A DNA stretch of 44,300 nt from a virus. Below, one piece after another: positions 1-44,300 of this stretch (positions within the stretch are counted from its first letter, which is position 1; the number at the start of each line of letters is the position of its first letter). The position numbers and the translations under genes are program-made. The notes below the pieces were generated by a model that worked only from the letters and a program-made list of their open reading frames with translations, made no database searches and was not told the origin of the DNA. The DNA lies in the IMG/VR virus record IMGVR_UViG_3300050138_000339, positions 1 through 44,300 of that record; one strand, 5' to 3'.

Positions 1-17
1 TGGGAGGCCACGCCACA

Positions 18-641
18 ATGAAACACCTTGTCGCCGTCTTGGCCCTTGCGCTCGCGGGATGCGGTGGAGGAGGCGCTTCGCCCACGCCGCAGTCCGTCGC
101 GCAGAACCTCTCTGCGCCCGCCGCGCAAACGCAAGCAACGAACGCGCCGACCTCTGCCCCCTCGCTCGCCCCGACTTCGGCACCGACAAGCGCGCCAACG
201 CCCTCGCCCTCGGCAACACCGAGCGCAACGCCCACGGCAACGGCAGCACCGACAAGCGCGCCAACTGTGCAGCCAACGCCCACACCATACCCAACGCCGC
301 TACAGACAGCGACCCCGATCGCGCCCGTCGTTCTCTCGGCCTACAGTCTCACGCTCGCGGCGAACGGCCCGTCACAAAGCGTTACGGTTTCAGAGCAAGG
401 CTACGCCCAAGCCTTTACGATCTCGACCTTGCCGCCGAGCATCGCTGGCTCTTGCACGCTCCAAGTCCAGGGCGGCATCGAACAAGTGATCGCCGTCGCT
501 TCCCAAGCCACGGGCAGCGTATTCACCGTCACGGGACTCCATGCCGGAACCTGCGCCTTCACGATCTCAGGCGCAGAGCAAGTCTCTGGCCTGCCGCTAA
601 CCGCGATGAGCGCCACGCTGTCGGTGACGGTCACGCCTTAG
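18..641 (+). CDS. Lipoprotein with Thr/Pro/Ser linker and Ig-like domain
   Basis: The 207-aa product starts with a short charged end, a hydrophobic stretch and a lipobox (ALAGC, Cys15), so it is probably exported and lipid-anchored. Residues 20 to about 105 are a low-complexity linker of Ala, Pro, Thr and Ser. The rest looks like an Ig-like beta domain (VTVSEQGY and GTCAFTISG). The start is supported by GGGAGG ten bases upstream. It runs against the tailspike gene and shares its last four bases with it. A phage lipoprotein of this shape could act at the infected cell surface, for example in superinfection exclusion, but that is inference. The domain type is familiar from soil-bacterial surface proteins, which may hint at acquisition from the host. 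Confidence 0.6.
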   Translation: MKHLVAVLALALAGCGGGGASPTPQSVAQNLSAPAAQTQATNAPTSAPSLAPTSAPTSAPTPSPSATPSATPTATAAPTSAPTVQPTPTPYPTPLQTATPIAPVVLSAYSLTLAANGPSQSVTVSEQGYAQAFTISTLPPSIAGSCTLQVQGGIEQVIAVASQATGSVFTVTGLHAGTCAFTISGAEQVSGLPLTAMSATLSVTVTP

Positions 642-3352
642 AGGCGCTGATACTGCATGACGTTGTTGAGTACGTTGCCTTCGCTCGTCATGCCTAAGAC
701 GAGGTAGAGCCGCAAGCTCTGATTGACGAACTGGTTCATCGAGACGTTCACAACGTCGGTCATGCTTTTAATCGCAGTCCCGTCGATAATGACGACTTGC
801 AGTAGCGGGTTGTATTGGCTTCCCTGGTAATTGAGGTTCGCTTCGATGCGGTACGTGCTCGTCGCGTTCGCCGCGCTCGTATAATTGGCGATGTTCGTAA
901 CGAGCGAAGCAGTCGGAATGGCGATGGTCCCGCCGACCGAACTCATTGTAACACTTTGTGCGAGCGTTGCTGCCGCCGAAAAGGCAGGATCGAGCGCCTG
1001 GAGCGTCACGGTTCCGATCGCGGCTCCCGTTGAATTGATATAGGACCCTGCGACGGCGCTGACGAGCGGACTATCGGTGCCATCCGCGTTGATTGCCGCA
1101 GCGAGCCCAGCCGCAACCGAAGCCGGCGTGGGCGAAGCGCCTGCCGTGTATTGCACGTTGTGGCCGTTGAGCGTGTATGTCGCCGTATCGTTCACAAGCC
1201 AAGCGCCGCCGATCGTGATAACGTCTGCTCCGCCAAGCCCGAGGATGAGTTGGGCGGTGTTGCCGCTCATCGCCGTCATGTTGAAGCGCCCGAACGCCGT
1301 CGCCTTGAAGCCGCCGTATATTCCAGGGGCGCCCCCGCCAATGACCACTTCGTTGAGGAGTTGGGCGTTCGTCGTCGCCGGGTTCGGCGTTTGGAATGTT
1401 GAGGAGAGCGTTCCCGGAAGCCCAGAATCGAGCGCGAAACTGCATGACGCCGTTTCGTATGACTGCGAGAGTGAGTAGTTAAACGGCTGGCATCCACTCG
1501 CCACGTTCCCGCTCTCGGATACGTCGAAAAACTCCATGCCGGGTTCGCCAGAAGCGAACGCGATGCCGCCGACTGTGCTCGCCGCAGAACCGCAGTTTTT
1601 GGCGATGTTGTTGTGAACCGATATGTCGTGCCCCGAGTAGGTCGCGCTGATTGTGGAACCAATCGGCATACTAAAGCCGGGGTCATCCGAGTACGTGCAA
1701 AGAATCGTGATCGCACTTGTCCCGGCCCCGGCGATAAGATTGCCGATGACCGTATGGCCGCCGGAAGTCACGATGACCGTTGTCCGGTTGACAAACGGCT
1801 GCCCGGCCGGCGGAGTGGCGGCGATGGCGACCTGTGCGCCGATTGCGGGCTGCGTGAACGCGCCCGTCGTGGTCGTTGCCGTGTACGGTGACGCCGCAGA
1901 CGTGAAAACCTCAAACCCGCCACCCTTGCAATTGAAGGCTTCGTTGTCGTGCAAGCGCAGGCGTCCGCCCTCAACGTCGATGAAGGTGCAGTTTTGGTTT
2001 CCGGTGTTCCAGGGGTCTTGCGTCTGCCCGTTGTTGTAGCACTTGTTGTCGTGCGCGTTCAGGCCTTCCGAGAACGATTCGATGAACTCACCCGACTCCT
2101 GGGACATGTAGCCGTTAATGTCGATGCAATTGCTCACGGTGAGGTCTTGCCCGGCGATTACGCGCGCCTCTCCGCACGAAACAAACGTGCAGAAGTCCAC
2201 GACCGAATAGCGCGTAGCGACCCAGAAACCGCCATAAGCGGCATTGAGGGCGTAGCAGTTGGTGATCGAGATGTTCGTCGGGTACTGCGTTGCCGTCGAA
2301 CCCGTATTCCCGGCATAGATAAACGGGGAGAACGTGGGAGCGCACGACCGCCCGGCCATCACCGTGTCGAACACGCACTTGTCGATCTTGCAGTTCGTGT
2401 AGGTCGAGCCGTCGATGTAGAGCGCAGTCTGTTGCATGTTCTTGAAATAGACGCGCTCGTACACAAGGTTCGAGCAGTTCACCCAGGACCCGCCGAGAGC
2501 TTGCGAAACAATATCTTCCTGGACGACGTTGACGGTCGCCCCGGACAGGATAACGTCGCCAGCCGCAATCGACTGCGTGACCGAAACGGTGAGCGAACTT
2601 GTGCCGCCGCCAGCTACGACGTTACCGATGAGCCAGTACCCGCCGCCGAAAATGTTGAGCGACGAGCCCGGCGGGACGAGCGTATTCGAGACGCCGACAG
2701 TGACGTTGCTTCCGGTTGCGGGGATCGTGACGTTACCCACCGTCGTAGCCGTTGCCGCTTGGTCGGGGACGTTGTTGCCCTGCAGCATGAGATCATGCAC
2801 GAAGATATTCGAAAGCCCGGTCCCCTGAAAGAAGCCGTAGTTCGCAAACGTCGAGCCGAACTGCTTGATGATCGAGCCCCATCCGGCACCCATGATGATG
2901 ACGTTGCTCGAGGTGAGGGTGAGGTAGCCCGACATGAGATAGGTGCCGACCGGGAAATACAGGATGCCGCCGCCCGCCGTTTTGAGTGCAGCGTAGGCCG
3001 CCCGAATCGCCGCTGTGTCGTCCACCACGCCGCCGCCCGTAGCGTTGTAGGGCGGGTTTTTGACGTTGAACACGTTGTAGGATTGGGCGGTGGATGGCGT
3101 GACGAACGGGGTTGCCGGGATCGTGTTGTTGCAGAAGCGCGCGATGGTCGGGTCGTTCAATCCGGCAGGCGCAATGATATTCGGGAGCACGATACTTGAA
3201 GGGGTCCCGCCACACAAAATCTCGATGACGGCCTGCATGGAGGCGAGAAACACTTCGTCCCGGTTGTAGACCACGCCATCGCCATTGAGGATGGCCGAAC
3301 GCATCGACTGAAGGACGCCTGCGATTTCGAGGAGCGCGCTATTTTGGGACAA
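638..3352 (-). CDS. Tailspike with pectate-lyase-type beta-helix
   Basis: The 904-aa protein has an N-terminal region of about 90 residues that probably attaches it to the virion. A Pectate_lyase_3-type start follows at residues 92-140, with GGGVVDDTAAI and GGGILYFPVGTY. The Asn/Gly-rich rungs to about residue 640 fit a right-handed parallel beta-helix, the fold of polysaccharide-degrading tailspikes. Two internal segments (about residues 208-270 and 505-575) share the pattern GN(V/L)-x-AG-x-GTS and look like related insertions. The last 150 residues may be a trimerisation or sugar-binding part. It is the last gene of the minus-strand tail block. The likely role is binding and cleaving host surface polysaccharide; which sugar it cuts cannot be read from the sequence. 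Confidence 0.75.
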   Translation of the reverse strand: MSQNSALLEIAGVLQSMRSAILNGDGVVYNRDEVFLASMQAVIEILCGGTPSSIVLPNIIAPAGLNDPTIARFCNNTIPATPFVTPSTAQSYNVFNVKNPPYNATGGGVVDDTAAIRAAYAALKTAGGGILYFPVGTYLMSGYLTLTSSNVIIMGAGWGSIIKQFGSTFANYGFFQGTGLSNIFVHDLMLQGNNVPDQAATATTVGNVTIPATGSNVTVGVSNTLVPPGSSLNIFGGGYWLIGNVVAGGGTSSLTVSVTQSIAAGDVILSGATVNVVQEDIVSQALGGSWVNCSNLVYERVYFKNMQQTALYIDGSTYTNCKIDKCVFDTVMAGRSCAPTFSPFIYAGNTGSTATQYPTNISITNCYALNAAYGGFWVATRYSVVDFCTFVSCGEARVIAGQDLTVSNCIDINGYMSQESGEFIESFSEGLNAHDNKCYNNGQTQDPWNTGNQNCTFIDVEGGRLRLHDNEAFNCKGGGFEVFTSAASPYTATTTTGAFTQPAIGAQVAIAATPPAGQPFVNRTTVIVTSGGHTVIGNLIAGAGTSAITILCTYSDDPGFSMPIGSTISATYSGHDISVHNNIAKNCGSAASTVGGIAFASGEPGMEFFDVSESGNVASGCQPFNYSLSQSYETASCSFALDSGLPGTLSSTFQTPNPATTNAQLLNEVVIGGGAPGIYGGFKATAFGRFNMTAMSGNTAQLILGLGGADVITIGGAWLVNDTATYTLNGHNVQYTAGASPTPASVAAGLAAAINADGTDSPLVSAVAGSYINSTGAAIGTVTLQALDPAFSAAATLAQSVTMSSVGGTIAIPTASLVTNIANYTSAANATSTYRIEANLNYQGSQYNPLLQVVIIDGTAIKSMTDVVNVSMNQFVNQSLRLYLVLGMTSEGNVLNNVMQYQRL

Positions 3353-3354
3353 GC

Positions 3355-3681
3355 CTAATACCGATCTGGGTGCAAGAAATGCGCCCCATTCTTCTTGTAG
3401 ACTTTCCGCACGGCTTGCGTCAACGTGTCGCCTGCCGTGACCTCGGCCCCAAGCGCGGCAAAGGCAGCCAGATGCTCATCTGAAAGGGGCGAGCCGCCGG
3501 AAGCGGGCAGCAGCGTCATTCCCTGGGCGCTGTGGCTGCGAACGTCGGCGGAGTCGGCGTCTATGACCCCGACGACCGCCGAGCCCACCTCAGAGCCTTT
3601 CCAGCGCCCCCACAGGCGCGTCGGGTTGAGCGCCCGGAAAGCATCCATCGACCCCTCGAAAATGAACGGGATGGTCGCCAT
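3355..3681 (-). CDS. Hypothetical 108-aa protein between tail genes
   Basis: I do not recognise this protein. The ATG at 3681 overlaps the TAA of the upstream gene by one base, the usual junction in this operon, and the stop lies two bases before the tailspike start. A much longer reading frame extends upstream through the neighbouring gene but is only a shadow. The product is soluble and mixed in character, with the motif LWGRWKGSEVG near residues 23-33 and a Lys-rich, His-containing end (KKNGAHFLHPDRY). Its place between the Fn3-like protein and the tailspike suggests a small tail part or tailspike assembly factor. Confidence 0.5.
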   Translation of the reverse strand: MATIPFIFEGSMDAFRALNPTRLWGRWKGSEVGSAVVGVIDADSADVRSHSAQGMTLLPASGGSPLSDEHLAAFAALGAEVTAGDTLTQAVRKVYKKNGAHFLHPDRY

Positions 3682-4925
3682 TATTGAACGTGCCCCCCGC
3701 CGCCGCCGGAATGGCCGCCGCCGCCGCCCGTACCGCTTGCAGTAAAGAGCGGCGTCTTGGACTGTGCCGCCGCCGGCACGATCCCGCCGTTGGCAAAGAA
3801 CGCAGCGAAGGCCGCCGTCGTGAAGGGGGTCGTCTGCACGGTCATCGTCGTTGTCCCGCCCAGGCGCGAGAGCACGGCATAGTAGTTCGTGCCGTTCAGT
3901 ACGCCCGTCGCGCTGAAGGACGGCGCTCCCGAAGTCGTATGCCCGAGGTTGATCGTCGTACTGTCGGGGAAGATGACGCTCGAATCGGTTGCCGGGGTGC
4001 CGTTGTCGTACCAAATCGTGACCGCATACGGCCCGCTTCCAGTCCAGGCGAACTCGATCACGGCGTCGGTAACGTAGGCCGTCGAGTTCGGGACATTGGC
4101 CTGAAGAAAGGTCGAGGTAACGGCGTTGATCGCGTAGGTCCCGAGCGAGAGTTGGGCGCTTTCGGTGTTGTTCGTGTAAACGTAGTTGCAAGCGAAAGCG
4201 TAGGTCACGGCGTTGGTTTCGGCGGGGAGGATGGCCGTGTAGGTCCCCGTTCCTCCCGCTTGCGCCAAGAGCAAGAGATAGCGCGAGAGCGTTCCGCCCG
4301 AGGTCCCAAAATACAGAGCGAGGGCGTAGAGCGACCCGTCAGTAGGCTGGTTGTTGAGAGTAAAGACGACCGAAATATCCGAGGTGATCCCCGTATTGGA
4401 GGCCGTCTGCGAGAAGGTCACGGAACCGGAAAGGGTCGGAGCCACGCCGTTGCCGCCAGCGAGGGCGGTGGTGTTGAAAGCAAGTTGAGCCGCCGTCGCA
4501 GCCCCGATGAACGTCACACCACTTTCAGCGTTCGATCGCGCAACGTAGGACACGCCGAAGTCGTAGCCGACGCCGTTGACGAGGTTCGTGAGCGTAACGT
4601 GGCTGTACGTGGCGATCCCGCCGACGAGCGGTTGTGGAGCAACCTTGGCCGCGAAGGTCCACAGCGTGACCCCGGTCGGCCGAACGTAGATGGAAAGATG
4701 GTCGAGGTTGCCGTCCGTTGGCTGATTGCCGAGGTTGAACGAAAGCGCCGCCGAGGTACTGGCTCCCGAGACAACCGCGACGGAGAGAATTGTCGGCGTT
4801 CCGCTGATAGTCGGCGCGGCGTAAGGGCGCAGGCTCCCGGTTGTCGCCGTTGGGAACGGTTGCGCGAGGGTGAACGGGGCGAGCAGGCCGCGTCGGCCTT
4901 TGCCGAAGTCTCGGTCGCCGTTCAC
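3681..4925 (-). CDS. Virion protein with tandem fibronectin-III-like repeats
   Basis: The 414-aa product contains at least two clear copies of an Fn3/Ig-like unit, each with the signature NQPTDG(N/S)L followed by a Leu- and Tyr-rich strand, and a third weaker copy. The C-terminus is a Gly-rich tail with two His residues (GGGGGHSGGGGGHVQ). The GTG at 4925 overlaps the TGA of the upstream nozzle gene (GTGA), which fixes the start; the longer frame upstream is a shadow. Fn3 and Ig-like repeats are common on phage tail and head surfaces, where they bind sugars weakly. Lying between nozzle and tailspike, it is probably a tail appendage. Confidence 0.6.
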   Translation of the reverse strand: MNGDRDFGKGRRGLLAPFTLAQPFPTATTGSLRPYAAPTISGTPTILSVAVVSGASTSAALSFNLGNQPTDGNLDHLSIYVRPTGVTLWTFAAKVAPQPLVGGIATYSHVTLTNLVNGVGYDFGVSYVARSNAESGVTFIGAATAAQLAFNTTALAGGNGVAPTLSGSVTFSQTASNTGITSDISVVFTLNNQPTDGSLYALALYFGTSGGTLSRYLLLLAQAGGTGTYTAILPAETNAVTYAFACNYVYTNNTESAQLSLGTYAINAVTSTFLQANVPNSTAYVTDAVIEFAWTGSGPYAVTIWYDNGTPATDSSVIFPDSTTINLGHTTSGAPSFSATGVLNGTNYYAVLSRLGGTTTMTVQTTPFTTAAFAAFFANGGIVPAAAQSKTPLFTASGTGGGGGHSGGGGGHVQ

Positions 4926-6826
4926 GTCATGCCGCGTTGATGAAACAGCCCCGTCGCTCCGTTCAAGGTCCAGGGCGAACTCGCTCCCGTCGTCTGTACG
5001 GTGAACGAGAACGCCTCGCCTTGCGCCGCCCAATCCAGGCGCGAGGTCGGGGCGATGAGCGAATGCTGCGTAACGCCAGCGTCGTTGAGGCTTTGGCTCG
5101 AAGTCGAACCGCCGTAGTCCAGCGTGACGCTGACTGCAGCCGTGAGCGGGCCGTTCAGGAAGAACTCGGGATACAGCCGCGTGAGCAGTTTCGCCGTGCC
5201 AGGTGCCCCGATCTTGAAGAACTTGGTCTGCACAGTCGCGGTGATCGCCGTCCCGGCGTCCGTCGCCGCCGAGCCGATCGCAGGAGCCACGTCCCAGTTG
5301 TAGACCTTCGGCAGTAGCGTCGAGCCCACGATGAAGGTCGTCGGGGTCGGGTCGTTCGGGGCGTCGAGCGCCGTCGCGCAAGAGATGCCCGGGGTCGTCT
5401 GAAGCACCGTCCACGCTTGGGGTTTGAAGTCGTACACGGCGATCGTGTTGGGCACCGAGCCGTTGCCGTTGATGTACGCGACGTGAAGCCGAGCGTTGAA
5501 GATGAACGAGAACGCCTTGGTCCGATCGCCGTTGAGCGGGAAGCCAGGAGCGAACGGGTCGTTGAGCAGCCAGGGTTCGATCTTGTTGCTGATCGAAATG
5601 ACCTGCGCGCCATCGAAGGCGTAGACTGCCTCTTGCCCGAGGAAGTACAGAACGCCAGCGTCGTAGACCATCGCGTAGCCCGACACCGGGCCGTCGTAGA
5701 AGAAGGGAACGTCCTGGAGCGAGTAGTTGAGCGCCCCGGTCCCAAAGAGGACCGAGAGCCCGCCGTTCTGCCCGATGGCAAGCGCGGCGATGGCTCCGGT
5801 GCCGAGCGCGCACAGCCCCGTGACCGGATTGGACATGACAAAGAGGTTGGTCGCCGGGAGCGTTTCAAAGGACGTGTTGATGCCGTCGCCCGTGCCGTAG
5901 ATGGTTCGCGGGGTCGAGCCGATTCCGCCGAACCACAGGATCCCGTTGACCATCGCGCACCAGCGCGCTCCGCTCGCCGCGGCCCAGCCGCTTGGCGTAT
6001 AGATGGAAACCCCGTCGTAGATGTACGGACCGCCGACACCCGTGCAGATCACGATCACGTCGGTCAGCGCGGTCGCCGTGTTGGTTGACGGCGGCGCAGT
6101 CACGGCAAGGAGCGTTCCGGGAATCGTGAACGGCGTTCCGATCGCGATGGGCGAGGAGTTCTGCAGTTTCCAGCCCGAGCCGTTCATCGTTCCAGCGTAG
6201 ACGTTGTAGGTCGTTGCGTTGGCTTGCGCGGCGGGGGATGCAACGTGAATCTGATGGCTCGAATCGACCGTCTGCGAGGATTGCGCTCCGACCGTCGTCT
6301 CGCCAAGCGCGTTGAGGTAGGTAAGCACGACGTAGCCCGTATAGCCCGTTGAGGTCCCGCCAACCGCCGTGAGTATCGGAGCCGCAGGCACCGGGAGAAC
6401 GTGTTGGGCGTCTTGGCAGCGCACCCAGGTCATAGGGAAGGCCGTTGAGCCGCCGATGCTGCCAATATCCGAGGGCGCGTTTGCGTTGTAGAGTTCGCCT
6501 TGCACCTGCGCGAGCGTGACCGGAACGACCGGGCTAACCGTCGCGCCGTTGTTGACCTGCTGGAAGAAGCGCGCAAGCCCGAGAACGGGATGCGAGCCGC
6601 TGGTGACGGCGGCCTGGTAGACGCTCATCCCGTTTCGCATGGAGAAGCCGCCGGCCGTCAGGTAGCCGTTGTAGGCCTGGATGAGGTCGTTGTCGGCGAG
6701 CAACTGCGGCGACTTGTACTGACGGACGTTGAGGCCGCCGCGCAGGTCGTAGAGCGAGAACTCTTGGGAGTCTAGGCTGCCCTTACGAAACGGAGAGACT
6801 GCAAGAGGCATTAGGTCAAAAACCAC
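4922..6826 (-). CDS. Tail nozzle-like protein
   Basis: The 634-aa protein opens with the pattern DLRGGLNVRQ, LLADND, AYNG, GGFSMRNGM (residues 27-66). This is typical of the beta-propeller nozzle/stabilisation proteins of short-tailed phages, such as T7 gp12 and P22 gp10. Residues about 165-252 are an extra domain that also occurs in the adjacent adaptor (shared NATxYNVYAG, LQNxxPI and PPxxNTAT). Its start overlaps the adaptor's end by 16 bases. In the virion it would form the lower tail tube below the adaptor ring. The family assignment rests on motif, gene order and length, so it should be confirmed by profile search. Confidence 0.6.
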   Translation of the reverse strand: MVFDLMPLAVSPFRKGSLDSQEFSLYDLRGGLNVRQYKSPQLLADNDLIQAYNGYLTAGGFSMRNGMSVYQAAVTSGSHPVLGLARFFQQVNNGATVSPVVPVTLAQVQGELYNANAPSDIGSIGGSTAFPMTWVRCQDAQHVLPVPAAPILTAVGGTSTGYTGYVVLTYLNALGETTVGAQSSQTVDSSHQIHVASPAAQANATTYNVYAGTMNGSGWKLQNSSPIAIGTPFTIPGTLLAVTAPPSTNTATALTDVIVICTGVGGPYIYDGVSIYTPSGWAAASGARWCAMVNGILWFGGIGSTPRTIYGTGDGINTSFETLPATNLFVMSNPVTGLCALGTGAIAALAIGQNGGLSVLFGTGALNYSLQDVPFFYDGPVSGYAMVYDAGVLYFLGQEAVYAFDGAQVISISNKIEPWLLNDPFAPGFPLNGDRTKAFSFIFNARLHVAYINGNGSVPNTIAVYDFKPQAWTVLQTTPGISCATALDAPNDPTPTTFIVGSTLLPKVYNWDVAPAIGSAATDAGTAITATVQTKFFKIGAPGTAKLLTRLYPEFFLNGPLTAAVSVTLDYGGSTSSQSLNDAGVTQHSLIAPTSRLDWAAQGEAFSFTVQTTGASSPWTLNGATGLFHQRGMT

Positions 6827-7905
6827 GGGCCGCTTGGGTAGCCGCGTCCGCGAACGTCGCGCACTTGTCCGGATCGCGGATTGGTGCGCCGACCGATGCT
6901 CTCGCGCAGGTCGCTAATGAGCGCCTCGTACTCTTTGCGCCAGGAGTCGGTTTCGGCGGAGCGTCCGCGGTTGCCGAGCAACCGAATCACCGTGAACAAC
7001 ACGACGGCTTCTTGCGCCGAGGAGTCCAGATTCGTCCAGGAGTTCGTCGTCGTATCGGCCCACAGTTGCGGTCGCGCACGGTAGTAGACGTTGACCTGAC
7101 CGACCATCGCCGAAGGATAGAGTTGCATGAACATCGCGCCGCCCGTGCCTGCTCCGGTCGCCGTGTTGGAACCAGGCGGCGGCGTTACCGTAAGCAGCGG
7201 CGTCGGCAGATTGAAAGGCACCCCGAGCGTAATGGGCGCAGCGTTCTGCAGATAGTACGGTCCGCCGACAGCGCCCGCGTAGACGTTGTAGCCCGTGGCG
7301 TTCGAGACGCCTGGCGGCGATTGCGCTTGCGCGACCTGCGCTGTGTTCGGCGTAATATCCGAAACGGGCGAAAGCGTGGTTTCCCCGGCGGAACTCGTAT
7401 AGGTCACGCCGACCTCAACAATCGTGCCGGGGCTCGTACCGGGCTGCACCGCAAGCACCGCCTGCGGCGGAACGGGAAGGGTCGTCGTCGGTGCCGTCCC
7501 AGCGTCCTGGTAGATGAAGTACGCCTGGGGCGGCCCGAAGCCAACCGCAGGAAACCCGGCGGCGGCGTCCATGAAACTCTCTTGTTCGAGCCGCGTCATC
7601 GGGTAGACCAGCGCCCCTTGAGCGAGCGGGGACGCGCTCCCGGTGTTCGCGGCGTTGGCTTGGCCCATCGAAAAGTTCGCGCTCTTGATTTCGAGAATGT
7701 CGTCGTTGAGTTGGACGAAGGTTTGATTGTTGACGGTCGGGTACGGCTGCCAAAGCATGATCCCGCCGATGCGACGATCGACTTCTTCGACCGCGCGGTT
7801 GAGAAAGAGCAGGATGGTTGAGCTTGCGGGCAGGTTCGGCTCGTTGACGTAGGCTTGGACAAGCGCGATTGCCGCCGCTCCGCTTAGGCCCTGTGGAGTA
7901 GCCAC
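6811..7905 (-). CDS. Head-tail adaptor protein with inserted domain
   Basis: The 364-aa product starts at GTG 7905, one base after the stop of the preceding small gene. The first 135 residues (helix with FLNRAVEEVDRRIG, then LNDDILEIKSANFSMG and FIYQDAG) and the last 110 (YRARPQLWAD, SAQEAVVLFTVIRLLG, WRKEYEALISDLRESIG) match the layout of podovirus adaptors of the T7 gp11 / P22 gp4 / SU10 type. These form the ring under the portal. Residues about 165-250 interrupt this fold with a beta-rich domain shared with the nozzle gene next to it. The Arg-rich end is typical of adaptor tails that contact the portal. Confidence 0.6.
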   Translation of the reverse strand: MATPQGLSGAAAIALVQAYVNEPNLPASSTILLFLNRAVEEVDRRIGGIMLWQPYPTVNNQTFVQLNDDILEIKSANFSMGQANAANTGSASPLAQGALVYPMTRLEQESFMDAAAGFPAVGFGPPQAYFIYQDAGTAPTTTLPVPPQAVLAVQPGTSPGTIVEVGVTYTSSAGETTLSPVSDITPNTAQVAQAQSPPGVSNATGYNVYAGAVGGPYYLQNAAPITLGVPFNLPTPLLTVTPPPGSNTATGAGTGGAMFMQLYPSAMVGQVNVYYRARPQLWADTTTNSWTNLDSSAQEAVVLFTVIRLLGNRGRSAETDSWRKEYEALISDLRESIGRRTNPRSGQVRDVRGRGYPSGPWFLT

Positions 7906-7906
7906 G

Positions 7907-8080
7907 TCAGCCCTTCCTCGTTCGCTTGCGGCTCATTTTACCTTTGCGTCGTCCCTTGCGCCAGAGCCGCGCTTCTTGTGCCATCTTGCGACATTTTTCT
8001 CGCTTCTTTGCACTCTTGCCTGCGTTCCCGAAGCAGCCGCGCACCGCGTTTTTGCTTTTCTGCGCGCTCGCCCACGGCAT
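7907..8080 (-). CDS. Small Lys/Arg-rich protein, paralogue 1
   Basis: This 57-aa product has about 22 Lys and Arg residues and ends in SRKRTRKG. The ATG at 8080 overlaps the TAA of the upstream gene by one base, and the TGA is followed after one base by the adaptor GTG, so the junctions support a real gene. Two other small proteins in this window (9309-9473 and 14813-14914) end in nearly the same way (GGKRTRKG and SGKRAKKG). Such proteins could bind DNA or RNA or neutralise packaged DNA, by analogy with small basic virion proteins of other phages. That is inference. No known family was recognised. Confidence 0.55.
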   Translation of the reverse strand: MPWASAQKSKNAVRGCFGNAGKSAKKREKCRKMAQEARLWRKGRRKGKMSRKRTRKG

Positions 8081-8820
8081 TACACGCCGATCGCGGTAAA
8101 CGCGTAGACGTGCGCGTTGGTCGAGACGAAGGCAAACGAACCTGCGGCCTGCGAACTCGCCGCGATTACAACGCCGGGTACAGCCACGTCCTCAATAACA
8201 AGCGTGTAATTCGCGCTCGCAAAGGCAGCGTCGCCGGAAAGCGTGACCGTGGTCGAGGCACCGCCCGCCGTCACGGTATCGGAAACCATGTGCATCGTGC
8301 TCGCGACTGCAGTTCCTGCCGCTACAAAGGCCGGTGGAACGTACGAGAGTGCCGCGCCGCCCCCACGATAAGTCCCAAAGCCGCCTCCGCCGTAGACTTG
8401 AGCCGTAACCGCTGTCGTCGTCGTCGTCGGAGCCGTCGTAGAAAAGGCGATGTTCGTGCCCTGCGCCGTGTCTGACCAAAGTTCAGCGGCGATCATGTTG
8501 AGCACGGCCCGTTGAACCGCCGCAAACCCGGTTGTTCCGTAACCTGCGCCGGAGAATTGACCGAGGGATTGTCCAGAGGCCGTCGCAGTCGGAGTGGTAG
8601 ACGTGCCGGCGGCGCGCCGAAAGAAGAATCGCGGGGTTGCGCCGTAGCCATCCAAACTGATAACGGTCTGCGCAGCGTCGGCGGAGACCAACTGCAGCAA
8701 CGTCCCGGCAATCGGCGAGCGCGCATTGTAACTTGCGTTCGAGGTCAAGACCGTTGGAACGCTGGACGAAGCAGTGTTGACGGCATTGAGGATGACTGCA
8801 GGCGGGCTAAAGACCGGCAT
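8080..8820 (-). CDS. Fibre-like structural protein
   Basis: The 246-aa protein begins at ATG 8820, overlapping the preceding stop (TAATG); the 22-residue longer form would run into the upstream gene. The middle carries LWSDTAQGTNIAFSTTA (residues 114-130), a motif common in phage tail fibres and appendages, followed by a poly-Thr run and Gly-rich segments. The C-terminal third is Ala, Val and Thr-rich beta sequence. There are no membrane segments. It sits between a decoration-like protein and a small basic protein upstream of the adaptor, so a head fibre or collar appendage is the best guess; a tail fibre is the alternative. Confidence 0.5.
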   Translation of the reverse strand: MPVFSPPAVILNAVNTASSSVPTVLTSNASYNARSPIAGTLLQLVSADAAQTVISLDGYGATPRFFFRRAAGTSTTPTATASGQSLGQFSGAGYGTTGFAAVQRAVLNMIAAELWSDTAQGTNIAFSTTAPTTTTTAVTAQVYGGGGFGTYRGGGAALSYVPPAFVAAGTAVASTMHMVSDTVTAGGASTTVTLSGDAAFASANYTLVIEDVAVPGVVIAASSQAAGSFAFVSTNAHVYAFTAIGV

Positions 8821-9305
8821 TAAGCCAACTCCGTAACGCGAACAGTGCCGCTTGCCGAAAGACCAGTGATCGCCCCGGTGAAGCACACCACGGGCAACTC
8901 CAAAGTCTGGTTCGCAGCCAACTGGTACGTGTAATTGGACGACGACGCCGCGCCTGAAAACGAAATGTAGAGCGCAACGGTCCCGTCGTTGTAGAACACC
9001 GCGCCCTTACGCGCAGCATTGCTCGCCAAGAGAGTCGCACTCGAACCGCCCGGCACCACATTGGAAAGCGTCGCCGTCGAGGCGTTCTGCGTGACCGGCA
9101 ATGAGGAAGCAGGTGCAGACGCACCAAGAGCCACGGCAGAACCGCCGACCTGCGTCAAGTTGAAAGCGTTACTGGTCAGCGTTACGTCAATCGCTCCAAG
9201 GCCGTTGCCTTGGTCAACCAGCCCTAAAGCTAGTTGCTTGAAGTTTGCATCGTTTGAGACGCCGTAGATAACGCCGGGCAGCCCAAGGAACGGACTTTCA
9301 GCCAT
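8820..9305 (-). CDS. Decoration-like virion protein
   Basis: This 161-aa protein has a C-terminal domain (residues 92-155) with SNAARKGAVFYNDGT and YTYQLAANQTLELP. This pattern of a shared phage beta domain is usually found on small virion surface proteins and near the end of fibres. The first half is flexible and rich in Ala, Ser and Leu. The ATG at 9305 follows the upstream stop by three bases. It is probably displayed on the capsid or the neck. The fold assignment comes from pattern memory and is moderate. Confidence 0.5.
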   Translation of the reverse strand: MAESPFLGLPGVIYGVSNDANFKQLALGLVDQGNGLGAIDVTLTSNAFNLTQVGGSAVALGASAPASSLPVTQNASTATLSNVVPGGSSATLLASNAARKGAVFYNDGTVALYISFSGAASSSNYTYQLAANQTLELPVVCFTGAITGLSASGTVRVTELA

Positions 9306-9308
9306 CGG

Positions 9309-9473
9309 TTAGCCTTTCCGAGTGCGCTTGCCGCCGCTCCGCTTCGTGCTTTTCTTGACCCGCTTCTTTGAGAACTTCAAGTCGCGCTCGTTCTGCGCGT
9401 CCTCTTTGGCCTTCTCTTTCGCCGACAGTTTGGAATACGCACGAGGCTTGGGTCCATGGTAATACTTAGCCAT
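9309..9473 (-). CDS. Small Lys/Arg-rich protein, paralogue 2
   Basis: The 54-aa protein starts at ATG 9473, eight bases inside the upstream gene, and ends three bases before the next start. It has a Tyr/His N-terminus (MAKYYHGPKPRAYSKLS), a charged helix rich in Lys, Glu and Ala, and a strongly basic tail ending KRSGGKRTRKG. That tail is shared with the proteins at 7907-8080 and 14813-14914. The amphipathic helix plus basic tail suggests nucleic-acid binding in or near the capsid. Function is unknown. Confidence 0.55.
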   Translation of the reverse strand: MAKYYHGPKPRAYSKLSAKEKAKEDAQNERDLKFSKKRVKKSTKRSGGKRTRKG

Positions 9474-9759
9474 CGCATTCGTCGTCGTCTTTGACCCCGC
9501 GCTTGCGGTTCATGTTCGCCCACAAACCCTCGCCCGTCGTCTCCGACTGACGATCGTTCCACGGCACAAGCCGCCCGGTCATCGTGCGAACGCCGTTCTG
9601 CTCGCCGTGCGAATTGTTCCCGCGCGGATCGTTGAACGCGTGAATCTGCCGCGGGAACTCCGCCGTCGATGGGTCGGCAAAGAGCACCGAACCCGTGGGC
9701 CGCGTATCGGGCTCGGGCTCAACGAAGGTCGCAGGCATGAGCCGATTACGCCGCGCCAT
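9466..9759 (-). CDS. Hypothetical 97-aa virion-region protein
   Basis: I do not recognise it. It is polar and probably extended, with a basic start (MARRNRLMP), several Asp, Asn and Gly turns (HAFNDPRGNN) and an acidic end (VKDDDECDG). The ATG at 9759 lies two bases after the stop of the upstream gene, and its end overlaps the next small gene by eight bases. It belongs by position to the capsid group and may be a minor head component. Confidence 0.45.
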   Translation of the reverse strand: MARRNRLMPATFVEPEPDTRPTGSVLFADPSTAEFPRQIHAFNDPRGNNSHGEQNGVRTMTGRLVPWNDRQSETTGEGLWANMNRKRGVKDDDECDG

Positions 9760-9761
9760 GC

Positions 9762-10493
9762 TCAGATTTCGACCAAATCCAGGGACGTGAGGTACGCGCG
9801 ATCGACGGGCTCAAGCACCGCGCGCTGCGTGACCCGCACGAACTCCAGCACCCCGTACTTGTTGCCAAGGTCGCTTGTCTCGCCGTCGTCGGTGAACGAA
9901 CGCACCGGATTGTGACGCCGACTCCAGGCCAGCGCAAGGCGCGTCCGCTCCTCGCCGATGACCTGATTGTCGTGTTCCTTGACGGCGTTGCCGCTGCCGT
10001 CGCGAACGATGCCGCGCATACGGTCGTAGTTGCCAAGGTAAAGGTCCCAGGTCCCCTCGGGGACTTCGACGGCGATCGGCTTCGACTCGGCGGTTTCGGC
10101 CGGCGGCACGATGCGGTAGTCGCCGGGAATCCGCAACTTGAAGGCGATCGGATGAACGCCCGTCTTGTAACGGCTCATATCGCGGCCCTTTTCGACCTGC
10201 TTGACGAGCGTATCGACGTTGTAGACCTTGCTCAGTTCTTTGTCGGCGAGCAGCGCGTCCTCTGCGCCGCGCAGCGCCGACACGGGAATCGTCAGGCGCG
10301 TCCACGTTTGCGTTCGCGAATGGTTGATGACGTAGATGCGCGCAGGCGGAATCCGATAGTTCGAAGGCATCGAGAAGTTCTCACCGCGCTGCGATCCGAG
10401 CGGGTGCATCTTCAGGTCAACGAGCAGGTTGTTCACCGCCTCATGAGCCTGGGGGCTCTTGCGCTGATGAATGAGCGGAGTGTTCGTGTCCAA
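9762..10493 (-). CDS. Hypothetical 243-aa capsid-region protein
   Basis: The protein starts with TTG at 10493, chosen because AAGGAG lies five bases upstream. That ribosome site sits inside the inverted repeat CTCC-TTGA-GGAG (10499-10510), which could modulate translation. The product is soluble with mixed alpha and beta character and no recognised motif. It has a basic, Arg/Lys-rich middle (DMSRYKTGVHPIAFKLRIPGD at about residues 104-124) and an Asp-rich region near residue 200. It follows the decoration-like gene and precedes small virion genes, so a head-completion or minor capsid role is plausible but unproven. Confidence 0.5.
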   Translation of the reverse strand: MDTNTPLIHQRKSPQAHEAVNNLLVDLKMHPLGSQRGENFSMPSNYRIPPARIYVINHSRTQTWTRLTIPVSALRGAEDALLADKELSKVYNVDTLVKQVEKGRDMSRYKTGVHPIAFKLRIPGDYRIVPPAETAESKPIAVEVPEGTWDLYLGNYDRMRGIVRDGSGNAVKEHDNQVIGEERTRLALAWSRRHNPVRSFTDDGETSDLGNKYGVLEFVRVTQRAVLEPVDRAYLTSLDLVEI

Positions 10494-10541
10494 GTTTTCT
10501 CCTTGAGGAGTGGGCCAAGAAGCCGTCCTCAGTTCGAGCGG

Positions 10542-11150
10542 TTAGAACCCGCCGATATATACGGGCATGAGCGTCGGAGCCGAGATCGAGGCGGACATCG
10601 AGCCGAGCGCGGTCGCGAGCACGGCACCGCTGTTGGGCGAAGCGCCGGCGTACGTCAGGTTTCCGGCGTTGTCCCCGGCGAGCGCCATGCCCGCCGAGAT
10701 TGCCGTCGTATTCGTCGGCGACGTGGTAACGAGCGCGTTGACCGGACCCGAGATAACGACCTGGGCCTTCGTGCCCGTCGAGACGCCGCCGGAAGCCGAA
10801 GCCTCCGATGCTACGCCCGGCGTCGAAACGATGCCGAAGGTGCCGACACCGACGCACACGTTCGGGATCGTGTTCTGCGCCCAAGTCGCACCGCCGGGAA
10901 CGCCCGCACCAAGCCCGCCGAGCGCGGGCTGCAACGTGAGCAACTTGCCCGAAGCCGCAGGCGTGACCGTCGAACCCGAAGCCGTTACGTCAAAGACTTC
11001 TTGGATGACCTCCTCGATGCGAGGCCCCGAAATGAACGGGTTGGTCGAATTGCCGGTGACTTGAACGCCCGCACCGCCAGGCAAAAGCCCGGTCAGACGG
11101 GTCGGATTACCGCTGCCCGAGGTGATGTTGTAGAGTTGTCGGAGAGCCAT
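10542..11150 (-). CDS. Capsid decoration-like protein
   Basis: The 202-aa protein is rich in Gly, Ala, Ser and Thr. Its C-terminal part contains ISAGMALAGDNAGNLTYAG and GAVLATALGS, the pattern of small beta decoration domains of the DUF2190 type that attach to phage capsids. The ATG at 11150 comes three bases after the upstream stop. It lies two genes downstream of the major capsid gene, where decoration and head-stabilising proteins usually are. A role in capsid stabilisation is likely; other virion roles cannot be excluded. Confidence 0.5.
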   Translation of the reverse strand: MALRQLYNITSGSGNPTRLTGLLPGGAGVQVTGNSTNPFISGPRIEEVIQEVFDVTASGSTVTPAASGKLLTLQPALGGLGAGVPGGATWAQNTIPNVCVGVGTFGIVSTPGVASEASASGGVSTGTKAQVVISGPVNALVTTSPTNTTAISAGMALAGDNAGNLTYAGASPNSGAVLATALGSMSASISAPTLMPVYIGGF

Positions 11151-11153
11151 CGG

Positions 11154-11378
11154 CTACTTCCCCTCGAAAAGTTCGTTGTAGTCGTGGCGGATCGGGCCGA
11201 TGCCCATGCCGCCCGGTGTGTCGGTCGGACCTTCGAGCGTCTTGTCCTCGGTGTTGCCGTACTCCGAATCCACGCCCGCGTTGAACGGATTGCGGAAGTT
11301 CGCTTCTGGATAGTCCGGGCCGACCGCTTTGCCCGTGCGAACGGGATGGGTTCCGGGACGGCTTCGCTTCACTGACAT
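11154..11378 (-). CDS. Hypothetical 74-aa protein next to capsid gene
   Basis: This is a small hydrophilic protein with a basic start (MSVKRSRPGTHPVRTGK), an Asn/Gly/Asp-rich middle and an acidic aromatic end (RHDYNELFEGK). It is separated from the capsid gene by 28 bases that contain a copy of a capsid-gene repeat. No family is recognised. Position suggests a small head protein or capsid assembly factor. Confidence 0.45.
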   Translation of the reverse strand: MSVKRSRPGTHPVRTGKAVGPDYPEANFRNPFNAGVDSEYGNTEDKTLEGPTDTPGGMGIGPIRHDYNELFEGK

Positions 11379-11384
11379 GTTCTA

Positions 11385-11461
11385 ATACACTCCGTTCAGT
11401 CGCGGGTTAGAGGTTCGAGAGGTCATTGACGTTCGAGTACACGCCGTTCAGTCGCGGGTTG
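11385..11461. repeat. Direct repeat at the 3' end of the capsid gene
   Basis: The sequence CCGTTCAGTCGCGGGTT occurs at 11391-11407 and again at 11446-11462. The match extends a few bases further on the left with one mismatch (TACACTCCG versus TACACGCCG). The inner copy encodes NPRLNGVY inside the capsid protein. The outer copy, beyond the stop, still spells NPRLNGVY followed by a stop codon, but in another frame because the copies are 55 bases apart. This suggests that the capsid gene once ended at NPRLNGVY and that a short duplication or insertion gave it the present nine-residue extension. Confidence 0.7.
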
Positions 11462-12426
11462 TCCGACGCGCAGGCCAGGCCGACCACGTAGCGCGAGGTC
11501 TTTTCCAAGACGTTCGGCGTGTCGATCCAGGGGATGAAGTCGAAGCCCTTCTCTGCGGAGTAGCGATACTTCGTGTGGTTCGCGTTCACCCAGAACATGT
11601 TGTAGCCGACCGCCGTGCCGTTGGCGTACGTGTCGAAGTGATTGTCGCCGATCCACTGCGCGCCGAGCATGTGCGGGTTGGCGACGTAGGGATTCGCGCT
11701 GTCGCCGGGCGACACGCGGATCATCGAATCGAGCGTGAACATGTAGGACGCGACGACTTGCTGGTGGCCGAACATGTGCGTCGGCGAAGCATCGCCGACC
11801 ACGCAAGCCGCGTAGTTGCGGAGAATCTGGCCGCGCGAGGCGTCGTTGGTGGCCGTGCCGATGCCGGCCGTGGACAGCGCGATGACGTTGCCCTGCCATC
11901 CGGCAAACGAACCCGTGCCGAGCCGCGCGATGTTCGCGTACACGTCGTAGGTGTTGCCGTTGTCGCAGGCTTCGTAGATGCCCGTGAGCGGCTGACCGTG
12001 CTGGGTCGAACGGCCCTTGGTCTGCGAACAGGTGTCCGTGCCCAAAAGGTCCGTGAGCGAGCCGATCGCCGTTTCGATCTGCGTCGTCAGATTGTCCACG
12101 CGCATGTTCGGCCCGCGAACCAACTTGACGGTGATGTAGTCCAGGCTGACCGCACCCTGATACCAGGACCAGGGCATCGACGCAACGCTGCAGAGCGACT
12201 GCGGACCGCTGGAGAGGGTATCGTATTGGCCGAACGATTCGGCGGTGTTGTTCTTGTTGGTCAGGATGGGGAACGCGAGGAAGCGGCCTTCGTCGTGGCG
12301 CTCCGCGTTATCCCAAAAGACGCGAACGATGCGGTTGCCGATGAACACGGCATCCGAAACATACGGGCTGAAACTTTCGGCCAGGACGGTACTTAAATCG
12401 TCGAAGCCTCCCAAATTCGAAGGCAT
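11407..12426 (-). CDS. Major capsid protein
   Basis: The 339-aa protein has the features of a tailed-phage major capsid protein. An N-terminal segment (LAESFSPYVSDAVFIGNRIVRVF) is followed by FLAFPILTNKN, a RGPNMRVDNLTTQIETAIGSL stretch (about residues 103-123) typical of the spine region, and a GIYEACDNGNTYDVY segment. There are no membrane segments. The ATG at 12426 has GAGGA nine bases upstream. It follows the scaffold gene in transcription order (with an opposite-strand gene between), as expected for a head module. The C-terminus seems to have been extended by a short duplication. Confidence 0.72.
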   Translation of the reverse strand: MPSNLGGFDDLSTVLAESFSPYVSDAVFIGNRIVRVFWDNAERHDEGRFLAFPILTNKNNTAESFGQYDTLSSGPQSLCSVASMPWSWYQGAVSLDYITVKLVRGPNMRVDNLTTQIETAIGSLTDLLGTDTCSQTKGRSTQHGQPLTGIYEACDNGNTYDVYANIARLGTGSFAGWQGNVIALSTAGIGTATNDASRGQILRNYAACVVGDASPTHMFGHQQVVASYMFTLDSMIRVSPGDSANPYVANPHMLGAQWIGDNHFDTYANGTAVGYNMFWVNANHTKYRYSAEKGFDFIPWIDTPNVLEKTSRYVVGLACASDNPRLNGVYSNVNDLSNL

Positions 12427-12755
12427 ATGTGGTAGTCCTCAACATCTGGAAACGCTGCTGCGCCTCTACGGATGGAGTGCCGCGCGCCGTGGTGTGAGGT
12501 CCCTGTCGGGAGTGCTCTCGGCTCGGGGTCAATTCCGATTCTGGCTTTGGTTCGCGAGTGGTTGCTGCCGTAGCGGAGGTGGCTTTCGCGCTCTGCGGGC
12601 CGCTTAGTTCTTCTTGTACGCCCTGGTTTGGCTCGGCGTCAAGCCCCACTTGCTTGGGATGGGCGGTTCGGCTACAAAGAGAGTAACCCCAAAAATGATC
12701 CCGGGCCGCGACGCTCATCACGTCCGACCCGGTGGAAAGCGAAGTTACCGCCCTC
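12427..12755. other. Divergent intergenic region between capsid and winged-helix genes
   Basis: These 329 bases lie between two genes reading outward and are the natural place for promoters on both strands. I see a weak minus-strand promoter (separate entry) and the capsid ribosome site, but no convincing gene. A minus-strand frame here could end in LTPSQTRAYKKN, yet it has no acceptable start. A second TTGACC-CCGAGCC sequence near 12520-12535 resembles the TTGACG-CCGAGCC of the candidate promoter and may be a repeated control site. Confidence 0.4.
12613..12642 (-). promoter_or_regulatory. Candidate promoter for the capsid operon
   Basis: On the minus strand TTGACG (12642-12637) is followed after 18 bases by TACAAG (12618-12613), which resembles a sigma-70 promoter with a slightly long spacer. 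It would give a leader of about 180 bases before the capsid gene. It is a sequence match only, in GC-rich DNA where such matches are less common by chance. Confidence 0.25.
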
Positions 12756-13247
12756 ATGGCTATCATAGCCCGACCCATTCCTCCGCGTCAATCTGGACGC
12801 TATGCTCAAGTGGCCCAAGAGGCCCTGGCGATCCCCGAAGGCCCGTTTCGCGTGTTTGTCGTGCTCGCGCTTCACGCCGACCAGGCTGGTCGCTGCTGGC
12901 CGAGCCAAGAGACGATCGCTCGTCTCTCATTTTGCTCCATCGCCACGGTCCGCCGCAGGCTTGCATGGCTCGAAGCAAACGGATGGGCAAAGCAAATCAA
13001 ACGGCGACGACGGAGTACGGCAGTCTATGAAATCAAGACCGCTCACAGTTCTGCTCCATCAAGCCTCCAAGACCGCTCAACTGAGGCTTTAGACCGCTCA
13101 AAGCCATGCACAGTAAGATCGCTCACAGCTATGAGCGGCAGAACAAACCAAGAACAGACCATCTATAACAACGGTTCAAAAATCACCGACGAAGGCACGG
13201 AACGAGGGCTCCGTTCCCTCCGGGCCTTCGTGACGAAGCGTCTCTAG
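12756..13247 (+). CDS. Winged-helix protein, possible replication initiator
   Basis: The 163-aa product (ATG 12756; a GTG at 12732 would add eight residues) carries a helix-turn-helix of the HTH_36 type at residues 28-93, with CWPSQETIARLSFCSIATVRR and LEANGWAKQ. This domain occurs in plasmid and phage replication initiators, including lambda-O-like proteins. After residue 93 the sequence becomes low in complexity with repeated DRS, because the DNA there holds repeated 10-bp sites (separate entry). It is a lone plus-strand gene in a minus-strand head module and meets the scaffold gene with a four-base CTAG stop overlap. A transcription regulator is the main alternative. Confidence 0.55.
   Translation: MAIIARPIPPRQSGRYAQVAQEALAIPEGPFRVFVVLALHADQAGRCWPSQETIARLSFCSIATVRRRLAWLEANGWAKQIKRRRRSTAVYEIKTAHSSAPSSLQDRSTEALDRSKPCTVRSLTAMSGRTNQEQTIYNNGSKITDEGTERGLRSLRAFVTKRL
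13036..13190. repeat. Iteron-like sites plus AT-richer stretch, possible origin
   Basis: The 10-mer AGACCGCTCA starts at 13036, 13070 and 13091, with a one-base variant AGATCGCTCA at 13116 and an inverted core (TGAGCGG) at 13132-13138. The copies are 34, 21 and 25 bases apart. Just beyond, 13141-13190 has about 40 percent GC in a clearly GC-rich genome. Repeated initiator sites inside the initiator gene followed by an AT-rich unwinding region is the plan of the lambda origin inside gene O. The match to that plan is an inference; the repeats themselves are seen directly. Confidence 0.5.
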
Positions 13248-14638
13248 CCCGAAACGCCCGCCGTGACGAACGTCGCCGCCTCTTGGACGAACTGCCCCAA
13301 AGGCTTCAAACTGCCGTCCGCGTTGCGCGTGTTCGGCGGCCTCGGTGCCGGGGGCGGAGCCGTCTGCGTCGGAGCGCCTCCGCTCGCCGCCCGACCCGCC
13401 GCAAGCGCCTGCTGCCGCGCAAGCTCAACCTGCCGCTGATCGACCTGCTGCAGCGCCGCCGCTGCTGGGCTCGCCGTCGCGGCCAACCGCTCTTGCTCGA
13501 GCGCCTGCGCGCCCTGAGCGCCGAAGATGATCGCAGCCTTGAGCCCGTAGGAATCGACGTATCCCGCGCTTCTGGCGTACTCACACGCCTTCTGCCAATT
13601 CGGGTCGTTTGGACCCTTCCCGGGATCGTAGTAGCCCGGATACATGCGCGCAAGGTCGGCATGAGCCGCCTGCATCTGCGCCGCGACGTTCGCGTTCTGC
13701 TGCTGCTGCTGACGCGCGCTCTGCTCCTGTTGCGCTCGTTGCTGCTCGATCGTCGCAAACCGCTGGTCGTACCGCTGTTCGATTTGGTCGAAGCGACTGA
13801 GCACCGGAGCAAGGGCCGCATTGACGAGCGGGTCCTCAAAGAGCGGCTCGGTGGGCGCGCCGTTCTGCGGCGGCGCAAACTGCTGCTGCGGCGGAACCTG
13901 GCGCATCTGCGCTGCCTCTTGGACGGCGGCTTCCAGGAGCGGCAATCCGGCCTGCGCGCGCTGATAGCCACGCACGACGTAATCGCCGTAGGTCGGGTCG
14001 GCCAGGGCCATCTGGATGAGCGGCAAGATGTTCTTGAAGCGCCCATCGGCGATGAGCGGCTCGATGATGGGAGCGGCGTCCCCCCACTTCTGGCGCATCC
14101 GGTCGTAGTCGGCCCGGCGCGGAAAGCCGCGCTTGGCAATGTCCTTGAACTGCTTGGGGACGCGCACGGGCACCTTGAGGTCCAAGTCCGGGTCGTCTAC
14201 GTCGAACTGCTCGTATTCAGCGAAGGCGTCCACGATCTGCTGCGCTACGGCGTCGGCGGCTTGGGTGCCGGCCGCCTGCTGCGCGCTTTCGGTTGTCGCG
14301 GGAGCCGTGGCTGCATCCGCGGCGGCTTGCGCCGGGGTCTGCCCTGCGGCGGGCGTGGCCGTCGCCTGTGGGGTGCCTCCGGTCGTTTCGCTGTCGGCGG
14401 GCATCGCCACGCCGCCATCGGCAAACGCCGGGACCTTCGGAGGCGCAACGATTGGACGGCCCGTGTTCGGGTCGAGCGCCGTCGTCCCGCGCGAAAAGGC
14501 CGGGACCTCGGAGGCGGCAACCGCCGCCGCGGCGTCGGGCTGTATCCCGCGCTCGGTCACGATCTTCTCTTGGAGCGCCTTCGCGTGGTCGCGGATTGAC
14601 GGGAGGGGCTTGTCCTGCAGAGCGGCCTCATTTGCCAT
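13244..14638 (-). CDS. Scaffold-like protein
   Basis: The 464-aa protein is rich in Ala, Gln and Pro. It has a flexible N-terminal half, a charged segment (EYEQFDVDDPDLDLKVPVRV at about residues 141-160) and a long Gln/Arg/Ala helix around residues 295-335 (FDQIEQRYDQRF, IEQQRAQQEQSARQQQQQ) that probably forms a coiled coil. The C-terminus is Ala- and Pro-rich. This build, and the place between portal and capsid in the head gene order, fit a scaffolding protein that shapes the procapsid and then leaves. No protease motif was seen. The ATG at 14638 is clear. The gene ends inside the stop of the opposing winged-helix gene. Confidence 0.55.
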   Translation of the reverse strand: MANEAALQDKPLPSIRDHAKALQEKIVTERGIQPDAAAAVAASEVPAFSRGTTALDPNTGRPIVAPPKVPAFADGGVAMPADSETTGGTPQATATPAAGQTPAQAAADAATAPATTESAQQAAGTQAADAVAQQIVDAFAEYEQFDVDDPDLDLKVPVRVPKQFKDIAKRGFPRRADYDRMRQKWGDAAPIIEPLIADGRFKNILPLIQMALADPTYGDYVVRGYQRAQAGLPLLEAAVQEAAQMRQVPPQQQFAPPQNGAPTEPLFEDPLVNAALAPVLSRFDQIEQRYDQRFATIEQQRAQQEQSARQQQQQNANVAAQMQAAHADLARMYPGYYDPGKGPNDPNWQKACEYARSAGYVDSYGLKAAIIFGAQGAQALEQERLAATASPAAAALQQVDQRQVELARQQALAAGRAASGGAPTQTAPPPAPRPPNTRNADGSLKPLGQFVQEAATFVTAGVSG

Positions 14639-14671
14639 GAGCGGTTCCTACTTTTTGGGCGAATGGTGAAA

Positions 14672-14746
14672 TGGATGCGGGACCTGGATTTGAACCAGGG
14701 GCCTTCGGGTTATGAGCCCGACGATCTACCGCTGATCTACCCCGCA
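14672..14746 (-). tRNA. tRNA with anticodon CAU (Met or Ile2)
   Basis: Read on minus, the 75 bases fold into a full cloverleaf. The acceptor is TGCGGGG with TCCCGCA, the D stem GATC/GATC with a short loop, the anticodon stem TCGGG/CCCGA with loop CTCATAA, and the T stem CCTGG/CCAGG with loop TTCAAAT. CCA is encoded. The anticodon is CAT. The first pair is T-A, not the C-A mismatch of initiator tRNAs, so it is an elongator Met or an Ile tRNA needing lysidine. The discriminator base is T, where A is usual for these tRNAs. It lies between a terminator and the scaffold gene. Confidence 0.85.
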
Positions 14747-14795
14747 ACAAAAGCCGCCCCGGCACCCTGACACTGCTGGGCTGCCGGGAGCGGCT
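14747..14795 (-). terminator. Rho-independent terminator upstream of the tRNA
   Basis: On minus, the arms AGCCGC-T-CCCGGCA (14795-14782) and TGCCGGG-GCGGCT (14764-14752) form a 13-bp stem with one bulged T and a 17-base loop, followed directly by TTTGTT. It ends transcription after the small basic gene at 14813-14914 and before the tRNA. The tRNA and scaffold genes would then depend on read-through or on a promoter close to the tRNA. Confidence 0.7.
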
Positions 14796-14812
14796 ACGAT
14801 CGAGCGAAGGGG

Positions 14813-14914
14813 TTAGCCCTTCTTCGCGCGCTTGCCACTGCGCTTGTGGCCCTTTTTGTGTTTTGCGATGTGATGGGCCAAGCCCTTATGAGACTTTTTC
14901 TTGCCACGTTTCAA
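14813..14914 (-). CDS. Small Lys/Arg/His-rich protein, paralogue 3
   Basis: This 33-aa product is very basic (mostly Lys, Arg, His and Gly) and ends in HKRSGKRAKKG, close to the ends of the proteins at 9309-9473 and 7907-8080. The start is TTG at 14914, chosen because GGAGG lies ten bases upstream. It is followed by a strong terminator. The conserved tail across three small virion-region genes supports translation. Binding to DNA, RNA or an acidic head protein is likely from charge alone. Confidence 0.55.
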   Translation of the reverse strand: MKRGKKKSHKGLAHHIAKHKKGHKRSGKRAKKG

Positions 14915-14971
14915 GTTTATCTGCCCTCCTTTCGAACCAAACTTTTCGAGCGCGTTGCCGCGCTGGAAATC

Positions 14972-15457
14972 TTATTCATCGCCTGCCGTCATGCTCGCGC
15001 TCGACGGCTGCGAATCTGCGTCCCCGTTGGGTTGCCCGCCACCGCCGTCATCGGCGCTCGCGCTCGGGGTCGCGTCGGCCCCGCCGCTCGGCGCTCCCGC
15101 CGTGTACGCGGAGAGCAACTTGGTCTGCACGTTGAGAACGCTCTGGAGCGCAGCAACGACCTTCTCGGCCCGCTGCATGTCCGCCGAGCGAAGCGCCGTC
15201 CGAAGGCAGCGAATCGACATATCGACGCATTGCCAGCCCGGCGTGAGGTTCGTCGGCAGGTCCGAGAGCATCCCGACAAGAGGTGATGCGGGGCCTAAGC
15301 CCCCCATAGGGGGCGGTGCCGGCGGGGCCATTGGAGGCCCGGGTGGCGCTTGTCCAGGTTGCATCGGCGGCGGCGCGCCTTCGGGGACCATGCTTAACGG
15401 TGGTCGCGGGGGGGCTATGCCTCCCGGCCCCGGCATAGGCGGTGGCATCGCGGCCAT
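14972..15457 (-). CDS. Pro/Gly-rich protein with a helical core
   Basis: The 161-aa protein starts with about 60 residues of Pro, Met, Gly and Ala repeats, then has a short helical core (residues 62-117, with DMSIRCLRTALRSADMQRAEKVVAALQSVL) and a polar Gly/Ser/Asp tail. I know similar Pro-rich proteins near portal genes in other phages but cannot name a family. The ATG at 15457 is preceded by a modest AGGT site. Position between the lysis genes and the scaffold gene suggests a head or packaging accessory. Confidence 0.45.
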   Translation of the reverse strand: MAAMPPPMPGPGGIAPPRPPLSMVPEGAPPPMQPGQAPPGPPMAPPAPPPMGGLGPASPLVGMLSDLPTNLTPGWQCVDMSIRCLRTALRSADMQRAEKVVAALQSVLNVQTKLLSAYTAGAPSGGADATPSASADDGGGGQPNGDADSQPSSASMTAGDE

Positions 15458-15544
15458 TATGAGCGACCTGACGTGGTTCGGCCCAACATCTTCTTTCTTG
15501 TAACCCCTTCGGCGCTACGATGCAAGCGTGAGCGCCGCGCCGAC

Positions 15545-15736
15545 TTAGAGATCGATTCCGACCGCTTTCCCGTATCGGTGAATCAGCACGTACAACGCGA
15601 CGACCGCAACGAGCAGGTAGAGCAGGCGCAGAATCGGGTCCGGGACGCCGATCTTTGAGACGAGGTAGCCCAGAACCAGGCACACGGCATAGACCGCGAT
15701 GCACACGAAGAGCAGGAAAACCAGGAACGAAATCAT
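15545..15736 (-). CDS. Small membrane protein with two helices
   Basis: This 63-aa protein consists almost wholly of two membrane helices (about residues 3-25 and 33-52) joined by KIGVPDP, with a basic His-Arg-Tyr-Gly-Lys end. Size and hairpin topology fit a class II holin, but no charged N-terminal dual-start motif was seen. It lies near the lysis genes. Other small membrane proteins in the group could serve as the holin instead. Confidence 0.5.
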   Translation of the reverse strand: MISFLVFLLFVCIAVYAVCLVLGYLVSKIGVPDPILRLLYLLVAVVALYVLIHRYGKAVGIDL

Positions 15737-15742
15737 GGGCGA

Positions 15743-16153
15743 TTACGCTAGACCGAGCGCCGTCGCTGCCGATCCCGTCTTGGAAACCGCAACGAGATAG
15801 CCCGCGTCTCCCTCGAACGAAAAGGCGCTGTCGATCACGACGGCCTCCCCTGCGAGGTAGTTACTGACTTGGGTGTGATACTTGGCAATGTCAGCGGTGA
15901 CGGATGCGAGGATCGTCGCGTCCTGCCCCTCAACAACGCCCGAACTTTGGAGCGCGGTCAACGCGCTGCCGACTGCGGCGACACCGCTTGAGACGTTCGT
16001 GATCGGGGCCGAGGTCGCGATTGCCGTCGCGACATTGCCGACTGCGGTGACGATCGGTTGGATATGGGCGACGGTAACGGAGGCTCCCTTGAGCCCGCCG
16101 ATAGCGGAGAGAACGGTCGAGATAAGCGAGATCGCGGTGAGAATAGCTGGCAT
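15743..16153 (-). CDS. Hypothetical 136-aa Ala/Val-rich protein
   Basis: The product is rich in Ala, Val, Ile, Ser and Thr, starts with a hydrophobic helix (ILTAISLISTVLSAIGGL) and continues as an amphipathic helical protein. There are no Cys or catalytic motifs. The gene is tightly placed between a 17-codon frame and the small membrane protein. Membrane association is possible. I do not recognise a family; its neighbours are likely lysis genes. Confidence 0.45.
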   Translation of the reverse strand: MPAILTAISLISTVLSAIGGLKGASVTVAHIQPIVTAVGNVATAIATSAPITNVSSGVAAVGSALTALQSSGVVEGQDATILASVTADIAKYHTQVSNYLAGEAVVIDSAFSFEGDAGYLVAVSKTGSAATALGLA

Positions 16154-16156
16154 GAT

Positions 16157-16210
16157 TTATGGTCCTTGCTGCGGCTGCGCGGCCTGTTGAAAAAAGTTTG
16201 AGAGGGTCAT
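16157..16210 (-). CDS. Possible 17-aa micro-ORF with good ribosome site
   Basis: An ATG at 16210 with AAAGGT five bases upstream opens a frame for a 17-residue peptide that is Gln- and Ala-rich (FFQQAAQPQQGP) and ends four bases before the next ATG. The ribosome site is as good as that of most genes here. It may be a real microprotein or a short coupling frame that feeds ribosomes to the 136-aa gene. Confidence 0.35.
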   Translation of the reverse strand: MTLSNFFQQAAQPQQGP

Positions 16211-16220
16211 AGCGTACCTT

Positions 16221-16571
16221 TCATTCGAGCGAGTGGAGCGTGGTGGGTGGCAAAGGCCCTGCGGCCCAAGATTCGATCGCGGCAGTCGCCAACTGAACGA
16301 GCCCCGCGCTCAGGGTATCATAGATGCCCGGCAGTTGCGCCTTCAGGTTCGAGGCGAAGCCGTTGATTTCGTTGACGAGGCTTCCGTGCTCGACCTGCGC
16401 GACGATCCCGCCCGTGGGGACGGCCTTGACGATCACGGCGGCGGTTGCGTCGATGCTTTTGTTTGCGGCGGCGAGCGCGGGCGTCTTTGCAGCCGGGAGT
16501 TTCGCGCCGACGAGCGCCACGGCGTACTGCGCTACGCTGACCAAGAGCGGCTTCGCGTTCACGCTCGCCAT
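16221..16571 (-). CDS. Hypothetical 116-aa Ala-rich helical protein
   Basis: The protein is Ala-, Val- and Leu-rich, with N-terminal segments (LLVSVAQYAVALVGAKL) that may lie on or in a membrane, and a Lys-spaced helix (NKSIDATAAVIVKAV). It follows a two-helix membrane gene with five bases between. No family was recognised. It resembles the 136-aa protein just downstream in composition, so the two could be distant relatives or partners. Confidence 0.4.
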   Translation of the reverse strand: MASVNAKPLLVSVAQYAVALVGAKLPAAKTPALAAANKSIDATAAVIVKAVPTGGIVAQVEHGSLVNEINGFASNLKAQLPGIYDTLSAGLVQLATAAIESWAAGPLPPTTLHSLE

Positions 16572-16576
16572 TGCGG

Positions 16577-16930
16577 CTACGGCCCTTTCGGAACGAGCGT
16601 CATTGTCGCTGATTGCGGTGAGGGAGCCTGAACGGACGGCTGCAAGATTGCCGAGCCGCCGCTTTCGACCGGAACGGTGTTTGCATCGGCCTTGCGCGCC
16701 TGGACGCTTCGCGCGTAGGGGCCAATGCCGAATACGAGCGCAATGAAGAGCGGGAAACTCGATTCCCGCAGGAACGCGAAGAACGTCGGCCAGTCATGGA
16801 ACTCCGCGTTCGTGAAGCCCCAGGTCACGGCAAAGACAACGACCGTCCAAAGCGCGAAACTCTGCGAGATGAGCCATTCCCGGATGGGAGATGGCACCGC
16901 GTTCCATTGCGCCAGCAAAAACTTCATCAC
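16577..16930 (-). CDS. Membrane protein, holin candidate
   Basis: The 117-aa product (GTG 16930 or ATG 16927) has two membrane helices, about residues 24-40 (SFALWTVVVFAVTWGF) and 58-73 (FPLFIALVFGIGPYA), and a polar Ser/Pro tail. It lies six bases after the end of the peptidase-like gene. A two-helix protein next to an endolysin candidate fits a holin or a membrane regulator of lysis. The N-terminal amphipathic part (IREWLISQ) is also common in phage holins. This is inference from topology and position. Confidence 0.5.
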   Translation of the reverse strand: MMKFLLAQWNAVPSPIREWLISQSFALWTVVVFAVTWGFTNAEFHDWPTFFAFLRESSFPLFIALVFGIGPYARSVQARKADANTVPVESGGSAILQPSVQAPSPQSATMTLVPKGP

Positions 16931-16936
16931 GCTACG

Positions 16937-17368
16937 CTACCGAGAGCCCAAATGCACATGGTCCTCACCGTCGTCCACAAACGAGGTCGGGCCAGCGGCT
17001 TTGAGGTTGGCGTCGGTATCGGCGGAGCCGCCAAGCCCAATCTGATAGAGGTTCGGGAGCCCGGCGCAAAACGCGAGGAACCCCTGAAACGTGAGCGTTC
17101 CGGCATCAACGTAGTTTCCGGGCGTGGCATCCGAGAGCGGCCAGCAGTCCACGCAGTAGCCGTTGAAATGCGAGTGGAGCCCGAGCGCGCTGTCGTCGTG
17201 GTGGTCCGTCTTGACCGCCGTAATCTCCAGGTGATACCCGCCCCCGACGACTTCCGAGAGCAACTCGATGAGCGCGTTCTGCGTGATCGCAGGATCGAGC
17301 AAGTCCGAGGACTGCGTATCGTTCTGAAAGACGAGGTGGCCCGAATCGAGCAACTGCTGTCGCGTCAT
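16937..17368 (-). CDS. Peptidase M15-like endolysin candidate
   Basis: The 143-aa protein has the metal-ligand pattern of the M15/DD-peptidase fold: SHFNGYCVD at residues 66-74 (His67 and Asp74) and DHVHLG near the end (His137 and His139). The length suits a single-domain phage enzyme that cuts peptidoglycan cross-links. The ATG at 17368 overlaps the upstream TGA (ATGA); the 58-residue longer frame is a shadow of that gene. With membrane genes on both sides it is the best endolysin in the window. The spacing between ligands is not typical of every M15 family, so a profile search is needed. Confidence 0.55.
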   Translation of the reverse strand: MTRQQLLDSGHLVFQNDTQSSDLLDPAITQNALIELLSEVVGGGYHLEITAVKTDHHDDSALGLHSHFNGYCVDCWPLSDATPGNYVDAGTLTFQGFLAFCAGLPNLYQIGLGGSADTDANLKAAGPTSFVDDGEDHVHLGSR

Positions 17369-17730
17369 TTCGGATGCCCTGTAAACGTGCTGTAGATATT
17401 CAAGCAGAGGTTCCCGACGACGGCCCCCGTGCCGAGCGCAACCATCCCGGTAATCCACCTGTAGGCTCCGTCGATCGTCTGCACTTTCTGCACGATGCCC
17501 GCCCTCGGAATCCCGGTGTCGGAAATATCGCCGATGAGCCAACCCTTGACGAGTTTCACTTCACTCAGAATGTCATCCACCTTGGCGTCAACGTCCTGGA
17601 GTTGTTCGACGGTGGCCCATTGCAGCCGTCCCTCAACGGCGTGGCGGTGCGCGCGATCGAGCGGGTCCTCAAGGATTTCCGCATCGTAAAGGTGCGGGTC
17701 GGGAGGCTTTGGCTTCGGTCTATTCGGCAT
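17365..17730 (-). CDS. Membrane-anchored protein with helical region
   Basis: This 121-aa protein has a Pro-rich start (MPNRPKPKPPDP), a long helical middle (residues 33-65, heptad-like, EQLQDVDAKVDDILSEVKLV) and one C-terminal membrane helix (residues 93-112). The layout resembles the small membrane proteins beside endolysin genes (XhlA-like haemolysin/holin proteins). It overlaps the peptidase-like gene by four bases, so the two are co-translated. It may help the endolysin reach or cross the membrane. Confidence 0.5.
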   Translation of the reverse strand: MPNRPKPKPPDPHLYDAEILEDPLDRAHRHAVEGRLQWATVEQLQDVDAKVDDILSEVKLVKGWLIGDISDTGIPRAGIVQKVQTIDGAYRWITGMVALGTGAVVGNLCLNIYSTFTGHPK

Positions 17731-17821
17731 AGCGAACCGCTAGACGAACGCATGAGGGCCCCTCCGCATTCGTGTGAGGACGCAGCGCATCGAGGTCGTC
17801 GGAAACCCTTTGACCTGCCAT
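17720..17821 (-). other. Short stretch with competing small frames
   Basis: Between the membrane-anchored gene and the next one upstream there are two possible small frames on minus. One opens at ATG 17821 (33 aa, MAGQRVSDDLDALRP) and overlaps the next start. The other opens at a GTG inside the upstream gene and ends at 17740 (about 41 aa, with VEIWQVKGFPTTSMR). Neither has a strong ribosome site. At most one is real and I cannot decide which. Confidence 0.25.
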
Positions 17822-17845
17822 ATCTCTACTTGTAGTCCCTGGGGA

Positions 17846-18124
17846 CTAACTCGCGCAAGTAACACGGCGCTGGAACCTCTCCCGTAGGCGTTCGGCGCTG
17901 GCTTCGGGGTCAAGGCGCTCCCGCCGCAATCCCTCAAGCCATGCCGCCTCTATGTCTGCTGTACCACCTTCGAAGCAAAGACGCAAGAAAATCAGGTTCC
18001 GATCGCCGCTGCGCTCCATCACCAGCGCCGCACCGGAATCAAAGTTTCGGCGTATCCACCATTGCAGCGTTCGGATACGGATAAGATTGAATCCGTGCCC
18101 GGCGCGCTGCTCGAAGCAACTCAT
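17846..18124 (-). CDS. Hypothetical 92-aa protein after the portal gene
   Basis: The start is ATG 18124, which overlaps the portal TGA (ATGA); longer versions run back into the portal gene. The protein is charged, with a basic centre (IRIRTLQWWIRRNF) and a C-terminal helix rich in Arg and Glu (GLRRERLDPEASAERLRERF). No motif was recognised. Translational coupling to the portal suggests a head accessory. Confidence 0.5.
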   Translation of the reverse strand: MSCFEQRAGHGFNLIRIRTLQWWIRRNFDSGAALVMERSGDRNLIFLRLCFEGGTADIEAAWLEGLRRERLDPEASAERLRERFQRRVTCAS

Positions 18125-20175
18125 GCCGCGGCTCCGGTTTTCTTTTGGCGCTTGCTCCCAGGCTTCTTGGGCTGATTGGGCTTTTGCCCGGGCTCGGGCA
18201 TCCCGAGCAGTTTCCACCTTTGGCGAGGATCGCGCATGAGTTCTTCGATCCGACGCACCGCCGCCGTCGCGCTCGTAATCGACCCGATCTCCTCAAGCAG
18301 CCCATAAATCGTATCGAGGTCAACTGGAACGCCCGCGTTCTTGAGGTTCAAGAGCGTGTTCAACCGCGCGCTCGGACCAGCCGGCTGCCGCGACCCAGCC
18401 TTTGCCTCAACCACGAACGGGTCGGTCAGATACGCCCCGAGCATTGGAACGGGCTCGGGAACCCCGGCGTCATTCTTAATCTGCACGATCACGGGCGACG
18501 TGTAGAAGCGGGCCATGAACTCAAGGAAATGCGAGCCGAGCGTTCGCATGGCGCGCGACAGATTCGCAAGCGAATCGCGGAACCGCACCCCGGAGGCCTC
18601 CTGGTGCATGGTCGCCGTCTCGGTCGAAACCTGCATCCGCGGCGGAACCTTGCCGAGTGTCATATCGCTCAGGCCCGACAACTCTTTGATCTGTTCCACG
18701 AGAAACTTGATCGTCTGCGGAATGTAGTTCGGCAACTCGGGCGCACCCTCGCGCTTCGAGTAGCGCAGCGACTGAATCGTCTCGCGCTGAATGGCCGCAG
18801 GGGCGTTGGTGAAATCGTCGTTGGAAAGCGGCTCGCCCTCCCACACCCGCCACAGCGCGTTACCAGCCAAATTCGCGTTGTCGTACACCAGCGACACGAA
18901 GCGCACCAACTGCTCGTATACGTCGGCAATGAGGTCCACGTCGCTCGGCCCATCTTGGCCGCCGCCAGGGTCAGAGTTCGCCTTGACCTCGGCAAACGGG
19001 AAATAGCCGAGCGGGTTCATCCGGTCGTCGGCCTCAATGTCCTCATCGACAATGACGACGAGCCGCCCATCGGGATAGAGCGGATACCGAACTTTGTGCG
19101 TGATCGCTTCGAGCGCGGGCTTGTCCGAAAGTATCTTGATTGGCCCGTACACTTGGAGCGCGTTTACCAAGGATTCGGGTAACTCGTAAATCGTCTCGCC
19201 TTCGGTCACGATGCGCCGCAGCGGCTCCTCATCGAGCGCATCGACCGTCTCGAACATCTTGGGCCGGGTCGCAACGTCCCCCGAAGTCAGGAACTCGACT
19301 TCTTCAATCTCGATCGACTTGTGCGGGCGCGTCCAGAACTCTTGGACCCGAATGCCGCTTGTGCCCGCCGACGTATCGGGTGGGTTCGGAGAAGCCGCAT
19401 ACGCCGGGGTGTAGTACGTCTGTCCGCCGGATGACGCTGGCATGGTGTATGCGGCTGGGGGCGAGAGGACGCTTTGGTTCTCGCCGTCGTTCTCGTCCCG
19501 CGGCTGGTCGTACTTCCGGTCGAGTTTCCCGCGCAGACCCTTGAAGCGATCGCAGAGCGAACCATACGATTCACGGTAGTCGGCAAGGAAAATCTCGGCG
19601 TCGTCGGGGCTGGTCGCATTGCGGTCCATCGAGCATTGCTCGCCCAAAAACACGACCAGCCGCGGCTCGATGCGGTCGCCCTTGAGGTGCGGGCGCAGGC
19701 TCAGATACGCTTTGCCTTGGACACGGCTGACCAGGGTTGCGTCGTGAATCTTCTGCTCCCAATTGTTCTCGACGTAGGCCTGGGACCAGGCGGCAGTGGC
19801 AATATCGGCGCGCTTTTGCTTCTTGCGGTCGAGCGCCGAGTACGAAACGGACGGCTTCGCATCGGTCAGAATGGCCGTCCACGTCAAGGGAACCGTCGCG
19901 CAATAGTTGAGTTTGGTTCCGATCTTCCATTTCGGACGATCCCGCCACCACGGAGTACCGCCGCGGGCCATGTTCGTGTTACGCTTCATGCGCTCGATCA
20001 CGTCTTGGCGTTCACGTTTGAGCGTGGCCGAAACGCTGCGCGCCCAATCGATCATCGGAGAACGAACGCGCCGAGACTTCTGGGCGGGCGTATCGGTGAC
20101 GGGCGGCTGAGAGCCCACGAAGCCGCCCGCGTGAACGTCGCGATCGTCGGCCCCAAAGACGTTGCGGTTCGCCAC
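18121..20175 (-). CDS. Portal protein
   Basis: The 684-aa protein has the layout of podovirus portals of the P22/SU10 type. A helical N-terminal region (WARSVSATLKRERQDVIERMKRN) is followed by the YCATVPLTWTAILTDAKPSVSY segment, the wing and a long helical stem. A conserved tail follows (GLSDMTLGKVPPRMQVSTETATMHQEAS at about residues 505-532, then LANLSRAMRTLGSHF). The portal is the twelve-fold ring through which DNA enters and leaves the head. The GTG start at 20175 overlaps the upstream TAG by one base. The C-terminus is very basic (KKPGSKRQKKTG), as often where the portal touches DNA. Confidence 0.85.
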   Translation of the reverse strand: MANRNVFGADDRDVHAGGFVGSQPPVTDTPAQKSRRVRSPMIDWARSVSATLKRERQDVIERMKRNTNMARGGTPWWRDRPKWKIGTKLNYCATVPLTWTAILTDAKPSVSYSALDRKKQKRADIATAAWSQAYVENNWEQKIHDATLVSRVQGKAYLSLRPHLKGDRIEPRLVVFLGEQCSMDRNATSPDDAEIFLADYRESYGSLCDRFKGLRGKLDRKYDQPRDENDGENQSVLSPPAAYTMPASSGGQTYYTPAYAASPNPPDTSAGTSGIRVQEFWTRPHKSIEIEEVEFLTSGDVATRPKMFETVDALDEEPLRRIVTEGETIYELPESLVNALQVYGPIKILSDKPALEAITHKVRYPLYPDGRLVVIVDEDIEADDRMNPLGYFPFAEVKANSDPGGGQDGPSDVDLIADVYEQLVRFVSLVYDNANLAGNALWRVWEGEPLSNDDFTNAPAAIQRETIQSLRYSKREGAPELPNYIPQTIKFLVEQIKELSGLSDMTLGKVPPRMQVSTETATMHQEASGVRFRDSLANLSRAMRTLGSHFLEFMARFYTSPVIVQIKNDAGVPEPVPMLGAYLTDPFVVEAKAGSRQPAGPSARLNTLLNLKNAGVPVDLDTIYGLLEEIGSITSATAAVRRIEELMRDPRQRWKLLGMPEPGQKPNQPKKPGSKRQKKTGAAA

Positions 20176-20918
20176 TAGACGGCTCTACGATCGCGGCGCA
20201 GATTGATTCCAGTCGCTCGCCACATCGGCAGCACGTCGCCCGCGACCGCCTCCATCGCGCGCTTCACGTTGCGAACAGGGCGGCTCGCCTCCTCGGCCAG
20301 CGCCGCCTCGCGCTGCGCCATGAAGCCTTTGTCCCACAGCACCATATCCTTGGTCGTCTGGCGGTAATGCTTGCGCCCCCGAATCTGCGTTCCGCCTCGA
20401 ATCACGGTCCCGTCCCGAGCGCGAAGCAACTCGCCGTCCAGGATCACCGGGTCGTTGCCGGGGATCGTTTCGGCGTACCCGACGTAGAACTCGTCGCTCG
20501 CCTGAATCTGCGCGGTCTGGAGCACTTGCTGAAAGTCCTCGGCGGACTGATAGCGCCGCGCCTGCTGGCTCTTGCGCTGCGTGACCTGCCAGCCGATCTG
20601 CTCCTGCGAGGCGAGCAGAATCTGCACGAGGTCGGTCGATGCGGTCGAACGCATGACCGGGGCCCAATGCTCCTCGACGTAGACCGAGACTTGACGCACA
20701 CGATCGCGCGGAACGTCCGTCGCCTCGTTCATTGCAACGAACCTCGGCGCGGCAAGCGCGGCCTCGAGGTGCGGCGGAGGCGGAAGGTTCGCGCGGGCAA
20801 CGTGGGTCGGCAGGCCCTGGCGCGTCTTGAAAATGTCAGACGGCGAAACGATTTCGCCAATCGGCAACGTCGGGTCTACCAACTTGCCAAAAAACGCGCG
20901 CAAGTCTCTTAACCGCAT
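20175..20918 (-). CDS. Hypothetical 247-aa protein upstream of portal
   Basis: The frame is open much further to the right, but that part lies opposite the terminase gene and is a shadow; the ATG at 20918 is the first sensible start. The protein is soluble. It has a long helical segment (residues about 100-165, with Gln/Arg-rich KSQQARRYQSAEDFQQVL), then PGNDPVILDGELLRARDGTVIRGG and a basic C-terminal end (GINLRRDRRAV). It is coupled to the portal by a one-base stop/start overlap. Gene order would suit a packaging or head factor, but I see no motif that decides it. Confidence 0.5.
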   Translation of the reverse strand: MRLRDLRAFFGKLVDPTLPIGEIVSPSDIFKTRQGLPTHVARANLPPPPHLEAALAAPRFVAMNEATDVPRDRVRQVSVYVEEHWAPVMRSTASTDLVQILLASQEQIGWQVTQRKSQQARRYQSAEDFQQVLQTAQIQASDEFYVGYAETIPGNDPVILDGELLRARDGTVIRGGTQIRGRKHYRQTTKDMVLWDKGFMAQREAALAEEASRPVRNVKRAMEAVAGDVLPMWRATGINLRRDRRAV

Positions 20919-20960
20919 TGCAAGCGGAAATGCGCCTGCTTCACGGAAGGTTCCTCCTCC

Positions 20961-23000
20961 ATGTCCTCTAGTCTGTACAGGCCAGAAGAATCTCTCGATC
21001 TCCCCGGCTTCCTGCGTTGGAAGTTTGGAAGCGACGAACCGCCCGAAGGACAAGGCAATATCTGGCGGCTCGCATCGACAGCGCACGTTCATTCGTCCTA
21101 CCACTTCTTCGCGTCGAACTTCGCCTACGTCGCCGACAAGCGCGGCGAACTCACGACGCTCCAACCATTCGTCGGGCAAGCCATCCATCGCGTCACCCTC
21201 GACTCGCAACTGCGCGCCGGGCTGCCCGGACGCATGGCCGAAGTCAAGGCCCGCCAACTCGGCTGGACCGTCGAGAACATCGCCCGCGCGCTCCACTTCT
21301 GCCTCGATGAGAACAAACGCGCGCTCATCCTTGTTGACGACGAGGACGTTGCCGCAGAGCAAGCCACGCGCCTCGGAACGATGCTCAACGGCCTGCCCGG
21401 CTGGCTTCAGCCGATGCGCCGCATTCAAAATTTGAAACATCTGGTCTTCGATAATCCGAACCCGAAAGACCGCGCGCGGAATCCCGGCCTCAACTCCGCT
21501 TCGCAAATCACCGTGCCATCGTCGTTCCGAGGCGTCCCGCCCGGTTTCGTCTGCATTTCCGAGTACGCGCACATGGACGCCGAACGCCAGAATAACGTGC
21601 AAATCGGCCTAATCTCGGCCATGCCGCTCTCGCCGTTTTCCATCCTCATCATCGACACGACGCCAGCCGGAATCGACGACAGCTACTATCCGATGGTCAT
21701 GGAGGCCGTCGCCGACAATCCAAAGTGGTCCAAACGCATCGAGAACTGGCCTGGAGAACTAAGCGCGCAAGACGTGCTCAACGGTATCCTCGGCGTTCCC
21801 GACTGCGTTGCCAAAGGATACCCCGGCGTTATGGTTCCTGCGATCTGCCCGTGGCGCTTTCACGAAGAATACACCTGCCGCACCAAAAACAACCCGCGCG
21901 GCGAACTTCGCCCGCTCACCAAAGAGCATCGCCGCGAAACAGAATCCACCCTCGGCAAACTTTCGAAGTATGGCGGCGAGGAAGAGATCGACTACCGCGA
22001 CCGCTACGGCCTTTCAACCGAGCGCGCGTTCTGGCGTCGTCGCAAAATCGACGGCTACAAGTTGCCGACCGAGGAATCAAAACTACTCGCTTTCAGGCAA
22101 GAGTTCTTTTCCACGATCGAGAGCGCGTTCCAGGATACGGGCGCGGCTCCGTTTGATCGAGCCTGCCTCGATACGCTCGGACGCCAAGAGCGCACTCCGG
22201 TCGCAGTCGGCCTCTTCGAAGAAGAAAACAAGTTCGCACATTGGGAACTCAACGGCTCGGATATAACAAGCGTCCACCGCGACCGCAACCCGTGGCACGA
22301 AATACGCATCTACGCGCCACCACAGCCTGGCGAAAAGTATACGATGGGCATCGACACGGACATTGCCTACGAGTCGCCCGACTCCGACGCTACGGTCGCG
22401 CAAATCGTGCGATTCCGGGATCGCAAAGTCTCCGCCACCTATGAAGCGCGCGTCCCGTCCCACTTGCTCATGCACCAATTTTACTACCTCTACAAGTGGT
22501 ACTTCAACTGTTACTACGCGATCGAAACTGCCGGCATGGGCTACGACCTTGTTCGGCGCTGCATCGACCGAGGCATGGGCAACGTCCACTACTACAAACG
22601 CTACGACGCCGACTACCCCGAGCCAACGAAGTTCCCCGGCTGGGAAACCAACCGCATCACGCGCCCGCAGATGGACCAATGCCTAACCGAAATGATTTGC
22701 CACCGCAACCCCGATAGCGGGAAGGCAGAGCCCCTCATCAACGTCCCCGACGCCAAGACGCTCAAGGAAATCCGTGGGCTGTCGCGCACTCCGAGCGGCG
22801 CGTTCAAGTCAGCGCGCGGTAAAGACGATCACGTTGACGCGCTCGACATTGCGTTGCTCATCGCGGCAGACCCGTACTCGGGGCTCATTCGCCGCGAACA
22901 GGAACTTGAGGAGCAGCGTAAGGCCGAGTTCGAGGCATCGTTCCGGTGGATTATCGGAGGCAAGAGCCAGCGGAACCGCCCCGACCTCGCTCGGATTTAG
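20961..23000 (+). CDS. terL: Terminase large subunit
   Basis: The 679-aa protein is the DNA-packaging motor ATPase and nuclease. The ATPase part has a variant Walker A (KARQLGWT, residues 96-103), a Walker B with catalytic Glu (FVCISEYAHM, Glu201) and the coupling motif IIDTTPAG (about 230-237). The RNase-H-like nuclease part has Asp465 (MGIDTD), Glu522 (IETAGMG) and Asp622/623/626 (KDDHVDALDIA). GGAAGG lies ten bases before the ATG. It is the only large plus-strand gene in a minus-strand region, with just 42 bases to the divergent neighbour. Its stop overlaps the next convergent gene by four bases. Confidence 0.92.
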   Translation: MSSSLYRPEESLDLPGFLRWKFGSDEPPEGQGNIWRLASTAHVHSSYHFFASNFAYVADKRGELTTLQPFVGQAIHRVTLDSQLRAGLPGRMAEVKARQLGWTVENIARALHFCLDENKRALILVDDEDVAAEQATRLGTMLNGLPGWLQPMRRIQNLKHLVFDNPNPKDRARNPGLNSASQITVPSSFRGVPPGFVCISEYAHMDAERQNNVQIGLISAMPLSPFSILIIDTTPAGIDDSYYPMVMEAVADNPKWSKRIENWPGELSAQDVLNGILGVPDCVAKGYPGVMVPAICPWRFHEEYTCRTKNNPRGELRPLTKEHRRETESTLGKLSKYGGEEEIDYRDRYGLSTERAFWRRRKIDGYKLPTEESKLLAFRQEFFSTIESAFQDTGAAPFDRACLDTLGRQERTPVAVGLFEEENKFAHWELNGSDITSVHRDRNPWHEIRIYAPPQPGEKYTMGIDTDIAYESPDSDATVAQIVRFRDRKVSATYEARVPSHLLMHQFYYLYKWYFNCYYAIETAGMGYDLVRRCIDRGMGNVHYYKRYDADYPEPTKFPGWETNRITRPQMDQCLTEMICHRNPDSGKAEPLINVPDAKTLKEIRGLSRTPSGAFKSARGKDDHVDALDIALLIAADPYSGLIRREQELEEQRKAEFEASFRWIIGGKSQRNRPDLARI

Positions 23001-23857
23001 CCCGCGTCCTTGCGCCGGATCGCGTGAAAGAGGCCGATGGTGTCACTGGCAGGCTTCAACGTGACGGCGAAACCTTTGGCGTAGAGAAAGTCCATGAGCG
23101 CGCCGGAATCGACCGGGAGCGGAAGGTTCTGCATTTCGGGCGCATCGGTCGGAACGATATGGTACTCGCCTGCGATCTCCTGAATGCGATCGAGCAACGT
23201 CGAGGTATAGAGGAGCGGCCATTCGCCGCCCTCGCAGTCAAGTTTGAGGAACCGCACCGATTCGTGCGGCGCGAGAATCTCGTCAAGCGAACGAGACTCG
23301 ACTACCGGGCCGACCACGCCAAACGAGTTCCACGCGCCGTTGTAGTGGTACTCTGGTGCGCGATGCTCGTCGCTTCGCACGACGGCGCAATGGTAGTACG
23401 CAACGCCGTCGTCCATGCCCGCAAGGTTCTGCTGCCCGGCCTCGACATGCCACGGGTCGATCTCGAAGGCGTAGATGGAGCGTGAACCCATGCGGTACGC
23501 GAGGTGGGCGAACGAGCCGATGTGCGCGCCAACGTCAATCACTACATCGTCTGCCGCGAGGGCCGGGCAGTTGTACTCGTTCTCGACGGCGACGGCCATC
23601 CAGGTATCTTTCTCCGACTGCGTTCGGTACGCGCGCGGCTTGAGGTGCGGCGGCCCGGCCCAGTTGCGGTCGAAGGCATCATCGCCGCCTCTCAGTAGTA
23701 TTTCTAATTCTTTGCGACACCACTCTTCAAAACAGGCACGAGCGATCTCCAACTTTGTTTCGATGCTTTCGCATAGTTTCCGAGACGTTTGGTTATCGCG
23801 AAGCTGAATCTCGGGGATAATGATCTCGTCACGATAGACCTTCCAATTCTCGCTCAT
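22997..23857 (-). CDS. FkbM-family SAM methyltransferase
   Basis: The 286-aa product has the SAM-binding motif VVIDVGAHIGSFA (105-117), an acidic strand end FEIDP (131-135) and the FkbM hallmark VRFLKLDCEGGEW (about 208-220). FkbM enzymes usually O-methylate sugars or other small groups. The ATG at 23857 overlaps the upstream glycosyltransferase stop (ATGA). It is the last gene of the glycosyltransferase run and would cap or tailor the sugars they add. The 5' part (23690-23800) is poorer in GC than its surroundings, which may mark recent gain. Confidence 0.8.
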   Translation of the reverse strand: MSENWKVYRDEIIIPEIQLRDNQTSRKLCESIETKLEIARACFEEWCRKELEILLRGGDDAFDRNWAGPPHLKPRAYRTQSEKDTWMAVAVENEYNCPALAADDVVIDVGAHIGSFAHLAYRMGSRSIYAFEIDPWHVEAGQQNLAGMDDGVAYYHCAVVRSDEHRAPEYHYNGAWNSFGVVGPVVESRSLDEILAPHESVRFLKLDCEGGEWPLLYTSTLLDRIQEIAGEYHIVPTDAPEMQNLPLPVDSGALMDFLYAKGFAVTLKPASDTIGLFHAIRRKDAG

Positions 23858-24591
23858 ACTGCTACCTTCTGCGCCCACTCGCGCATCATGTCGAGTTTCG
23901 ATTCAAGCGAACCGCCTCGCGCCGTCACAATCCAATCGCCATTCTTGTACGTGTCGGGATGAACGAAACCGACCTCGGTGTTCGGATAGCAGTTGCCGAA
24001 CGTGGCGCTGAACGGCGGCGTGTTCATTAGCCGCGTCATGCTGTCTTGGTCGGAGATTCCGTTCGGCTCGATCTTCCCGTGCCGCACGTTGTTCTCGATC
24101 GCCGCGCGTTCGTAGGCGTAGCGCAGGTGCTTCTCGGTTACGTCGTCCGTGCGCGCAATCCAAAGCCCAGAGAGCGGGCCGTCGTCGCCGTAGGTCCACA
24201 GGAAACGCGGTTCAGTCGGCGGCCAATGCTTGTAGGCAAACCCCTCAATACGCATTTCACGCACAAGCACATCATCAATCTTTGGCTCCATGTTCATAAA
24301 CAGGCTGTCTATGTCCAGGCTCATCACAATGTCAGCGTAGCCGCGCAAGTCGTGGTACAGGCTGAAGCGAACCTTGTCGCCGAACGTCTCAGGCCGCGAT
24401 GGGTCAAGATGAAACGCGCGCGGATACATCGTGAGAGAGTACCCGTGCCGCTCGCAATACGCCGCCCAATTCGGGCGCGCAATCTCGGCCAGCGGAGCGT
24501 AAGCGTCGTTCCAGCAACCGAACAACGCTACGCGCGGGCCGCTGTACCCTGCGGGGATCGTCGTGACCTGCTCGCGATAGAGTTCGCTCAT
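23854..24591 (-). CDS. Glycosyltransferase, GT34-like (1)
   Basis: The 245-aa protein resembles the galactosyl/xylosyltransferase group GT34. It has a first strand VALFGCW, the motif YCERHGY (45-51), and a metal-binding DID in ADIVMSLDIDSLFM (residues 93-95), which would hold Mn and the nucleotide sugar. The later part has GPLSGLWIAR, a probable acceptor or sugar site. No signal peptide is present, so it acts in the cytoplasm. It is coupled to its neighbours by ATGA overlaps and is related to the genes at 24836 and 25492. Confidence 0.7.
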   Translation of the reverse strand: MSELYREQVTTIPAGYSGPRVALFGCWNDAYAPLAEIARPNWAAYCERHGYSLTMYPRAFHLDPSRPETFGDKVRFSLYHDLRGYADIVMSLDIDSLFMNMEPKIDDVLVREMRIEGFAYKHWPPTEPRFLWTYGDDGPLSGLWIARTDDVTEKHLRYAYERAAIENNVRHGKIEPNGISDQDSMTRLMNTPPFSATFGNCYPNTEVGFVHPDTYKNGDWIVTARGGSLESKLDMMREWAQKVAV

Positions 24592-24839
24592 TCGATGCCC
24601 TCATGCACTCGCGCGTCGTAGTACGCCCTCGAAGGATAGACCGGGAACGGGCCTTCTTTCTTACCGCGAATCGACGGAAACGGGACGCCGTGGCACATGC
24701 TCGTGAACGAACGCGCTTCCTCGACGGCGACGTGCGGATGCTCCACAAGCCAGCGCGTCAGCACGTCGGCCTGGTCCATGCAGTAGCCGTGCGAGAGGCG
24801 AACCTTAAAGGCGAGGTCGTTCTTTTCTCCGTGCGTCAT
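24588..24839 (-). CDS. Hypothetical 83-aa protein in the glycan island
   Basis: It starts at ATG 24839 and overlaps both neighbours by four bases. The protein is soluble, His- and Tyr-containing (HGEKNDLAFKVRLSHGYCMDQ; PVYPSRAYYDARVHEG). I do not recognise it. Because it sits inside the glycosyltransferase run with the same coupling, a role in the same pathway, for example as a small partner, is likely but unproven. Confidence 0.45.
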   Translation of the reverse strand: MTHGEKNDLAFKVRLSHGYCMDQADVLTRWLVEHPHVAVEEARSFTSMCHGVPFPSIRGKKEGPFPVYPSRAYYDARVHEGIE

Positions 24840-25495
24840 TTCGCCATCGCAACATACTCGCGCAGTTTGTTCGTGCGCGTCGGCTCCTCGACGCCGGCCA
24901 GGTGCAAAATGAAGTCGCCAGGCTCGTAGCGGTTGACGTAGTTCCCGTACTCGCCAAAGTTCCAACCCTTCAAGGCGTAGTCGTTGCAGTTGAATACTTT
25001 GCCAGGGCACTCGCGATAGATTTCCTTGTGCGGCGACTTGATAGCCGTCTGCACCAAGCCCTCTTGGTCGGCCCACCCACTTGCTACGCTAATCGACGTT
25101 GCGACGGTCATAAAAAGCGAAGCCTCGGGCGAGAAGCGCGCGATGAACACGCCTGAGTTGAGGCCGTTTACATCGACGCCAATGAGGTAGTGAACGCTGC
25201 GCGGCATGAGCGCGTACACGATCTGTTCGATGCGAATGTCAGAGTTCAGAATCGCCGCGTCGGTATCAACCCATACGAATACGTCGTCAGGTCCAAGCCG
25301 CTCAGTCGGCGTGGGAAGAACGGCGCTGAACGCCTGCTGAAACATGGCGACCTTGCAGGCGTCCTTGTCCGTTCGGTTTCCGTCGTAGAAGAAGTAGTAG
25401 CCGTGTTTTTCGCAATAGTGCTTCAGGGTTGGCAGCGTGATCGCCGCGAGGTCGGCGTATTCCGGTCCGTGCGCCGTGCAGATAACCACCTTCAC
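24836..25495 (-). CDS. Glycosyltransferase, GT34-like (2)
   Basis: The 219-aa protein starts with GTG at 25495 (GTGA overlap). It shares the plan of the gene at 23854: a first strand VVICTAHG, YCEKHGY at 27-33, and the metal-binding DTD in VFVWVDTDAAIL (77-79). The segment GLNSGVFIARFS corresponds to the sugar-acceptor site of the family. It is shorter than most GT34 enzymes, so some C-terminal elements are reduced. It would transfer a hexose or pentose from a nucleotide sugar; donor and acceptor cannot be told. Confidence 0.68.
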   Translation of the reverse strand: MKVVICTAHGPEYADLAAITLPTLKHYCEKHGYYFFYDGNRTDKDACKVAMFQQAFSAVLPTPTERLGPDDVFVWVDTDAAILNSDIRIEQIVYALMPRSVHYLIGVDVNGLNSGVFIARFSPEASLFMTVATSISVASGWADQEGLVQTAIKSPHKEIYRECPGKVFNCNDYALKGWNFGEYGNYVNRYEPGDFILHLAGVEEPTRTNKLREYVAMAK

Positions 25496-26265
25496 GGCAG
25501 AAGCCCCAGGCGCTCGACGTACTCGTTTGCGATCTCGATGCGCCGCGCAATCGGTAGCGCGCTCAGGTGAAGCGCAAGCGATTCTTTCTCATCCCATTCG
25601 TATATCTGACGAGCACGTTTGGGCTCACGGTACGTGTCGGGAACCATCGCGCACAGCGTTCTCACGCTATGGAACCACACCATGTACGAGTACGGCGGCG
25701 TCGCCAAGAAGAAGCGCATTGAGAGTTGGTCGGACCAGTCATCGGTTTGGAAGTACCGCTGCCCGGCGTTCGCGTTCGCCCAAGCAAAGCCGAGCGTGTA
25801 CGCCGTGCGCCGCATCATAATCACCGTCGCATGGAGCCCGTTGCAATCGTGTGTGAGAATTATATCCCCAAGCGTCGAGTCGGGCGCATCGGTGCCCTGG
25901 CGCTTCTCGTTGAAAAACTTTTCAAGCGGCGTTTCGTAGTCCGTGATGAGCAAGTCGGCGTCGAACCAAACGACCCAATCCCACTCCTCGCGGCAACTGT
26001 CCGGGTCAAGGTAGTGCGTGAACAGTCGGAACTTGATGAAGTATTTGATCGGAAGATACTCGACCTTGTTCTCGTTCGTCTTGGTCGAGCGAGCATGGTC
26101 GTAAATGTCGGACACGTCTAGGCGGTACGTGTACCCCTGGCGTTCGCAATACTTGCGATGCGTTGCTCCGGTTATGGCATGGAGGTCGTGCCAGGTTGGC
26201 CCCGTCTCGCCAGGACGGCGCGGCGGGATACTGCACAGAACCAGGACGCGCGCTTTCTCAGACAA
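25492..26265 (-). CDS. Glycosyltransferase, GT34-like (3)
   Basis: The 257-aa protein starts with TTG at 26265 and overlaps the upstream gene by eight bases. It has the first strand VLVLCSIPP, the shared motif YCERQGY at 39-45, NKVEYLPIKYFIKF, and the metal-binding DAD in WVVWFDADLLI (102-104). Together with the two genes downstream it forms a set of three diverged relatives, each with Y-C-E-(R/K)-(H/Q)-G-Y before a DxD. Likely use is successive addition of sugars to a virion or host-surface target. Confidence 0.68.
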   Translation of the reverse strand: MSEKARVLVLCSIPPRRPGETGPTWHDLHAITGATHRKYCERQGYTYRLDVSDIYDHARSTKTNENKVEYLPIKYFIKFRLFTHYLDPDSCREEWDWVVWFDADLLITDYETPLEKFFNEKRQGTDAPDSTLGDIILTHDCNGLHATVIMMRRTAYTLGFAWANANAGQRYFQTDDWSDQLSMRFFLATPPYSYMVWFHSVRTLCAMVPDTYREPKRARQIYEWDEKESLALHLSALPIARRIEIANEYVERLGLLP

Positions 26266-27154
26266 GGCGCTGCGCCATTTCGAACTTCCGCACCTTGCAG
26301 ACGTTTTCGTACTTGAGCAGTTCGACTTCGATTGGCGAATGGTAATCGGCGCTGGTGTCCGTGTCGCTCGTCACGCGGTAGTCCACTCCACGAAAAGCAT
26401 AACCGCGCGAATTGAACGTCCTCGGCGTAGCGGTGCAAACGATCTCGGGCCGCGCGCTCTCGTCGTACACGTCGTGTTCGCCGCGCACCGCTGCCGCAAG
26501 CGCCTGTCCCCCGGCTTCCGAGCCGACCCACGCGCGGCATGATGCGAGCATATCCAAGTATTCGTAGATGCTCTGCGGCTGATAGGACGCAGCGGTGATC
26601 GGCGGCGCGTGAAGGGCGACGTGGCGGGGATGCGTGATGAGCAGCATCGGCGCGTTGCGGAATCTGCCGCGCATCATCTTGACCGCTTCGCCCACGCCGC
26701 GAATCCCGATATGCGACGACACCGCCGCGAAGTCGAGCAGCACCGTGCCGCTCAAGTCCATGCGATGTTGCTGCGGCTCGTAGTAGATTTTGGGCGCGAT
26801 GCCGTAAGGCGGCGGGAGCGCGTGGGCGCGTTCCATCGCCTCGATGCTGCGGTATCCGGGAAGGCGGTTTGCGATCTCGTAGAACAGCCCTTGGCGGACG
26901 TAGCCTGCGTTTGGCTTCTTATCGCTTAAGCCTTTGATGTGCGGGTTGCGCGACCACAGCAACTCATAGATTTCCGGGTTGCTCGTCGTGCTGTCTTGGT
27001 CGAGGTACACGTCATAGCCGAGCGCGGCGAAGCGTTCGGGGAGGGTCGAATAGCCGCTATGGTCGCCAAGCCCAAGGAGCGGCCCCGCAGTGAGAACGAT
27101 CGGGTTCGTCGGTAACTGTGGCTCCAGGATCGCCGCGAGTTCGGCTTTGGTCAC
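26258..27154 (-). CDS. Glycosyltransferase-like protein (fourth GT)
   Basis: The 298-aa product (GTG 27154, overlapping the zinc-ribbon TGA) has no clear DxD in the usual place. It has a two-domain look: a strand-turn start LLGLGDHSGYSTLPERFAAL followed by GYDVYLDQD, and a later region with GSEAGGQALAAAVRG (about residues 209-225) that resembles the donor-site of GT-B enzymes such as the heptosyltransferase group (GT9). It is therefore probably a GT-B-type transferase, or a glycan-binding relative of one. It is the first gene of the island in transcription order. Confidence 0.5.
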   Translation of the reverse strand: MTKAELAAILEPQLPTNPIVLTAGPLLGLGDHSGYSTLPERFAALGYDVYLDQDSTTSNPEIYELLWSRNPHIKGLSDKKPNAGYVRQGLFYEIANRLPGYRSIEAMERAHALPPPYGIAPKIYYEPQQHRMDLSGTVLLDFAAVSSHIGIRGVGEAVKMMRGRFRNAPMLLITHPRHVALHAPPITAASYQPQSIYEYLDMLASCRAWVGSEAGGQALAAAVRGEHDVYDESARPEIVCTATPRTFNSRGYAFRGVDYRVTSDTDTSADYHSPIEVELLKYENVCKVRKFEMAQRLV

Positions 27155-27318
27155 GCCGCGCGCTTGTCTTTGTGGCAAGCGATGCACAACTCGACTCGTC
27201 CGCGCGCATCGAGCACCAGGCGCTTTGCCTGGATGGGATGCCTCGTTCCGCAGTCGGCGCAGACGAATGTGCGCGCCGGGCGCTTGAGCGTTTGCAGCGC
27301 CACGCCGCTCATGCTCAT
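27151..27318 (-). CDS. Small zinc-ribbon protein
   Basis: The 55-aa product has two CxxC pairs, CADC (20-23) and CIAC (46-49), enclosing a short basic loop, which is a zinc ribbon. The ATG at 27318 overlaps the upstream TGA; a second ATG six bases on is the alternative. Such proteins bind nucleic acid or protein partners. It links the virion-gene part of the operon to the glycosyltransferase run by four-base overlaps on both sides. Confidence 0.55.
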   Translation of the reverse strand: MSMSGVALQTLKRPARTFVCADCGTRHPIQAKRLVLDARGRVELCIACHKDKRAA

Positions 27319-27863
27319 TCCTGTTCCCATCCGTTCTCGCCGCGCGTGAGGCGAACGCCGTCGATCCGTGCGAGTACGTCGATTTGATTGACGATGCGGA
27401 TTTCGCGGCCGACGATGCGGAGCGCGCGACCGCGCGCGTTCATGTCCACGAACACCACGTCGCCCGGCGCGAAGAACATCGGCACGTCGGCTGGAACGCG
27501 AACGAGTACCTCCTCACTTGCACGTGGGTCTTGGCGCGCAACCGCAACGCGCGGGTCGGGAAGTCCGAGCAGGTGCCCGTTGCCGGCCGTGACGATAACC
27601 GCCGCAAGAACGCCGCGCTGCTCGATCTGCGGATTCGCCATCGGGTCGCGCGGGTTCATCTGCGGGTCCTGCGTGACGACGAGAATCTTGCCGAACTCGA
27701 CCTCCTCATTGAGGGCGATAATCTCAACGACGTATCGGTCGCCGTTGGGAATGATGCTCTCGGGCGAGACTTTGTGAATCTTGAGTTCGAAGCGTTCCGG
27801 TGTCCTCGGTTGTTGCTGTGCGCCGAGGAGCGCGCCGCCCTTGAGAATGCTTGGGTCGATCAT
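27315..27863 (-). CDS. Co-chaperonin (GroES/Cpn10)-like protein
   Basis: The 182-aa protein resembles co-chaperonins in its second half. GVLAAVIVTAGNGHLLG is followed by a mobile-loop-like part, then PGDVVFVDMNARGRALRIVG and INQ/VNQIDVLARIDGV, which match the GroES order of G-x-V-x-A-x-G-x-G, GD-V-x-F, and a D-I-L-A end. A phage co-chaperonin, like T4 gp31 (which works with host GroEL), would help fold the major capsid or other virion proteins. The first 60 residues are unlike GroES. Confidence is limited because this is recognition by motif order only. Confidence 0.4.
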   Translation of the reverse strand: MIDPSILKGGALLGAQQQPRTPERFELKIHKVSPESIIPNGDRYVVEIIALNEEVEFGKILVVTQDPQMNPRDPMANPQIEQRGVLAAVIVTAGNGHLLGLPDPRVAVARQDPRASEEVLVRVPADVPMFFAPGDVVFVDMNARGRALRIVGREIRIVNQIDVLARIDGVRLTRGENGWEQE

Positions 27864-27873
27864 CGTAACCTTT

Positions 27874-28467
27874 CTATTTTGCGCTGGCTTTCGCCATGCG
27901 AAGATATTGCTCGAATGAGCCGCCGAAATTGTTGCCAGCGCCTTCTGTCTCGTTGATCATGTCGATCGCCTTCAGGCTCGCGGCGGGATTGTTCGAGTAG
28001 GCGTGTTTGCGAAGGAGGTTCGTTCGCGCGGCCACCGAGAGGTCGTTGCGTTCGAGCACTTCGGCAAGTTCAGTCGAACCGATGCCGCTGCGAACGTCGG
28101 CCTGTAGTTCCATGCGATTGGCCTTGGCTTCTTCTTCGGTGACGCCATAGACGCTCGCGAGCGCCGTGATTTGATTGCCGCCGGTTTCTGCGAGCACGTC
28201 GAGGTAGTCGTTGTACCGCGTTGCGCGGGCGCGCAGTTCGGTGCGCGCTGCGGTGCGCGCGGCCAGGTCCTCTTTGCTCATGCGGCGCTTGGGCTCCGCG
28301 TGAATGGTCGTGACGTTCGAGGCTTTGCCGGGCACGGCACCGGGCGGCGACTCGTAGGGGTCCTTATCGTGTTCGTGCCGATGGCGCGGATGCGCGGGCG
28401 GCAGCATGAGCGGCGGCTGCTCCATGTTCGTGAGTTGATCGTCGCCGCGCGACTTACGCCGCGGCAT
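27874..28467 (-). CDS. Possible terminase small subunit
   Basis: The 197-aa protein has a basic, disordered N-terminus (MPRRKSRGDDQ, then a His/Pro-rich stretch HPRHRHEHDKD). A helical domain follows (residues 85-150, with RYNDYLDVLAETGGN and VYGVTEEEAKANR), then a C-terminal helix with NPAASLKAIDMINETEG. This last motif is typical of small terminase subunits and their relatives that recognise phage DNA. The start overlaps the stop of the upstream gene (TAATG). If correct, the two terminase subunits are on opposite strands and about 5 kb apart, which is unusual. Confidence 0.4.
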   Translation of the reverse strand: MPRRKSRGDDQLTNMEQPPLMLPPAHPRHRHEHDKDPYESPPGAVPGKASNVTTIHAEPKRRMSKEDLAARTAARTELRARATRYNDYLDVLAETGGNQITALASVYGVTEEEAKANRMELQADVRSGIGSTELAEVLERNDLSVAARTNLLRKHAYSNNPAASLKAIDMINETEGAGNNFGGSFEQYLRMAKASAK

Positions 28468-28802
28468 TATCCTTCGACCACTTCCATACGCTGGTCGCTG
28501 TCGGGCTGTTCGCCAATCGGCGACAGCGGCATTCCGCCAAAGGCGCGCTCTAATTCTTCGGTGGCCGCGTTGCGCGCCTGGGTTTGGGCGCGCGGCTGGT
28601 CGCCGGGAGGACGACGCTCGGCGCGGGCCGTCACGCGCTCGACAACGACCCGAATACGCTCGTCAATGATTGCATCGAGTTTGCCAAGGACGTTCAGGGC
28701 GTTGGCTTGCGGCAGTAGGCCGTGCGTGACGCGCACATTTGTAAACGCCCAACCGCCGAGGGCCAGGAGCGCGATCGCCGCCCATAGGTGCGCGTCGTTC
28801 AT
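28467..28802 (-). CDS. Membrane-anchored hypothetical protein
   Basis: The 111-aa protein has one N-terminal membrane helix (residues 5-22, LWAAIALLALGGWAFTN) and then a soluble helical region (residues 33-60, NALNVLGKLDAIIDERIRVVVERV) and an Arg/Glu/Gln-rich polar tail. It overlaps both neighbours. It could be inner-membrane attached with a cytoplasmic helix. It has no recognised family. Confidence 0.45.
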   Translation of the reverse strand: MNDAHLWAAIALLALGGWAFTNVRVTHGLLPQANALNVLGKLDAIIDERIRVVVERVTARAERRPPGDQPRAQTQARNAATEELERAFGGMPLSPIGEQPDSDQRMEVVEG

Positions 28803-29002
28803 GCGCCCTCCGGGAGCGTGACCGCCACGCCATCGCCGCCGTCGTCGTCGGCGTCTTGGATTTCTTGGACGAGTGCGTGAAGAAGCCCGCGACAGTCGAG
28901 CAGCACTTCGAGGGTCGCTTTCTGCCGCGCGTCGGATTGCGCTTGGGCGCTCGTGCGCCCGGCGTCGTCAATCTCGGCATAGATGAGGTGCTTGGCTCTC
29001 AT
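28799..29002 (-). CDS. Hypothetical 67-aa acidic helical protein
   Basis: The ATG at 29002 overlaps the upstream stop; longer forms are shadows. The protein is a helical bundle candidate with Gln, Ala and Asp spacing (RTSAQAQSDARQKATLEVLL) and an acidic stretch EIQDADDDGGDG. It is compact and probably soluble. No function can be assigned. Confidence 0.4.
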   Translation of the reverse strand: MRAKHLIYAEIDDAGRTSAQAQSDARQKATLEVLLDCRGLLHALVQEIQDADDDGGDGVAVTLPEGA

Positions 29003-29142
29003 TTCGTACTGTAGGCTTTCACGACGGCAAGCGCGGCCGCGCGCGTCGGAGATACGCCTTGGGCTTTCGCCGCGGCGTTGATGCGCTTGGCGACCTCGGG
29101 CGAAACGCGAATCGTGTAACTCACGGTCGGTTCTTGCGGCAC
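28999..29142 (-). CDS. Ribbon-helix-helix-like small DNA-binding protein
   Basis: The 47-aa product begins at GTG 29142, with an in-frame stop just upstream, and ends in an ATGA overlap with the next gene. It reads as a strand (TVSYTIRVSP) followed by two helices (EVAKRINAAAKAQG and SPTRAAALAVVKAY), the pattern of CopG/Arc/MetJ-type ribbon-helix-helix repressors. These act as dimers on operator DNA. It lies just inside the operon that makes virion and glycosylation genes and may tune it. The size is at the minimum for such a fold. Confidence 0.5.
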   Translation of the reverse strand: MPQEPTVSYTIRVSPEVAKRINAAAKAQGVSPTRAAALAVVKAYSTK

Positions 29143-29177
29143 AGCCCCTTACTTGCAACGCAGCAAGCAATCTCCTT

Positions 29178-31418
29178 CTACTTGGTCGGGAAGGTCGATG
29201 GTCCGGCTTGGGATGGCGGGTCCAGGCGCAGGGTGCGCGTCATCTGCTGGAGCGCCGCGTCTCCGAGCGACTGCGGCTTGAACGCGCCAAACCCAAACTC
29301 TTGAAGCGCGGTGCGCGCCTCGGGAACCCCCGCCGTCGCCATCTGCGCCAAAATCTTGAGCGCGTCTGAGCGTTTGGTCGGATCGAGGCCGTAGGTGAAG
29401 AACGGCTTGCCTTTGCCCGACGCCTTCTCCAAGAGCGCAAGAACGATCGAGACTGGCGTCGAGAGCGTCTTGCGCCCGAAGGTCGCGCCCGCCTTGAGGT
29501 CGGCGCTCGCCGCCTTATCGTCCCCGCGGAGCGCGTCGATGGGAGCGCCGAACACCTGGACCGCTCGCCCGATTTCGGCCGGCGGCAGGTACGAGCGAAA
29601 CTTTCCGGCTGGCGTATCAACGTCGTTGCCGTAGAGGCCGCCTTGAGTCGCGCGATTGAGGAACGCCGCGCGCATCGGGTTCTTCGCAACGCCGCCGAGT
29701 ACGGCTTTGGGAATCCCCGTGTTGAAGGTGGCAAAGGGCATGAAGTTGCGCGCCGCTTCGGTGAAGGGCGAAACGTGCTCGTAGTCAACGAGGCCCTTGC
29801 GCGCAGAACGCCCGGCCTGGTAGCCGACGTTGCCGCCGCGCTCTGCGGCATGGGCGAGCGTATCGGCCAGAGCCTCATCGAAGGCCCAGGTGCCCTTGTT
29901 GATGAGTTGCATCGCCTTGCCGGGAAGCGAAAGCGGTCCCGGCAGCGAGCGCAGGAAGTCGATCACGGCGGTGGACTTTTCTGAGTTCGGGCCAATGGCT
30001 CCGAGGCGAATCCCGTTGCGAAGCAACTGCTGGCGCATGTCCGGGCGCGCGAGCAGGGCGATCGATTTCGGCAGGGCCTTGGCGGCGGCGACCATGCCGC
30101 CGGGTTGCGTGAGCGCAAGGCCGAGGATATTGGCGATATGGCCCGTGCCCGTGCCGACGACGGCGGTTTTGGGCAGGTTGACGAAGCCGCGCCACAGGTC
30201 GCCTGCGGCTTCCTTCGTCGTGCGGCCCGTGCCGCGGCCGCGCACCGTGTACTTGAACAAGTCCTCAATATCGGTCGGAATCGCCTTTGAGGTCCCGCTC
30301 GTCGCAAAATACTTCTGGAGCTCGTCGCGCAATTGCTGACCAGCCGCAAGACGCGAGCGCGAGCGGTTCGCGCCCGCGAGCAGTTCGCGCCCGTGTTCCG
30401 CGCTTTCGATGGGTTGGGTTGCGCCTTCGCGAACGAGCGTATGCGGATCGAACGGGTCGAGCAGGTTGCCCTCGAAGGTCTTGCGCGCTTCGAGTCCTTC
30501 GGCCCCTTCGTTGCGGCTCGGGAAGTAGTTCTGGCGCGGCGTGTAGTCGGGCGCGTACACCTTGGCGATGCGCGAGTGCTGCATCCGCCAGCGGTCCATT
30601 CCCGTAGCCGCCTTTTGCTCGGCCTCGTCCAACTGCGTAACCGGAATCTCGCCGTTCATCCAGCGAAAGACCTTGACTTGCTGGTCGTCGTTCAGGCCGC
30701 GCAGCGACGTTTCGACTTGCTTGTCGAGTTTCTTTGCGAGGCCCGAGCCGCGTTCGAGCGCGCGGCTCTTGGCTCCGACGACGTGCTCGACGGTATCCAC
30801 GCCGTGCGCGCGCTTCTGCGCGCCGGCGTAGGTGAAGAAGTCGTGGAAGATACTCGCGACCGACTGCACCTCGTAGGGCATTTTCGCGGCAACCGTCTTG
30901 AGGAGCGGCGCGGCGGCGCGGAGCGCGCCTTTGGGAATCGCCCCGAAGCCGAGCGTTTCGTAGGTGAGGGGGTCTGTGACCGTATCGAGCGCGAGATCTA
31001 CGATGCCTTGGTTCCAATGCGGGGCCTGCGAGTAGAGCCCGGTGCTCCCGAGGAACGAGTGCGGGTCCTCAAGGCCGAGTTTTTGGCGTAGCCGGGCGCG
31101 GTTCTCATCGGACGAACCGCCGTGGAAGATGTGCTCTTGGGTGCCAGCGCGTTGGTAGTCGAGCGCATTTGAGAGCGCCGAGACGCCTTTCTTCGCCGCG
31201 CCGGCCGCTCCGGGCATCGCGCCGAGAATCGGTCCGACGACTGGCGCAGCGGATACCGTCGCCGAGAAGGCGTCCTGGCCTTGGGCGGCGGTCGGCTTCT
31301 TCGCGGCGATCAGCGAATCGAGCGCACCGCCTCCACTGCCGGGATGCGGCGCTGGTGCGGGCGCAGAGGGCGCGGCAACCGCCTTCTTTTGCGCGATGAG
31401 GTCATCGAGGGCGGACAA
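29178..31418 (-). CDS. Large internal virion (ejection) protein
   Basis: The 746-aa product (TTG 31418) is long, helical and basic, with hydrophobic segments such as AAPVVGPILGAMPGAAGAA (about residues 57-75) and a His/Arg-rich middle. The N-terminus repeats a short motif, ALDDLIAQKK (3-12) and ALDSLIAAKK (32-41). No enzymatic motif was found. In podoviruses the large genes next to the virion block encode proteins ejected with the DNA into the cell; size, charge and position fit this. It is the fourth large gene of the group in transcription order. Confidence 0.5.
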   Translation of the reverse strand: MSALDDLIAQKKAVAAPSAPAPAPHPGSGGGALDSLIAAKKPTAAQGQDAFSATVSAAPVVGPILGAMPGAAGAAKKGVSALSNALDYQRAGTQEHIFHGGSSDENRARLRQKLGLEDPHSFLGSTGLYSQAPHWNQGIVDLALDTVTDPLTYETLGFGAIPKGALRAAAPLLKTVAAKMPYEVQSVASIFHDFFTYAGAQKRAHGVDTVEHVVGAKSRALERGSGLAKKLDKQVETSLRGLNDDQQVKVFRWMNGEIPVTQLDEAEQKAATGMDRWRMQHSRIAKVYAPDYTPRQNYFPSRNEGAEGLEARKTFEGNLLDPFDPHTLVREGATQPIESAEHGRELLAGANRSRSRLAAGQQLRDELQKYFATSGTSKAIPTDIEDLFKYTVRGRGTGRTTKEAAGDLWRGFVNLPKTAVVGTGTGHIANILGLALTQPGGMVAAAKALPKSIALLARPDMRQQLLRNGIRLGAIGPNSEKSTAVIDFLRSLPGPLSLPGKAMQLINKGTWAFDEALADTLAHAAERGGNVGYQAGRSARKGLVDYEHVSPFTEAARNFMPFATFNTGIPKAVLGGVAKNPMRAAFLNRATQGGLYGNDVDTPAGKFRSYLPPAEIGRAVQVFGAPIDALRGDDKAASADLKAGATFGRKTLSTPVSIVLALLEKASGKGKPFFTYGLDPTKRSDALKILAQMATAGVPEARTALQEFGFGAFKPQSLGDAALQQMTRTLRLDPPSQAGPSTFPTK

Positions 31419-31421
31419 GGG

Positions 31422-33023
31422 TTAGAGTCCGCGAGCGGTGGGCGGAACGGGCACGGTCGGAAGCGACGGCGTTGCGCCGCCGAGCCCGGCGTCGTGGACG
31501 ATCGCCGCATGAACTTGCGGGTCGTCCAGATTGAGCCCCGCCGCCTTGGCTTTGTCGTAGCCTGCTTTGACCGCCGGAATCTTGAGGTCGTAGTGAAACA
31601 GGGGCGCGCCGCTCGAACCTTTCGGCAGGTTGGCTCCGAGGCCGTAGGCGTTGGGAATGCTCATGTCGGGTTTGATTTGCCGCCCGTTTGCCGTGTGCTG
31701 GAGCGCATACACGTCGCCCGCCTGCTGGAACAGGTTTTGGAAATTGACGTTCTTCGTATCGGCGATGAGATGCTTGGCGAAGGTCTGCGGGTCCGACGAG
31801 TTCCGAATGCTCATCATCGCCTTCTGAAGCGTCTGCCAGTCAGCGGAGCCGAACGATATCGCGGGCGGCATTGTTCCGTGTGGAACCGTCAACTCGCGCA
31901 GGTCCGTCGCCAGGGTTTGCGTTCCGCGCGTCGCCTCGGCTTGGAGTTGGAGTTTCTTTTGCGGGTCGCCGAGCGCGGCTTTGAACTGGTCGTGCCACAC
32001 CTCGAAGTGCTCGCGCTGATTCTCCAGGACCTCACGCGAGCCGATCTCCGCCGACGTGCGGGCGTTCGCCGCCCCAATGGCAGCGTACCGCGCGCCGATC
32101 CCGGCGGCGGCCCGGGCGTTCTCTTGCTGCTGCGTGACGAGCACCTTCTGCCAGGCCGCAACGTCTTTTTGCGTTTGGAGCGCCGTCTGCTGATAGTCTT
32201 TTTGCTCGGTCGTATACCGCGTCACGGCACCATCGTCGCCGTTGCGCGCGGCCAACTGAATCAAGCGATCGTATCCGGCCATCGTCGCGGCAGTTTGGTC
32301 GCCGCCCTTGGGAACCTTTGGGGTCGCCTGCCCGAGCGTCGGATATCGGAACGGCGTCGGCTGACCATCGGGGCCGACCTTGAGCGGGTTGAGCCCCTTC
32401 GAGCGAAGCGCGGCGTTATTGTCCCAGACGATCTTCGCGTTCGCAAACGCGCGCTGCTGCTCGGCAAGCCCGGCATCATACGCCGCCTTCGCGTTCTCGT
32501 ACGTGACGTTCGCGGCGTTCTGCTGGGCCGTGTACTGTTCTTTTGCCTGGTCCTCGCGGCGCTGATACCCCTGCTCTGCCCCGGTGTTGAGCCCTTTGGC
32601 AAGCGCACCGCCGGCCTGGCCGATCGCCGAGCCCGGAAAGAGCAGCGCAAGTCCCGCGGCAAGGTATTCGAGCGCGTTGCTCGGCTTCTTGTACTGCGCC
32701 GCGGCGAATGGCGTGTTCTCCATTTGGGGCGGCGGCGGAGCGGTGCCGAGTTGCGGGGGCGCGGCCTGACCGCTCGGCGCGGGTGCGCCTCCGCTTGAAG
32801 GCGACGACGGCGTAACCGCTTGGCGCAACGCCGTTCCCTCGCGGCGTTTGGCGTCGGTCTTGGCGGACTTGCGATCGCGCGCCGCAGGAGCGGCGGAGGG
32901 CAGCGTGACGACACGCCCGCCCGGCAGCACTTGGGTTCGCGTCCCAAACGGCGGCGGCTGCGGTCCCGTGAACGCAGGGGTCGGCTGCTGGGTCGATGGA
33001 GGCGGGGTGGGCCACTCGATCAC
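31422..33023 (-). CDS. Ejection-type virion protein with coiled coil
   Basis: The 533-aa product starts with GTG 33023, which overlaps the upstream TAG by one base; the longer frame is a shadow. After a Pro-rich start it has a hydrophobic stretch (ALEYLAAGLALLFPGSAIG, about residues 116-135), then a long Gln/Ala/Glu/Lys coiled coil (about residues 148-200), and a C-terminal globular part (NVNFQNLFQQAGDVYAL). Internal virion proteins that form a channel or scaffold for DNA entry often have this layout. No enzyme motif was seen. Confidence 0.5.
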   Translation of the reverse strand: MIEWPTPPPSTQQPTPAFTGPQPPPFGTRTQVLPGGRVVTLPSAAPAARDRKSAKTDAKRREGTALRQAVTPSSPSSGGAPAPSGQAAPPQLGTAPPPPQMENTPFAAAQYKKPSNALEYLAAGLALLFPGSAIGQAGGALAKGLNTGAEQGYQRREDQAKEQYTAQQNAANVTYENAKAAYDAGLAEQQRAFANAKIVWDNNAALRSKGLNPLKVGPDGQPTPFRYPTLGQATPKVPKGGDQTAATMAGYDRLIQLAARNGDDGAVTRYTTEQKDYQQTALQTQKDVAAWQKVLVTQQQENARAAAGIGARYAAIGAANARTSAEIGSREVLENQREHFEVWHDQFKAALGDPQKKLQLQAEATRGTQTLATDLRELTVPHGTMPPAISFGSADWQTLQKAMMSIRNSSDPQTFAKHLIADTKNVNFQNLFQQAGDVYALQHTANGRQIKPDMSIPNAYGLGANLPKGSSGAPLFHYDLKIPAVKAGYDKAKAAGLNLDDPQVHAAIVHDAGLGGATPSLPTVPVPPTARGL

Positions 33024-33850
33024 TACGGCCCGCCGCCGAGGAAGGTGCCAAGGGCGGAGAACCCTTCGCCGACTGCCTGATTCTGCGCGTTGAGCGTATT
33101 GCTGTAGACGTTGCCGAAGGTGCTTCCGGTGCCCGAGAGTTCGTTGCCGTAGGATGACGTGACCCCTGAGTTCGGGCCAAACGAGTTGAGGTAGGCCGCC
33201 TGGAGGGCGCTTGCGTTCCCAGACCCCAGCCCCAAGAGTTCGTTGAGGTAGTTGTTGTAGGCGCTCGCGTTCCCGCCGACCGCGGTCGAGTAGGCGTTGG
33301 CGTTGTAGACCGAAGCGTTGTTCCCAGCTTGGGCGTTCTGGGTGTCGGCGGCCTGGTTGTAGCCAAACGCCTGCGAGACGAGCGGCGCATCCGCGCTTGC
33401 TAGGGTCGCACTCTGCTGTCCGAGCAAATTGCCTTGGAGGTACGACGCGGCCCCGGAATCCTGGATGCCGCGCGCGGCGTTGGATTCGGCCAACTGTTCT
33501 TGCTGCTGCTGAAAATAGGGCGTGAGTCCCTGTTGCTGCATCTGCGAATATTGCTGGTAGTAGGCTTGGGCGTTCGCCGGGTCGATGTAGGTCGGGCTGA
33601 TTTGCGCGACGTTGCCGAAGGACTGATAGGGCAGCGGGGCCGTTGCGCCGATGTTGCCGGGTTGCAGGGCCGTGCCGCCGGGCAACGCCGACGCCGGCGC
33701 GCTGCCAGGCGTGGTCGATCCCGCGGCAGGGGCAGGCGGGGGCGAGTTCGTGCCCGGCCACTGATAGCCGGGGCTCGCGCCGTTGCTGCTCCAGCCTCCA
33801 TCGCCGCCCGTACTTTGCGCTGCGACCTCGGTGCCAAGTCCAAAACTCAT
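33023..33850 (-). CDS. Asn/Gln/Tyr-rich virion protein
   Basis: The 275-aa protein begins at ATG 33850 (ATGA overlap with the upstream gene). It is unusually rich in Asn, Gln, Ser, Gly, Ala and Tyr, with a Pro/Ser-rich start and stretches such as YYQQYSQMQQQGLTPYFQQQ. It has few charged residues. This composition is typical of virion parts that refold when released. It is grouped with the other large virion genes and may be an ejection or tail-assembly protein. Nothing more precise can be said. Confidence 0.45.
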   Translation of the reverse strand: MSFGLGTEVAAQSTGGDGGWSSNGASPGYQWPGTNSPPPAPAAGSTTPGSAPASALPGGTALQPGNIGATAPLPYQSFGNVAQISPTYIDPANAQAYYQQYSQMQQQGLTPYFQQQQEQLAESNAARGIQDSGAASYLQGNLLGQQSATLASADAPLVSQAFGYNQAADTQNAQAGNNASVYNANAYSTAVGGNASAYNNYLNELLGLGSGNASALQAAYLNSFGPNSGVTSSYGNELSGTGSTFGNVYSNTLNAQNQAVGEGFSALGTFLGGGP

Positions 33851-34539
33851 GCGGGTTGCGGCGCTCCGCTCGGGGGCGCGGGCCAGCCGTTCCCGCCACC
33901 GCCTGGCCAACCGGAACTATTGCCCCAGGTGTTGCCACCGCTTCCAGGCCATCCGCTCGAGTTCTGCGGCGATGCGGGGCCGAGCGAGGCCAGCGCCGTC
34001 GCGGCATACGGACTTGCGCCGGGGTTCCCAACGCCGAGCGGCCCACCGAAGGGGTTGATCGATCCCGCTCCGGTACTCGTCGTCGCGGCATTTCCGCCGC
34101 CACCAGCTCGCGTTCCGGGAAGTCCGCCGACCGGAGCCCCCGAAGCGCCGCCTCCACCCACGGGCGAGGTCGCGGCACCGCCAGGCGTTACGACCGTATT
34201 CGGGGCGGTCGTGTTCACGGGTGGCCCAAAGGAGCCCGAAGGCCCAAGCGACGTGCCCGGACCAAGCGAAGCGAAGGTCTGCGTACCCGCCGGGTTGACC
34301 GCATACGCCGCAGGGTTCATCCCTTGCGCGGCCGTGAAGTACTGATTCTGACCCGTGCCCGTGATCGCGGCCTGAAGATTGCCCTCCTGGCCGCTCACGT
34401 AGTTTTGCTCTTGGGTCATCAAGGGCGCAAGCGCCGCAATCTCTGAGTTCGCAGCCGACGTCGCCGACTTCGACGGAGAACTAAACAGCGATCCGATGGT
34501 CCACCTCTGCTGGAATATCCTTGGCGTACACGTTGGCAA
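33847..34539 (-). CDS. Gly/Ser/Pro-rich virion protein
   Basis: The 230-aa frame has a helical start (NSEIAALAPLMTQEQNYVSG) and then a long low-complexity region of Gly, Pro, Ser, Thr and Asn ending in repeated SSGWPG and GNGW motifs. The start is uncertain. The only in-frame starts before residue 41 are a TTG at 34539, inside the acetyltransferase gene, and non-standard codons; an ATG at 34419 would shorten it by 40 residues and leave a gap. Composition resembles the next gene. It is probably a virion component. Confidence 0.45.
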   Translation of the reverse strand: MPTCTPRIFQQRWTIGSLFSSPSKSATSAANSEIAALAPLMTQEQNYVSGQEGNLQAAITGTGQNQYFTAAQGMNPAAYAVNPAGTQTFASLGPGTSLGPSGSFGPPVNTTAPNTVVTPGGAATSPVGGGGASGAPVGGLPGTRAGGGGNAATTSTGAGSINPFGGPLGVGNPGASPYAATALASLGPASPQNSSGWPGSGGNTWGNSSGWPGGGGNGWPAPPSGAPQPA

Positions 34540-34903
34540 CGACCTCGTAACCGCGTTTCTTTAGCGCCGCGCAATGCGCCGGGTTGTCGATCCTCGCAAT
34601 GCCGCCAAGCGGCAGCGAATCCACGCCGCGATCACGGGCAATTCGTGCGATCGTGCTTTCGGTCCAACGCGCCAACATCCCCAGAGCAAGACGGCCCAGA
34701 CGATCGCGCTTGCCCCACATCTCGTCAATGGCAAAACCGTAGCCCGTCTCGCGTAAGAGCGCGAACGCCTCAACCCGCCCGGCGTCGTCCCGAACCACCG
34801 CCCCATGCGCGCCGGGCGCAATCACCAAGGGACCTGCGTTCCAATCACGCATCAGCGACTGCACATCGGCAGCGTCCTCAGAACGCAGCGGCTCGACCCT
34901 CAT
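34481..34903 (-). CDS. GNAT-like acetyltransferase
   Basis: The 140-aa protein starts at ATG 34903, with AAGGA five to six bases upstream, rather than at the ATG at 34909. It fits the GNAT fold: a first strand and helix (VEPLRSEDAADVQSLM), AVVRDDAGRVEAFALL, a central strand (YGFAIDEMWGKRDRLGRLALGML) whose basic loop can hold acetyl-CoA, and a last part (AHCAALKKRGYEVV) with the typical Tyr near the end. The substrate is unknown. Phage acetyltransferases can modify host proteins or small toxic compounds. It is a reduced version, so activity is not certain. Confidence 0.5.
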   Translation of the reverse strand: MRVEPLRSEDAADVQSLMRDWNAGPLVIAPGAHGAVVRDDAGRVEAFALLRETGYGFAIDEMWGKRDRLGRLALGMLARWTESTIARIARDRGVDSLPLGGIARIDNPAHCAALKKRGYEVVANVYAKDIPAEVDHRIAV

Positions 34904-34953
34904 CACCATCCTTGTAGCGCAAGCCCGGCCAACCGCGCAAGACAACGGCCGTC

Positions 34954-35076
34954 CTAACGGTAAATCACGAGCACCGCCACGATGAACCCAAAGAAGAAGC
35001 CCGGCAGAAACCCGAGCCCGAGCAAGGTCCACTCCACGCGGTTGAGGTTCGGCTCAGACGAGGGCGGCAAACGCAT
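34954..35076 (-). CDS. Small single-helix membrane protein
   Basis: The 40-aa product has a polar start (MRLPPSSEPNLNRVEWT) and one strong membrane helix (LLGLGFLPGFFFGFIVAVLVIY). GGAGG lies three bases before the ATG at 35076, which is close but acceptable. It is the first gene of the long minus-strand run that ends at 22997. It is too short to assign. Single-helix phage proteins of this kind act in lysis or as membrane inhibitors. Confidence 0.45.
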   Translation of the reverse strand: MRLPPSSEPNLNRVEWTLLGLGFLPGFFFGFIVAVLVIYR

Positions 35077-35215
35077 CGGCCTCCAATGCACCGAAGCCGC
35101 GGCTCTGGAAACCACGCGACTCCGGGCAACGTCGCCATCGGCAGTTTACAGCACAGATGCCCAGCCAACGGCTTGACCCAACCCTTCGCTGCGAACGCCA
35201 GTGTACCTAGTGTGC

Positions 35216-35264
35216 CTATTGACACATGTGCTCCGATCAAGCGTATCTACCGTCTCTATTGACA
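35216..35264 (+). promoter_or_regulatory. Two CTATTGACA copies in the divergent region
   Basis: CTATTGACA occurs at 35216-35224 and 35256-35264, exactly 40 bases apart. Each contains a perfect -35 box (TTGACA) for the plus strand; the -10 boxes at the right distance are weak (GTATCT near 35243, CCATAC near 35283). The pair may be tandem promoters or two operator sites on one face of the helix. They lie between the start of the long minus-strand operon and the plus-strand control genes. Confidence 0.4.
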
Positions 35265-35302
35265 GGGCTGATACTCAACAGACCATACCGGAGTGAGGTA
35301 AG

Positions 35303-35524
35303 GTGAACCAAACGTCCCTCGATCACGCCGCCAACAACGAACGGGTTTTCAAAAAAGAAAACCAACGAGGAAAAAGCACGACGAAACCCCCGCGCCAAAC
35401 CAAACCCCGTACTGCTCTCAGCAGCCCCGTCCGGCCCCTCCCAGCCAGCCCCAGCCCATCACCCAGGCAACGTGCTCTCGGGACACCCACCGCAAATCTC
35501 GGCGCTCGCTTGCCTCGCTTGTGA
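35303..35524 (+). CDS. Possible small basic protein
   Basis: This 73-aa frame starts at GTG 35303 with GAGG about five bases upstream. It encodes a Lys/Arg/Pro-rich, disordered protein (FKKENQRGKSTTKPPRQTKP, then Pro/Ser/Arg repeats). Its position directly behind the two TTGACA boxes favours a real gene, but the composition is also what random GC-rich sequence gives. No family was recognised. Confidence 0.3.
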   Translation: MNQTSLDHAANNERVFKKENQRGKSTTKPPRQTKPRTALSSPVRPLPASPSPSPRQRALGTPTANLGARLPRL

Positions 35525-35608
35525 TAATTTTTCGATTTCAAAAAGCAACGTAGCCCGCCATCAGGTCGTCTCCTCGCGGAGGTCGTCTCTGCCACCGGGT
35601 GGCGGGGG

Positions 35609-36184
35609 TTGCCACCCCGCAAACGACTTCACCGGAACACTACCACGACGCGAGACAGGCGCGTGGGCGGGACCTCTTTTGCCTCGCTCTCCAAGCCGCC
35701 GTTGTTCGTTGCTGCGCCGCGCGCGTGCGCGCGAAGGCCAGGCTTGCCATCTGTAGCGAAAGCCACTGGCGTTGTGATCTCGCTCAGTCGTGCGCATCCG
35801 CAGTATCGAGCGCGAACGCTGCGGCGCACCTTGCGTCGTCTTGCGTGGTTTTGCGATCGTCGCGGCTGGTGGCCGAGCGCGTGTGAGTTAGCCGCATACG
35901 GTCATGAACCGGGCGACTCTCGCTGGAGCCTACGGAATCGTCTTGCCGAGTTGCGCGCGACGGGTCACGTTGCGATGGTTGGTCGAAGGTCGCAGGCGCA
36001 TTGGATGGTCACGCCGGCCGGTTTTACTCGTCTCGGGATTGCGTCCGTCGAGGCGCGGTTTGATCGTCCGCCGCGGTGGACTATTGAGGCCCGCCGCACC
36101 GAGACGCTACGTCGGAGGTTAGCGGCGAGGGCGGTGTTTGAGGGCGCTGCGAGTCTTGCTGGCGCGGTGGAGGTTGTGGAGTAG
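35609..36184 (+). CDS. Winged-helix DNA-binding protein
   Basis: The C-terminal 110 residues contain a winged helix: RRGWWPSACELAAYG, then a recognition-helix region with LRNRLAELRATGHV, and a wing VGRRSQAHWMVTPAGFTRLG, similar in plan to the LexA N-terminal and related regulators. The start is uncertain: the frame is open from TTG 35609 and the first 60 residues look unlike protein, so a later start (GTG near 35663 or 35769) is possible. It lies at the switch between the long minus operon and the plus early genes and is a good candidate for a phage control protein. Confidence 0.5.
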   Translation: MPPRKRLHRNTTTTRDRRVGGTSFASLSKPPLFVAAPRACARRPGLPSVAKATGVVISLSRAHPQYRARTLRRTLRRLAWFCDRRGWWPSACELAAYGHEPGDSRWSLRNRLAELRATGHVAMVGRRSQAHWMVTPAGFTRLGIASVEARFDRPPRWTIEARRTETLRRRLAARAVFEGAASLAGAVEVVE

Positions 36185-36194
36185 TGCGCGGGAA

Positions 36195-36223
36195 CGCGCC
36201 CGACCTTTTGGGAGGTCGGGGCG
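36195..36223 (+). terminator. Hairpin after the winged-helix gene
   Basis: CCCGACCT (36199-36206) and AGGTCGGG (36213-36220) form an 8-bp stem with a 6-base loop, extended by 3 bp beyond a bulged base. It starts 15 bases after the stop codon. No T-run follows, so it is either a weak intrinsic terminator or an RNA-end stabiliser. Confidence 0.4.
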
Positions 36224-36590
36224 TCCGCTTGTCGCTAATTGGGCCGCGTTCCGGTCGGCCTCGTGCCGAGCCATGCGGGCTCCGTCCGGTCGCCCTTGAA
36301 GGTATGGTTTGAGTGGGCGGAGTCGTACCCGGACCTCTCGCCCGCCTCAAAAAGATCGCTGCGGCTTCCGGCGTTCTCATGCCTTGGCTGAAGCGATCGA
36401 TCACTGCCCCAGGGTTCGGTCGCTCTCGTCGCGTCCGCCGAACATTGCGCGGGGTCTGATGTTCGGCACCGTTGTTTTCGGGCACGGAGAGGGTCGGGCG
36501 TTACGACCGCGATCGACGCCAAGGTGGCGGGCCTCTGTTCCGTCGTCTCGCTGACGGTCGCGCGTTCTTCGGCCGCGTTGGCCGGCCGCT
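36224..36590. other. Stretch without a supported gene
   Basis: Both strands are open for long distances because the DNA is GC-rich. The longest minus frame, ending at 36235, is Arg-rich with no recognisable domain, although its last 38 residues (GYDSAHSNHTFKGDRTEPAW) look less random. A plus frame (36309-36554) is equally unsupported. No promoter, repeat or RNA structure was found beyond the hairpin at 36195. It may be a decayed gene or the untranslated end of the minus-strand pair beginning at 36991. Confidence 0.3.
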
Positions 36591-36827
36591 TCAGCAAGCC
36601 TTGACGCGCTCGTTCTCTCTGCGAATCCACGCGCCGAACCGATGCTGGTCGATCGATCGCGCTCCGCTGCACTCCGGGAAGGCGCGGCAACTCCAGAAAA
36701 CAACCAAGCGCGCGTTGCGCCGTACGACCATGCGTCGACGACACCTACTACACTTGGGCCGCTGCTTCGCCGTGAGCGACGGGCAAAGATCGCGATCGCG
36801 CAACTCCTGGTTCGCCCACGCCCTCAC
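36591..36827 (-). CDS. Topoisomerase-type zinc-ribbon protein
   Basis: This 78-aa product starts with GTG 36827, which overlaps the upstream TGA (GTGA). It has CSRC (26-29), MVVRR (33-37), FWSCRAFPECSG (47-58) and a basic end. This is the pattern of the C-terminal zinc finger of bacterial topoisomerase I (zf-C4_Topoisom), here as a stand-alone protein. In other proteins this domain binds single-stranded DNA. It could protect or recruit factors to unwound phage DNA, or be an inhibitor of host topoisomerase; both are inference. Confidence 0.55.
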   Translation of the reverse strand: MRAWANQELRDRDLCPSLTAKQRPKCSRCRRRMVVRRNARLVVFWSCRAFPECSGARSIDQHRFGAWIRRENERVKAC

Positions 36828-36991
36828 GCCGGCGCAACCTCGCTCGGCCGCATGATCCGCCCCGAACCCGCACAGGCTCGGCAAGCAACGCCACGCCCGT
36901 GACAGACCGCACACGGCTCATCGCGCCAAAAGCGAATCGCCTCGGCCTCTACGACCGGGGTGCGTTTGGCTCGTGGCTTTGGCTCTTGCAT
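36824..36991 (-). CDS. Small protein with DnaJ-type zinc finger
   Basis: The 55-aa product has a basic-acidic N-terminal part and the sequence CAVCHGRG-VACRACAGSG (residues 27-44). This is two CxxCxGxG repeats like half of a DnaJ zinc-finger centre. Two such repeats can bind one zinc. The start (ATG 36991) is preceded by a weak AGAAAGAG site. It is coupled to the topoisomerase-type protein and shares the likely promoter upstream. Small phage proteins with this finger may act in host-factor handling; the role is unknown. Confidence 0.5.
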   Translation of the reverse strand: MQEPKPRAKRTPVVEAEAIRFWRDEPCAVCHGRGVACRACAGSGRIMRPSEVAPA

Positions 36992-37024
36992 CGAGGCGGC
37001 TACTCTTTCTTTAAGCTCTACGCG

Positions 37025-37054
37025 ATTGCTCCCTGAGCGTACCACCGCTGTCAA
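37025..37054 (-). promoter_or_regulatory. Weak candidate promoter for the zinc-finger pair
   Basis: On minus, TTGACA (37054-37049) is followed after 18 bases by AGCAAT (37030-37025), with only the last three bases matching a -10 box. The start of the zinc-finger pair lies 34 bases further. The -35 match is perfect but the -10 is weak. Confidence 0.25.
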
Positions 37055-37370
37055 GATGCCCAGAACGCACGAAAGCCGCCTGATTGCCCAGACGGCTCCC
37101 GTACACAATCACCCAAAGCTTGCGCCTCAAGATCGAGCCTAGAATACCACGGACCCCGGCGAGAACGCAAGCCCGAGGCGCGTTCGATCGCCCGGACGTA
37201 TCCCAACCCATCCGCGCGCCCCGAAAACCGCTCCTAGGGCAAATGGCGGGCTCGATTTCGGCCGGATTCGCCCACTTTGGGCCAAAGACGGGCATTGGGG
37301 TTGCTCGGCGCGGTGCGCGCAAAACCTCACGGCGTAAGGGCGCGCACCGAATACGCTTGAACAATGTGCC

Positions 37371-37408
37371 GACACGTAGTTGACACGTAGTAGGCGATAT
37401 GCTACCGT
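37371..37408 (+). promoter_or_regulatory. Early promoter with tandem 10-bp repeat
   Basis: GACACGTAGT occurs at 37371-37380 and 37382-37391, eleven bases apart, so the copies lie on the same face of the helix. TTGACA (37380-37385) forms a perfect -35 box with TACCGT (37403-37408) 17 bases on as a moderate -10. The repeat overlaps the -35 box, which is where an activator or repressor would bind. It would drive the plus-strand run from 37452 or 37560 to the terminator at 39953. Confidence 0.45.
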
Positions 37409-37559
37409 ATGTGGGAGGGCCATTGTCGGCCCGGAAAGCGGCGAACGCGGGATGCCGTACCAACCTAACCCCTCCCTCGAAGCCCGCCACGGATGGCCTC
37501 ATGCCCCCTGCGCCCTAAAGGCAGACGGGGGCGACCACGGCCTACAGAAGGGACCAAAG

Positions 37560-37688
37560 ATGACATACACAGACGCCAAGTGCCCTCAATGCGGCAAGGA
37601 ACTGTTCTCGTCCACGCCTCCCTGGGAAGCCAAGAAGGGCGAGAAAATCAAGGTTGACACCTGCCTCGACCACGGTAAGGTGGCGTGA
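37560..37688 (+). CDS. Small zinc-binding protein
   Basis: The 42-aa product starts at ATG 37560 with AAGGGA about eight bases upstream. It contains CPQC at residues 9-12, a Lys-rich middle and DTC-LDH near the end, enough for one zinc site. An ATG at 37452 would give a 78-aa form with an unlikely N-terminal part. The stop overlaps the methyltransferase GTG (GTGA). Confidence 0.45.
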   Translation: MTYTDAKCPQCGKELFSSTPPWEAKKGEKIKVDTCLDHGKVA

Positions 37689-38347
37689 AGCCTAGACTGC
37701 TGGACCTTTTCTGTGGGGCAGGCGGGGCCGCGATGGGCTACCACCGCGCGGGTTTCGAGGTCGTGGGCGTAGATATTGCGCCTCAGCCTCATTACCCGTT
37801 CGAGTTTCACCAAGCCGACGCGCTCACGTTTCTCAATGACACGGTTCTGCGAGGGCCGTTCCATGAGAATTACGGCAGCTTTGACGCTATCCACGCCTCG
37901 CCGCCATGCCAGGCTTACACTACGTACGCAGCGCGCTCTTCAAAAACTCACCCAGACCTGATCGAAACCACGCGGGAACTACTGCGCGGGAGCGGGCTGC
38001 GATACGTCATAGAAAACGTCCCTGGAGCGCCTCTGCTTAACGCCGTAACCATTTGTGGAACAGCATTCGCCGAGTTACGTGTGAGGAGGCATCGACTCTT
38101 TGAGTCAAAGGTTCCGATGGAAGGAACGGCCTGCAATCACGACCGACACCCCGCCAACATTCGTATTATGAACCGCGGATGGAAGATGAGCCGCTTCGTT
38201 CCGGTCTACGGTTCCACCGGATGCAAGGCGCGTGAACTGTGGCCGAGCGCGATGGGGATAGATTGGATGAGCAACGACGAACTGCGCGAGGCAATCCCCC
38301 CTGCCTACACGGAATGGGTCGGCGCTCAACTCCTCGCCTCTCTCTAG
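37685..38347 (+). CDS. Cytosine-C5 DNA methyltransferase
   Basis: The 220-aa protein (GTG 37685) has the cytosine-methyltransferase motifs in order: LLDLFCGAGGAAMGY (motif I, residues 5-19), ASPPCQ (motif IV, catalytic Cys75), ENVPGAP (motif VI, 110-116) and RVRRHRLFES (motif VIII, 132-141). It is shorter than stand-alone enzymes of about 300-400 residues and has a small target-recognition part, as in many phage enzymes. No restriction partner is present, so it probably protects phage DNA from host restriction enzymes. Confidence 0.85.
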   Translation: MKPRLLDLFCGAGGAAMGYHRAGFEVVGVDIAPQPHYPFEFHQADALTFLNDTVLRGPFHENYGSFDAIHASPPCQAYTTYAARSSKTHPDLIETTRELLRGSGLRYVIENVPGAPLLNAVTICGTAFAELRVRRHRLFESKVPMEGTACNHDRHPANIRIMNRGWKMSRFVPVYGSTGCKARELWPSAMGIDWMSNDELREAIPPAYTEWVGAQLLASL

Positions 38348-38413
38348 CCCACTCATGCCCGCGAACAGGCAACACCTGGGGACGGGCGCACCGATACTGG
38401 AGGACACCCGCTA

Positions 38414-38614
38414 ATGGAAATCTGCGAAGCCGTCGTCCGAACCGATAGTGGACTCGGTCTGTCTTGCCACCTCGACCCAAACCACGCCGGGCCGCATTGC
38501 TGCTTCGATGAACGCATGCCGCCCACGGCTGGGTGGGAGTACCACTTCAAGCCAAAAGGCTTCTTCATGACGGACAAATCCGCTTGCTGGGTGGCACAAA
38601 CCGATGCCTTCTAA
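38414..38614 (+). CDS. Hypothetical 66-aa Cys/His-containing protein
   Basis: The ATG at 38414 has GGAGG ten bases upstream. The protein contains C4, C18, H19, H24, H28, C29 and C30 in its first half (SCHLDPNHAGPHCCFDE), which could bind metal, and an aromatic stretch GWEYHFKPKGFFM. No family is recognised, though CxLxxxHxGxHxx patterns occur in small phage zinc proteins. Confidence 0.45.
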   Translation: MEICEAVVRTDSGLGLSCHLDPNHAGPHCCFDERMPPTAGWEYHFKPKGFFMTDKSACWVAQTDAF

Positions 38615-38822
38615 GAGCAAGATTATGATAGCTTCCCTTAAAACCGCTACCAAGACCATCACGTTTGACCTAGACACCGAGCCCATGAAGATCGTAACTG
38701 CGCTCTGGGCCATAAAAACTCGCGAGGATGCGCTCGCGTTTATCAAAGAATACCGCAAGCCGCTAGTCGGGGGCATGCTCGAATTGGTCGCGCTACGCCA
38801 CGAGATAAGGAAAAGGCTATGA
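38604..38822 (+). CDS. Hypothetical 72-aa protein
   Basis: The protein overlaps the previous gene by 11 bases. It has a basic start, a strand TKTITFDLDTEPMKIVTAL and a C-terminal helix with Arg and Leu spacing (LVALRHEIRKRL). It is soluble and compact. I do not recognise it. It is part of the plus-strand early run. Confidence 0.45.
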   Translation: MPSKSKIMIASLKTATKTITFDLDTEPMKIVTALWAIKTREDALAFIKEYRKPLVGGMLELVALRHEIRKRL

Positions 38823-39268
38823 GCGATATTTCTCTCGTGCCACACCTTCAAGGACAGGTCGCGAAGGCGGTTGACCTTGACGGGCTAGAAACCGACGTTC
38901 ATTGCTTCGTCGCCGAAGGCGGCTTGGCTCAAGAACATGCCGAGCGCATCTGGGCCGTCATTGGTGCCGTCCGTACCCTACGCATTCTGAATAACAAACA
39001 GAACGAAGTGGTCGTTAGGTTGACCGCCGAGGCAAACGCTCGCCTTCAGTCTGTGCGCGGGCAATTGGCTGATGCCGAGGACGAGGTTGCGGCGCTTCGT
39101 AACGCTATAGAAAAAGTGAACGAAGCCGCGCAAGAGGTAAGCAACAGTGGCATGATCGGCAACACGATGGCGCGGCGTGTTTGGCAAGCACTCGGCGTCT
39201 ATGGCGGCGAGGATTCGGTCATCATTGGGAACCCCGACAAGGGATATGGCGGAGTCATACCACTGTGA
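38819..39268 (+). CDS. Hypothetical 149-aa helical protein
   Basis: The ATG at 38819 overlaps the upstream stop. The protein has a mixed N-terminal part, then a long coiled-coil segment (about residues 56-110, LTAEANARLQSVRGQLADAEDEVAALRNAIEKVNEAA) and a Gly-rich C-terminal end (VYGGEDSVIIGNPDKGYGG). It probably forms a dimer or trimer. No function is known. Confidence 0.5.
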   Translation: MSDISLVPHLQGQVAKAVDLDGLETDVHCFVAEGGLAQEHAERIWAVIGAVRTLRILNNKQNEVVVRLTAEANARLQSVRGQLADAEDEVAALRNAIEKVNEAAQEVSNSGMIGNTMARRVWQALGVYGGEDSVIIGNPDKGYGGVIPL

Positions 39269-39414
39269 GGAACCTTATCGGGGGCGCTAGTGCTTGCGTC
39301 CACGGACTGCCTATGGGAGAGCATTGTGGGGCTTGCTGCGCCGCTCTCGGTGGATGCTGCCAACTTTCATCTAGTGATACGAACACTCATTCCCCGCAAA
39401 GGCTCACGAAATGA
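39265..39414 (+). CDS. Tiny Cys-rich protein
   Basis: The 49-aa frame starts at GTG 39265, overlapping the upstream TGA (GTGA), and ends in an ATGA overlap with the next gene, which supports translation. It has six Cys residues (CVHG, HCGACC, GCC) that could bind one or two zinc ions. No family was recognised. Confidence 0.4.
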   Translation: MRNLIGGASACVHGLPMGEHCGACCAALGGCCQLSSSDTNTHSPQRLTK

Positions 39415-39524
39415 CCACCCCCTCAATGCGGACCAAGTGGCGGCGGGCAGCGGCCCTTGAGTTGGGCAAGATGCATCGCCCCCCAATAGGCTCTGCCCGC
39501 CTGAATGAGAAGGCCCAGCCATGA
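39411..39524 (+). CDS. Tiny basic protein
   Basis: The 37-aa frame has four-base overlaps (ATGA) with the genes on both sides. It encodes a basic peptide (MRTKWRRAAALELGKMHR) with a short helix. It is supported by its junctions only. It may be a real microprotein or a coupling frame. Confidence 0.4.
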   Translation: MTTPSMRTKWRRAAALELGKMHRPPIGSARLNEKAQP

Positions 39525-39937
39525 AAGGTGGGCTCGCGGCCAAACGCCGCTACGCGCGCGAGCAGAAGGCAGCAGAACGCAAGCGCGCACGAGCCGCGGG
39601 CGGATGCTCCCGCTGCCTGCGGCCGCTCGAGCTCGAGCGCCGCGATCGCGGGCTCGTCACCTGCTCCGCCTGCGTCGAAGAACAGCGCCGACGCCGCGCC
39701 GCGCGCCTGTGCATTCGTCCCGTACGGTACGGTACAGTACCGTACCCCTGGCGCATTGACTGCTGGCCGCTCTATCGTGGCGGCGGACAATGGTACGTCG
39801 TCCACGCCGACCACGGCGGAGCCTATGGAGCGTTTTGGATGAATCCCGAATCACGCGGGCACAAGTGGTTCCGCACGTCCGAAAAAGCGCAGGCTTTCGC
39901 CGACAAACTGAACAAGAAGCCCAGGCCTTCCGAGTGA
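39521..39937 (+). CDS. Zinc-ribbon protein with DNA-type basic start
   Basis: The 138-aa protein has an Arg/Lys/Ala-rich N-terminal helix (KRRYAREQKAAERKRARAAG), a CSRC...CSAC zinc ribbon (residues about 29-51) and a C-terminal globular part with repeated Trp and Tyr (WYVVHADHGGAYGAFWM). The basic helix with zinc ribbon resembles small phage DNA-binding or HNH-precursor proteins, but no nuclease His-Asn pattern is present. A 21-base palindrome lies within the gene. It is the last gene before a clear terminator. Confidence 0.5.
   Translation: MKGGLAAKRRYAREQKAAERKRARAAGGCSRCLRPLELERRDRGLVTCSACVEEQRRRRAARLCIRPVRYGTVPYPWRIDCWPLYRGGGQWYVVHADHGGAYGAFWMNPESRGHKWFRTSEKAQAFADKLNKKPRPSE
39726..39746. 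repeat. 21-base inverted repeat inside the zinc-ribbon gene
   Basis: GGTACGGTAC (39726-39735) and GTACCGTACC (39737-39746) are perfect reverse complements around one A; a further CGTAC just upstream partly extends the pattern. It encodes RYGTVPYP, so it may be a protein-level coincidence, but a perfect 10-bp arm is rare in coding sequence. It could be a protein-binding site or a recombination or nicking site. Confidence 0.6.
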
Positions 39938-39952
39938 CACCCCTCTAAGCCC

Positions 39953-39980
39953 GGCCCGCCCGCAAGGCGGGCCTTCTATT
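39953..39980 (+). terminator. Rho-independent terminator of the early unit
   Basis: GGCCCGCC (39953-39960) and GGCGGGCC (39966-39973) form a perfect 8-bp GC stem with loop CGCAA, followed by TTCTATT. It ends the plus-strand run that began near 37380. It lies just before the end of the opposing minus-strand run (stop at 40032) and may also act as an insulator between them. Confidence 0.75.
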
Positions 39981-40031
39981 CGGCGACTGCGAGCGCGGCC
40001 AGGAGGCTCGCGTGGCGCGTCCCGTCCGCTC

Positions 40032-40382
40032 TCATTGGGCCTCGTACTCCTCGACCTGGACCGTCGCGCGCGGGCCCTTCTTGTCCTTGCGCTTGAAGAT
40101 GTGCAGGTCCAGAATCCGCCCGTCGTTCGGGTAGCAAGCCCCGTTCATGGCGTCAAGTAAATCCGCCACGCTGTTATCGGCGTCGAGGCGACAGTTCCAG
40201 ACGGTGATCGACGCCTTCGCGTACTCGAAAGGCTCAAGGCGAGCCGTCCTCATGGCCGCAAATGCGAGCCAATGCACCCGCTCCCGATAGAGCTTTACGT
40301 CGGCGGGCGTGTACATGCGCCGGCCCATCCTGGCCGAACGGTTCCCCGACGGCGGACGACCAGGAACCTCGAACTCGATCAC
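40032..40382 (-). CDS. rusA: RusA-like Holliday junction resolvase
   Basis: The 116-aa protein has the RusA pattern: a first strand IEFEVPGRPPSGNR, the acidic core DADNSVADLLDAMNG (residues 67-81, with Asp67, 69, 74 and 77) and NDGRI (Asp87). The length fits RusA (about 120 residues). It cuts four-way DNA junctions left by recombination and packaging. It is the last gene of the right-hand minus-strand recombination unit. Confidence 0.82.
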   Translation of the reverse strand: MIEFEVPGRPPSGNRSARMGRRMYTPADVKLYRERVHWLAFAAMRTARLEPFEYAKASITVWNCRLDADNSVADLLDAMNGACYPNDGRILDLHIFKRKDKKGPRATVQVEEYEAQ

Positions 40383-40615
40383 TCCACGCCGCTTTCGTTC
40401 TCAACATCGAACGGCCTCACACTCGGCAGCGACCGTCTGACCTCCTCAATGCCGACGCACGTGGCGCACTCTAGGCCGCTGGCCGCAGGCGCACCACACG
40501 CCAAGCACAGATGGGCCTGGAAGCGAGCGCGGACCAGGGCGGCACGTTGCTCTCCCTCGCGCCGCGAGAGGAGGGCATCAGCCCGGTCGTCGGACCCGAC
40601 CACTCGGAGGGTCAC
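40379..40615 (-). CDS. Small zinc-ribbon protein
   Basis: The 78-aa protein starts with GTG 40615, overlapping the upstream stop (GTGA), and overlaps the resolvase start. It has a helical N-terminal part with many Arg residues, then CLAC (37-40) and CATC (50-53), a zinc ribbon, and an acidic tail. It may assist the resolvase or methyltransferase. No family was recognised. Confidence 0.5.
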   Translation of the reverse strand: MTLRVVGSDDRADALLSRREGEQRAALVRARFQAHLCLACGAPAASGLECATCVGIEEVRRSLPSVRPFDVENESGVE

Positions 40616-41157
40616 AGGAGCGCCGCCCGTAGCCCATAGGCAGCCAACGGGCTTAGGTTCAGATTATAGGCGAAGATGACGCTTGGGAAACGCGCGCTCG
40701 CGTCGGCTCCCTTGAAGCGTAGGCGACCGTTAATGAATAGCGCCTCCGTTGCGCCTTCCCACGCCCGACGAAACCAAGCCGAACCTGGACGAGCAGGCAC
40801 CAGGAGAACGACTTTCGCGCCCTGGGCTGCGGCCACTAGGCTCTTGTCTATCCAATGGCTGATAGTTTTTCCGTAGGGCGGATTGACGTAGATTCGCTTC
40901 GCGTTCCAGGGCTGTAAAATGCCGTCGTCGGACGCCGTGTAAAAATAGTCGGCCCTCGTCGGGTTTTCAGGGCTCGTGCAAGGGTCGAGTTCTATCCCGC
41001 CCAAGAGCCCGTGAACGGCCTCGACTAATCCCTCTGGCGTTTGCCATGCGGCGACGTTGTCAAGTTCTGTCCGATTGAGGACCGAAACCGTTTTGGGCTG
41101 CCGCGCGGGGCGAGGCGTCTGCCATTCCTCATCCGCCTGCTCTGAGGGCAGGGTCAC
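40612..41157 (-). CDS. DNA N6-adenine methyltransferase (phage Dam type)
   Basis: The 181-aa protein has the pattern of phage Dam-type adenine methyltransferases: WQTPEGLVEAVHGLLG, IELDPCTSPEN (56-66), YFYTASDDGILQPW and the catalytic IYVNPPYG (NPPY, 92-95), then LLVPARPGSAWFRRAW and INGRLRF. It would methylate adenine in DNA, most likely for protection against host restriction or in timing of packaging. It is coupled to its neighbours by four-base overlaps. Confidence 0.82.
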   Translation of the reverse strand: MTLPSEQADEEWQTPRPARQPKTVSVLNRTELDNVAAWQTPEGLVEAVHGLLGGIELDPCTSPENPTRADYFYTASDDGILQPWNAKRIYVNPPYGKTISHWIDKSLVAAAQGAKVVLLVPARPGSAWFRRAWEGATEALFINGRLRFKGADASARFPSVIFAYNLNLSPLAAYGLRAALL

Positions 41158-41678
41158 GACGGCTTTTGAGGGGCAACTTCGCGGAAGGTCGCTTCGATTG
41201 CACCGTCGTTCGTCTTGCTGCCGCCGAGCGCAAGCAGCGACGGCCGAGACGAAGCCGAAAGACGTTCGGCAAACGCCGGGTCCTGCGCGGCTTCGGCGAA
41301 CGTGCGCCCGTCACCCAATTCCATGTACGGCAGAAACTCCGTCTCGAACGACGAGATTCCCGATTCCACGACATCGAGCTTGGACTTGATCGCCATGAAC
41401 AGCGAGCGCCACAGCCGCCGCTCCTCGGCGTCTACCTGCTTGTCGGTCCACCATGTGCCGTAGGGCTTGAGCGCAGCCTTCGGTTCTGGCAGGTTGAAGC
41501 GGATGCGTTTCCCGCGCGCCTCGAACATGAGTGTTGCCCGCGCGCCCATCGTCGCATACGCGAAGCCCGAAGCGCCGAATCGTTTGAGCGTCCGTTCAAT
41601 CTCCATGCGCGATTTCGAGGCTTCAACGACGGTGTTGTGCGCGTAACGACGCGAGAAGGCAACGAGCGGTTCAGCCAT
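41154..41678 (-). CDS. Conserved phage protein of unknown function
   Basis: The start is ATG 41678, overlapping an upstream stop (TAATG); the longer frame is a shadow. The 174-aa protein matches a widespread phage pattern: a helix (MEIERTLKRFGASGFAYAT), AATLMFEARGKRIRFNLPEP, then an aromatic helix RLWRSLFMAIKSKLDVVESGI followed by FETEFLPYMELGDGRTFAE. I know this family only as a phage hypothetical. It is near recombination genes, so a DNA-related role is likely but not shown. Confidence 0.55.
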   Translation of the reverse strand: MAEPLVAFSRRYAHNTVVEASKSRMEIERTLKRFGASGFAYATMGARATLMFEARGKRIRFNLPEPKAALKPYGTWWTDKQVDAEERRLWRSLFMAIKSKLDVVESGISSFETEFLPYMELGDGRTFAEAAQDPAFAERLSASSRPSLLALGGSKTNDGAIEATFREVAPQKPS

Positions 41679-41953
41679 TATTCTCCCCACCACCAAGAGA
41701 CGAAGATGCGGGCGGCGATGTACGCAGCAGCGAGCCCGAGCGCAAGCCAGCACAGACGATCGGCAAGACCCAGCCGCCGCCATTCGCGATACGCGCGCAC
41801 CGCAAGCGCAACGGGCACCCACGGCGCGGCCCAGACGGCCCGCTGCGCGGCCTCCTCGACAACGATCAGGCGCGCGGCTACCTCGTCGTGGAACGCCTCC
41901 GAGAAGGAGCGGTGCGAGACGCCTCGCTGCCGAATGCGGGGGAGGCGCGTCAC
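41678..41953 (-). CDS. Small membrane protein
   Basis: The 91-aa protein (GTG 41953, overlapping the upstream stop) has a basic N-terminus (MTRLPRIRQRGVSHR), a helical middle and one C-terminal membrane helix (LCWLALGLAAAYIAARIFVSWWWG) ending in three Trp residues. It would sit in the inner membrane with a cytoplasmic head. No family was recognised. Its place between recombination genes is odd for a membrane protein. Confidence 0.45.
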   Translation of the reverse strand: MTRLPRIRQRGVSHRSFSEAFHDEVAARLIVVEEAAQRAVWAAPWVPVALAVRAYREWRRLGLADRLCWLALGLAAAYIAARIFVSWWWGE

Positions 41954-42234
41954 GGTTTGGACGCTTCCTTGCCGGGATGCTGCGTTTTGATGCGCCGCTT
42001 TTCCCGCGCTCCACCAGCGGCTTCGTCAGCCTGTGCCTGCGCGCGATCATCGTCAAGCAATCCAGTTTCTTCTTCCAGGACTTCCGTCATTTCATCGAGC
42101 CATTCATCTTGCGTTTGTGGAAGAAAGTCGTGCGTGACCGCCTGAATCTCTGATGAGAAGCGATGATGTGCAATACTGTGGCCCGCGCCATAGATGCAAC
42201 GCTCGCCTTTTTCGTTGGTTGCCGTGCAGGTCAT
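41950..42234 (-). CDS. Hypothetical 94-aa acidic protein
   Basis: The protein has a short Cys/His start (MTCTATNEKGERCIYGAGHSIAHH) that may bind zinc, then an acidic middle (EWLDEMTEVLEEETGLLDDD) and a Lys/Arg-rich tail. The acidic stretch could mimic DNA or bind a basic partner. It is coupled by ATGA to the ATPase gene. No function is known. Confidence 0.45.
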   Translation of the reverse strand: MTCTATNEKGERCIYGAGHSIAHHRFSSEIQAVTHDFLPQTQDEWLDEMTEVLEEETGLLDDDRAQAQADEAAGGAREKRRIKTQHPGKEASKP

Positions 42235-43466
42235 TGGCGAGCCCGCCGTTCTTCCTCGTCCTCGGGGTACTTCGGCGTGGCCGCGTTCTTGAAGTCGAGT
42301 TTGCGCGAAACGAGCGCGATCGCCTTAACGAAGTCCTCGCGGGTCCAGGTCGTGCTTGACTTCATGCCCTCGCCAAGCGTCGTCTGGAAGGCGTGGCGCA
42401 TTCCGTCGCTCCACTCCAACTCGTCGCAAATCGCCATGTACTGTCGGCGCAGCGTATCGAGCGTCGGCAGCGGCGCGTTCTCGGCGTTCGCTGCGGGCGG
42501 CTCAGAGGGGGCGACGTTGCTCTGCTCGGCCTTCACGAGCGCGTCCAGGGCCTCGATCACGACGGTCGTGCGCCATTCCAGGCCCTGCGCGGTCGCCCAG
42601 GTCCGTAGCGCGTGGAGCATCTTCGGGCGAGCATCCAGGCCAATGACGCCGACCTCGCGCGCTCGGGCGAGCATGGCGTCCGTCGCAGAGGCCTGCTGCT
42701 GCGCGCTTGACACGGGCTTAGTTCCTTCTGGCGCTTCAAGGACGCCGGCGTCACGCGCGATTTGCTCCTCGTCGGTCATCCCAGTCTGTTCTGCGACCCT
42801 CCCGTCCGCGAAAAGCGACGCGAGCGTTTTCCAAGAAAAGTCCTCAATTTTCTGACCAGCCTTGAGAGTGCCACTTCGGCTCTTGACGACCGTCGCGCTC
42901 GTCCGCTTCCCGTCGTTTCCGTTGATTCGGAAAACAAAGTCAAAGGCGTGAGTCGTCTTTTTGTCGCCGTCAAACTTCTCACCAATCGCAACGAGGTCGT
43001 TCGGCTTGACCTTGTTACCGTCAACCATTGTGCCAGCGCGAGCGTACTCGGTGCTAATCCAGCCGCAACATACGACGTGCATCGGAAGCCGGAAGTACAG
43101 TTCGTCCAGGAGAGAGGAGAACTTGCGCTTGATACGGCCCCAATCCAGCGGGCGTAGGTCTTCTCGTTCACGGGATGCCAGGTTTACCAGGCCGTTGTAT
43201 ATCGTTGTCAGCGAGTCGATCACCAAGGTTTCGCACGGCACGTTCCCCTCACGCACTTTGTGAACGAGATCGCGCACATCGGCGTAAGACTTTGTTGAAA
43301 CCGCCGTGAAATCAAAACGGTCAGCGAACCAGTCGATGCTTCCCTCTGCGTCAATAACCGCAGGCTTCGGGAAAGTCAGCGCAGCGTGTGTCTTGCCTGA
43401 GCCTGCTTCACCAAGGAGCAATACTTTCGCGCGGCGGTGGCGCGGAGCGACCTTCGCAAACGTCAT
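42231..43466 (-). CDS. Sak4-like recombination ATPase (AAA_24)
   Basis: The 411-aa protein starts at ATG 43466 (ATGA overlap; the longer form is a shadow). Its first 200 residues form a RecA-type ATPase with Walker A GEAGSGKT (19-26) and Walker B LVIDS (81-85). The layout is that of the phage AAA_24/Sak4 group, which promote single-strand annealing and work with the phage single-strand binding protein. The second half is helical, acidic and Ala-rich and may contact partners. With the nuclease next to it, it forms a likely recombination pair. Confidence 0.7.
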   Translation of the reverse strand: MTFAKVAPRHRRAKVLLLGEAGSGKTHAALTFPKPAVIDAEGSIDWFADRFDFTAVSTKSYADVRDLVHKVREGNVPCETLVIDSLTTIYNGLVNLASREREDLRPLDWGRIKRKFSSLLDELYFRLPMHVVCCGWISTEYARAGTMVDGNKVKPNDLVAIGEKFDGDKKTTHAFDFVFRINGNDGKRTSATVVKSRSGTLKAGQKIEDFSWKTLASLFADGRVAEQTGMTDEEQIARDAGVLEAPEGTKPVSSAQQQASATDAMLARAREVGVIGLDARPKMLHALRTWATAQGLEWRTTVVIEALDALVKAEQSNVAPSEPPAANAENAPLPTLDTLRRQYMAICDELEWSDGMRHAFQTTLGEGMKSSTTWTREDFVKAIALVSRKLDFKNAATPKYPEDEEERRARQ

Positions 43467-44170
43467 GCTGGCACTTCCTCTCGCTCTAGCGCGGCGTTGC
43501 GAGGGCAACGGGATTGGCAGTACGACTTGCCGCTGCCGGGCTTCCCGCAGCGCCATTCGTCCCCGGTCGGCGGCTCCATCGCAGGCGGTTCTGGGCTCGC
43601 CGCTATAGTCTGCACTCGCTCGCGCGCAACCTCAACGGCCTCGCGCCAATCCTCCGTGCGGAACCAATGCGGCTTGTAGCCCGTGACTTTGCCGAAGCCG
43701 AGCGTTAGCACGATCTCAGCAAACCACGGAGCGCCGAGGCGCAGCGCGTAGTCCGCCGTCTTGAGCGCATGACCGCGCTTCCAATCAGGAGCCTTCGCCT
43801 TCGTGGTCGTTACGTCGAACACGCAGAACGTCGCGCCGTCTTTTTCCAAGCGAACGTCGGGATGCGCGCTCCAGCCGTCGCTTGTTTGAATCTCGCCGCC
43901 GATTACGACGGAGTAGCCCTGCGTCACGAAGCAATCGAACGCGCTGGCAAGGTAGGCTTCAACGGCGTAACCCATGAGGAACGAGTCGCGCGAATCTTGA
44001 TCGAAGGGCAACTGCGGCTCACCGTGGATGCGCGCGTAGGTTGCGAAGTCGCACCCCGCGAGGTCGCTGGAATGGAGGAGCAGTTCGTCTCCGCGCGAGG
44101 CTCCGACGCGAGCGAAGAAGGCGTCGAGCGCGCCCTGAAGGTCGAGCGGCGCGGCTTCCGGCGCGGTCAT
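43463..44170 (-). CDS. Cas4/RecB-like nuclease with four cysteines
   Basis: The 235-aa product (ATG 44170) fits the PD-(D/E)XK group. It has Cys40 in the N-terminal helix (LLHSSDLAGCDFATY), Glu71, HPD (Asp105), then VFDVTTTK (Asp119, Lys124) and a helix with Tyr141. At the C-terminus CGKPGSGKSYCQSRC adds Cys208, 218 and 222. One Cys at the start and three at the end is the Fe-S pattern of Cas4 and AddB-type nucleases. Such an enzyme would resect DNA ends for the Sak4-like protein. The catalytic acid is Asp119 where Glu is usual. Confidence 0.65.
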   Translation of the reverse strand: MTAPEAAPLDLQGALDAFFARVGASRGDELLLHSSDLAGCDFATYARIHGEPQLPFDQDSRDSFLMGYAVEAYLASAFDCFVTQGYSVVIGGEIQTSDGWSAHPDVRLEKDGATFCVFDVTTTKAKAPDWKRGHALKTADYALRLGAPWFAEIVLTLGFGKVTGYKPHWFRTEDWREAVEVARERVQTIAASPEPPAMEPPTGDEWRCGKPGSGKSYCQSRCPRNAALEREEVPA

Positions 44171-44300
44171 TCGCCGTGGCCCAAAGGGTCGAAGCCGGGC
44201 GCATCGAGCCGAGGCCCAAAGAGCGCACGGGCCATGCGGCGCGTCTTGGCCCACTCGGCCATCTTGAGCGCCAGCATGTCGTCCAGCAGCAGCTTGCACT
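44167..44300 (-). CDS. Partial gene at the right edge
   Basis: The C-terminal 43 residues of a gene that continues beyond the window end here; its TGA overlaps the nuclease ATG (ATGA). The visible part (LLLDDMLALKMAEWAKTRRMARALF) is an amphipathic helix with basic residues, followed by PRLDAPGFDPLGHGE. It cannot be assigned, but the overlap shows it belongs to the recombination operon. Confidence 0.5.
   Translation of the reverse strand, partial: CKLLLDDMLALKMAEWAKTRRMARALFGPRLDAPGFDPLGHGE

Follow-up and report, generated by a model that had tools for sequence, protein, structure and literature searches.

A short gene for a winged-helix protein, located among the head genes of an uncultured tailed phage, carries four direct repeats within its own codons and A-rich DNA directly after them. 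Lambda-type origin anatomy is well supported for this arrangement. Gene and sites are probably a compact cassette of lambda-O type in which an initiator is combined with its own iterons and an unwinding stretch, and on which the host replisome would load. The window analysed is the entire virus record of 44,300 nt (44.3 kb), and the predicted origin is located on it to within about 150 bp.

Repeats and low-GC DNA within a winged-helix gene

Portal, large terminase, major capsid and tail-spike genes of the record are recognised by PHROGs, and no terminal repeats are present in the 44.3 kb. The HTH_36 gene is the single plus-strand gene between the capsid gene and a scaffold-like gene, the latter being named from position and composition only. 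It overlaps the scaffold-like gene by about 4 bases at its end, and an alternative in-frame GTG start is possible at 12732. The coordinates are collected in Table 1.

Table 1. Features of the HTH_36 gene and its surroundings, in positions of the window
Feature	Position	Strand	Remark
Capsid gene	11407-12426	minus	neighbour of the HTH_36 gene
Gap from capsid gene to scaffold-like gene, holding the cassette	12427-13243		817 bp here
163-aa winged-helix (HTH_36) replication-initiator-like gene	12756-13247	plus	ATG start; Pfam and PHROG matches
Predicted winged-helix DNA-binding domain, codons	12783-13034	plus	about residues 10-93, AlphaFold2
Iteron 1, AGACCGCTCA	13036-13045	plus	exact
Iteron 2, AGACCGCTCA	13070-13079	plus	exact
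Iteron 3, AGACCGCTCA	13091-13100	plus	exact
Iteron 4, AGATCGCTCA	13116-13125	plus	one mismatch to AGACCGCTCA
Dyad CGCTCA-N6-TGAGCG	13120-13137		iteron 4 and inverted core; read from the sequence and the inverted-repeat listing
Low-GC stretch rich in A, putative DNA unwinding element	13138-13190	plus	lowest-GC 50-mer
Tail codons, including the short predicted C-terminal helix	13191-13247	plus	AlphaFold2
Scaffold-like gene	13244-14638	minus	other neighbour of the HTH_36 gene

The four iterons differ by one mismatch in 40 bases and are spaced 34, 21 and 25 bp apart, which corresponds to approximately three, two and two helical turns. They lie in codon phases 1, 2, 2 and 0; as the copies occupy three codon phases, a peptide repeat cannot explain them. 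The inverted core (TGAGCG, 13132-13137) pairs with the CGCTCA of iteron 4, the only iteron to form the full dyad; the iterons of ori-lambda are imperfect dyads. When up to two mismatches to AGACCGCTCA are allowed, the densest 120-bp stretch contains four sites, all at the array, with a maximum of two elsewhere. A 10-mer occurring three times within 110 bp was produced in none of 100 second-order Markov simulations of the window, and the sole other real case in the window is the low-complexity GCCGCCGCCG.

Directly downstream, the GC content of positions 13140-13189 is 38% against a window mean of 62.6%, the lowest of any 50-mer and tied with a region near 22464. The plus strand is A-rich from 13139 to 13190, with 25 A and 6 T. 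No DnaA boxes with up to two mismatches were found in 12401-13400, and promoter and terminator scans returned nothing usable.

What the first-pass annotation of this DNA had observed is real. The three exact copies, the one-base variant and the inverted core that it described are confirmed by their coordinates (13036-13137), and the stretch of about 40 percent GC noted directly after the repeats is the 38% segment given above. The gene is the sole HTH_36 gene of the 44.3-kb record, as had been stated. A count of the 10-mer elsewhere had also been proposed; neither strand of the whole 44.3-kb record holds a further exact copy of AGACCGCTCA, so the 10-mer is not frequent.

The 163-aa protein matches the Pfam family HTH_36 with an E-value of 2.4e-12 (46.9 bits, against a curated cut-off of 25). 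Its PHROG matches are to replication-initiation families, with phrog_1032 being the best (2.2e-12), followed by phrog_270 (4.9e-11) and phrog_391 (7.3e-11). Along phrog_1032 the similarity extends as far as profile position 131 of 281, and positions 132-281 have no counterpart in the protein, from which it follows that the C-terminal half is missing. Judged from these profile matches, the protein appears to be a member of the HTH_36 / PHROG O-like replication initiator family that lacks this half. The missing part is the one that recruits the helicase, which is why the protein does not amount to a complete lambda O. No claim is made that it belongs to the lambda O family proper; that Pfam family is absent among the matches up to an E-value of 1, and the O-like families come from PHROG only.

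A winged-helix fold is predicted by AlphaFold2 from an alignment of 21 sequences, with the rows from the phage-record collection left out. The pLDDT exceeds 90 at residues 21-80 and is 73-79 at the domain edges, with predicted helices at residues 10-23, 28-39, 51-58 and 62-74 and strands at 78-81 and 90-93. The segment for which the iterons and the A-rich stretch code, residues 102-147, is predicted to be disordered, in agreement with the earlier remark that the protein loses its fold-like character at the repeats. A weak helix is predicted with low confidence at the C-terminus (residues 148-162). Foldseek searches of viral models returned phage helix-turn-helix proteins, including a replisome organizer and the replication protein O of Escherichia phage Min27, and searches of the PDB returned generic winged helices of MarR and ArsR type regulators. 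No close homologue of the protein was found, and a protein scan of genome contigs gave no relative.

Distant HTH_36 initiators and the lambda origin

As a close homologue of the gene was not found, distant members of the family were chosen for comparison. HTH_36 initiator genes were gathered through protein-motif searches of viral contigs and phage records; with the winged-helix core compared at 60 percent identity, they form 27 clusters. The search motif lies in the protein, and thus the panel was not selected for repeats. Iterons were scored as copies of one 10-mer, allowing up to one mismatch, over the 260 bp that adjoin the winged-helix codons on their 3′ side. At least three copies were present there in 23 of the 27 clusters and at least four in 20, while neither the winged-helix codons nor a control segment contained four or more in any cluster. 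The background from tiles of the same loci was 5 with at least four copies out of 563 (Fisher p about 6e-27, for clusters that consist of related proteins and are hence not fully independent). Iteron sequences vary between the clusters. In L003, repeats of 21 bp can be seen that the 10-mer scan did not pick up.

The spacings in the panel are quantised, with 39 of 73 falling at 21-25 bp, 13 at 31-36 bp and 9 at 15 bp. A long-short-short order resembling the 34/21/25 of the window recurs in at least six clusters (L023, L034, L258, L260, L267 and L308), the spacings seen being 31/22/23, 32/22/22, 31/22/22, 33/22/23, 35/22/22 and 36/23/22. In 21 of 23 clusters (Wilcoxon p 1.7e-6), GC content drops from the winged-helix codons to the 60 bp after the iterons. 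As a rule, HTH_36 phage initiator genes have iterons immediately 3′ to their winged-helix codons and DNA of lower GC behind them. The 34/21/25 array fits this architecture and is therefore read as a lambda-type embedded origin together with its initiator. The original proposal of a lambda-O-like origin in the winged-helix gene is strengthened by this rule in distant family members and by the matches to phage initiators. Since embedded iterons, quantised spacing and lower GC are the rule in these initiators, origins should be readable from hundreds of unannotated phage contigs.

An alignment of homologues had been suggested; distant homologues keep the architecture, with drift in the sequences of the sites as well as of the protein. 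The iteron sequence of the window is not significantly common to other clusters. An ACCG core that the window appeared to share with iterons of other phages did not hold up and was dropped (p 0.13; against L034, p 0.41). Pairs of AGACCGCTCA gave many matches in viral and genome collections, none of which carried an HTH_36-like gene by our own HMM; hence the exact iteron is not a common signature.

Iterons inside gene O, together with an AT-rich stretch, are the described layout of lambdoid origins (PMC7466680). The annotated iterons of lambda (NC_001416) served as the positive control; they lie in the same part of gene O, with starts 20, 24 and 23 bp apart. The origins of lambda and the Stx phages (PMC7466680, PMC3985674) share with the window an initiator gene with an N-terminal DNA-binding part, four iterons in the codons that follow (about 20-24 bp apart in lambda), an AT-rich stretch directly after the iterons, and sites that exist at the DNA and not the peptide level. 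The window differs from lambda in iteron sequence and in its first spacing, which at 34 bp is about one turn longer. It also differs in that its protein has neither a C-terminal domain nor a Pfam match to the lambda O family, and in that its gene has no adjoining P-type loader and resides among head genes instead of in an early operon.

The HTH_36 / PHROG O-like initiators (phrog_1032, phrog_270 and phrog_391; SfII and YeP1; L023, L034, L258, L260 and L267) resemble the window in their N-terminal domain, in the place and quantised spacing of their iterons and in the lower GC afterwards. Most are 210-360 aa long and possess a C-terminal part, whereas the protein of the window has 163 aa and stands alone. 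Some other panel proteins are also short, and short initiators with iterons and AT-rich DNA occur in the L001 cluster (124 aa), L332 (124 aa) and L310 (163 aa). The L001 cluster, which has 16 members, is represented by a winged-helix gene of 124 aa (L001:5968-6440); its 22-bp iterons extend across the stop codon, with DNA of 18% GC after them. As in the window, the protein consists of the winged helix only, the iterons are found at the gene end and very low GC follows in L001. Unlike the window, which has none, the L001 array is flanked by two perfect inverted DnaA boxes, TTATCCACA. A search of titles and abstracts in the literature yielded lambdoid embedded origins, with no survey of HTH_36 initiators and no origin as accessory cargo.

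Capsid-sharing relatives and the insertion gap

The HTH_36 gene is absent from all 21 capsid-sharing relatives searched, several of which are fragments. These include G001, a 53.9-kb relative that is probably complete given its 99-bp end repeat. It may be deduced from these 21 relatives that the phage group does not need the gene. P0003 of G001, a gene with weak HTH_36/RP-C-like character, carries no iterons.

Ten relatives without an insert have a gap of 175-251 bp between the capsid and scaffold-like genes. The same gap is a variable insertion spot, with different inserts in L335, L341, L348, L352 and L354. By eye, L335 holds an HNH-type endonuclease and L009/L341 a transposase-like ORF; in L348, L352 and L354 the insert is an opposite-strand ORF of 353-387 aa. 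Given the relatives without the gene, their shorter gap and the other inserts found there, the gene and origin are most simply explained as a cassette inserted at a variable spot.

Two of the relatives show that embedded iterons occur in this phage group too. G004 (L020:2603-3379, minus strand) and G018 (L355:3527-4273, minus strand) each have an unclassified gene, unrelated to the HTH_36 gene, beside a DnaB-type helicase gene. The two products, which are initiator-like, are 29% identical, and that of G004 has no PHROG match. The iterons follow directly on about 50 N-terminal codons. In G004, CGCCGACGC is repeated seven times, mostly 11 bp apart, and is followed by AT-rich DNA; in G018, AACGGCAGG recurs at spacings of 12, 23 and 23. 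This embedded-iteron gene with its DnaB gene looks like the normal replication module, with the array of the window as a displaced one. Also in G004, at L020:7558-7602, an 11-bp unit, TGTGAGGGTGT, is repeated in tandem at least four times.

Proposed mechanism and competing readings

The first-pass annotation suggested that the gene would mark the replication start, and this claim fared less well. The GC-skew profile that it had called for has no turning point at the array, and the capsid-sharing relatives are without the gene. Searches of the 44.3-kb record, which may be incomplete, gave no DnaB-type helicase (DnaB_C) and no DNA polymerase A. No helicase gene or helicase loader (P) lies beside the HTH_36 gene, whose neighbours are the capsid and scaffold-like genes, and an IstB-like match falls below the cut-off.

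By analogy with lambda O, the winged-helix protein would bind the four AGACCGCTCA-type iterons in its own linker codons, and the bound iterons would be wrapped into an O-some-like complex. This complex would then strain the adjoining A-rich DNA until it melts, allowing the host replisome to load and forks to be established. As the C-terminal half is missing and searches nearby gave neither a helicase nor a loader nor a DnaA box, helicase loading would have to come from the host, from a separate phage factor or via the short C-terminal helix. The cassette itself would have been inserted into the variable gap among the head genes. The array may function as the working replication start of the phage, as opposed to a captured or interfering origin. 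A more tentative suggestion is that a self-contained origin cassette of ~0.6 kb, composed of the DNA-binding half of an O-like initiator, the iterons and the unwinding stretch, is mobile and enters the head-gene region of phages as accessory cargo. It could act there as a second origin loaded via host factors or as interference with rival replicons. The short orphan form of the initiator poses the question of which host factor loads the helicase without a loading domain.

A cut-down initiator captured with its sites from another replicon could, instead of firing an origin, titrate or block the origin and initiator of a rival and so bring about exclusion. The missing helicase-recruiting half and the absence of a loader nearby suit such a decoy, as does its place in an accessory gap like other cargo; moreover, extra lambda iterons on a high-copy plasmid have been reported to impair lambda plasmid replication (PMC3985674). 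The low-GC unwinding stretch has been kept, however, and a decoy does not need it. Other phages, too, have short initiators combined with iterons and AT-rich DNA (the L001 cluster, L332 and L310), and no rival replicon with such iterons and an HTH_36 gene appeared among the AGACCGCTCA matches, all of which makes the decoy unlikely. Slightly more doubtful is a functionless relic of a complete O-like gene that lost its C-terminal half on transfer. Its length below that typical of the panel, the lack of any close homologue found and the scaffold-like gene abutting the gene end agree with decay, whereas the intact ORF, the retention of all four iterons with a single mismatch among them and the confident winged helix predicted by AlphaFold2 speak against it.

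The MarR and ArsR type matches in the PDB would also suit a transcription factor that binds repeats in its own gene to control expression, although any winged helix gives such matches. The sites reside in the 3′ half of the gene, away from a promoter position, the family matches are to replication initiators, and the sites with their low GC have the layout of an origin, so that an autoregulatory operator array is improbable. A chance or codon-driven repeat is barely credible. Other four-copy 10-mer clusters do exist in the window, but these are at low-complexity, largely in-phase coding repeats; the iterons span three codon phases with near-perfect identity, were not matched in the simulations and stand where the family predicts an array, and the panel result makes chance very unlikely. 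The initiator-plus-origin cassette is thus the reading preferred here.

Other parts of the record also differ from or resemble G001. A Sak4-like annealing protein is encoded at 42231-43556; G001 instead encodes an Erf-like protein together with a Cas4-type exonuclease (L018:10590-12391), and recombination modules appear to be swapped within the phage group. Beside the terminase gene, at 22997-27187, FkbM methyltransferase and weak glycosyltransferase-34-like genes form a cluster that is common to the window and G001.

Follow-up and report, generated by a model that had tools for sequence, protein, structure and literature searches.

Gene content and organization of the locus

The window analyzed here, that is, the whole 44.3 kb stretch of DNA, is an entire IMG/VR record of metagenomic origin, which can be assigned to a tailed phage by its matches to terminase, portal, major capsid and tail-spike proteins; the tail spike contains a pectate-lyase-type domain. 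Convergently with the TerL gene, the minus strand carries a cassette of six genes (Table 1), all of them open and in the order given in the initial annotation. Neighboring genes are coupled through ATGA or GTGA, with overlaps of 4-8 nt, and the last gene, that of FkbM, overlaps the stop of TerL by 4 nt. Five of the six genes show a strong coding signal; the exception, U83, was not called in this analysis but is conserved. Together with orthologs found in the same order in other phage contigs (see below), this signal indicates that the cassette is not a chance arrangement.

As initially noted, the cassette is linked to a run of virion and packaging-type genes, which includes g182 and g197. In the contigs L048 and L050, a homolog of g197 directly precedes TerL, and therefore g197 may be a small terminase; the homolog of g182 is located between TerL and the portal gene in both contigs. 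Judged by gene order alone, the cassette would be expressed late, together with the packaging and virion genes; a scan for promoters and terminators yielded signals at the chance level only.

Table 1. Genes of the cassette and other loci of the window discussed in the text
Gene	Position	Strand	Predicted product	Comment
TerL	20961-23000	+	TerL	Convergent with the cassette; phrog_5989 at 5e-5
FkbM	22997-23857	-	FkbM-family methyltransferase, likely sugar O-methyltransferase	PF05050
GT3	23854-24591	-	GT34-like GT-A enzyme	C-terminal His of GT1 and GT2 replaced by Thr
U83	24588-24839	-	83-aa conserved protein	Homologs linked to the cassette
GT2	24836-25495	-	GT34-like GT-A glycosyltransferase	DxD and C-terminal HLAG
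GT1	25492-26265	-	GT34-like GT-A glycosyltransferase	DxD and C-terminal HLSA
GTB	26258-27154	-	GT-B-like glycosyltransferase	Begins with GTG at 27154; a longer version of the ORF begins at 27187
g182	27315-27863	-	Conserved morphogenesis-region protein	Upstream of GTB; kept in members of the lineage
g197	27874-28467	-	Probable small terminase/packaging protein	Upstream, same run; suggested by gene position, no family match
C5-cytosine methylase-like ORF	37685-38347	+	C5-cytosine methylase-like	Overlooked in the initial annotation

The three GT34-like glycosyltransferases

The three diverged proteins originally described as GT34-like contain the YCE(R/K)(H/Q)GY motif followed by DxD (YCERQGY and WFDADL in GT1, YCEKHGY and WVDTDA in GT2, YCERHGY and LDIDSL in GT3). 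A Pfam search identifies similarity of GT2 to the GT34 profile PF05637 at 6.3e-8 (33.1 bits against a cut-off of 23); taken alone, GT1 (3.5e-4, 20.8 bits) and GT3 (0.009, 16.2 bits) fall below this cut-off, and an additional glycosyltransferase encoded in the contig G1 reaches 64.4 bits. A search of PDB with a profile built jointly from the GT-A proteins of the cassette detects the plant xyloglucan xylosyltransferases XXT5 (1.6e-8) and XXT1 (8e-8), both of the GT34 family, and the A64R protein of the chlorovirus PBCV-1 (1e-7), and therefore the GT34-like assignment appears sound for all three proteins. The GT2 profile alone finds PBCV-1 A64R in PDB at 3e-4, and the same search started with the GT1 or GT3 profile alone does not find it.

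The predicted structure of GT2 (pLDDT 92) shows the GT-A fold with the DxD motif that is characteristic of GT34. Its best PDB match is domain 1 of A064R (2p73/2p6w; Z 21.4, rmsd 2.3 over 187 residues), to which GT2 is about 20% identical; the next entry, xyloglucan xylosyltransferase 1, scores well below this domain (Z 16.9), and the model also matches 6bsu.

In a tree of the proteins from five phages, GT1, GT2 and GT3 each form a single group (supports 100/99, 96/96 and 93/91, respectively), and by this measure they are three separate orthologous lineages. That the three copies were kept apart over such divergence argues for three different reactions. The DxD motif is invariant in the alignments of all three proteins; in GT1, D102, D104 and H233 are unchanged in 5 orthologs. 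The C-terminal histidine of GT1 and GT2, which we take to be the metal ligand of GT34 enzymes, is replaced by threonine in every GT3 ortholog seen. Conservation of GT2 is on par with that of TerL (76% and 68% identity, respectively, between the window and G1). A tblastn search of 50,697 phage records started with GT2 identifies no homolog.

GTB, U83 and the methyltransferases

The GTB protein has orthologs with 50-68% identity in other phages and shows no match in Pfam. The AlphaFold model of the 309-aa protein, built from an alignment of five sequences, is poor (pLDDT 48). The matches that Foldseek and VIA find for this poor model are mostly GT-B enzymes (the heptosyltransferases TibC, WaaC and WaaF, and LpxB), the best being TibC, with E of 1.9e-4, and WaaC, with Z of 7.8 over residues 136-237; in a test for the two Rossmann domains of GT-B, the same low-confidence model gives TM of 0.27 and Z of at most 7.8. 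Thus, the original description of GTB as GT-B-like agrees with the suggestive fold matches but is weakened by the quality of the model, and the assignment has moderate support at most. A distant homolog (26% identity, 8e-15) is encoded in a sugar-gene cluster of the cyanophage P-TIM68 (AIR93518-AIR93533), which resembles the cassette in that the GTB homolog is found among glycosyltransferases; unlike the cassette, the cluster also includes genes for nucleotide sugars and phosphoheptose isomerase, and its annotation contains no GT34-FkbM set. Among the 50,697 phage records, GTB and FkbM have weak relatives only, and no relatives were detected when bacterial and archaeal genomes were searched with the GTB and GT2 alignments.

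The U83 protein, initially listed as an unknown, matches no Pfam or other family. Its homologs are linked to the cassette in G1, G2, G3 (L017), G4, L038, L052 and L044. Serine and threonine are not enriched (10%). The protein could be an adaptor, partner or acceptor in the glycosylation pathway.

The FkbM assignment holds: the protein matches PF05050 at 4.2e-11 (43.7 bits against a cut-off of 22.7), and its orthologs in G1 and G2 reach 46.4 bits; further orthologs are present in L038, L052 and L044. A search of PDB sequences with FkbM yielded nothing useful. In G2 and L038, GT3 and FkbM are fused into a single protein, of 488 aa and 521 aa, respectively, whereas in L052 FkbM is fused to a methyltransferase-like (MT2-like) domain. 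The cassettes of G3 and L038 contain extra methyltransferases, and that of G4 encodes a Methyltransf_24 methyltransferase together with another methyltransferase-like protein, MT2, that is also present in G3 (38% identity). All cassettes that are readable to their end encode at least one methyltransferase but the families differ, a pattern suggesting that methylation, or transfer of a related group, is required, whereas the enzyme itself is exchangeable.

Conservation and mobility of the module

The contigs G1 and G2 contain the same genes as the window, in the same order. More generally, GTB-GT1-GT2-GT3 occur in this order, accompanied by U83 and one or more methyltransferases, in the window, G1, G2, G3, L038, L052 and the unrelated G4. 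In relatives, the location of the cassette is anchored by TerL, which is 59-70% identical there. A census of TerL identified 12 relatives with at least 46% identity. Cassette genes follow in 8 of the 8 contigs that have at least 59% identity and extend past the end of TerL; two further contigs above this threshold end inside the gene. The eight contigs represent about six independent genomes, as L045 and L053 almost duplicate G1 and L038. In the more distant L048 and L050 (TerL 46-49% identical), g197, TerL, g182 and the portal gene form a single run, with no cassette at that place, and GTB and FkbM were not found in the rest of the 48 kb record of L050. A DNA-level search of the 50,697 phage records identified no relatives of the window.

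The contig G4, which has a 127-bp end repeat, shares no recognizable terminase, portal or capsid genes with the window lineage, but its cassette includes GTB-GT1-GT2-GT3, methyltransferases and U83 and does not adjoin TerL. Because this unrelated phage encodes the set, the module seems to move between phages together, U83 included. The cassette thus is a real module.

Comparison with characterized systems

The closest parallel is the A064R protein of PBCV-1, in which a pair of glycosyltransferase domains is combined with a methyltransferase domain. This protein adds two rhamnoses and one O-methyl group at the end of the capsid glycan; its methyltransferase domain places the methyl on O-2 of the terminal rhamnose, and another methyl comes from a second enzyme (PMC9614988). 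Most chlorovirus glycosyltransferases contain no membrane segments (PMC9614988). Two features of the A064R type are detected in the cassette lineage, namely, a GT34-type GT-A enzyme with DxD for which the first domain of A064R is the nearest solved fold (GT2), and coupling of a glycosyltransferase to a methyltransferase (the GT3-FkbM fusions of G2 and L038); in both cases, the enzymes are virus-encoded and soluble. This is a strong parallel between predicted parts. The systems differ in that A064R makes a capsid N-glycan as one three-domain protein, whereas the window belongs to a tailed phage with separate genes for three GT34-like enzymes and a GT-B-like one.

Among phages, glycosylation of capsid and tail proteins is known from mycobacteriophages (PMC12363180, PMC11256854); for Che8, Corndog and Myrna, virion glycosylation is described by Freeman et al. 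2023, as cited in PMC12363180. Here too, the glycosyltransferases are phage-encoded and capsid and tail proteins are the proposed acceptors; the window, in contrast, harbors a four-glycosyltransferase cassette with one or more methyltransferases. A glycosyltransferase and a methyltransferase have been proposed to produce virion glycans in Rhodococcus cluster CB phages such as Peregrin (PMC13313380). By its description, Peregrin is set apart from the cassette by encoding one glycosyltransferase (gene 60) and one methyltransferase (gene 49) that are not adjacent. The expectation that a methyl-capped glycan on a virion would be unusual is thus only partly right: the PBCV-1 capsid has exactly such a glycan (PMC9614988), and the Rhodococcus phage genes have been read as virion glycosylation (PMC13313380).

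Possible acceptors

The best reading of these data, which we hold at about even chances, is that the cassette encodes a cytosolic assembly line that places a short methyl-capped oligosaccharide on a virion protein. The acceptor is most likely of this kind because modification of DNA is unlikely, a Gtr-type system is unsupported, and the cassette belongs to the run of g182 and g197. Several considerations count against this reading. The GT-A fold is common to plant xyloglucan enzymes and bacterial lipopolysaccharide enzymes, so that resemblance in fold does not by itself define the acceptor; the glycan genes of PBCV-1 are expressed early rather than late; the fold of GTB comes from a poor model; and the cassette of G4 is located away from TerL.

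The enzymes could instead alter a glycan of the host envelope, be it LPS core, O-antigen, capsule or teichoic acid, and so block re-adsorption or superinfection, acting either late in infection or during lysogeny. The weak fold matches of GTB include the LPS heptosyltransferases WaaC and WaaF, the pectate-lyase-type tail spike implies that a polysaccharide is probably present on the host surface, and L052, alone among six records, encodes an integrase, which would allow a lysogenic, surface-modifying role. However, no integrase was found in the window, G1, G2, G3 or G4, the GtrA flippase (PF04138), which together with membrane-bound Gtr enzymes marks gtr-type serotype conversion clusters, is absent from six records, the cassette proteins contain no transmembrane segments, and the cassette lies within a packaging and virion gene run, all of which makes this explanation unlikely. 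The initial annotation left virion proteins and host sugars equally placed; the evidence now leans, short of proof, toward the virion because the nearest fold of GT2 is a capsid-glycan enzyme, neither GtrA nor membrane segments are found, and the cassette is positioned with the packaging genes.

Glycosylation of a non-virion protein, with U83 as the glycan carrier or with a host protein being inactivated during infection, would fit the observations that U83 accompanies the cassette also in an unrelated phage and that no other role is assigned to it, but U83 is not enriched in serine and threonine, and we consider this option quite improbable. A metabolic role, in which the product would be a small glycoside or an exopolysaccharide, is highly improbable: nucleotide-sugar donors would come from the host, and exopolysaccharide pathways include clusters of glycosyltransferases and methyltransferases of such kind, but no genes for export, polymerase or sugar-nucleotide synthesis were found among the scanned ORFs of the window, and the cassette is tightly coupled to packaging genes. 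A hypermodified DNA base, produced by oxidation, glycosylation and methylation of a C5-methylase mark, is extremely unlikely because, although a C5-cytosine methylase-like ORF is present in the window and in G2, none was found in the cassette-bearing G1, G3 and G4, GT34 is a family of sugar-chain enzymes, and five records, some of which may be fragments, contain neither the TET/JBP nor the thymidylate-synthase/dCMP-hydroxymethylase family. DNA glucosylation, already considered unlikely at the outset, was rejected in the same way, given that no hydroxymethylating enzyme was found in these five records.

Proposed pathway and implications

On the basis of the computed gene families, their conservation and fixed order, the fusions and the nearest fold of GT2, virion glycosylation could proceed as follows. 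A soluble glycan-assembly line would be produced together with the late (packaging and virion) gene run. The first sugar is probably attached or extended by GTB, and GT1, GT2 and GT3 would each add one further sugar from host nucleotide-sugars; FkbM, whose coupling is closest to GT3, would then O-methylate the terminal sugar. The acceptor, for which a structural protein of the virion is the likeliest candidate, would leave the cell with a short methyl-capped oligosaccharide. A bolder and rather doubtful extension of this scheme is that the module is the prokaryotic equivalent of the machinery that chloroviruses use for capsid glycans, i.e., a horizontally mobile unit of four glycosyltransferases, one or more methyltransferases and U83 that builds an O-methylated multi-sugar glycan on particles, with U83 handing the virion protein to the enzymes.

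Virus-encoded synthesis of capsid glycans is best understood in giant algal viruses, and in phages, only a few actinobacterial cases have been shown. Given the work on mycobacteriophages and Rhodococcus phages, the idea of phage virion glycosylation is not new; within the reach of the present searches, what is new is the module itself, a GT34 enzyme that is chlorovirus-like in fold, the fixed gene order, the glycosyltransferase-methyltransferase fusions and U83. If the proposed pathway is correct, phages of ordinary size also make elaborate, methyl-capped virion glycans, and the six-gene set would be a test system for the function of such a coat, be it protection against recognition, stabilization of the particle or a role in adsorption. 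GT34 was detected in 0 of 14 control prokaryote genomes, which raises the question of the source of the phage enzymes; GT34 proteins have already been annotated in uncultured phages.

Additional genes in and around the cassette

Immediately upstream of the gene for the GT-B-like protein (GTB), and overlapping its start, lies a small gene for a zinc-ribbon-like protein (coordinates of this and other features are listed in the table). Within the cassette, the GT34-like enzyme GT3 and all its orthologues seen contain a Thr in place of the C-terminal His of GT34-like enzymes; GT3 is possibly metal-independent or altered in its chemistry. A second methyltransferase-like family, MT2, for which there is no Pfam match, repeatedly adjoins the cassette, with two copies in the related contig G1, and two relatives, L017 and L052, carry HNH-type endonuclease genes inside it.

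The virion gene run of the window includes a tRNA-Met gene. Large Ala/Gly/Gln-rich proteins of the window, poorly conserved among relatives, resemble ejection proteins or internal virion proteins but have no family match. The window also contains a Dam-like gene and a short C5-cytosine DNA methylase-like ORF; the latter is present in the related contig G2 as well.

The large terminase (TerL) of the related contig L038 contains an intein, with Intein_splicing and LAGLIDADG domains interrupting the protein after TerL residue 304; TerL of the near-identical L053 is split in the same way.

Locations of the additional features in the window and other contigs
Feature	Location	Strand	Remarks
Zinc-ribbon-like gene	window:27151-27330	-	59 aa, CxxC...CxxC
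GT3	window:23854-24591	-	
MT2	L017:9226-9816		
MT2	L036:16661-17266		
MT2	L038:6326-6925		
MT2, two copies	G1 13599-14695		
HNH-type endonuclease gene in cassette	L017:6400-6993		HNH_3 match
HNH-type endonuclease gene in cassette	L052:13326-13847		identified by eye
tRNA-Met (CAT)	window:14672-14746	-	
Large Ala/Gly/Gln-rich proteins	window:29178-35032	-	746 aa and neighbours
Short C5-cytosine DNA methylase-like ORF	window:37685-38347	+	PF00145, 3e-6
Dam-like gene	window:40612-41157	-	
Intein-bearing TerL ORF	L038:6922-10035	-	1037 aa; Intein_splicing (3e-12), LAGLIDADG (3e-17)
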